Assembly: GCA_018817585.1 (NCBI GenBank) | Contig: JAHITE010000098.1 | Coordinates: forward strand, 1-33,675 | DNA length: 33,675 nt | Direction: 5' to 3' | DNA from: Candidatus Omnitrophota bacterium | Lineage (GTDB): Bacteria > Omnitrophota > Gorgyraeia > B26-G9 | Shown here: piece by piece, positions 1 to 33,675 of the stretch | Position numbering within the stretch: the first letter of the stretch is position 1 | How the letters are laid out: the number at the start of each line of letters is the position of its first letter | Notes under the pieces: generated by a model | Databases searched by the model: none | What the model was told of the DNA's origin: nothing | Seen by the model: only the letters and a program-made list of their open reading frames with translations | Program-made: the position numbers and the translations under genes

Positions 1-717
1 ACCGCAGCCAAACAGCCGGCAATGGTAATCATGCTGCCGCATGCCGGATATTTTTATTCCGGAGCTGTGGCGGGTAAAACAGTTTCTTATGTAAATATTC
101 CGGATACGGTTATTGTGCTTGCGCCTAATCATACTGGTTTGGGCCAGCCTTACAGTATTGTCCAAAGCGGTGTATGGGAGACTCCCTTAGGCTCGGTAAA
201 GATTTGCGAAAAGCTGGCTGGCTTAATGCTTGCCAATTCTCCGCTGATTGTGGAAGATGAAAGTCCGCATATTAATGAGCATGCGGTTGAAGTGCAATTG
301 CCGTTTTTAAAGTATTTAAATAATAATCTGTCGATTGTGCCGATGATTGTTTCTGATTTTATGCTCAGCCGGTTTGAAGCAGTCGGCAATAGCCTGGCTT
401 TGTCGATCGAACAATTTGCCAAACCAGTACTAATTGTGATTAGTTCAGATTTAACGCATTACGAATCGGTGCAACAGGTTAAAGCAAAAGATAAAAAAGT
501 TATTCAATCAATTATCAACCTTGATCCTGAGGAAATGTTTGCCAAAGTTACTGAGGAAAATATATCAATGTGCGGTTTTGGGCCCGCGGCAATTGCTTTG
601 TTTGCCTGTAAAAAAATGCGAGCTAAAACAGCAACGCTTATAGATTATCGAACTAGCGGTGATGTTACTCATGATCAAACAAGTGTAGTCGGCTATGCCG
701 GAATAATAATCCAATAA
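1..717 (+). CDS. MEMO-family protein (AmmeMemoRadiSam system protein B), 5' end missing
   Basis: This is the C-terminal part of a MEMO1-family protein. The frame is open from base 1, so the true start lies outside the window; the in-frame ATG at 22 is internal. Family-typical stretches are visible: LPHAGYFYSG near the start, APNHTG, HAVEVQLPFL and SSDLTHY. The conserved His residues in them line the pocket that resembles class III extradiol dioxygenases. In bacteria the family often occurs with an AMMECR1 protein and a radical SAM protein; neither is visible here, though they could lie upstream. The biochemical role in bacteria is unsettled. The next gene starts 41 bases later with a strong ribosome binding site, so co-transcription is possible. 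The family call is firm; the function is not. Confidence 0.88.
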   Translation, partial: TAAKQPAMVIMLPHAGYFYSGAVAGKTVSYVNIPDTVIVLAPNHTGLGQPYSIVQSGVWETPLGSVKICEKLAGLMLANSPLIVEDESPHINEHAVEVQLPFLKYLNNNLSIVPMIVSDFMLSRFEAVGNSLALSIEQFAKPVLIVISSDLTHYESVQQVKAKDKKVIQSIINLDPEEMFAKVTEENISMCGFGPAAIALFACKKMRAKTATLIDYRTSGDVTHDQTSVVGYAGIIIQ

Positions 718-757
718 AATGTTATTGAATAATTTAAAATAGGGGAAGGAGTTTGTA

Positions 758-1144
758 ATGACAGAAAAAAAAGTTGATGAAAGTTGGAAAGATAAAGTTA
801 ATGTTGAAAAAACTAAAGAAACGCCGGAGCCGGTAAACCCAATTCAGGATTCGCAACAACAGCCGGAAGATGCTGATGCAAATGATCATGAGCATGAAAT
901 GCCGCCAGTTGATTTTAATTTGTTTATTTCCAGCCTAGGCATGCAGGCTTTAATGGGTCTAGGGGAAATTGAAAATCCGATTAGCAATAAAAAAGAACCA
1001 TCTTTACCCCAGGCTAAGTATTTAATTGATACTCTGGGTATGGTTGAGGAAAAAACCAAAGGCAATCTGAATGATCAGGAAAAGCAGATGCTTGAACAGA
1101 TGTTGTTTCAGCTGCGGATGAAGTATGTTGAATTATCAAAATAA
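758..1144 (+). CDS. DUF1844 domain protein
   Basis: A 128-residue protein with two parts. Residues 1-48 are charged and low in complexity (many E, D, Q, P), probably disordered. Residues about 50-125 match the DUF1844 pattern: DFNLFISSLGMQALMGLGEI, then a helical segment with LIDTLGMVEEKTKGNL and a C-terminal helix LEQMLFQLRMKYVEL. There is no signal peptide or membrane helix, so it is likely cytoplasmic. A strong ribosome binding site (GGGGAAGGAG, about 741-750) fixes the ATG. The family has no established function. The stop codon sits inside a perfect hairpin, and recA follows after 55 bases. Confidence 0.85.
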   Translation: MTEKKVDESWKDKVNVEKTKETPEPVNPIQDSQQQPEDADANDHEHEMPPVDFNLFISSLGMQALMGLGEIENPISNKKEPSLPQAKYLIDTLGMVEEKTKGNLNDQEKQMLEQMLFQLRMKYVELSK

Positions 1145-1151
1145 TTCAACA
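1126..1151. other. AT-rich perfect inverted repeat over the DUF1844 stop codon
   Basis: TGTTGAATTAT and ATAATTCAACA form an 11-bp perfect stem around a CAAA loop; the second arm contains most of the TAA stop. A short T run appears only about 15 bases further on, so this is not a classical intrinsic terminator. It could attenuate read-through into recA or protect a 3' end. The structure is plain in the sequence; its role is inferred. Confidence 0.5.
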
Positions 1152-1170
1152 AAATAAATAGAGATATTTT

Positions 1171-1184
1171 TAAACGATTGTTTA
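1171..1184. promoter_or_regulatory. Candidate LexA-type operator upstream of recA
   Basis: TAAAC-GATT-GTTTA is a 14-bp dyad just before the recA ribosome binding site. Its core AAC-N4-GTT has the spacing and inner bases of the Gram-positive-type SOS box (GAAC-N4-GTTC), but the outer G/C pair is A/T. The position between promoter region and start codon of recA suits an SOS operator. LexA is not encoded in this window, so the regulator is inferred. Confidence 0.4.
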
Positions 1185-1199
1185 TTTGCGGAGGCAAGA

Positions 1200-2261
1200 A
1201 TGAAAAAGAGCACCAAAGAAACTCTTGAAATAAATGAAGTGAATGAGGTAAAAGATGTGAAGATGCAGCCTTCAGCCGAAAAATTAAAAGCTCTGGATTT
1301 GGCTTTAAGTCATATTGAAAAGCAATTTGGCAAAGGTTCAATTATGAAGCTTGGCCAGGACTCAAAACTGGATGTAGAGGCAATTCCTACTGGCGCGTTA
1401 GCGCTTGATTTGGCCTTGGGAGTTAATGGTTTTCCCCGGGGAAGAGTAATTGAAATTTATGGTCCGGAAGCCAGCGGAAAAACTACATTATGTTTGAGCA
1501 CAGCTGCCCAGGCGCAGAAACTGGGGGGAGTTGCTGCTTTTATTGATGCTGAACACGCATTTGATCCAACATACGCTAAAAAAATCGGTTTAAATCTCGA
1601 TGAATTACTGATTTCTCAGCCAGATACCGGGGAACAGGCTTTAGAAATAGCGGAAACATTGGTTCGAAGTAATGCCGTGGATATTATTATTATTGATTCT
1701 GTAGCGGCCTTGACTCCCAAAGCGGAAATTGAAGGCGATATGGGTGATTCGCATATGGGATTGCACGCCAGATTAATGTCTCAGGCTTTGCGTAAATTAA
1801 CTGGCGCGATTTCCAAATCAAAAACCTGCGTGGTATTTATCAATCAGATCAGAATGAAAATCGGAGTAATGTTCGGCAACCCGGAAACAACAACCGGGGG
1901 CAAAGCCTTGAAATTCTATGCTTCTGTGCGTTTGGATATAAGAAAAATAGAGACTTTAAAAAACCAGGAAGAAGTGATTGGTTCAAGAGTAAGAGTAAAA
2001 GTGGTTAAAAATAAAGTGGCCGCGCCGTTTAGACAAGCGGAATTTGATATAATGCATTCTGAGGGCATTTCCCGGGAATCAAATATTCTTGATCTGGCAA
2101 TTAAAGACGGATTTGTTTTAAAGGCTGGTTCCTGGTTTACTTATGGCGAGGAAAAACTTGGACAAGGAAAAGAAAAAGCCAAAGAAACATTGCGGGAAAA
2201 TAAAAAAATCTGTAATGAGCTTGAGAAAAAAATAAAAGCAGCAGCGCGTATAAAAGAATAA
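1200..2261 (+). CDS. recA: Recombinase RecA
   Basis: ATP-dependent strand-exchange protein of homologous recombination and coprotease for LexA self-cleavage. The 353-residue length is normal. The Walker A motif GPEASGKTT spans residues 88-96, [12 protein letters not shown] is the Walker B region, and [19 protein letters not shown] is the typical L2/DNA-binding stretch. Before the usual family start there is a charged extension of about 20 residues. The ATG at 1200 is favoured by GCGGAGG just upstream, but a GTG at 1257 and an ATG at 1263 would give a protein without the extension. The C-terminus is lysine-rich ([11 protein letters not shown]) rather than acidic as in E. coli RecA. RecX is encoded 1.6 kb downstream, with the HtrA gene between them. 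Confidence 0.98.
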
Positions 2262-2279
2262 CAGGTAATCAAAATTAAA

Positions 2280-3800
2280 ATGCGGATATTAAAATTAAAT
2301 CTAATTGTTAATTTAGTCGCTTGTTTGGCTGTTTGGGGATTTTTTCCAAACCAAGCCGCGGCGATTAATCTGCCGAATTCTGTTTTAGAGCTTGAGCAAA
2401 CAATTACCGCGGTGGCTGAGCAATCAGGTAAGACTGTGGTCAGCATCAGCACGCAGAAAACATCGCGGGTGAGTTCTTATATGCGCGGTTCGCAGGATGA
2501 TTTGTTTGAGGGTTTTTTTCAGGAATTCTTTTATGGCCAAACTCCCAACCGGGAACGCATTCAGTTAGGTCTGGGTTCCGGGGTAATTATTGATCAGCGC
2601 GGTTATATTCTGACTAATGAACATGTTATCAGTGGCGCTGAGATCATAACCGTGACTTTATCTGATGGCAGAAAATTTAATGCTGTGCTCAAAGGCTCGG
2701 ATTATCGTTCTGATCTGGCAATTATTAAAATTGAGGCTGATGATTTACTGTTTGCTGAATTAGGTGATTCTGATCTAGTGCGCAGCGGTCAATGGGCAAT
2801 CGCTGTGGGCAATCCTTTTGGCTTTGCCGTGCAGAATCCCAAACCAACAGTTACTTTTGGCGTAATCAGTGCTTTGCATCGGGCATTGCCAACCACAGCT
2901 TCCCGCGCTAGAGCTTATCTGGATTTAATCCAGACTGACGCTTCAATTAATCCTGGTAATTCCGGAGGGCCTTTGCTCAATATTAGAGGTCAGGTTGTTG
3001 GGATTAATGTGGCAATTTTTAGTTCTAATGGCGGCTCTGACGGCATTGGTTTTGCTATCCCGATCAATGATGCCAAGATAATATTAAACAAATTATTAAA
3101 AGGCGAGGAAGTGCTTTATGGCTGGCTGGGAATAGAAGTTCAGGAATTAAATTCAGTTTTAGCTGATTATTTTAAGATGAACAAACCGGATGGGGTTTTG
3201 ATTATCCGGATTTTTGAAAATAGCACCGCGGACAAAGCTGGTTTGCAAGTGGAAGATATTATTATTAAATTTAATAATAAGCCGATTAACACTACTTTAG
3301 ATTTATTAAGAGAGGTTGCCAAAACTCAAGCCGGCGATGAAATAAAACTTAAAATCATTCGCAATGGCTTGCCGCGAACGTTAAAAGTTAAGATGGGCAA
3401 AGTTCCGACTTTGCAGGAATTAGTGATTACCACTAGTTTGCCTCCGCAGCAGAGCCAACAGCCGGATGTAAAAAATAAAATTGAAAAAACTCGCGAGTCA
3501 GATATCCCGCAGGCAACAATTACTGATATGCCGGATAAAGCCTGGAGGGGGATAAAAGTTAGTCAAATTGATAATGATTTTGCCCAAAGATTTAATTTGG
3601 AAAGTACTCAGGGGGTAATTGTCACGCAAATAGATTCCGGCACACAAGCTGAACGCGCGGGACTTAAACTAAATGATATTATTACCCAGATTAATACTGA
3701 GAAAATTATTACTGCTGAAGATTTTAAGCGAACAATTTCTAATCTGACTGGCAATGCCCTGGTTAAAACAAATCGCGGCTATATGATGCTTCAGGAATAA
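2280..3800 (+). CDS. htrA: HtrA/Deg-type serine protease with two PDZ domains
   Basis: Envelope quality-control protease of the HtrA/DegP family, 506 residues. An N-terminal hydrophobic stretch (about residues 8-28, ending near QAAA) looks like a signal peptide or anchor, placing the protease in the periplasm. The trypsin-like domain carries the full triad: H115 in TNEHVI, D145 in DYRSDLAI and S228 in GNSGGP. Two PDZ domains follow, at about 275-370 and 415-500, as in DegP and DegQ. A proline/glutamine-rich linker of about 40 residues separates them. The ATG at 2280 has no good ribosome binding site, only a weak AGGT about 12 bases upstream, but it is the start that preserves the signal peptide. 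The gene lies between recA and recX, which are often adjacent elsewhere. Confidence 0.93.
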   Translation: MRILKLNLIVNLVACLAVWGFFPNQAAAINLPNSVLELEQTITAVAEQSGKTVVSISTQKTSRVSSYMRGSQDDLFEGFFQEFFYGQTPNRERIQLGLGSGVIIDQRGYILTNEHVISGAEIITVTLSDGRKFNAVLKGSDYRSDLAIIKIEADDLLFAELGDSDLVRSGQWAIAVGNPFGFAVQNPKPTVTFGVISALHRALPTTASRARAYLDLIQTDASINPGNSGGPLLNIRGQVVGINVAIFSSNGGSDGIGFAIPINDAKIILNKLLKGEEVLYGWLGIEVQELNSVLADYFKMNKPDGVLIIRIFENSTADKAGLQVEDIIIKFNNKPINTTLDLLREVAKTQAGDEIKLKIIRNGLPRTLKVKMGKVPTLQELVITTSLPPQQSQQPDVKNKIEKTRESDIPQATITDMPDKAWRGIKVSQIDNDFAQRFNLESTQGVIVTQIDSGTQAERAGLKLNDIITQINTEKIITAEDFKRTISNLTGNALVKTNRGYMMLQE

Positions 3801-3872
3801 GTTTAGCGATTGCCGCGACTGGTGTTATAAAAATAATCCATGTTTATTGTGGTTAAAGTATGTAGGCTAATT

Positions 3873-4346
3873 ATGCAAACAGAACTTGAAAAAGCAAAAA
3901 TCAGTGCTTTTCGCTTGCTTAAATTCCGGATCCGCAGTAAAAAAGAAATGGAAAACCGTTTAAAGCAAAAAAACTTTTCTAGTTTGATTATCAGAGAAGT
4001 ACTTGATTTTTTATCAGATTTAGGGTATCTTGATGATTTGGCCTTTGCGCGATCCTGGATCATTAATCGCCGGCAGTTAAAGCCGCGCAGTAAAAGACTT
4101 ATAACTTATGAGTTAAGGCAAAAAGGCATTGATTCTGATATTATTGAACAGGCTTTTGGGCTGCTGGGTAATGATTCTGATTTTGAGACAGCTCAGGAAC
4201 TGGCAAAGCGAAAATACGAAAAACTAAAACAATTATCCGCGCAGACAGCAAAACAGCGCTTAATTGGTTTTTTAGAGCGCAAAGGATTTAGTTCAGCAAT
4301 TATAATAAATATAGTTAAAGGATTAATTAATAATGACGAGCAATGA
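3873..4346 (+). CDS. recX: Regulatory protein RecX
   Basis: RecX caps or destabilises RecA filaments and so limits recombination. The protein is all-helical and about 157 residues from the ATG at 3873. It shows the three-repeat RecX pattern: AFRLLKFRIRSKKEMENRL, then FLSDLGYLDDLAFARSWI, then a third repeat with a basic face (KPRSKRLITYELRQKGID). An in-frame ATG at 3840 would add 11 residues (MFIVVKVCRLI) that do not resemble RecX, so 3873 is preferred; neither start has a strong ribosome binding site. The last 14 bases overlap alaS, suggesting translational coupling. A recA-recX-alaS order is known in several phyla; here an htrA gene is inserted after recA. Confidence 0.9.
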   Translation: MQTELEKAKISAFRLLKFRIRSKKEMENRLKQKNFSSLIIREVLDFLSDLGYLDDLAFARSWIINRRQLKPRSKRLITYELRQKGIDSDIIEQAFGLLGNDSDFETAQELAKRKYEKLKQLSAQTAKQRLIGFLERKGFSSAIIINIVKGLINNDEQ

Positions 4347-6993
4347 AGTAAGACAGAAATTTCTGGATTTTTTTAAGTCTAAAGGGCACAAAGTTATCAG
4401 CAGTGATACATTGGTTCCCACTGATGATCCCAGCGTTTTGTTTACTTCCGCGGGGATGAATCAGTTTAAGCAGCAGTTTATGGGCAATATCACTGATTTT
4501 CGCCGAGCAGCTAGTTCGCAGAAATGCATGCGTACAGCTGATTTGGTAAATGTGGGTATCAGTCCGACCCATCATACTTTTTTTGAAATGCTCGGTAATT
4601 TTTCTTTTGGTGATTATTTTAAGCCGGAAGCGATTTTATGGGCTTGGGAGTTTATTACCCTAGAATTAAAACTGCCAATTGATAAATTATGGGTATCAGT
4701 GCATCATAGCGATGCTGAGGCTTACGCGATCTGGATAAACCAGATTGGGATTGACCCAAACAGAATAGTTAAGCTGGGAGATAAGGATAACTTTTGGCCG
4801 GCAAACGCGCCGAAAGACGGGCCAAACGGGCCATGCGGACCCTGCTCGGAAATATTTTATGATTGGGGCATTGAATATGGCTGTGATGATCCGAAATGTT
4901 CTCCGGCTTGTGACTGTAAACGCTTTTCCGAAATCTGGAATTTAGTGTTTACTCAATTTGACCGGCAAAGTGATGGCAGTTTACTGCCTTTGCCCAGCAA
5001 GAATATTGACACGGGCATGGGTTTAGAAAGAATTACCAGTGTTGTTCAGAATGTGCGGGAAAATTACAGCACGGATTTATTTGCTCCGATTCTAGCGGTG
5101 ATAAATGAACAGCTGAAACGGAAAAATATTGTCCCAAGTAAAGAGTGGCGCAGCAGCAAAGCCAAAGCAATTGCCGATCATATCCGGGCAGCAGGTTTCG
5201 CGATTGCTGACGGCGTGGTGCCGTCTAATGAAACCCGGGGCTATGTGATCAGAAAACTGATTCGCCGCTCGATTATGAATTTTAAAGCAGTGGGGATTCA
5301 AGGCCCGTTGTGTTATGCTTTGGTTAATACTATTGGAATTGTAATGGAACAGCAGTATCCGGAAATTAAAAGAAAACAGCAGACGATTGCCGGGATAATT
5401 CAAAAAGAAGAAGAAATGTTTTGGAAAATTCTCGATGAACGCTGTGAAGATAATGAATTGCAGTTTAAAAATCAGGCAAAAAATCCGCAGTCAGAAATTA
5501 CAGCTGCCCAGATTGCCTTTAATCAATATGATACTTATGGCGTTCCATTGGAAGTCAGCAAGGAAAATGCCTTAAAATACGGTTTAAAAATCGGGGATGA
5601 AGATTTTGAGAAATTAATGGATGAGCAGCGGGAGCGTTCACGCTGCGGCACTCAGATTTCCACGGAAATATTTACAAAAAGCATTGGGCCTTTGATCAAG
5701 GACTTAAGCAGCGAGTTTACAGGCTATGAGCAATTAAAGACTCAGGCTAAAGTAATCGCGATTATCCAGAATGAAACGCTTAAACCGCGGATTGACAGCA
5801 AGGATAATGAAAATTACATTGATCTGATTTTGGATAAAACTCCGTTTTATGTTGAATCCGGCGGTCAGGCAGCGGATAAAGGGAAAATTCTGTTTAATAA
5901 TGGTTTTATCGATGTTGTTGAAACCAAAAAAGTAAATAACGCGATTTTGCACAGAGGCCGGGTGAGTAATGGCTGTATTAAAATAAATGATCTGGTTATC
6001 GCGGAAATAATGACCCAGGAACGCTGCGCCACTGCCAGAAATCATACAGCAACTCATTTGCTGCAGTATGGTTTAAGGCAGATTTTGGGCGAGCATATTG
6101 AACAATCCGGATCAGCGGTTTCCAGCGAAAAACTGCGGTTTGATTTTACGCATTTAAAAGCTTTAAAGCCTGAAACCATTGATAAGTTGGAAAATTTGGT
6201 TAATGAACTGATTTGGGAAAATTTAACAGTGCAGACTGAAGTAATGAGCATTGAGCAGGCTAAAACTTCGGGAGCATTGGCATTTTTTGGGGATAAATAC
6301 GGTGACACAGTCAGAGTTGTTTCGGTCTTAGGCTTACCTAAGGGCAAAGAGTTTTGCGGCGGTACTCATGTTCAGGCAACTGGTCAAATTGGATTATTTA
6401 AAATTATTTCCGAAAGCTCAGTTGCTCAGGGAATCCGGAGAATTGAAGCAGTGACATCGCGGGCAGCTTTTGATTTGATTAAAAATCAAGAGAAACTGCT
6501 GGAGCAGATCAGCGAGGTATTTAAAACCGAAGCTGATAAAATACCGGAAGCCGCGGAAAAAACAATCAAGCATTTAAAACAACTGGAAAAAGAAATATCG
6601 GGATTAAAAATGGGCTTATTGGCAAGTGAGGCCAATCTGCTTTTAAACGCGGCTGTGAAAATAAATAATGTGTCTGTGATTGTTAAGCAGTTTGATAACT
6701 TTGATGTAAACGCGCTGCGGAAAATGAATGATAGTTTTAAAACCAAAGCTGATTTAATGATCAGTGTTTTAGCCTCAACCGCGGGCAGTAAGCCGATGTT
6801 ATTAGTCGGAGTCAGCGGAGAATTGGTTAATAAGGGCATTGATGCCGCGGCGATCATCAAAGAAATATCAGCAATTGCCCAAGGAAGCGGCGGCGGGAAA
6901 AAAGATCTTGCCCAAGCCGGAGCTAAAGATACCGCGTCTTTACGCTTAGCCATGGACCAGGCTTTGAAAATTGTAGAAAAATTTATTAAATAA
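4333..6993 (+). CDS. alaS: Alanine-tRNA ligase
   Basis: Charges tRNA-Ala with alanine and edits mischarged Ser/Gly. The protein is full length at 886 residues. The class II catalytic core begins with FLDFFKSKGHKVISSDTLVP and continues with PTHHTFFEMLGNFSFGDYFK (motif 1) and NIDTGMGLERI (motif 3). The editing domain has RNHTATHLL and, further on, FCGGTHV; their His and Cys residues bind the zinc needed for deacylation. A C-terminal coiled coil and a C-Ala domain with GSGGGKKDLAQAG complete it. The start overlaps recX by 14 bases, with AAAGGA about 12 bases upstream. hisD follows 19 bases after the stop. Nothing appears missing or damaged. Confidence 0.98.
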   Translation: MTSNEVRQKFLDFFKSKGHKVISSDTLVPTDDPSVLFTSAGMNQFKQQFMGNITDFRRAASSQKCMRTADLVNVGISPTHHTFFEMLGNFSFGDYFKPEAILWAWEFITLELKLPIDKLWVSVHHSDAEAYAIWINQIGIDPNRIVKLGDKDNFWPANAPKDGPNGPCGPCSEIFYDWGIEYGCDDPKCSPACDCKRFSEIWNLVFTQFDRQSDGSLLPLPSKNIDTGMGLERITSVVQNVRENYSTDLFAPILAVINEQLKRKNIVPSKEWRSSKAKAIADHIRAAGFAIADGVVPSNETRGYVIRKLIRRSIMNFKAVGIQGPLCYALVNTIGIVMEQQYPEIKRKQQTIAGIIQKEEEMFWKILDERCEDNELQFKNQAKNPQSEITAAQIAFNQYDTYGVPLEVSKENALKYGLKIGDEDFEKLMDEQRERSRCGTQISTEIFTKSIGPLIKDLSSEFTGYEQLKTQAKVIAIIQNETLKPRIDSKDNENYIDLILDKTPFYVESGGQAADKGKILFNNGFIDVVETKKVNNAILHRGRVSNGCIKINDLVIAEIMTQERCATARNHTATHLLQYGLRQILGEHIEQSGSAVSSEKLRFDFTHLKALKPETIDKLENLVNELIWENLTVQTEVMSIEQAKTSGALAFFGDKYGDTVRVVSVLGLPKGKEFCGGTHVQATGQIGLFKIISESSVAQGIRRIEAVTSRAAFDLIKNQEKLLEQISEVFKTEADKIPEAAEKTIKHLKQLEKEISGLKMGLLASEANLLLNAAVKINNVSVIVKQFDNFDVNALRKMNDSFKTKADLMISVLASTAGSKPMLLVGVSGELVNKGIDAAAIIKEISAIAQGSGGGKKDLAQAGAKDTASLRLAMDQALKIVEKFIK

Positions 6994-7012
6994 TAAATTA
7001 TCGAGGTGTTAG

Positions 7013-8233
7013 ATGAAAGTAGTCAGATTTTCCGGAAAAACATTAGAAAAAATTTATAGCCGCCTAAATTGCCGCAAGGTAAGAGTTAAGAAAACAGTGG
7101 AAAAAATTTTGGCTGATGTGGCGGCTGAAGGTGATGATGCTTTAATTAGGTATACGAAAAAACTTGATGGAGCAACTCTTAGCCAAAAACAAATAAGAGT
7201 CAGTGAGTCTGAGACTAGCGGAGCTTATCAGAATATTGACGCGACGTTTATTGCTAATTTAAAAGTGGCAATCAATAATGTGACCAGCTTTTATAAAAAG
7301 CAGGTAAAAAAATCCTGGAAAATAAAAGGCGATGAAGGCATAACTCTGGGCGAAATATACAATCCGATTGAGAAAGTCGGTATCTATGTGCCCAGCGGAA
7401 CCGCGCCTTTGGTTTCATCAGTGTATATGAGTGTATTGCCGGCGAAAATCGCGGGAGTTAGTGAAATATACATCGCCACGCCGCCGAATGCCGAAGGCAA
7501 TGTTAATCCCTATATTTTGGCAGTGGCGAATATGCTAAAAGTAAACGCGGTGTTTAAACTTGGCGGCGCTCAGGCGATCGGAGCCATGGCTTTTGGCACA
7601 AAAACCGTGCCTAAGGTAGATAAGATTGTCGGCCCGGGTAATGATTATGTTACGGAAGCAAAAAGACAGGTTTTTGGTTATTGCGCGATTGATATGCTCG
7701 CTGGTCCGAGTGAAGTGGTGATTATTGCCAATAATTTTGCTAATCCGGCGCATGTAATTGCTGATCTTTACGCGCAGGCTGAACATCGTTTGGGCATTGG
7801 CATTTTGATTACAACTTCGAAATCTCTGGCTAATATTGTGCGCAAAGAAGTGGCTAATGGCTATATAATTATGGTTAATAATCTGGAGGAAGCAGTTGAT
7901 GCTGCTAATAAAATCGCGCCAGAGCATCTGGAGATAATGGTCAAGCAGCCGAATAAGCTGTTGAAGAAAATTAAAAATGCCGGAGCAGTATTTATCGGCT
8001 CTTATTCTCCGGTGGTGGTGGGTGATTATATTTCCGGACCAAGTCATGTATTGCCTACATCCGGAACAGCCAGATTTTTCTCAGGTCTGGGATTAAATGA
8101 TTTTATGAAAAGCACGCATGTAATCAGCTATACGAAAAAAGCTCTGGAAAAAGTGGCTCCGGCAATTGAACAGATCGCGACACTTGAGGGCATGAAAAAA
8201 CATGTAGCGTCATTAAAAGCCAGGTTTGAATAA
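7013..8233 (+). CDS. hisD: Histidinol dehydrogenase
   Basis: Catalyses the last two steps of histidine synthesis: the two NAD-dependent oxidations of L-histidinol through histidinal to histidine, with zinc in the active site. At 406 residues it is slightly shorter than the usual 420-435. Signature stretches include GPGNDYVTEAKRQVFG, DMLAGPSEVV, AQAEHRLG (zinc-site region), APEHLEI and SGPSHVLPTSGTARFFSGL. The ATG is fixed by GAGGTG nine bases upstream. It opens a four-gene his run (hisD-hisB-hisA-hisI) directly downstream of alaS. Confidence 0.97.
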   Translation: MKVVRFSGKTLEKIYSRLNCRKVRVKKTVEKILADVAAEGDDALIRYTKKLDGATLSQKQIRVSESETSGAYQNIDATFIANLKVAINNVTSFYKKQVKKSWKIKGDEGITLGEIYNPIEKVGIYVPSGTAPLVSSVYMSVLPAKIAGVSEIYIATPPNAEGNVNPYILAVANMLKVNAVFKLGGAQAIGAMAFGTKTVPKVDKIVGPGNDYVTEAKRQVFGYCAIDMLAGPSEVVIIANNFANPAHVIADLYAQAEHRLGIGILITTSKSLANIVRKEVANGYIIMVNNLEEAVDAANKIAPEHLEIMVKQPNKLLKKIKNAGAVFIGSYSPVVVGDYISGPSHVLPTSGTARFFSGLGLNDFMKSTHVISYTKKALEKVAPAIEQIATLEGMKKHVASLKARFE

Positions 8234-8253
8234 TTTTAGGGAGCGGAATAATT

Positions 8254-8895
8254 ATGACACAGGAAAATGGAAACAGAACAGCTTTAATTAAAAGAAAAAC
8301 TAATGAAGTTGATATTAATGGGTCATTTAATATTGACGGCAGCGGTATAACCAAAATTCAGACTGGTTTTGAACCCTTAAACCATTTACTGACTTTATTC
8401 TGTTTTCATGGTTTATTTGATTTAACCCTTGATGCTAAAGGTGATTTGCCACATCATATTATCGAAGATATTGGTATTGCTTTGGGCAAAACTTTTAAAC
8501 AGGCATTGGCGGAAAAAGAGGGGATTAATCGTTACGGCTGTTTTACAGTGGCCATGGATAAAGTGGCGGTAGAAGCAGTGATTGATATTAGCGGTAGGCC
8601 AAGTTTGCATGGGGTTAATATTGAAAAAGATCATGTATATAACGCCATAGCGAGTAAACTTGAAAATGATCGTTTTGACAATACTGATTTTACCTTTAAA
8701 CATGCTGAAGAGTTTTTAGAATCATTTCTTCAGCATAGCGGCATTAGCCTGGTTTATATTATTAAATCCGGAGAAGGCGATCTGCATCATGTTTTAGAAG
8801 CCTTGTTTAAAGCAATGGGCAAAGCAATTGATCAGGCCACGCAAATTGATTTAAGACGTAAAGGTGTGCCTTCAACCAAGGGGATAATTGATTAA
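8254..8895 (+). CDS. hisB: Imidazoleglycerol-phosphate dehydratase, divergent
   Basis: Converts imidazole glycerol phosphate to imidazole acetol phosphate, a di-manganese reaction. The 213 residues form a monofunctional enzyme without the histidinol phosphatase domain. The main metal-site residues are present: H44, H67, H68 and E71 (HHIIED), and H178, H179 and E182 (HHVLEALFKA). Phosphate-binding candidates R93, R115 (SGRP), S207 and K209 (PSTKG) and the N-terminal E18 are also kept. Several strongly conserved positions differ: the usual FxDHML reads PLNHLL (N43 for D), the stretch before HHTxED is shortened to GDLPHH, and PMDE reads AMDK (K103 for E). The gene overlaps hisA by one base. It is probably an active but unusual HisB; reduced activity or a changed substrate is possible. 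Confidence 0.85.
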   Translation: MTQENGNRTALIKRKTNEVDINGSFNIDGSGITKIQTGFEPLNHLLTLFCFHGLFDLTLDAKGDLPHHIIEDIGIALGKTFKQALAEKEGINRYGCFTVAMDKVAVEAVIDISGRPSLHGVNIEKDHVYNAIASKLENDRFDNTDFTFKHAEEFLESFLQHSGISLVYIIKSGEGDLHHVLEALFKAMGKAIDQATQIDLRRKGVPSTKGIID

Positions 8896-9626
8896 TGATA
8901 ATTACACCAGCAATCGACATAAGACAAGGCAATGTAGTTCGCTTGTTTCGCGGCTTGTACAATAAGCAGACAATTTATTCAACTGATCCGTTAGGTTTTG
9001 CCGAGAAATGGAAAGAGCAGGGCGCGGAGATTCTGCATATTATTGATTTAGACGGAGCCTTTTATGGCGAATCAAAAAACATGGATGTAATTGAGAAAAT
9101 CATTAAGCAGATTGGTTTAAAAGTCCATTTAGGCGGCGGATTGCGCACTGAAGCGGCGATAAAAAATGTTCTGGCTATGGGGGTGCATAAAGTAATTATC
9201 AGTACCAAAGCATTTGAAGATGATACATTTTTAATAAAACTTGACTCTGCTACCCGCTCAAAAGTGATTGTGAGTATTGACAGCAAGGCCGGAGTGGTCT
9301 TGGATAAAGGCTGGACCGGACAGACAGATTTAACAGTTCTCCAGGCATTGCGGCAGATTGAAAAACAGGGAGTTAAAACCGCGGTAATCACTGACGTATC
9401 CAGTGACGGCACTTTACAGGGCCCGAACATTGAATTGCTTAAGCAGGTGTTAACATCATGTCAGATGAATATTATTTCTGCCGGAGGGATTTCCTGTATT
9501 GAGGATATTAAAACTTTAAAAAAATTGTCATTGGACTACGCGAATTTATATGGAACGATTATAGGCAAAGCCCTATATGAAGAGAAGATCGATCTTAAGG
9601 AGGCGATTAATTGTGCGGGAAGTTAA
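8895..9626 (+). CDS. hisA: ProFAR isomerase (HisA)
   Basis: Phosphoribosylformimino-5-aminoimidazole carboxamide ribotide isomerase, a TIM-barrel Amadori rearrangement enzyme of histidine synthesis. The 243-residue length is normal. Asp8 in TPAIDIR and the Asp in TDVSSDGT are the catalytic pair of HisA/HisF enzymes. VHLGGGLR and ISAGGIS are the two phosphate-binding half-barrel motifs. The N-terminal [15 protein letters not shown] fits HisA rather than HisF. The ATG shares one base with the hisB stop, so the two are probably translationally coupled. The 3' end overlaps hisI by 14 bases when hisI is taken from its GTG start. Confidence 0.95.
9597..9603 (+). promoter_or_regulatory. Ribosome binding site that fixes the hisI start
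   Basis: AAGGAGG lies inside the end of hisA, nine bases before a GTG at 9613. This is the best Shine-Dalgarno match in the area and points to GTG 9613, not the upstream in-frame ATG at 9577, as the hisI start. Confidence 0.75.
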
Positions 9627-9981
9627 AAGACCAGAATTAAAACCATTAAAATTAAAAAATTTAAAATCAATTAATGATTTAAAGTTTGATGAGAAACAGC
9701 TGATTCCGGCAATTGTCCAGGATTATAAGAAAAAGGATATTCTGATGGTTGCTTATATGAACAAGCAGTCATTGAAGGAAACTCTGTCTACCGGTCTGGC
9801 CACATATTGGTCACGCTCGAGAAACTGTTTATGGCTAAAAGGTGATACTTCCGGACATTTTCAGATTATAAAGAAAATGTATTATGATTGCGATAAAGAC
9901 ACTTTATTGCTGGAAGTAAGGCAAATTGGAGTTGCTTGTCATACTGGAGAGCGTTCCTGTTTTTTTACCCGCATGGTTTAA
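9613..9981 (+). CDS. hisI: Phosphoribosyl-AMP cyclohydrolase
   Basis: Opens the purine ring of phosphoribosyl-AMP in histidine synthesis, a zinc-dependent hydrolysis. The 122 residues form a stand-alone HisI domain without the HisE pyrophosphohydrolase that is often fused. Visible motifs are [34 protein letters not shown] at 92-94 (magnesium site) and the cysteines C109 (ACHTG) and C116 (SCFF), which with C93 make the zinc site. GTG at 9613 is chosen because AAGGAGG precedes it. The ATG at 9577 would add 12 residues, mostly arginine-rich ([12 protein letters not shown]), encoded in the shifted frame of hisA. About 75 bases separate it from trpE. Confidence 0.93.
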
Positions 9982-10055
9982 ATAATTAGTCAAATTATAG
10001 CGGGCAGCCTTACAATTTTAAGACAGAATATAAATTAAAAAGGTGAAAAAGCTAT

Positions 10056-11564
10056 ATGTACTATCCAAATTTAGAACAATTTAAAAAACTAAGTAAAAAA
10101 GGCAATGTAATCCCGGTTTATCGGGAATTACTCGCTGATCTGGAAACTCCGGTATCAGCGTTTATGAAAATCGATACCAGTAAATATGCTTATTTGCTGG
10201 AATCAGTCGAAGGCGGAGAAAAAATCGCCCGCTATTCTTTTTTAGGCAATAATCCATCTCTGATTTTAAGAAGCCAAGGTTTGAATGTCGAAATCCTAAA
10301 AAAAACCGACAAGGGATTCGCGAAAACTGAAATCCGGAATCCTGACGGCCCGCTTGCTGAAATCAAAAAAATAATCAAACAGTATAAATTTGTGAATGTA
10401 GAAGGTCTGCCGCGGTTTTGCGGCGGCTTGGTTGGATACATGAGCTATGATACAGTGCGGTTTTATGAGAATATCCCGGATAAAAACCCGGACGACTTGA
10501 ATCTTTATGACGCGGTATTTATTCTCACAGATACGATTTTAATTTTTGATCATGTTCGGCATAAAATCAAGATTGTTTCCAATGCGCATATTGAAAACAG
10601 CTCAGCCGCGCGCTCAGATAAACAGCTGGAAGCAATATACACTGAATCTTTGGCGAAAATTGATGCTTTGGCCAAAACTTTGCAGAAACCATTAAAAATC
10701 CCTAAACCAAAAGCCAGCAAACAGCTGTTCGCGGTTAATTCCAATACCACAAAAAAAGAATTTAAAGCCGCTGTGGAAAAAGCCAAGGAATATATTAATG
10801 CCGGTGACATAATTCAAACCGTGCTTTCCCAGCGCTTCAGCGTTAATGTGGATGTGCCGAGTTTTGATATTTACCGTTCATTGCGGATTGTTAATCCTTC
10901 GCCGTATATGTATTATCTAAAGTTTGATGATATGAAATTAATCGGCTCATCTCCGGAGATCATGGTTCGCTGTGAAAATAATATTGCCGAAGTCAGACCA
11001 ATTGCCGGCACGCGAAAACGCGGTAAAAACGAGCAGGAAGATCTTGCTTTAGCCGCGGAACTGCTTCACGATCCCAAAGAAATCGCTGAGCATATTATGC
11101 TGGTTGATTTAGGCCGCAATGATTTGGGCAGGGTATGTAAATACGCGAGTGTTAATGTTACGGAATTGATGGCCATTGAAAAATATTCGCATGTTATGCA
11201 TATTGTCAGCGATGTGCAGGGCACGCTGAGAAAAGATAAAGATGGTTTTAATCTGCTGAGCGCGACTTTTCCCGCGGGAACTGTCAGCGGCGCGCCGAAA
11301 ATCAGAGCAATGGAAATTATTGATCAGCTGGAAAATGTACGGCGCGGGCCGTATGCCGGCTGTATTGGTTATTTCAGCTTTTCCGGTAATCTGGATACTT
11401 GTATTACGATTCGGACAATTGTTTTAAAAAATAAAACAGCTTATGTGCAGGCTGGAGCGGGGATTGTCGCTGATTCTATTCCGGAAAAAGAATATCAGGA
11501 AACAGTGAACAAAGCCCGAGCATTGATCAAATCAATTGAAATCGCGCAAAAGGGGTTATTATGA
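10056..11564 (+). CDS. trpE: Anthranilate synthase component I
   Basis: Makes anthranilate from chorismate using ammonia from TrpG. The 502 residues include the N-terminal regulatory domain with [16 protein letters not shown] (from residue 47). LLES and the following residues form the tryptophan feedback site in known TrpE proteins, so feedback inhibition is likely. The chorismate-binding domain has [39 protein letters not shown] and [13 protein letters not shown]. The LLES motif and trp-operon position separate it from PabB. The 74-base leader shows no T-box, attenuator or run of Trp codons. The gene ends in an ATGA overlap with trpG. Confidence 0.96.
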
Positions 11565-12136
11565 TTTTGTTAATTGATAATTATGATTCTTTTACTTATA
11601 ATTTAGTGCAGTATTTTGGCGAGCTTGAGCAAAAAGTCAAAGTCGCGCGTAATGATAAAATCAGCATCGCGACAATTAAAAAACTAAAACCGGATTATTT
11701 GGTGATTTCTCCTGGACCCTGCACGCCTAAAGAAGCCGGCATGTCTTGTGAAATTATCGAGACTTTCGCGGGTAAGATCCCGATACTCGGAGTTTGTCTG
11801 GGCCATCAGTGTATTGGGCAGGTGTTTGGCGGGCAAATTGTCCGGGCGGATAAATTAATGCATGGGAAAACTTCCCAGATTTTTCATGACCGTCAGGCGA
11901 TTTTTAAAGGTCTGAGTAATCCGTTTGACGCCACGCGTTATCATTCGCTGGTTGTGCAGGAAAAAGGGCTGCCGAAGTGTCTGAATATAACTGCCCGCTC
12001 GGAAGACGGGATGATCATGGCCATGCAGCACAGAAGTTTGCCGATTTACGGTGTGCAGTTTCATCCTGAGTCAATCTTAACCAAGCAAGGAAAAAAAATT
12101 CTGGAAAACTTCTTAAATCTAAAGGCTAAACCATGA
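11561..12136 (+). CDS. trpG: Anthranilate synthase glutamine amidotransferase component
   Basis: Class I glutamine amidotransferase that releases ammonia for TrpE. The triad is complete: Cys79 in GVCLGHQ, and His168 and Glu170 in QFHPES. The N-terminus [14 protein letters not shown] and the oxyanion strand SPGPCTP are typical of TrpG/PabA. At 191 residues it is a single-domain subunit, not a TrpGD fusion. It could also serve a PabB elsewhere in the genome, as dual-use PabA/TrpG proteins do. Four-base ATGA overlaps join it to trpE and trpD. Confidence 0.95.
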
Positions 12137-13152
12137 TTGTCAGCGGAATCCAAAAACTGAGCAAAGGCGAAAGCCTGAGTCAAAGCGAGATACGTCAAAT
12201 TTTTACGCAGATTATGCAAGGTGAGGCTACGCCTGCTCAGATCGCGGCATTTATCACGGCTTTACATATTAAAGGCGAGACGATTGAGGAAATCACAGCC
12301 GCGGCTCTGACCATGCGCGGTTTTGCTCAGCCGATAAAGGTTAATGCTCGGATTATTCTCGATACCTGCGGTACTGGCGGTTCTGGCCTGCAGACATTTA
12401 ATGTTTCGACATTAGTGGCTTTGATTGCTGCTGCCGCGGGAATAACTGTGGCCAAGCATGGCAATCGCAGCGCGACCAGCAAAGCCGGCAGTGCTGATTT
12501 ACTGGAAAAATTAGGAGTAAACATCAATGCCGAGCCGCAAACAGTGGAAAAATGCATAAATCAAATTGGGATTGGATTTTTATTTGCTCCGAAATTTCAT
12601 CTGGCGATGAAACACGCGATTGGCCCAAGGCGGGAAATCGGAATTAGAACGATTTTTAATATTCTCGGACCATTGACTAATCCGGCGCGTGCCACGCATC
12701 AGCTGATGGGGGTTTGTTCCGGGGATTTAACTGCCGCGATCTGCGCGGTTTTAGCTAATCTGGGTTTAGTTCATGCTTTGGTTGTGCATAGTGAACAGGG
12801 TATGGATGAAATCAGTACCGCGTCAAAAACCTTGATTTATGAATTAAAAAATAAACAAATAAAAAATTATTCAATCAGTGCTGAAGATTTTGGGATTAAG
12901 CAAGGTAAATTAGCGGATCTCCAGATCAGTAATGTGGAACAAAGTCAGGCGATTACCATTGATATTCTAAAAGGGAAAACCGGGCCGGTTTATGATCTGG
13001 TTGTGCTTAATGCCGGATTTGCCTTGTACACAGCGGACGCGGTAAATGATCCCAAACAAGGTATTGAATTAGCTAAAGCTGTATTAGCCGACGGCCGTGT
13101 CTTAGAAAAACTAGAACTATTGAAAAAATACTCCAATGAAATCAATACTTAA
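12133..13152 (+). CDS. trpD: Anthranilate phosphoribosyltransferase
   Basis: Transfers phosphoribose from PRPP to anthranilate. The 339 residues match the family. The PRPP-binding stretch [17 protein letters not shown] and [18 protein letters not shown] are clear, followed by GPLTNPA and [12 protein letters not shown]. The N-terminal helical domain has the usual [20 protein letters not shown] pattern. The start overlaps trpG by four bases and the end overlaps trpC by 17, the longest overlap within the trp run. Confidence 0.96.
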
Positions 13153-13936
13153 ACAAATTATTAAAGCGAAAAAAGCCGAAATCGCGCTGTTAAAAAAAAA
13201 GATTCCTTTAGCTGTGCTTAAAGTTAAAGCAGGGCTTAAAATTAAAAACGCCGAGGATCAGCCGCGGGATTTTTTAAGCGCTATTGGAAAGCCGAAAAAA
13301 ATAAACTGTATTGGCGAACTAAAAATCGCTTCGCCGTCTAAAGGCTATTTGCGTAAAAACCTGGATTTAGTTAAAACCGCGCTGCTTTATCAGGATTCAG
13401 GGATCGCGGCAATATCCGTGCTCACTGATAAGCATTTTAAAGGCAAGCTCACTGATTTAAAAAAAGTAAAAGCCGCAGTGCGGATTCCGGTTTTACGCAA
13501 AGATTTTCTGATCGATATTTATCAGGTATATGAAGCTTATTTAGCAGGCGCGGACGCGGTTTTACTGATTGCCGCGATTCTTAGCGCGAAGCAATTAAAA
13601 CTCATGCTGGATTTAGCGCATGGTTTGAAAATGAACGCGATTGTCGAAGTGCATGATTTACAGGATATAGAGAAACTCGATATGCGGCAGGCGCGGATCG
13701 TCGGGATTAATAACCGCAATCTGAATACTTTTGCCCTGGATCTTAAAACAACAGAATGTTTAATTAAAAAAATTCCCAAAACTAAAATAGTTATTAGTGA
13801 AAGCGGTATTTTTAACCGATCCGACATGGTTTATTTAAAAAAACAAGGTGTAAACTGTGTTTTAATCGGGGAAGGCATTGTCACGGCCGCGGATATGGGA
13901 TTACAGATTAAAACGCTATTAGGAAAAAGAAAATGA
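13136..13936 (+). CDS. trpC: Indole-3-glycerol phosphate synthase
   Basis: Closes the indole ring, giving indole-3-glycerol phosphate. The 266 residues form one TIM barrel. Key stretches are ELKIASPSKGYL (Glu, catalytic Lys and phosphate-site Ser), VLRKDFLIDIYQVYEA (catalytic Lys), AGADAVLLI, IVEVHD, GINNRNLNTF and ISESGI. TrpC is separate from TrpF here, unlike the fused enzyme of E. coli. The ATG lies 17 bases before the end of trpD and the gene ends in a four-base overlap with trpF. Confidence 0.96.
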   Translation: MKSILKQIIKAKKAEIALLKKKIPLAVLKVKAGLKIKNAEDQPRDFLSAIGKPKKINCIGELKIASPSKGYLRKNLDLVKTALLYQDSGIAAISVLTDKHFKGKLTDLKKVKAAVRIPVLRKDFLIDIYQVYEAYLAGADAVLLIAAILSAKQLKLMLDLAHGLKMNAIVEVHDLQDIEKLDMRQARIVGINNRNLNTFALDLKTTECLIKKIPKTKIVISESGIFNRSDMVYLKKQGVNCVLIGEGIVTAADMGLQIKTLLGKRK

Positions 13937-14547
13937 CCAGAATTAAAATATGCGGAATCACGCGGGAAATAGACGCTTTAGCAGCGATTAGTTTAGGCGC
14001 TGACGCGTTGGGTTTTGTGTTCGCGAAAAGTCCGCGCAGGATCAGCATATCTCTGGCTAAAAAAATCTCCGCGGCTTTGCCGCCGTTTATCAGTAAAGTC
14101 GGCGTGTTTGTTAATGCTGAAAAGCAGGATGTTTTAAAAATAGTCCAAGCCTGTAATTTAGACGCGGTCCAGCTGCACGGAGATGAAAGCGATAAATACT
14201 GTGCTTTTTTTAAAAAGTATTGTAAAATAATAAAAGCATTCAGAGTAAAGGATAAGACTGTGCTTAAGGCAGTAAGTACATATAAAAATGTTGACGCGTT
14301 TTTGTTTGATGCTTATGATCCTGAGCGTTATGGCGGTACTGGGAAAATATTTGTGCATGATTTATTAAAAAATGTTAAATTTTTTAAACCAATTATTATT
14401 TCCGGAGGGATTAATCCGGTAAATGTTAAAAAAATCATCAGCCTGCTTAAGCCTTACGCGATTGATGTTTCCAGTGCTGTGGAAAAACAGCCGGGAATAA
14501 AAGATCCGCAAAAGCTCAAAGCGCTGATATCAGCTGTAAAAAAATGA
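13933..14547 (+). CDS. trpF: Phosphoribosylanthranilate isomerase
   Basis: Amadori rearrangement of phosphoribosylanthranilate. The 204-residue TIM barrel begins with RIKICGITREIDALAA (catalytic Cys in KICG) and has GFVFAKSPRRIS. The catalytic Asp region is LFDAYD, followed by YGGTGKIF. IISGGINPVNV and IDVSSAVE form the C-terminal phosphate site. It is chained to trpC by an ATGA-type overlap. The next gene is not trpB but a SPOR-domain protein 25 bases downstream. Confidence 0.95.
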   Translation: MTRIKICGITREIDALAAISLGADALGFVFAKSPRRISISLAKKISAALPPFISKVGVFVNAEKQDVLKIVQACNLDAVQLHGDESDKYCAFFKKYCKIIKAFRVKDKTVLKAVSTYKNVDAFLFDAYDPERYGGTGKIFVHDLLKNVKFFKPIIISGGINPVNVKKIISLLKPYAIDVSSAVEKQPGIKDPQKLKALISAVKK

Positions 14548-14572
14548 ATGTTCAAAAACCCAGAGGTAGATT

Positions 14573-15595
14573 ATGAGCAGTGAAAATAATAAAAACAAAG
14601 ATAAAAGTAATGTACGGATTACAGAAAATGATATCCAGAAAAAACTTTATGGCAATTATAGTCAGCCTATGGATAAAGAAAAGCTGGAAAAAGGCAAATT
14701 TTCCGAGGACTTTATTAAAAATAAATTATATGGTTCATCTCAGACGGAGCAAAAAGAAACTGTTAGGAAATCCGAACCAGCTCCGGTAAACAATGATTTG
14801 TTCAGTGCTAAAAAACCGGAAACAGCAAAACCAGAAACAGTAAAACTAGAAACAGCAAGATCTGAACAAGCTAAGCCAAAAGGATTTAAACCGGAAGTAG
14901 AAAAAATAATCAAGCAAAACAATATTGCTCCGGAACCAGAGGAAATTAAAATTCTTCCGGTTTTTCAAGATGAGATCAATGCTCTGAAACTGGCAATTGC
15001 TAATTTGGAAGACAAACTGCAGAGAACCGAGCTGCAAAAACATAAATTAAAAGTAAAGCTGGTGCAAAAAAGAAAACTGATTAATATCCGGGAAGGCTTG
15101 GCTGATCTGATGCTGAATAAAATGCCGGAGAAATTTGTGTTATTGCTTTCCGTAATTATAATCATGTTTTTGCTGGTTTTATTTATGAAATTTATTCCCC
15201 AAAAGAAAGCTGATTCAACAAACAAGCCTAAAGCGGTTAACACGGAACAGAGTTTAAAAGCAAAACCAATAAAATCCGGCGCGCAAACAAAAACAACAGT
15301 AAAAAAAATCGCAGTCCATCCAAAACCTCAGGCAACAACTGATTCTGTGCGCAGATTTACCATCCAGGTCGCGGAATACGCGGATGAAGCCGCGGCAATG
15401 AGTTTTGTCAAAGAGCTGGAAGCTAAAGGGTTTGAAGTTTTTCTAAATACAATTTATCGCGGAGCGAATAATACCCGGCCTTATTTTAAAATCAATGTTG
15501 GATCTTTTGATACTTTTAATGAGGCGAAGCAATATAATACAATATTCCGCGAAAAAACCAATATCAATGACTCATTTATCCGGGAGAGTAAATAA
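14573..15595 (+). CDS. Single-pass membrane protein with C-terminal SPOR domain
   Basis: A 340-residue protein that probably binds denuded peptidoglycan at the septum, the known role of SPOR domains. Residues 1-125 are charged and low in complexity, with two copies of a short motif (DIQKKLYG at 20-27, DFIKNKLYG at 46-54) and a K-P-E-T repeat area near 80-105. A coiled coil covers about 135-170. One membrane helix (about 187-208) follows, then a Lys/Thr-rich linker and the SPOR domain (about 261-338: [20 protein letters not shown] to the end). The long N-terminus is thus cytoplasmic and the SPOR domain periplasmic. AGAGGT precedes the ATG. It sits between trpF and trpB, and trpB starts two bases after its stop, so it is almost certainly part of the trp transcript. 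Confidence 0.85.
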
Positions 15596-15597
15596 TA

Positions 15598-16794
15598 ATG
15601 GCAGCAAGAGCGAAAAACAACGGCTATTTCGGCAGCTTTGGCGGAAAATTCATTCCCGAAACTTTAAGTCACGCGCTTAAGGAACTGGAAACTGCTTATG
15701 AGCATTCTAAGCAGGACAAAGTTTTTAAAGCAAAACTGAAATTTTATTTAGAGCAGTTTGCCGGCAGACCAACACCCTTGTATTACGCGGCCAGACTCAG
15801 TGATTATCTGGGAGTAAAAGTTTATTTAAAAAGAGAAGATTTGCTGCATACCGGTGCGCATAAAATAAACAATACTTTGGGGCAGGTTTTATTAGCGCTG
15901 AACATGAAAAAAAAGCGGATCATTGCCGAAACCGGTGCTGGTCAGCATGGAGTGGCAACAGCTGTTGCCGCGGCTCGCTTTGGTTTGGAATGCGAGGTTT
16001 TCATGGGCAATGAGGACATGGAACGCCAGGCCTTAAATGTGTTTAGAATGCGGCTTTTAGGCGCTAAAGTAACCGGTGTGTCATCAGGCAGTCAAACCTT
16101 AAAAGACGCGACTAATGAAGCGATGCGCAATTGGGTGGCAACTGTAAAAGACACGCATTATATTATTGGCTCAGTTGTCGGACCGCATCCTTTTCCGACA
16201 ATTGTCCGCGATTTTCAGGCAGTAATTGGCAAAGAAGCGCGTCAGCAGATTTTAAAACAAGAGAAAAAACTACCGGATTATCTGTTAGCCTGCATTGGCG
16301 GCGGGAGCAATGCCATGGGCTTGTTTCATCAATTTTACAATGATAATTCAGTTAAATTTATTGGCGTGGAAGCCGCGGGTTTGGGCTTAAACACTGAACA
16401 GCATGCTGCCAGCTTGTGCAAAGGCACTCCTGGGGTGCTGCATGGCAGCAAGAGTTATTTACTTCAGGATAATGATGGCCAGATAAAGATCGCGCATTCA
16501 GTTTCCGCGGGATTGGATTATCCGGGAGTTGGTCCGGAACATGCTTTTTATAAACAGTCTAAACGCGCGGCTTATGTGGCGGTAACTGATACCCAGGCGC
16601 TCAAGGCTTTAAAATTATTATCTGAGCTGGAAGGGATTATCCCGGCTTTGGAATCATCGCATGCTTTAGCGTATCTTATGAGGGCGGCAAAAAAAGCGAA
16701 AAAGAACAGCGTATTTGTGGTTTGCTTGTCCGGACGGGGAGATAAAGATATGGAAATGGTTTCTAAATTAAAAGGATTTAATTATCATGAATAG
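15598..16794 (+). CDS. trpB: Tryptophan synthase beta subunit
   Basis: PLP enzyme joining indole and serine. The 398 residues match the TrpB1 class that pairs with TrpA. It opens with [24 protein letters not shown] and [16 protein letters not shown] carry the PLP-binding lysine. [34 protein letters not shown] and LSGRGDKDM are all present, the last closing the cofactor site. The ATG is two bases after the SPOR gene stop and the gene ends in an eight-base overlap with trpA. Confidence 0.97.
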
Positions 16795-17581
16795 AATCGA
16801 ACAAAAAAACCAAGAATTATGTTTGCAAAAACGCAAAGCATTTATTGCTTATATTACCGCGGGTTTTCCCACTGCCGCGGCAACTGAGCAGCTGGTGTAT
16901 ACACTTGAAGAAAATGGAGTTGATTTTATTGAATTGGGCATGCCGTTTTCTGATCCAGTGGCTGATGGCCCGACGATTCAGGCCGCGTCCTGTGCCGCCC
17001 TGGCGGCAGGGATGAATATGATAAATTTTCTAAATTTAGTTAAAACCCTGCGCCAAAAAACTCAGATTCCCTTGATCATTATGTCGTATTTTAATCCGAT
17101 ATTTAAATACGGAATTAAAAAATTCGCGATTGATGCAAAGCTTGCAGGTTTAGACGGAGTGATTGTGCCGGACCTGCCGCCAGAAGAAGCCAAGGAATTA
17201 AATCAGGCTTTGCGGAATCAGGGAATTGATCAGATTTTTATTATTTCCCCGGTTACTGAACCCGCGAGGATGAAGCAAATCGCTAAATTATCCCGAGGAT
17301 TTATTTACTATGTGCCTTTGACCGGAGTTACCGGCACGAGAACCAGTTTGCCCAAGAATATTGCCTTAGCAGTAAAAGCAATAAAACAATCCAGTAAAAC
17401 TCCGATTTTTGTCGGCTTTGGCATTTTCACTCCAGAGCAGGTAAAGCAAGTGGTCAAGATCAGTGACGGGGCGATTGTCGGCAGCGGAATTATCCAAGTC
17501 ATTGCCCAATATTCTCAAGATGAGCAGATGGTTAAAAAAGTTGGACAGTATATCAGATCTTTGAGCCAAATGTGCTGCTAA
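16787..17581 (+). CDS. trpA: Tryptophan synthase alpha subunit
   Basis: Cleaves indole-3-glycerol phosphate to indole, which is channelled to TrpB. The 264-residue TIM barrel has [19 protein letters not shown] with the catalytic Glu and Asp. [31 protein letters not shown] and GAIVGSGI (phosphate site) follow. The start overlaps trpB by eight bases. It ends the trp run; gspE begins 17 bases later with its own CAGGAG site and no terminator between, so transcription may continue into the secretion genes. Confidence 0.96.
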
Positions 17582-17598
17582 GATCAGGAGTATAAAAT

Positions 17599-19308
17599 AT
17601 GTCTGAAAATAAAAAACTCGGAGAACTGCTGCTTAACAAAAAAGTAATTACTCCCGAACAGCTGGACAGCGCTTTGTCCCGGCAGCAAAAATCAAATTTA
17701 AGAATCGGCGAAGAACTGATCCGCGGCGGAGTGGCCACTGAAGAAAGCGTTCTCCAAGCTTTGGCTGAACAAATGAATATTCCTTTTGTGCGCCTGCGTA
17801 CTATCGAGGTTGATCCCGCGGTTATTGAAAGAGTTCCGGCCCGCTATATCACGCATTATAATTTTATTCCAATTTGTGAAAAAGAAGACGGAATCCTGCA
17901 TATCGCGGTAAGTGATCCTTTAGATTTATATACAATTGATGAAATCAAACTGATTCTCAAACAGCCGGTAAAAGTCTGTCTAGCCACTTCTTTTGAAATA
18001 CACGAGGCAATTAAACGTTATTATGGTGTAGGCGCAAAAACCATGGCTCAAATGGTTGATGATTCTCCTCATATTGAAATTATTTCCGCGCAAAACGCGG
18101 CGCAGCAAACTGAAAAATCCGATGAAACCGAAGATCCTTCGGTAATTAAATTTATTGATCAGGTTATCCAGCAGGCAGTGCGGGAAAGAGCCACGGATAT
18201 TCACATTGAACCTTATGATAAAAATCTGAGAGTCCGCTATCGGATCGACGGTTTGCTTTATGATGTGCCAGTGCCTTCAACGATTCATCATTTTCAGTCA
18301 GCGATCATCATTAGATTAAAAATAATGTCTAATCTCGATATTTCAGAAAAACGCCTGCCGCAGGACGGCAGAATTCAGGTGCGGATTGATAATGGCGATT
18401 ATGATCTGCGTATTTCGATTCTGCCCACAGCTTATGGCGAAAGCATTGAAATCAGGATTTTATCGAGAAAACAAATATTCTTTTCCATGGAGCAATTAGG
18501 TTTAGATGATAGCGGCGTGGAAATGCTGAATAAAATGATTAAAAGAACTCATGGAATTATCCTGGTAACCGGGCCAACCGGATCCGGCAAGACAACCACG
18601 CTTTATTCCTGTTTAGATAAAATTAATGCCGCTGAGCGCAAAATAATTACAATTGAAGACCCAGTGGAATATAGACTGCATGGGATTACCCAAATTCAGG
18701 TGCATCCGAAGATTGATCTGACTTTTGCCAATGGTTTACGTTCCATGCTTAGACATGACCCGGATATTATGATGGTCGGGGAAATTCGTGATTTGGAAAC
18801 CGCGGAACTGGCAATCCGTACGGCTTTAACCGGTCATCTGGTATTCAGTACTTTGCATACTAATGACGCTCCGGGTGCCATGGCCAGACTGCTGGATATG
18901 GGGATTGAACCTTATTTAGTAGCCAGTTCTTTAGACTGTGTTATTGCCCAGCGTTTGGTGCGGGTAATCTGCCCGGCATGCAAGCAGGAATTTAAGCCGC
19001 ATAAGGAATTAATGGAGGAATTTGGGATCCACAAGGATCGATTTGCTAAAGAACATTTTTATTTTGGCAGCGGCTGTGATAAATGCAAGTTTACTGGATA
19101 TTTGGGGCGTACTGCCATATTTGAGGTTTTAAATATCAATGACCAGATCAAAGAAATGATTTTAAACCGCGATCCTTCGAATATTATCAAGCAAAAAGCC
19201 GTGGCCATGGGCATGAAAACTCTGCGCTTAAGCGGCTGGGAAAAAGTTATCAGCGGCATAACAACGCCTGAGGAAATTATTCGGGTTACGCAGCAGGATA
19301 CAGAGTAG
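17599..19308 (+). CDS. gspE: GspE/PilB-type assembly ATPase
   Basis: Cytoplasmic hexameric ATPase that drives pseudopilus or pilus assembly. Its 569 residues show an N-terminal GspE domain (about 1-150, starting KKLGELLLNKKVITPEQLD), then the N2 and ATPase domains. Walker A is GPTGSGKTTTLY (about 325). The Asp box contains TIEDPVEY, the Walker B region reads RHDPDIMMVGEIRD and the His box is TGHLVFSTLHTNDA. Cysteines 458/461 (CPAC) and 493/496 (CDKC) form the tetracysteine zinc site typical of GspE/PilB and absent from PilT. gspF and three pseudopilin genes follow. Without a secretin or platform gene nearby, T2SS versus T4P cannot be fixed from this gene alone; the neighbouring GspG favours T2SS. 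Confidence 0.93.
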   Translation: MSENKKLGELLLNKKVITPEQLDSALSRQQKSNLRIGEELIRGGVATEESVLQALAEQMNIPFVRLRTIEVDPAVIERVPARYITHYNFIPICEKEDGILHIAVSDPLDLYTIDEIKLILKQPVKVCLATSFEIHEAIKRYYGVGAKTMAQMVDDSPHIEIISAQNAAQQTEKSDETEDPSVIKFIDQVIQQAVRERATDIHIEPYDKNLRVRYRIDGLLYDVPVPSTIHHFQSAIIIRLKIMSNLDISEKRLPQDGRIQVRIDNGDYDLRISILPTAYGESIEIRILSRKQIFFSMEQLGLDDSGVEMLNKMIKRTHGIILVTGPTGSGKTTTLYSCLDKINAAERKIITIEDPVEYRLHGITQIQVHPKIDLTFANGLRSMLRHDPDIMMVGEIRDLETAELAIRTALTGHLVFSTLHTNDAPGAMARLLDMGIEPYLVASSLDCVIAQRLVRVICPACKQEFKPHKELMEEFGIHKDRFAKEHFYFGSGCDKCKFTGYLGRTAIFEVLNINDQIKEMILNRDPSNIIKQKAVAMGMKTLRLSGWEKVISGITTPEEIIRVTQQDTE

Positions 19309-19338
19309 TCATTCTTAATTTAATGTAAAGTTTATTTT

Positions 19339-20544
19339 ATGCCTATTTATAATTACAAAGCCAAAACCAGTCCTGATACATTTCGCAATGGAACAATTGA
19401 AGCGGAAAGTGAAAAAGCGGCAGTTAATAAGCTGCGGCTTTTAAATTATTATCCGATATCAATTGCTCTTAAAACCGAAGAACGCTTAAAATATTTTCAG
19501 TTTAGAGCTAAGATTCGGATTAAAGATATTTATATTTTTTTAAGACAGCTGTCTAATCTTAATCTCGCTGGTTTATCTTTGGTTAAGTCTTTAAAAAATA
19601 TCGGGGAACAAGCAAGCAATCCGGCTTTGCGGGCAGTTATTGTGGCGATGCGGGAAAACATTCAAAAAGGCAATTCCTTTTCTCAGGCATTAGCCGCGCA
19701 TAATAATCTGTTTTCCGTTTTGGAAGTAAATATGATCAAATCCGCGGAATCAACCGGAACTTTAGGTCAGGTGCTTTCTGAAATCGCGGATCTAAAAGAA
19801 AAAGACATGGAATTTTTCGCGCGCATCCGTTCGGCGCTGGCTTATCCGATTTTATTGATCAGCGTGGGAATTTTGACATTATTTTTACTGACTACATTTG
19901 TTTTACCCAAATTCATCACTTTGTTTCAGGACCTGGGCCAGAGTTTACCTTTATTGACTCAGATGCTGATTGGCTTGAGCATGTTTTTAAGTCATTACTG
20001 GATCGGAGTTGTTCTGGGCTGCGCGGTGTTGTTCGGATTTAGTTTGAAATATTTTAAAACCGAAAGCGGCAGATTAAATTTTGACTTGTTTAAACTGAAA
20101 ATTCCTTTTTTACGTGATATTATAATTAAAATCCAGACGGAAAGATTTGCCCGGACATTGGCTAGTTTAATTAAAAACGGCGTGCCGATAATTAACTCTT
20201 TAAAAATAGTCAGTGAAGTGTCGACGAATAAAGTTTTTGGCCTGGAAATCTCCCAGATTCATGCTTTGGTCAGCAAAGGCCAGAATATCAGCCAGGCAAT
20301 TAAGTCCAGTCTGGTTTTTGATAAAAATGTGGTGGATTTAATTTCCGCGGGGGAAGAAAGCGGGATGCTTGAAGACATGCTTTTGCGCATAGCCCAGATG
20401 AATGAAAATGAATCCAAACAGCTGATTGAGAGTTTTTTATTTATGCTTGAGCCAATATTAATATTGTCATTGGGCGCGATCATTGGTATGATTGTTTTGG
20501 CGATTTTGCTGCCGGTATTTGAAATGAATTTTTTGATCCAATAA
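19339..20544 (+). CDS. gspF: GspF/PilC-type inner membrane platform protein
   Basis: Polytopic inner membrane protein around which the assembly ATPase works. The 401 residues hold two repeated GspF domains (about 60-185 and 265-390), each with a helical cytoplasmic part. LRQLSNLNLAGLSLVKSL and the later TLASLIKNGVPIINSLKIV are the matching repeat starts. Three membrane helices are visible at about 172-195, 215-240 and 368-398. The N-terminus MPIYNYKAKTSPDTFRNGTI is typical. The gene starts 30 bases after gspE; no clear Shine-Dalgarno sequence precedes the ATG. Confidence 0.92.
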   Translation: MPIYNYKAKTSPDTFRNGTIEAESEKAAVNKLRLLNYYPISIALKTEERLKYFQFRAKIRIKDIYIFLRQLSNLNLAGLSLVKSLKNIGEQASNPALRAVIVAMRENIQKGNSFSQALAAHNNLFSVLEVNMIKSAESTGTLGQVLSEIADLKEKDMEFFARIRSALAYPILLISVGILTLFLLTTFVLPKFITLFQDLGQSLPLLTQMLIGLSMFLSHYWIGVVLGCAVLFGFSLKYFKTESGRLNFDLFKLKIPFLRDIIIKIQTERFARTLASLIKNGVPIINSLKIVSEVSTNKVFGLEISQIHALVSKGQNISQAIKSSLVFDKNVVDLISAGEESGMLEDMLLRIAQMNENESKQLIESFLFMLEPILILSLGAIIGMIVLAILLPVFEMNFLIQ

Positions 20545-20558
20545 CAGAAGGAAATAAT

Positions 20559-20978
20559 ATGAAAAAAAATCAAGGTTTTACTTTAATTGAATTAATGTTG
20601 GTTGTGGTGATTATCGCTACTTTGGCTGGTTTGGTTATTCCCCGCTTAGCCGGCAGAGCCGAACAATCGCGGACAACCGCGGCCAAAGCTGATATCCTGT
20701 CTAATATTCCGTTGGCCCTGGATCTATATGAACTGGACAATGGAACATTCCCCTCAACTCAGCAGGGGCTGGAAGCATTGGTTGAAGCTCCAAACAGCGC
20801 GCCAATACCGAAAAACTGGAATGGGCCATATTTAAAGAAAAAGCCGGTTGATCCTTGGGGGAATACTTATCGCTATGTCAGTCCCGGAATCCATAATCCG
20901 CTGGACTATGATTTGTATTCAATTGGCAAAGACGCGACTGAAGGCGGTAATGATGATATTGGAAACTGGGAGGAGTAA
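20559..20978 (+). CDS. gspG: Major pseudopilin GspG
   Basis: Main subunit of the type II secretion pseudopilus. The prepilin leader is MKKNQG followed by FTLIELMLVVVIIATLAGLV, with cleavage expected between G6 and F7 and Glu at mature position 5. The 139 residues end in the GspG C-terminal fold: DPWGNTYRYVSPG, YDLYSIGKD and GGNDDIGNW. The DPWG and GGNDDI parts match the calcium-binding loop of T2SS major pseudopilins and separate it from T4P pilins. AGAAGGA precedes the ATG. Confidence 0.95.
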   Translation: MKKNQGFTLIELMLVVVIIATLAGLVIPRLAGRAEQSRTTAAKADILSNIPLALDLYELDNGTFPSTQQGLEALVEAPNSAPIPKNWNGPYLKKKPVDPWGNTYRYVSPGIHNPLDYDLYSIGKDATEGGNDDIGNWEE

Positions 20979-21489
20979 ACCCGCGATTTGCTCATTACCG
21001 AAGCATTTGATTGTCCAGGTTAAAAAGGGATTTACTTTAGTTGAATTAGTTTGCGTTGTGGCAATTATCAGTATGTTGTTTGGCTTAAGCATTCCGGCGC
21101 TGAGTAAAACTGCCCGCAATTTTTATTTTACGAGCAAAGTCAAACAAATCGAGTATTTATTGATCTATTTAAAAAAAACCGCGGCTTTGGAAAATAGAAA
21201 ATATAAATTAATAATTAATTTATATGAAAATTCTTATGCTGCCGCGGCCAGAAGCAGTGAAGCTGATTACGCGGAATATACCGCGGCGCGGGATTCTTTG
21301 CTATCTAAAAAAAAACTGAGTTCCGGACTGAAATTTAAAACCCCGAATGATTACCAGCAAACAATCGAAATTATCTTTGAGCCCCGCGGCAGTATCAGTG
21401 CTCAGGAATTTTTTATTTACGATTTGAATCAGCATAAGGCAAAATTCGAAACAACTCTTAGCGGCCAGATTAGTATGGAGATTAGCTGA
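20950..21489 (+). CDS. gspH: GspH-like minor pseudopilin (start uncertain)
   Basis: A pseudopilin with a prepilin signal, VQVKKG followed by FTLVELVCVVAIISMLFGLS, and a C-terminal domain of about 150 residues of the GspH type. The family call rests on the leader, the length and the position between gspG and a gspI-like gene. The start is unclear. ATG at 20950 lies inside gspG and gives a long leader of about 27 residues. A strong GGGAGGAG at about 20967-20974 points to a start further down, but only rare codons lie in frame there: ATT at 20986 (11 bases after it) or TTG at 21007. TTG 21007 would give a normal eight-residue leader. The end shares one base with the next gene. Confidence 0.75.
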   Translation: MMILETGRSKPAICSLPKHLIVQVKKGFTLVELVCVVAIISMLFGLSIPALSKTARNFYFTSKVKQIEYLLIYLKKTAALENRKYKLIINLYENSYAAAARSSEADYAEYTAARDSLLSKKKLSSGLKFKTPNDYQQTIEIIFEPRGSISAQEFFIYDLNQHKAKFETTLSGQISMEIS

Positions 21490-21848
21490 TGAAGCAAAAA
21501 ACTGCTCAAGGGTTTATCCTGATTGAAATCTTAGTAAGTGTTATGGTGTTTAGCGTGGGCGTATTGTTTCTCGTGCAAACTCTTTCCCAGATAACTAAGA
21601 GCAATCAGCACATCAGTGATAATTACAATGCCATGCTTTTAATTGATAATCTGCTTAATCGTTTGTCCAGCCAGGAAGTGCTTGCTGCCAGCGGTACTGA
21701 ACCAATCCAAGACAAGGCTTTTGCCTGGCAGATTGATTATAGCAATTCTTTAGAGGGCTTAAAACAAGTTATCCTCAGAGTGACCTGGCAGACAAAGGCC
21801 AGAGAGTATTCGGCTGAGTTAAAACATAAATTAATTGTCCTCGAATAA
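21489..21848 (+). CDS. gspI: GspI-like minor pseudopilin
   Basis: A 119-residue minor pseudopilin. The leader MKQKTAQG is followed by FILIEILVSVMVFSVGVLFL; the mature N-terminal F and Glu5 fit the pseudopilin rule. The short length and the C-terminal beta part (FAWQIDYSNSLEGLKQVILR) suit GspI, which forms the tip complex with GspJ and GspK. GspJ and GspK are not in the window. The ATG overlaps the preceding stop by one base (TGATG). This is the last gene of the pseudopilin run; a strong promoter follows. Confidence 0.78.
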   Translation: MKQKTAQGFILIEILVSVMVFSVGVLFLVQTLSQITKSNQHISDNYNAMLLIDNLLNRLSSQEVLAASGTEPIQDKAFAWQIDYSNSLEGLKQVILRVTWQTKAREYSAELKHKLIVLE

Positions 21849-21860
21849 AGAATCTTAATG

Positions 21861-21889
21861 TTGACATTTTACCGATCAGATTGTAAACT
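21861..21889 (+). promoter_or_regulatory. Sigma70-type promoter for the FIST/kinase/regulator operon
   Basis: TTGACA at 21861-21866 and TAAACT at 21884-21889 are separated by exactly 17 bases. Transcription would start near 21896, only about two bases before the ATG at 21898, so the message would be leaderless or nearly so. No ribosome binding site is present in front of that ATG, which agrees. Confidence 0.75.
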
Positions 21890-21897
21890 AACAACAT

Positions 21898-23088
21898 ATG
21901 GCTATTAAAGTAGGGGTAGGAAAAAGTAAAGAAATTGATTCCTTTGCCGCGGGTTCATTGGCGGCAAAGAACGCGCTCAGCCAATTGGGTTCTGAACATC
22001 CGAATCTGGTTTTTGTGTTTGCTTCATCACGCTTTGATCATCAGCAGCTTATTCGGGGGATAAAAAGTATTATTTCTGACTGCCCTTTGGTAGGTTGTAC
22101 CACTGCCGGAGAAATAACCAGTTTGGGCCCGGATAAAAAGTCAGTGGTGGTTATGGTTATTGAATCAAATACTTTGTATGCCGCGGTTGGTTTGGGTAAA
22201 AATTTAAGCAAGGATTCGCGGCGTGCCGGGCAGGAAGCAGCGCATGATACGCTGGTTAAAACCCGTCAGGGATTAACGCGCCATGCTTTTATGATGCTCT
22301 CGGACGGACTGAAAGGCAATGGCGTGGATATTATCCGGGGGGTGCAGGAAGTTCTCGGCACAAGTTTTCCGATTGTTGGCGGTTCAGCAGCTGATGATTT
22401 TTTATTTTCCAATACTTTTCAGTACTATGATGAAAACGTTTATCAGGATAGTGTCTGCGGGATATTGTTTTCCGGAGATATCAGCATTGGCATTGGCGCC
22501 AGACATGGCTGGTATCCTTTGGGCAAACCGCGGATTGTCACAGCCGCTGAGCATAATATAATTAAGAAACTTGATGGTAAGCCAGCGGCGAGAATATATG
22601 AAGATTATTTTGGCAAACGGGTAGCTGATCTGCAGAATGAACCAATGGCCCGGATGTCAGTTATGTATCCTTTGGGCATGTCGATTCCGGAAGAAGAAGA
22701 ATGCATTATCCGAAACGCGATGAAAGTTGACGCTGAAGGCTCATTGGTTTGCGCGGGTGAGGTTCCTAAAGGCTCAGAAATCCGGGTAATGATGGGTTCT
22801 AAAGAAACAGCGCTTAAAGCCGCGCAAAAAGCCGCGGAAATCGCTTTAGGCGCTTTGCGCAAAAAAAAAGCCAGTCTGGTGTTTGTGTTTGACTCGGTTT
22901 CCCGGGAAAGATTATTTGGCTTGAAATCCAAAGAAGAAATTGAAGTGGTTCAGAAAATATTTGGTCCCCAAACGCCGATTGTTGGTTTTTATACCTATGG
23001 CGAACAAGCCCCCTTGGGCGCGACGATAAATCTCGGACAGACTTTTTTTCATAATGAAACGATTGTTGTTTTTGCGATTGGCGAATAA
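21898..23088 (+). CDS. FIST domain signal-sensing protein
   Basis: A 396-residue soluble protein made of a FIST_N domain (about 25-220, with LVFVFASSRFD and PLVGCTTAGEI) and a FIST_C domain (about 225-375, with VGFYTYGEQAPLG near its end). FIST domains are proposed to sense small ligands, perhaps amino acids, and are often stand-alone partners of signalling proteins. There is no membrane helix or signal peptide. A histidine kinase gene follows 13 bases after the stop, then a response regulator, so it is probably the sensory input subunit of that system. The upstream promoter predicts a leaderless mRNA for this first gene. The ligand cannot be read from the sequence. Confidence 0.9.
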   Translation: MAIKVGVGKSKEIDSFAAGSLAAKNALSQLGSEHPNLVFVFASSRFDHQQLIRGIKSIISDCPLVGCTTAGEITSLGPDKKSVVVMVIESNTLYAAVGLGKNLSKDSRRAGQEAAHDTLVKTRQGLTRHAFMMLSDGLKGNGVDIIRGVQEVLGTSFPIVGGSAADDFLFSNTFQYYDENVYQDSVCGILFSGDISIGIGARHGWYPLGKPRIVTAAEHNIIKKLDGKPAARIYEDYFGKRVADLQNEPMARMSVMYPLGMSIPEEEECIIRNAMKVDAEGSLVCAGEVPKGSEIRVMMGSKETALKAAQKAAEIALGALRKKKASLVFVFDSVSRERLFGLKSKEEIEVVQKIFGPQTPIVGFYTYGEQAPLGATINLGQTFFHNETIVVFAIGE

Positions 23089-23101
23089 GGAGAATTGGTA
23101 A

Positions 23102-24682
23102 TTGAAGATTAATATTTGGCTAATTTTAGTTATAGGCGCGGCGGTCCTCAGTGTTGTGGTTATTGTTGATAATATGGTCGCTAAGCTGATGGGCGGATTT
23201 ATTCTTTTAGTTTTGCTGGCTTATTTAGCGGAAGTTTCTCGGGATGAAAAAGAACAAATCGATAAAATGCAAAGAGCCTTGGATAAATTAAGAAACGCCT
23301 ATAGCGAACTTGATGAACAAGCCAAGATCATTATCCGTACTGACGTGGAATTAAACCGCACACAGGAAGAACTGGATAAAAAAGTCAGCGGCTTGTATAC
23401 TTTGCATGAACTTGGCAAACTGATCAGTTCAACGCTTGATGTAAATAAACTGTTTGCCCAGATTACTGAGCCTTTGATCTTGAAACTGGGCTTTGAAAAA
23501 ACCATGATCTTTTTAAAAGACAATCCGCAGCTTCCGCCGCAGTGTAAGGCCGCGATTGGTTTTGATGGCGCGCATATTGAGCAGATTAAACAAGCGAACA
23601 TTACCAGTGAGTTTCTGAAAAATGTATTTGAAGTCGGCAGTTCGGTTTTAGTTAAAAACGCGGATACGGCTAATCCTGATCAAAAAGAATGGCTGAACTT
23701 ATTCGGGGTTAGTGCTTTTGTGATTGTGCCTTTGGTTATAAAAGAAACTGTCCAGGGTTATATTTTTGTCGGTAATACCTCGACTTATAATTATATTTCT
23801 GAAGGAGATATTGACTCTTTATTTATTTTATCCAATCAGCTGGCGATTGCTTTAGATAATGCTCAGCTGTATGCTGCTTTGAAAAAATCGCATGATCAAT
23901 TAGAAGTCAGAGTACAAGAAAGAACCAAGGAATTAGCGCAGGCCAATAAAGAACTGGTTAAACTGAATAAAATGAAATCAGACTTTGTCAGCGCTGTTTC
24001 CCATGAGCTGCGCACTCCCTTAACCTCAATTAAAGGCTATGCCGCGATTCTTAGCGCCGGACGGCTGGGGGAAGTAACTCCTGTGCAGGCGGAAAAACTG
24101 AATAAGATCAGTATCCACAGTGATGAGCTGGTTAAACTGGTTAATGACTTATTAGACATTGCCCGGATTGAATCCGGCAAGATCGGAATGAGCATTAAGC
24201 ATTCTTCGTTAACGGAAATTATCAAAAGCATCGCGGATTTATTTTATCCGCAAACCGAGGAAACTCATATTCACCTGAATATGGAAATACCGGATGATCC
24301 CCTGATGGCCTGGATGGATCCCAGTCAGATCTCACGAGTGTTTATCAACCTTATTGGTAATGCCATGAAATTTACTCCCAGCGACGGCAATATTACTATC
24401 CGGGTAAAACCGGATTTGGCTTATATTAATGTGGAAATTTCAGACTCAGGGATTGGAATCAGTCAGGATGATATTCCGCGTTTATTTGATGAATTCTATC
24501 GCGTGGAAAACGCGATCAACGCGGAAAAAAAAGGTACTGGTTTAGGACTGTCTTTGGTTAAGAAAATTGTGCAGGCGCATAAAGGGACTATTTGGGCAAC
24601 CAGTGAAGTAGGCAAAGGAACATCGTTCCATTTTACTTTATCGATTAATCAAATTGAGGATTCACAAATTTCTGTTGAATAA
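23102..24682 (+). CDS. Membrane-anchored histidine kinase with GAF domain
   Basis: A 526-residue sensor kinase. Two N-terminal membrane helices (about 4-24 and 28-47) have almost no loop between them, so there is no periplasmic sensor. A coiled coil (about 50-95), a GAF domain (about 100-255) and a second coiled coil (LEVRVQERTKELAQ) lead to the HisKA domain, with phospho-acceptor H301 in SHELRTPLTSIKGY. The ATPase domain has the N box NLIGNAMKFTP, the G1 box DSGIGIS, the F box FYRVENA and the G2 box GTGLGLSLVKKI, all intact. The start is TTG at 23102, nine bases after AAGGAG at 23087-23092, which overlaps the stop of the FIST gene. Signals probably enter through the GAF domain and the FIST partner. 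Confidence 0.93.
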   Translation: MKINIWLILVIGAAVLSVVVIVDNMVAKLMGGFILLVLLAYLAEVSRDEKEQIDKMQRALDKLRNAYSELDEQAKIIIRTDVELNRTQEELDKKVSGLYTLHELGKLISSTLDVNKLFAQITEPLILKLGFEKTMIFLKDNPQLPPQCKAAIGFDGAHIEQIKQANITSEFLKNVFEVGSSVLVKNADTANPDQKEWLNLFGVSAFVIVPLVIKETVQGYIFVGNTSTYNYISEGDIDSLFILSNQLAIALDNAQLYAALKKSHDQLEVRVQERTKELAQANKELVKLNKMKSDFVSAVSHELRTPLTSIKGYAAILSAGRLGEVTPVQAEKLNKISIHSDELVKLVNDLLDIARIESGKIGMSIKHSSLTEIIKSIADLFYPQTEETHIHLNMEIPDDPLMAWMDPSQISRVFINLIGNAMKFTPSDGNITIRVKPDLAYINVEISDSGIGISQDDIPRLFDEFYRVENAINAEKKGTGLGLSLVKKIVQAHKGTIWATSEVGKGTSFHFTLSINQIEDSQISVE

Positions 24683-24699
24683 AAAAAACGGAGCATACA

Positions 24700-25629
24700 G
24701 TGATAAAGCAAAAGATTCTAATTATTGATGATGAACCAGATATTCGCGATGTTTTAAAAATCACCCTGGAGTGTGAGGGCTATGAAGTATTTGAAGCCAC
24801 GGACGGGGTGGATGGCTTGGAAAAAGTACATAAAAAATCGCCGGACATGGTAATTTTGGATTATAAAATGCCAAAAATGGACGGCCATGAAGTTTGTCAG
24901 ATTTTAAAAAAAGACATTCTGCTGCGCCATATGCCGATTATCATGTTAACCGGCAAGGGAGAGACCCAGGATAAAGTAAACGGGATTAATGCCGGAGCGG
25001 ATGATTATATGGTTAAACCGTTTGAACCAACAGAGCTGGTTGCCAGAGTCAAAATGATCCTGCGGCGCAGTACCAGAGATTTGGATGCTAATCCGCTGAG
25101 TCGTTTACCAGGGAATATAACGATCATGCATGAGCTGGAAGCGGCGATTACCCGCAATGCGCCTTTTTCCGTATGCTACCTAGATCTGGACAAATTTAAA
25201 TCATTTAATGATACCTATGGTTTTGAACATGGCGATGAAGTTATCCGGGAAACCGCGAGGATTATTCTCAATGTGGTTAATGAATACGGTAATCCCGATG
25301 ATTTTGTCGGACATATTGGCGGAGATGATTATGTTTTTCTGACAAGTGTGGATAAAACCGAACTGCTTTGTAATCGGATTATTGATTGCTTTGATAAAAT
25401 CGCGCCTTCTTTTTACAATCAGTTGGACAGGGAAAGAGGTTATATTATTGCCAAAGACCGCCAAGGTAATGTGGATAAAGTTCCTTTAATTTCTGTTTCT
25501 ATCGGCATTGTCTCTAACCGGGATAAAAGCATTTCGCATGTGGTGGAGATCGGAGAGATCGGTGCTGAACTTAAGAAACTGGCTAAAGCAAATCAAGGCA
25601 GTAACTTTGTTTGGGATACCCGCAAATAA
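24700..25629 (+). CDS. Response regulator with a GGDEF-like output domain
   Basis: A 309-residue regulator. The receiver domain (about 4-120) has the acidic pair D11/D12, phospho-acceptor D54 (ILDYKMP), T84 and K106 (MVKPFEP). The output domain (about 130-305) is GGDEF-like: YLDLDKFKSFNDTYG and HGDE match the metal and substrate motifs, but the signature at 207-211 is GGDDY. The allosteric RxxD site reads NPDD. An insert with DRERGYIIAKDRQGN precedes the SVSIGI strand. Cyclase activity is therefore uncertain: acidic residues are kept, but the form is not canonical. The start is GTG at 24700 with ACGGAG upstream. It follows the kinase by 17 bases and is its likely phosphotransfer partner. Its end lies three bases from the convergent pilT. 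Confidence 0.9.
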   Translation: MIKQKILIIDDEPDIRDVLKITLECEGYEVFEATDGVDGLEKVHKKSPDMVILDYKMPKMDGHEVCQILKKDILLRHMPIIMLTGKGETQDKVNGINAGADDYMVKPFEPTELVARVKMILRRSTRDLDANPLSRLPGNITIMHELEAAITRNAPFSVCYLDLDKFKSFNDTYGFEHGDEVIRETARIILNVVNEYGNPDDFVGHIGGDDYVFLTSVDKTELLCNRIIDCFDKIAPSFYNQLDRERGYIIAKDRQGNVDKVPLISVSIGIVSNRDKSISHVVEIGEIGAELKKLAKANQGSNFVWDTRK

Positions 25630-25632
25630 TTC

Positions 25633-26676
25633 TTATCTCGAGAAATAACTTTTCTCTTCAGCGTATTTTCGCGCTGTGTACAAATCAATTTTTCGGCTAT
25701 CCAGTAAAGATTTTAAAGATTGATCCATGGTATGCATACCTTCTTTGCCGCCGGATTCCAGAATATTCTTAATCTGATAAGATTTATTTTCCCGGATAAG
25801 ATTACGGATCGCGGTATTGGCAACCATAACCTCAGTGGCTAGTAACTTTTCATTGCCAGAAGCAGAAGGCACTAAAATCTGAGAGACAACAGTATGAATT
25901 GATTCAGCAAACTGTATTCTGATCTGAGATTGCTGTTCAGAAGGAAAAACATCAATCACGCGGCTGACACTCTGAGCGGCATTTCTCGTATGCAGTGTGC
26001 CAAATACCAAATGTCCGGTTTCCGCGGCGGTTACGGTATTGGAAATAGTTTCCAGATCACGCATTTCACCAACTAAAATAACATCCGGATCTTCCCTTAG
26101 TCCAGCTCTTAAAGCCTGGGCAAAACTATCTGATTCAGTGCCGATTTCTCTTTGATTAATAATGCTGCGTTTGTGCGGATGGATATATTCAATCGGATCT
26201 TCCAAAGTAATAATATGTTCCGAGCGTTCAGTATTGATTGTATCAATAATTGAAGCTAAGGTAGTTGATTTTCCGGATCCAGTCGGCCCGGTAATCAGCA
26301 CCAAACCGCGATTAAGATCACAGACCATTCTGACAGCTCCGGGAAGGCCCAAAGCATTTAAACCGAATATTTTCTGCGGTATTTGTCTTAAAGCCACGCA
26401 AGTACCTCTGTGGTCACTGTAGATATTAGCTCTAAAGCGAGCAAATTCACCAATACTTATTCCAATATCAATTTCCTGACCATGCTTAACTTTCAGCTTA
26501 TGATGTTCCGGCAAAATTTCGCGAATTATTCTTTTAATATCATTATTAGTCAGTTTTTCTTCAAAAAATGGTTCTAAAGTCGATATTCTCCGTACCATTG
26601 GCGGTAAACCCACGCAAAGGTGTAAATCCGATACTTCTTCTGAGATTACTTTATCAAATAATTCCTGGGCAGTCAT
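25633..26676 (-). CDS. pilT: PilT-type retraction ATPase
   Basis: A 347-residue AAA-type ATPase of the PilT/PilU group that powers depolymerisation of type IV pili (twitching, DNA uptake). Walker A is GPTGSGKST (130-138); TLEDPIEY, GLREDPDVILVGEMRD and ETGHLVFGTLHTRNA are the Asp box, Walker B and His box. It lacks the tetracysteine zinc site seen in the GspE-type ATPase of this window. VIDVFPSEQQSQIR is the usual PilT helix. The ATG at 26676 has AAAGGAG six bases upstream; a longer frame from 26748 would begin upstream of the promoter. A near-perfect promoter precedes it. It is the only large gene on the minus strand here and could act on a pilus encoded elsewhere. Confidence 0.95.
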   Translation of the reverse strand: MTAQELFDKVISEEVSDLHLCVGLPPMVRRISTLEPFFEEKLTNNDIKRIIREILPEHHKLKVKHGQEIDIGISIGEFARFRANIYSDHRGTCVALRQIPQKIFGLNALGLPGAVRMVCDLNRGLVLITGPTGSGKSTTLASIIDTINTERSEHIITLEDPIEYIHPHKRSIINQREIGTESDSFAQALRAGLREDPDVILVGEMRDLETISNTVTAAETGHLVFGTLHTRNAAQSVSRVIDVFPSEQQSQIRIQFAESIHTVVSQILVPSASGNEKLLATEVMVANTAIRNLIRENKSYQIKNILESGGKEGMHTMDQSLKSLLDSRKIDLYTARKYAEEKSYFSR

Positions 26677-26712
26677 TAAAAACTCCTTTATAGTGTGGTA
26701 TTTATTACTAAC

Positions 26713-26741
26713 ATTATAAGATGTTATGAGTGAAGAGTCAA
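26713..26741 (-). promoter_or_regulatory. Sigma70-type promoter of pilT
   Basis: On the minus strand TTGACT (26736-26741) and a consensus TATAAT (26713-26718) are 17 bases apart. The predicted start near 26706 leaves a leader of about 30 bases containing the AAAGGAG site. The -35 hexamer is the promoter-proximal copy of a triplicated heptamer. Confidence 0.8.
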
Positions 26742-26756
26742 TAGTCAATAGTCAAT
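26736..26756. repeat. Three tandem copies of a 7-bp repeat at the pilT -35 box
   Basis: AGTCAAT is repeated three times without a gap. On the minus strand each copy reads ATTGACT and so contains a -35-like TTGACT. The innermost copy has ideal spacing to the TATAAT box; the outer two lie 7 and 14 bases further out. Confidence 0.9.
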
Positions 26757-26784
26757 AATGATGTGTGTCAGAGATTAACCTGAA

Positions 26785-26883
26785 TTATCTAAAGCTAAAT
26801 AAAAACGTTTTAATTTGATAAATAATCCTTGAATGAACATCAATCCCGTAGTAAAATTTAGTATGTGGCTTATAAAAACGCAT
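26785..26883 (-). pseudogene. Truncated IS110-family transposase, N-terminal fragment
   Basis: A 32-codon reading frame. Residues 1-22 (MRFYKPHTKFYYGIDVHSR, then IIY) match the start of IS110-family DEDD transposases, in which the Asp of GIDVH is the first catalytic acid of the RuvC-like fold. The next residues (QIKTFLFSFR, then stop) do not fit the family, so the frame has been joined to unrelated or decayed sequence. It has its own strong AAAGGAGG site five bases before the ATG. It cannot encode an active enzyme: the remaining acidic residues and the Tnp20 domain with its serine are absent. The family call rests on this short but characteristic N-terminus. Confidence 0.72.
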
Positions 26884-26896
26884 AAAGGCCTCCTTT

Positions 26897-26966
26897 GCTG
26901 AGTGTGCGTTCCGTTTATCGGTTCAGCACGATTAAAATTATGCATCCCGACCATTCGGGATCGCAT
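26897..26966 (-). ncRNA. Structured IS110 leader, possible bridge-RNA remnant
   Basis: Two structures lie directly upstream of the truncated transposase. The outer one (26940-26966) has arms ATCCCGA and TCGGGAT around a four-base loop, extended by an ATGC/GCAT pair with one bulged base. The inner one (26896-26928) has arms TGCTGA and TCAGCA enclosing a short CCG/CGG stem; an alternative GTGC/GCAC pairing is also possible. In the IS110 group the bridge RNA is encoded in this position, and a stem-loop followed by an internal-loop structure is expected. Expression and the RNA's real ends are unknown. Confidence 0.35.
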
Positions 26967-27075
26967 GTATATTGTACACAAAGGGGGCCCTTATATTATC
27001 AAGCCTATAGACAGAAAAAAGACGATTAAAAAGAAGAAATATTTTACCGTCGAAGATTTTAAAAAGGTACTCTAA
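26965..27075 (+). CDS. Small basic ORF, possibly a gene tail cut by the IS element
   Basis: A 36-codon frame, MYIVHKGGPYIIKPIDRKK followed by a lysine run and YFTVEDFKKVL. It ends one base before the ATG of the HAMP sensor gene, so it may be translationally coupled to it. The amino acid content looks protein-like, with charged and aromatic residues alternating, but I recognise no family. The ATG lies at the edge of the IS110 leader and has only a weak GGGA ahead of it. The frame stays open upstream into IS sequence. It may be the C-terminal end of a host gene disrupted by the element, or a chance ORF. Confidence 0.3.
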   Translation: MYIVHKGGPYIIKPIDRKKTIKKKKYFTVEDFKKVL

Positions 27076-27076
27076 A

Positions 27077-28200
27077 ATGAAGATAAAGCAAAAACTAATC
27101 TTAGGTTTTTGATAATTGCTTTTTTTTCTGGGATTGCTGGATATCTTGGGGTTAATGCAATTAATACTATCGATGCTGAATTTGATAAAGTTTCAGCTGA
27201 AACTATCCCTATTATTGAAACCCTTGAAGCTTTGAAGTTTGCAGGCCTAAGAATTGTTTCATCTACAAGTGAATTTATTTTAATAAAGTCAGAAAAAGAA
27301 TATGTAGAAAAAAATGAAGAAGGTGAAAAAGGTGAAGAAGGTGAAAAAGGTGAAGAGGAACTAATTGAATATGGAAAAAGTCTCTATAATAATACTTTAA
27401 AACGATATGAAGGTTTAATGAATCGATTTTTTCCTAAAGAAAGAGAATTTCTAGAAAAGATAAGGAGCGCTGGCGGGAACCTTCAAGCATCGAGCTTTAA
27501 AATAATAGAACTAAAGAAACAGGGTATTTTTGGAGAAGAGATTTTAGAAGCGAAAGAAGAGTTTGAAAATAATGAAAAAATTTTTCTTGAGATCATAAAT
27601 AATGTGCTTGCGTACGAAAATAAAGAATTTATGGAAAGAAAAGAGCTTGTTGAATCTGCAATAACAATCGCCTCAAATCGGATAGTCGCAATTTTTATAA
27701 TAGTTTTTATTATGGCGATAGCACTAGGTATTTTTATGGCCTATTCTATCGCGAACCCAATCATAAAACTGAGTCAAGCAGCGATCAGAATAGGTCAAGG
27801 GGAATTAAAAACAAGAGTAAAGATTGAGTCAAGGGATGAAATTAGTTTTCTTGCCGCATCTTTTAATAAAATGGCTGCAGATTTTAGCGGCTCAATTGAA
27901 AGCGAGAAGAAAAAGACAGAGGATTTAATATTATTGAATAAGAAACTTTTTGCTATAACTGCGGAACTACAGATTGCAAAGACAAGTTTAGAACAGAAAA
28001 TTAAAGAGAGAACAAAGGAACTAGAAGAAGAAAGGGATTCTCTTGAAGTTAGAGTCCAAGAGAGAACAAAAGAAATCGCTGAAACAAACGAGAAACTTGC
28101 AAAGAAGCTTAGTGATTTAAGAATCTTTTACAAAGCATCAGTAGAAAGAGAGCTAAAAATGATAAGTCTGAAAAAGAGAATAAAGGAATTAGAATCATAA
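27077..28200 (+). CDS. HAMP-domain membrane sensor with an N-terminal one-base frameshift
   Basis: A sensor with 4-helix-bundle-type input. The ATG at 27077 (AAAAAGG nine bases upstream) encodes MKIKQKLILGF, the usual start of such proteins, but meets TGA at 27110. The rest continues from TTG 27109 in the -1 frame (IIAFFSGIAGYLGVNAI and on, 363 residues). A sixth T in the TTTTT run would join them. The body has a first membrane helix cut by the shift, an extracytoplasmic helical domain (about 20-190 of the downstream frame) with a GEKGEE repeat, a second membrane helix (about 193-215), HAMP (about 215-265) and long coiled coils (QKIKERTKELEEERDSLE). It ends at KKRIKELES without kinase, cyclase or chemotaxis output. 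It may be a decayed gene, a slippage-dependent gene, or an adaptor working with a separate output protein. Confidence 0.75.
27322..27357 (+). repeat. 18-bp tandem repeat inside the HAMP sensor gene
   Basis: Two copies of GGTGAAAAAGGTGAAGAA lie in tandem, the second ending in G instead of A, with a partial copy before them. They encode GEKGEE repeats in the extracytoplasmic domain. The unit is a multiple of three, so copy changes would alter length but not frame. Confidence 0.85.
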
Positions 28201-28245
28201 TTAGGAAACACAAGGACATAATCCGCGACATACCGTCTATGCCAA

Positions 28246-28389
28246 TTAAGCGATGTTCTTTCCATCGGTCTTGTGCCCCAAATCTTTAATGTAATTCATC
28301 CGTAAATGTTTTTCCAAACTAACAATGGTAATCTTTTTATTTTTAAATATTTTTTTCTTTTTACAATCATAGTATAATAATCTTCGCAT
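28246..28389 (-). CDS. Small basic protein, 47 residues, unknown
   Basis: A 47-residue frame starting at 28389 on the minus strand. AGGGAG (28397-28402) lies seven bases upstream of the ATG, a good ribosome binding site. The product is rich in lysine (DCKKKKIFKNKKITIVSLEK) and ends YIKDLGHKTDGKNIA; no membrane helix, signal or known motif is seen. About 60 bases upstream there is a TATAAT box, and a 33-base palindrome lies between it and the start. That arrangement looks like a small regulated gene, perhaps a nucleic-acid binder or toxin/antitoxin-type product, but no family is recognised and it could still be spurious. Confidence 0.45.
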   Translation of the reverse strand: MRRLLYYDCKKKKIFKNKKITIVSLEKHLRMNYIKDLGHKTDGKNIA

Positions 28390-28412
28390 AAAAAATCTCC
28401 CTGTCTGTTATG

Positions 28413-28445
28413 AGTTAGTAACTTTCGTCCAATTGCTTACTAACT
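28413..28445. promoter_or_regulatory. Operator-like 9-bp inverted repeat
   Basis: AGTTAGTAA (28413-28421) and TTACTAACT (28437-28445) are perfect inverted copies separated by 15 bases. The arms are 24 bases apart centre to centre, a little over two helical turns. The repeat begins two bases after the minus-strand TATAAT and covers the expected transcription start, so a bound dimer would block the promoter. A role as an RNA hairpin in the leader is also possible. Confidence 0.5.
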
Positions 28446-28447
28446 AC

Positions 28448-28453
28448 ATTATA
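28448..28453 (-). promoter_or_regulatory. -10 box for the small minus-strand ORF
   Basis: TATAAT on the minus strand, exact consensus. The region 16-18 bases upstream (GCAAAA and shifts of it) is a poor -35 hexamer, so the promoter may depend on an activator or be weak. Start of transcription would be near 28441. Confidence 0.4.
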
Positions 28454-28670
28454 TAACAAACATAGGTCTTTTTTGCTTAAGGCAATCGCAGAAAAAACAA
28501 GGGGCGGTGCGATACAATAGCTAAAATTAAAACAAGGATTAAACTAATATGCCGTGAGAATTTGCCGGAAACAATAAATGTGTGGAGATTATTAAGAAAA
28601 AAATCGCTTTTTGCGCAGAGTGTGTAAGTAAAACGGTGGAATTTATCAGCCAGAAAAAAGGAGAGTAAAT

Positions 28671-29186
28671 ATGCGAATTAAACTAGCTATTGTTTGGCTG
28701 TGTACGCTTATTTGGATAAATAGCGTATTTGCCGCCCAGCTTAAAAAAATTATGCTTGAGGATCAAACAGTTATTTATGGTAATGTTATTGGTTTAGAAA
28801 ACGGAATTTATAAAATCAAAAACAGGGATATGGGACTGCTAAGCATTGCTGAAGAAAAAGTAATCAGCATCAGCAATTCGGCAGCAGACACTGGTATTGT
28901 GAATAAAAACATGGAGGCTTTACAGTTTTCGCCAAAAAATCCCGCTGACCCTGGAGCAGTCGAAGCAGGGGTTGAAGCCTTAAAAAGACAGATGAGCAAT
29001 GATCCGTCAACTATGCAGAACATTGCGCAATTGCAGGATGATCCTGATTTTATGGCAGTGCTTAATGATCCAGCGATCATGAGCGCGATTAGTTCCGGAG
29101 ATATTGATACTTTGGCGGATAATCCTAAATTTCTTAAACTAATGAATAATTCAGCAGTTAAAGGCATTGGGAGTAAAGTTGAGTAA
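28671..29186 (+). CDS. Secreted protein with STI1-like repeats
   Basis: A 171-residue exported protein. Residues 1-21 are a signal peptide ending FAA. Residues about 23-70 form a small beta-rich domain (LKKIMLEDQTVIYGNVIGL), like short domains often found in exported bacterial proteins of unknown role. After a linker, residues about 108-165 have the DP-rich helical pattern of STI1/HOP domains: NDPSTMQNI, DDPDFMAVLNDPAIMSAI, GDIDTL and NPKFLKLMNN. In eukaryotes such domains bind hydrophobic client segments; a similar binding role in the envelope is only a guess. AAGGAGAG fixes the ATG. A possible terminator follows about 75 bases after the stop. Confidence 0.8.
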   Translation: MRIKLAIVWLCTLIWINSVFAAQLKKIMLEDQTVIYGNVIGLENGIYKIKNRDMGLLSIAEEKVISISNSAADTGIVNKNMEALQFSPKNPADPGAVEAGVEALKRQMSNDPSTMQNIAQLQDDPDFMAVLNDPAIMSAISSGDIDTLADNPKFLKLMNNSAVKGIGSKVE

Positions 29187-29260
29187 CTCGCTTAAGCTAT
29201 AATTAATCTTAAAATTAGCAAATGATCAAGAATATCAGTTAATGTAGAATGCGGACAAGT

Positions 29261-29291
29261 AAAACCAGGAAAGAATTTTCTGAGGTTTTTT
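29261..29291 (+). terminator. Possible intrinsic terminator
   Basis: AAAACC (29261-29266) pairs with GGTTTT (29284-29289); inside it GAAA (29269-29272) pairs with TTTC (29277-29280) around a four-base loop. A run of six T ends at 29291. The stem is weak and has an internal loop, so efficiency is uncertain. It lies downstream of the STI1-like gene. Confidence 0.4.
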
Positions 29292-29417
29292 GAAAAATAT
29301 TTAAAGTAATTTAGTTTAGTGATTATTTTATCCTTGCTTTAAGTTTTAGGATAACTGAGTTTAATTTCAGTAAAACAATAAAGGAAAATAAAATGATTAA
29401 TTTAAACAGTAAAGTTT

Positions 29418-30602
29418 ATGCTTTTTTTTAACCCTAAACCTAAAAACATTGCCTTACTTTGCGCTATTATCTTTTTTTGTCTGAGCCTGTTAACTCCGCA
29501 ATGCTTTGGGGAAGTCTTAAATGGCCAAGCTTATTATGATGCTGTGCGCAAACAGTTAAGTCAGGCGGAAAAAACAATCACTGTGGTTATGTATTTTATT
29601 ATTCTTGAGCCTAAGGGAAAAGGCGTAATCAATGACTTGGTCAATGATCTGATTCAAGCCAAACAAAGAGGGGTCATGGTTAAAGTTATTCTGGAAAATT
29701 CCAAGTTAAAAGAAAATCGTTTAGCTTATCAGTTATTGCGCAAACAGGGTGTGGCGGTGAATTTTGATACTGCTGAAGCGCTTTTACACACTAAAGCAGT
29801 GGTTATTGATGACCGCTATGTATTTATCGGCAGTGCTAACTGGTCAAGAGCCGCGATCCAGGATAATTATGAGATTAATAATTTTATTGATTCCACACAG
29901 GATGCGGCGGTGCTAAATCAGTATATTTCCAGCATTCAGCTGCAGGATAGAAATGTTTTACTGCCGATAACCAGCGGCATAACTATTCCTCAGGATTTTT
30001 TGCTTTCCGCGAAATTCGGGCCGCAGCTGCTTAAAGCCCAAGCGGATAAGCAGTTTGATCTGTATCTGTTATTGACCAAAATTATCCAGGACACTAATCA
30101 GTCTGAACTTAAGATTAATTATGACAGTTTAGCCATAAGCATGGGCTATACTCCACTAAAAAATCTGGGAAAATACCGCGATCAGCATAATTATTTTTAT
30201 GACCGAATCCATCGGTTGCTAATTAAACTTAAACGCTATGGACTGATTAATTATCAAAAAAATATCGTTAGTTTAAAACCAGCTAAATCCAGTAAGCAGA
30301 TAATCATTCCCTTTGAATACTGGGAATATGATTATCCGGTTAAATTGTCGATGCGGGCAAAGTATCTTTACTTGATTTGTCTGCAGGAATCAGCCCGTTC
30401 CAGCCGATATCCGTTTTGGTTCCGCAGTCAAAAACACTTAGCCAAAATCTATCATATCAGCGATACAACAATTTCCCTGGGATTGCAGGAATTAGAAAAA
30501 AAACGGATAATCCAGATAAACCGCGATAAGCTTAATCCTGATAATTTCCGGGATCGTTTGGCAAATGTTTACCAAATGCTTGAGTTGCCGCAGGATATCT
30601 AA
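29418..30602 (+). CDS. Phospholipase D-family protein with winged-helix-like C-terminus
   Basis: A 394-residue protein. Residues 11-31 are a hydrophobic signal peptide or anchor (IALLCAIIFFCLSLL). The PLD domain (about 35-175) has one HKD motif: H124, K126 and D131 in LHTKAVVIDD, followed by IGSANWSR with N141. One motif per chain means it would act as a dimer, like the Nuc endonuclease. Residues about 205-300 and 315-390 are helical with turn-helix patterns (LAISMGYTP; LAKIYHISDTTISLGLQELE) resembling two winged-helix domains. An export signal, a nuclease-type domain and DNA-binding-like domains are an odd combination. The ATG at 29418 has no ribosome binding site; ATG 29393 has AAAGGA but is cut off by a stop in a run of eight T. 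Substrate (DNA or phospholipid) is not determined. Confidence 0.82.
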   Translation: MLFFNPKPKNIALLCAIIFFCLSLLTPQCFGEVLNGQAYYDAVRKQLSQAEKTITVVMYFIILEPKGKGVINDLVNDLIQAKQRGVMVKVILENSKLKENRLAYQLLRKQGVAVNFDTAEALLHTKAVVIDDRYVFIGSANWSRAAIQDNYEINNFIDSTQDAAVLNQYISSIQLQDRNVLLPITSGITIPQDFLLSAKFGPQLLKAQADKQFDLYLLLTKIIQDTNQSELKINYDSLAISMGYTPLKNLGKYRDQHNYFYDRIHRLLIKLKRYGLINYQKNIVSLKPAKSSKQIIIPFEYWEYDYPVKLSMRAKYLYLICLQESARSSRYPFWFRSQKHLAKIYHISDTTISLGLQELEKKRIIQINRDKLNPDNFRDRLANVYQMLELPQDI

Positions 30603-30635
30603 ATTTTTAAATAATTCACTAAAAATAATCTATTA

Positions 30636-30664
30636 TTGCCTTTAAGCTCGCTTGCTTGTAAAAT
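30636..30664 (+). promoter_or_regulatory. Likely promoter for the RDD gene
   Basis: TTGCCT (30636-30641) and TAAAAT (30659-30664) are spaced by 17 bases. An alternative TTGCTT with a 16-base spacer to a later TAAAAT also exists. The leader to the ATG at 30757 would be about 85 bases; AAAGGA lies eight bases before that ATG. Confidence 0.5.
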
Positions 30665-30756
30665 AAATGATATTAAAATCTATTATTTAAGGGACACTCA
30701 AAAAAGGCAACTTTCATACTTTAATATAAATACAACAAAAGAGAAAGGATCTGAAA

Positions 30757-31269
30757 ATGGAAAAACGGGTTTTATCGTCAAGGACGATTCGGGTGTTCGC
30801 GGGATTAGTGGACTATGTTTTTTTATACTCTTTGGCTGGTTTTTTCTTATTTTTTATATTAAATAAAACTCTGGAACTGCCTGCCGGCGAAATCGGAATG
30901 AAAATTTTAACGCTTTTTCCGGTTATATCCCTGGTTTATTGCTTTAAAGATAGTATTTATGGAATCAGCCCAGGCAAATATGTGGTCGGTATTGCCGTGA
31001 GAACTAAAGATGATTTTGAAAAAACTCCTAGTTTGTTTTTGCTTTTTTTAAGAAACATAAGTTTGATTGTTTGGCCGCTGGAGATTTTAGTGCTTATGTT
31101 TAGTAAGAAAAAACAGCGTTTGGGCGATTTACTGGCTAAAACAATTGTTGTGCGTAATCATGAAGTCAGACTCAGATATGTATTACTGCGCTTGTTTGTA
31201 ATTGTGATTATCATAACCATTGCTTTTGCGGTAAGCGCGAATGTTATTCTTCAAAAATTTATTACCTAA
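30757..31269 (+). CDS. RDD family membrane protein
   Basis: A 170-residue inner membrane protein of the RDD family, named for its conserved Arg and Asp residues. The N-terminal SRTIRVFAGLVDYVF holds the Arg and first Asp, followed by hydrophobic segments at about 21-40 and 46-66. Then come the GKYVVGIAVRT strand, a third membrane segment (about 90-110), QRLGDLLAKTIVV with the second Asp, and a C-terminal helix (about 142-165). RDD proteins are of poorly known role; some are linked to ion transport. AAAGGA lies eight bases before the ATG. The following gene starts 10 bases after the stop, so both are likely co-transcribed. Confidence 0.87.
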   Translation: MEKRVLSSRTIRVFAGLVDYVFLYSLAGFFLFFILNKTLELPAGEIGMKILTLFPVISLVYCFKDSIYGISPGKYVVGIAVRTKDDFEKTPSLFLLFLRNISLIVWPLEILVLMFSKKKQRLGDLLAKTIVVRNHEVRLRYVLLRLFVIVIIITIAFAVSANVILQKFIT

Positions 31270-31279
31270 GGAAAGTGAA

Positions 31280-31990
31280 TTGAAAATGAAAAAAAAAGTA
31301 ATTTGCTGTGTAATTGTTAATCTTGTGGTTTTAATAACAGTTCTTTCCGCTAATGCTCAGACTGAAAATAAACTCGACTCTTTTAAAGCCGGGGGGACAT
31401 TGATTAATATTCCCGCGCCTAATGCCGAGCTGGTGGAAGTGGGCTATGATGTCCGGGAGCAGATGGAAATATTTGTTCCAGGCAGTAATCGGCTGTTAGC
31501 TGGTTATATGCGCGCCAGTGATATTCCCTTGTTTGTCAAGGGTGATGAAAATTTTGTACTAGATCAGTACGCGTCGATTCAGGTTCCGCGGCAGGGTGAA
31601 TATCAGGATTGCGCGGAAAGTGATTTTAAAGAACTGGTTGATTATGTGAAAGGCTCGTTTAGTGATGATATTGATAAAATTATACAGGATAGCGAAGCGG
31701 AATTTAATCAAAGAATGGAATCAATGAATTTGGACAAGGTAAGCATTGATAAGCCGATTCAGCTGGGAACTTTATTTTCCAAACCCGATGCTTATAGCAT
31801 GGGGATGATCTCAACTTATTCTAATGGAACTAAAAGCTGGACCTTGATCATTGTCACAACTTTTATTCGAGTGCGTGAGCGTTTATTGTTTGTCTATTTG
31901 TTCAGTTCTTATAATAATGAACAGGATATTGCTCCTGTGCGGGCAAAAGCGGAACAATGGGCTGACGCAATATTGGCAGCCAATAAATAA
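31280..31990 (+). CDS. Exported protein of unknown family
   Basis: About 236 residues with a signal peptide (KKKVICCVIVNLVVLITVLSANAQ), probably cleaved after ANA. The mature part is mixed alpha/beta; segments such as MEIFVPGSNRLLAGYMR and WTLIIVTTFIRVRERLLFVYLF look like beta strands. I do not recognise the family. The TTG at 31280 is preferred because AAGGA lies seven bases upstream; ATG 31286 is 13 bases from it. An earlier ATG at 31241 lies inside the RDD gene. The neighbouring RDD gene suggests a shared envelope function, but nothing in the sequence shows which. Confidence 0.72.
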   Translation: MKMKKKVICCVIVNLVVLITVLSANAQTENKLDSFKAGGTLINIPAPNAELVEVGYDVREQMEIFVPGSNRLLAGYMRASDIPLFVKGDENFVLDQYASIQVPRQGEYQDCAESDFKELVDYVKGSFSDDIDKIIQDSEAEFNQRMESMNLDKVSIDKPIQLGTLFSKPDAYSMGMISTYSNGTKSWTLIIVTTFIRVRERLLFVYLFSSYNNEQDIAPVRAKAEQWADAILAANK

Positions 31991-32027
31991 ACAACTAAAT
32001 TAGCGGAAAATTGATTCAGGAGAATAA

Positions 32028-33605
32028 ATGTTTCTTATTAAGAACTTAAAGCTGGCGTTTGATCATAATGAACTGGATCTTAAAAAAGCAATAGCCGCAG
32101 CATTAAACATTGAGATTAAGCATATAAACCAATATGAGCTCAAACGCAAATCAATTGATGCTCGGTCTAAAACCAGGATTTGTTTTGTCTATTCACTGGC
32201 CGTAACTGTAAATGATTTAATCGCTAATACGATTGTTGTTGATCAGAAAAATATTTCGCGATATGAGCCGATTGTGTATAATCTTCCAGCCAAGCGCGGA
32301 AAACTAAAGCAAAACCCTTTAATTATTGGCGCCGGGCCAGCCGGACTTTTCAGCGCATTACTTTTAGCCGAGGCTGGTTTTGCTCCGCTGCTGATTGAAC
32401 AAGGCAAAGATGTTGATGCCAGAAGGGCTGATATTAAGCAGTTTTTTACTCAAGGCAAGCTGGATCAACAGTCTAATATCCAGTTTGGCGAAGGCGGGGC
32501 AGGCACTTTTTCTGACGGTAAACTATATACCCTGATCAATGATAAACGCTCGCAAAAAGTTTTTGATGTTTTTCTTCAGGCCGGAGCACCAGCGGAAATA
32601 TTGTACAGTGCTAAGCCGCATATTGGTACGGATAAACTCAGTTTAGTTGTTAAAAATTTGCGTAAAAAAATAATTGCTTTGGGCGGTCAAATTAAATTTG
32701 ATACTAAAATTACTGATTTTATTATTGAAAATAATAAAGTTACTGCCGCGATCAGCGCGGATAATCAAGTCTTTAAATCTGAAATAATAATTTTGGCTTT
32801 GGGCGGCAGTGCCAGGGAAACATTTGCTTTGCTGCATAAAAAAGGAGTGCGTCTGCAATCCAAGCCGTTTTCGATTGGCGCGCGGATTGAACATCCTCAA
32901 AGTTTAATCAGCAAGGTCAAGTATCATGATTTTTATAATGAATCCAGATTAGGGCCAGCTGAATATAAATTAGTTCATCATGCGGCTAATAAGCGTTCGG
33001 TTTATTCGTTTTGTATGTGTCCTGGAGGAGCAGTGGTTGCCAGTTCATCAGAAAATGGCGGAATTGTTACCAATGGGATGAGTGAATTTGCCAGAGATAA
33101 ACAAAACGCGAATAGCGCGATTGTTGTGGCTGTAAAACCCGAGGATTTTGGCTCTGAGCATCCATTGGCGGGGATTGAATTCCAGCGGAAATGGGAAAAT
33201 CTGGCATTTAAAGCCGGAGGCAGTAATTTTTATGCTCCGGCGCAATTAGTCGGAGATTTTTTGCATAATAAACCATCTAAACAATTGGGTAGTGTGCAGC
33301 CTTCATATGCTCCGGGCATATTGCTGGGAGATTTAACGCAATGTCTGCCGGAATTTGTTACTGATACGATCAAGCATGGCTTGCTTGAATTTGATAAAAA
33401 AATTAAAGGCTTTGCTATGCCTGACGCGGTATTAACCGGAGTGGAGACCAGGACTTCATCTCCAGTGCGCGTTTTAAGAAATGAGCAGTATTGCAGCAGT
33501 ATTAAAGGACTTTATCCGATTGGCGAAGGCGCGGGTTATGCCGGAGGCATTGTTTCAGCGGCATTAGACGGAATAAAAGCAGTAGAAGAAATTTTACAAT
33601 CCTGA
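32028..33605 (+). CDS. FAD-dependent oxidoreductase, COG2509 type
   Basis: A 525-residue flavoprotein of the uncharacterised COG2509 dehydrogenase group. The N-terminal 90 residues form the small helical/beta domain typical of this group (LDLKKAIAAALNIEIKHINQ). The FAD-binding Rossmann motif GAGPAGLFSALLLAEAG begins at residue 101. QFGEGGAGTFSDGKLYT and GARIEHPQ are group signatures, and GLYPIGEGAGYAGGIVSAA near the C-terminus closes the flavin site. There is no signal peptide. CAGGAG precedes the ATG by several bases. Substrate and electron acceptor are unknown, and the neighbours do not help. Confidence 0.92.
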   Translation: MFLIKNLKLAFDHNELDLKKAIAAALNIEIKHINQYELKRKSIDARSKTRICFVYSLAVTVNDLIANTIVVDQKNISRYEPIVYNLPAKRGKLKQNPLIIGAGPAGLFSALLLAEAGFAPLLIEQGKDVDARRADIKQFFTQGKLDQQSNIQFGEGGAGTFSDGKLYTLINDKRSQKVFDVFLQAGAPAEILYSAKPHIGTDKLSLVVKNLRKKIIALGGQIKFDTKITDFIIENNKVTAAISADNQVFKSEIIILALGGSARETFALLHKKGVRLQSKPFSIGARIEHPQSLISKVKYHDFYNESRLGPAEYKLVHHAANKRSVYSFCMCPGGAVVASSSENGGIVTNGMSEFARDKQNANSAIVVAVKPEDFGSEHPLAGIEFQRKWENLAFKAGGSNFYAPAQLVGDFLHNKPSKQLGSVQPSYAPGILLGDLTQCLPEFVTDTIKHGLLEFDKKIKGFAMPDAVLTGVETRTSSPVRVLRNEQYCSSIKGLYPIGEGAGYAGGIVSAALDGIKAVEEILQS

Positions 33606-33641
33606 ATTTATTCGCAATTTAATAAGAAAAGGACTGATTTA

Positions 33642-33675
33642 TGGCTAAAAGAATAATTAATTTTATGCTCATGTA
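33642..33675 (+). CDS. Start of a gene cut by the window end
   Basis: ATG at 33642 with AAAAGGA (33628-33634 area) eight bases upstream, a good ribosome binding site. The 11 codons visible read MAKRIINFMLM; the basic start followed by hydrophobic residues could be a signal peptide or membrane helix. The product cannot be identified. Confidence 0.5.

What the first reader, a model, noticed from the sequence alone, without database searches (positions are those of the whole stretch)
26785..26990. IS110 left-end remnant with a possible bridge-RNA segment
The minus strand carries a strong ribosome binding site, the first 22 residues of an IS110-family transposase (with GIDVH) and, upstream, two adjacent hairpins where this family encodes its bridge RNA. 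The transposase is then cut off. A surviving leader RNA without its recombinase could be a fossil, or a guide RNA usable in trans by an intact relative elsewhere in the genome. I see the peptide and the hairpins; the bridge-RNA reading is inferred from the family.
Basis: partly seen in the sequence, partly recalled or inferred. Interest (0 to 1): 0.65.

Follow-up and report, generated by a model that had tools for sequence, protein, structure and literature searches.

The report
Fossil left end of jumping gene
This is the broken-off left tip of an ordinary bacterial jumping gene (an IS110/IS1111-type insertion sequence); its hairpins look like a leader that hides the transposase start signal rather than a surviving guide RNA, because the guide RNA of this kind of element sits at the other, missing end.

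Summary
The minus strand holds an IS110-superfamily left end: tip near 27002, two hairpins, AAAGGAGG and ATG at 26883, then 22 transposase codons to about 26818. The same genome has a relative at C70 (79% DNA identity over ribosome site plus 22 codons, E 8e-16, same tip), itself cut by a contig end. The bridge-RNA reading is not supported. The nearest complete relative and plasmid relatives have short left ends (76-129 nt), long right ends (about 470-580 nt) and subterminal repeats, and sit beside sequences matching or one letter from the attC core. That is IS1111-attC architecture, whose published guide RNA lies downstream of the transposase. The window has no right end. What survives is a leader whose left repeat pairs with the ribosome site and start codon (-24.5 kcal/mol, p about 0.001); such pairing recurs in 12 of 14 leaders, with different sequences. 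I read it as a control that keeps read-through transcripts untranslated, comparable to ISPpu9. No promoter-like site is found for the remnant. Verdict: a fossil; the repeat/ribosome-site pairing is the modestly interesting part.

The parts
26818..27002 (-). whole surviving left-end remnant of an IS1111-attC-type element
   Evidence: tip TTGATAATATAAGGGCCCCC and ribosome site plus 22 codons both recur in the same genome at C70; homology stops at about 26818
26995..27000 (-). GATAAT, the -10 half of a presumed circle-junction promoter; the -35 half (TTGAC) belongs to the right end, which is absent
   Evidence: right ends of relatives carry TTGAC at a matching distance; the promoter scan lists no promoter-like site using this GATAAT
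26978..26995 (-). left subterminal repeat, 5' arm of the helix that covers the ribosome binding site
   Evidence: duplex -24.5 kcal/mol, shuffles mean -11.0, p about 0.001
26940..26966 (-). hairpin A (ATGC-ATCCCG/CGGGAT-GCAT), also terminator-like; no clear counterpart in the C70 leader
26904..26929 (-). hairpin B (GTGC..CCG/CGG..GCAC); C70 and G220 have the same GTGC/GCAC base with different, self-complementary upper stems
   Evidence: sequence comparison by eye
26881..26898 (-). ribosome binding site and start codon, 3' arm of the helix
26818..26883 (-). first 22 codons of the transposase, then truncated

Best explanation
A dead left-end fragment of an IS1111-attC-type insertion sequence. 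In intact relatives the left subterminal repeat has two jobs. As DNA it is one of the two element ends. As RNA it pairs with the transposase ribosome binding site and start codon, so that transcripts entering from outside are poorly translated. A transcript that starts at the promoter formed when the ends join in the excised circle begins inside this arm and loses part of the helix, so it can be translated. The target-finding RNA is encoded in the right end and is missing here. Shown by sequence: the remnant, the architecture of relatives, the helix and its recurrence. Inferred: translational control, the junction promoter, the loss of function.
For: Tip, ribosome site and 22 codons shared with C70. 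Complete relatives have left ends of 76-129 nt and right ends of about 467-579 nt. Right ends carry conserved blocks such as CTAACTGG and TTGATTAG; CTAAC occurs in every right end examined and in no left end. Right flanks all begin GTT; four of eight match the attC core GTTRRRY exactly and four differ by one letter. The host genome has two full integron integrases. Pairing of left arm with ribosome site: 12 of 14 leaders at p of 0.022 or less, one at 0.057, one (L016) not significant; pooled Fisher chi2 151, 28 df. Modelled cost to open ribosome site plus AUG is at least 2 kcal/mol lower for junction-start than for read-through transcripts in 9 of 14 leaders, 16.2 versus 8.5 in the window. ISPpu9 precedent: mutations weakening the leader raised reporter activity 26-fold (PMC8450116).
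Against: No complete copy is available in this genome: the C70 copy stops at a contig end and no Transposase_20 domain is found, so its own right end was not seen. Longer left leaders (118-153 nt) exist in the window, C70, G192 and G220 copies, and some ISfinder elements have long non-coding regions at both ends (PMC11187229). Consensus folding of the right ends found no conserved structure on my alignments, and exact matching of right-end RNA to targets was not significant. Three leaders (L016, L022, L049) show almost no read-through versus junction difference and two (L025, L048) only 1.6-1.8 kcal/mol. The elements are related, so the pooled value overstates independence.
Confidence: 0.75

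Rival explanations
1. The leader is a bridge RNA of IS110-group type and the fragment can supply it in trans to an intact relative.
For: Stable fold with two hairpins upstream of the transposase; the long-leader copies differ from the short-leader plasmid relatives; a relative exists at C70.
Against: The complete G192 relative has a 129-nt left end and an about 570-nt right end that shares conserved blocks with other IS1111-type elements. No target match of 7 or more bases in left ends except one 8-mer in L024. The closing helix covers the ribosome site and AUG. No promoter-like site for the leader in the window.
Confidence: 0.07
2. A non-autonomous derivative with both ends kept and the middle deleted, mobilisable in trans.
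For: Left end is well preserved; truncation lies close behind the start codon.
Against: No second copy of the repeat within three mismatches in the window apart from the left arm itself, the ribosome-site copy and one weak match at 11986; no right-end block CTAACTGG within 1 kb.
Confidence: 0.05
3. The helix is only a by-product of a repeat that is needed as DNA and happens to resemble a ribosome binding site.
For: The ribosome site resembles the right-end repeat (compare GGAGGCCTTATAA and GGAGGCTCATATG), so a duplicated end sequence would give the same complementarity.
Against: The complementarity reaches the start codon in groups with different repeat sequences (AUAAGG/CCUUUAU, GUCAUGG/CCAGAC, UGAG/CUCA), and the modelled junction start removes much of it in most leaders. 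Neither excludes a DNA-only cause.
Confidence: 0.3

Closest known systems
IS1111-attC group (ISKpn4, ISPst6, ISPa25)
   Same: DEDD transposase, subterminal inverted repeats, long right non-coding end, insertion beside the attC core
   Different: the window copy is a fragment without right end; the members here come from other lineages and I had no ISfinder sequences to compare
ISPpu9 of Pseudomonas putida (PMC8450116)
   Same: transposase leader folds over its own ribosome binding site
   Different: ISPpu9 is described as IS110/IS492 family with a 5'-UTR of about 245 nt and an antisense RNA, Asr9; here the pairing arm is the element's terminal repeat; no antisense RNA was tested
IS10 and IS50 fold-back of read-through transcripts (from memory, not looked up)
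   Same: external transcripts sequester the transposase start
   Different: unrelated transposases and ends
IS621 / IS110-group bridge RNA (PMC11208160)
   Same: same recombinase superfamily
   Different: guide RNA in a long left end, only 2-3-bp repeats

Membership tests
IS110/IS1111 superfamily | DEDD transposase | tested here: met
   window peptide 15/22 to C70; C70 hits PF01548 and G192 hits PF01548 and PF02371; the peptide alone hits nothing
IS1111 group | subterminal inverted repeats at both ends | tested here: inconclusive
   visible by eye in complete relatives; in G192 TCATGGCCCCC against CGGGGACCAT, which my 12-of-19 scan did not report; right end absent in the window
IS1111 group | longer non-coding region downstream of transposase | tested here: met
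   met in G192 and plasmid relatives; cannot be tested on the window copy itself
IS1111-attC group | insertion next to attC core GTTRRRY | tested here: inconclusive
   four of eight relatives match exactly, four differ by one letter; the window's right flank is lost
IS110-group bridge RNA | guide RNA in the left end matching target and donor | tested here: inconclusive
   no convincing match in left ends of relatives, but the right-end matches were not significant either

The most novel reading that the evidence does not exclude
In IS1111-type elements the left subterminal repeat is also an RNA device: it pairs with the transposase ribosome binding site and start codon, silences read-through transcripts, and is partly removed when transcription starts at the circle junction, tying transposase synthesis to excision.
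Probability: 0.35. Interest if true: 0.5.

Novelty: new member of a known kind. Interest (0 to 1): 0.25.

Why it matters
The fragment itself matters little. It shows that a hairpin-rich leader in front of a DEDD transposase should not be called a bridge RNA before the group is settled, since IS1111-type elements keep the guide at the other end. The pairing between terminal repeat and ribosome site, if confirmed, would explain how these elements stay quiet until they excise.

Tried and rejected
Rfam on the window region and on 12 loci: nothing relevant. DNA search of 98 relatives: only the own genome. Viral contigs: the protein profile found no relative and two tip patterns gave hits without a transposase. 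Right-end remnant in the window: not found. Empty site in the same-genus genome G001: the region upstream of pilT is not alignable. Guide-target matching by exact words: not significant. Consensus fold of right ends: no signal; the left-end run stopped on an error because the alignment did not line up the arms. A first right-end alignment was mis-cut. The apparent 35-nt leader deletion against C70 was dropped, because leaders of relatives range from 76 to 153 nt.

Full report
What is there. On the minus strand of 26818-27002 lies the left end of an IS110-superfamily element: tip TTGATAATATAAGGGCCCCC from 27002, hairpin A 26966-26940, hairpin B 26929-26904, AAAGGAGG 26896-26889, ATG 26883, 22 transposase codons, then unrelated sequence. 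The genome (2.64 Mb, 125 contigs) has a second copy at the start of contig C70 with the same tip and 79% identity over ribosome site and 22 codons. That copy runs into the contig end after 213 residues. No C-terminal transposase domain was found in the assembly.

Which group. A relative in G192 is complete: 344 residues, 63% identical to the C70 fragment. Plasmid relatives at 41-47% identity come from Manganitrophus, Alteromonas, Pseudoalteromonas, Catenovulum and Vibrio. In these the transposase is preceded by 76-129 nt and followed by about 467-579 nt. The long right ends share blocks such as CTAACTGG and TTGATTAG. The ends carry inverted repeats a few bases inside, and right flanks all begin GTT: four of eight match the attC core GTTRRRY exactly, four differ from it by one letter. 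The boundaries were set by eye from a shared end motif. Two integron integrases lie in the host genome. Published work places the guide RNA of IS1111-type elements downstream of the transposase and that of IS110-type upstream (PMC11187229, PMC11208160). By this the window fragment has lost its guide region.

What the leader does. In minimum-energy folds of 12 leaders the left repeat pairs with the ribosome-site region. Against dinucleotide shuffles of the left arm, the pairing energy is unusual in 12 of 14 leaders (p 0.022 or less), borderline in one (0.057) and not significant in one. The paired letters differ between groups while pairing is kept. I modelled the cost of opening ribosome site and AUG. 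For a transcript entering from outside it exceeds that for one starting at the presumed joined-end promoter by 2 kcal/mol or more in nine of 14 leaders, by 1.6-1.8 in two, and by 0.6 or less in three. The start site was placed by a fixed offset from GATAAT, so these values are approximate. ISPpu9 gives an experimental precedent for a leader that buries its ribosome site.

State of the window copy. No promoter-like site uses its GATAAT, no right end is present, and the coding region stops after 22 codons. I take it as a fossil. Expression from a neighbouring promoter was not tested.

Limits. The relatives are few and related to each other. The right-end RNA was placed by published rule, length and shared blocks, not by structure or target match, both of which failed or were inconclusive here. 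The literature search for the repeat/ribosome-site pairing in IS1111 elements found none in the open-access library; key older papers were not held, so novelty of that point is uncertain.

Noticed in passing
window 27078-28200, + strand: A sensor-like gene with a HAMP-type region reads MKIKQKLILGF and then a stop, continuing in another frame from 27109 (IIAFFSGIAGYLG); frameshift near the start or assembly error.
   Followed up: no
window 26713-26760, - strand: Tandem ATTGACT units supply a strong promoter-like site (TTGACT-17-TATAAT, 11 of 12) in front of the PilT-like gene.
   Followed up: no
L012 (G000:C105) 26-136: A second, different IS110-type fragment in the same genome: about 37 N-terminal residues, then divergence, at a contig start.
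   Followed up: no
G000:C28:26959-27909 and G000:C113:3529-4488: Two full-length integron integrases in the host genome, so attC sites for such elements may be present.
   Followed up: partly
L011 (G000:C70) 804-890: Palindrome-rich sequence beside the C70 copy may be an attC site; not tested against cassette arrays of this genome.
   Followed up: no
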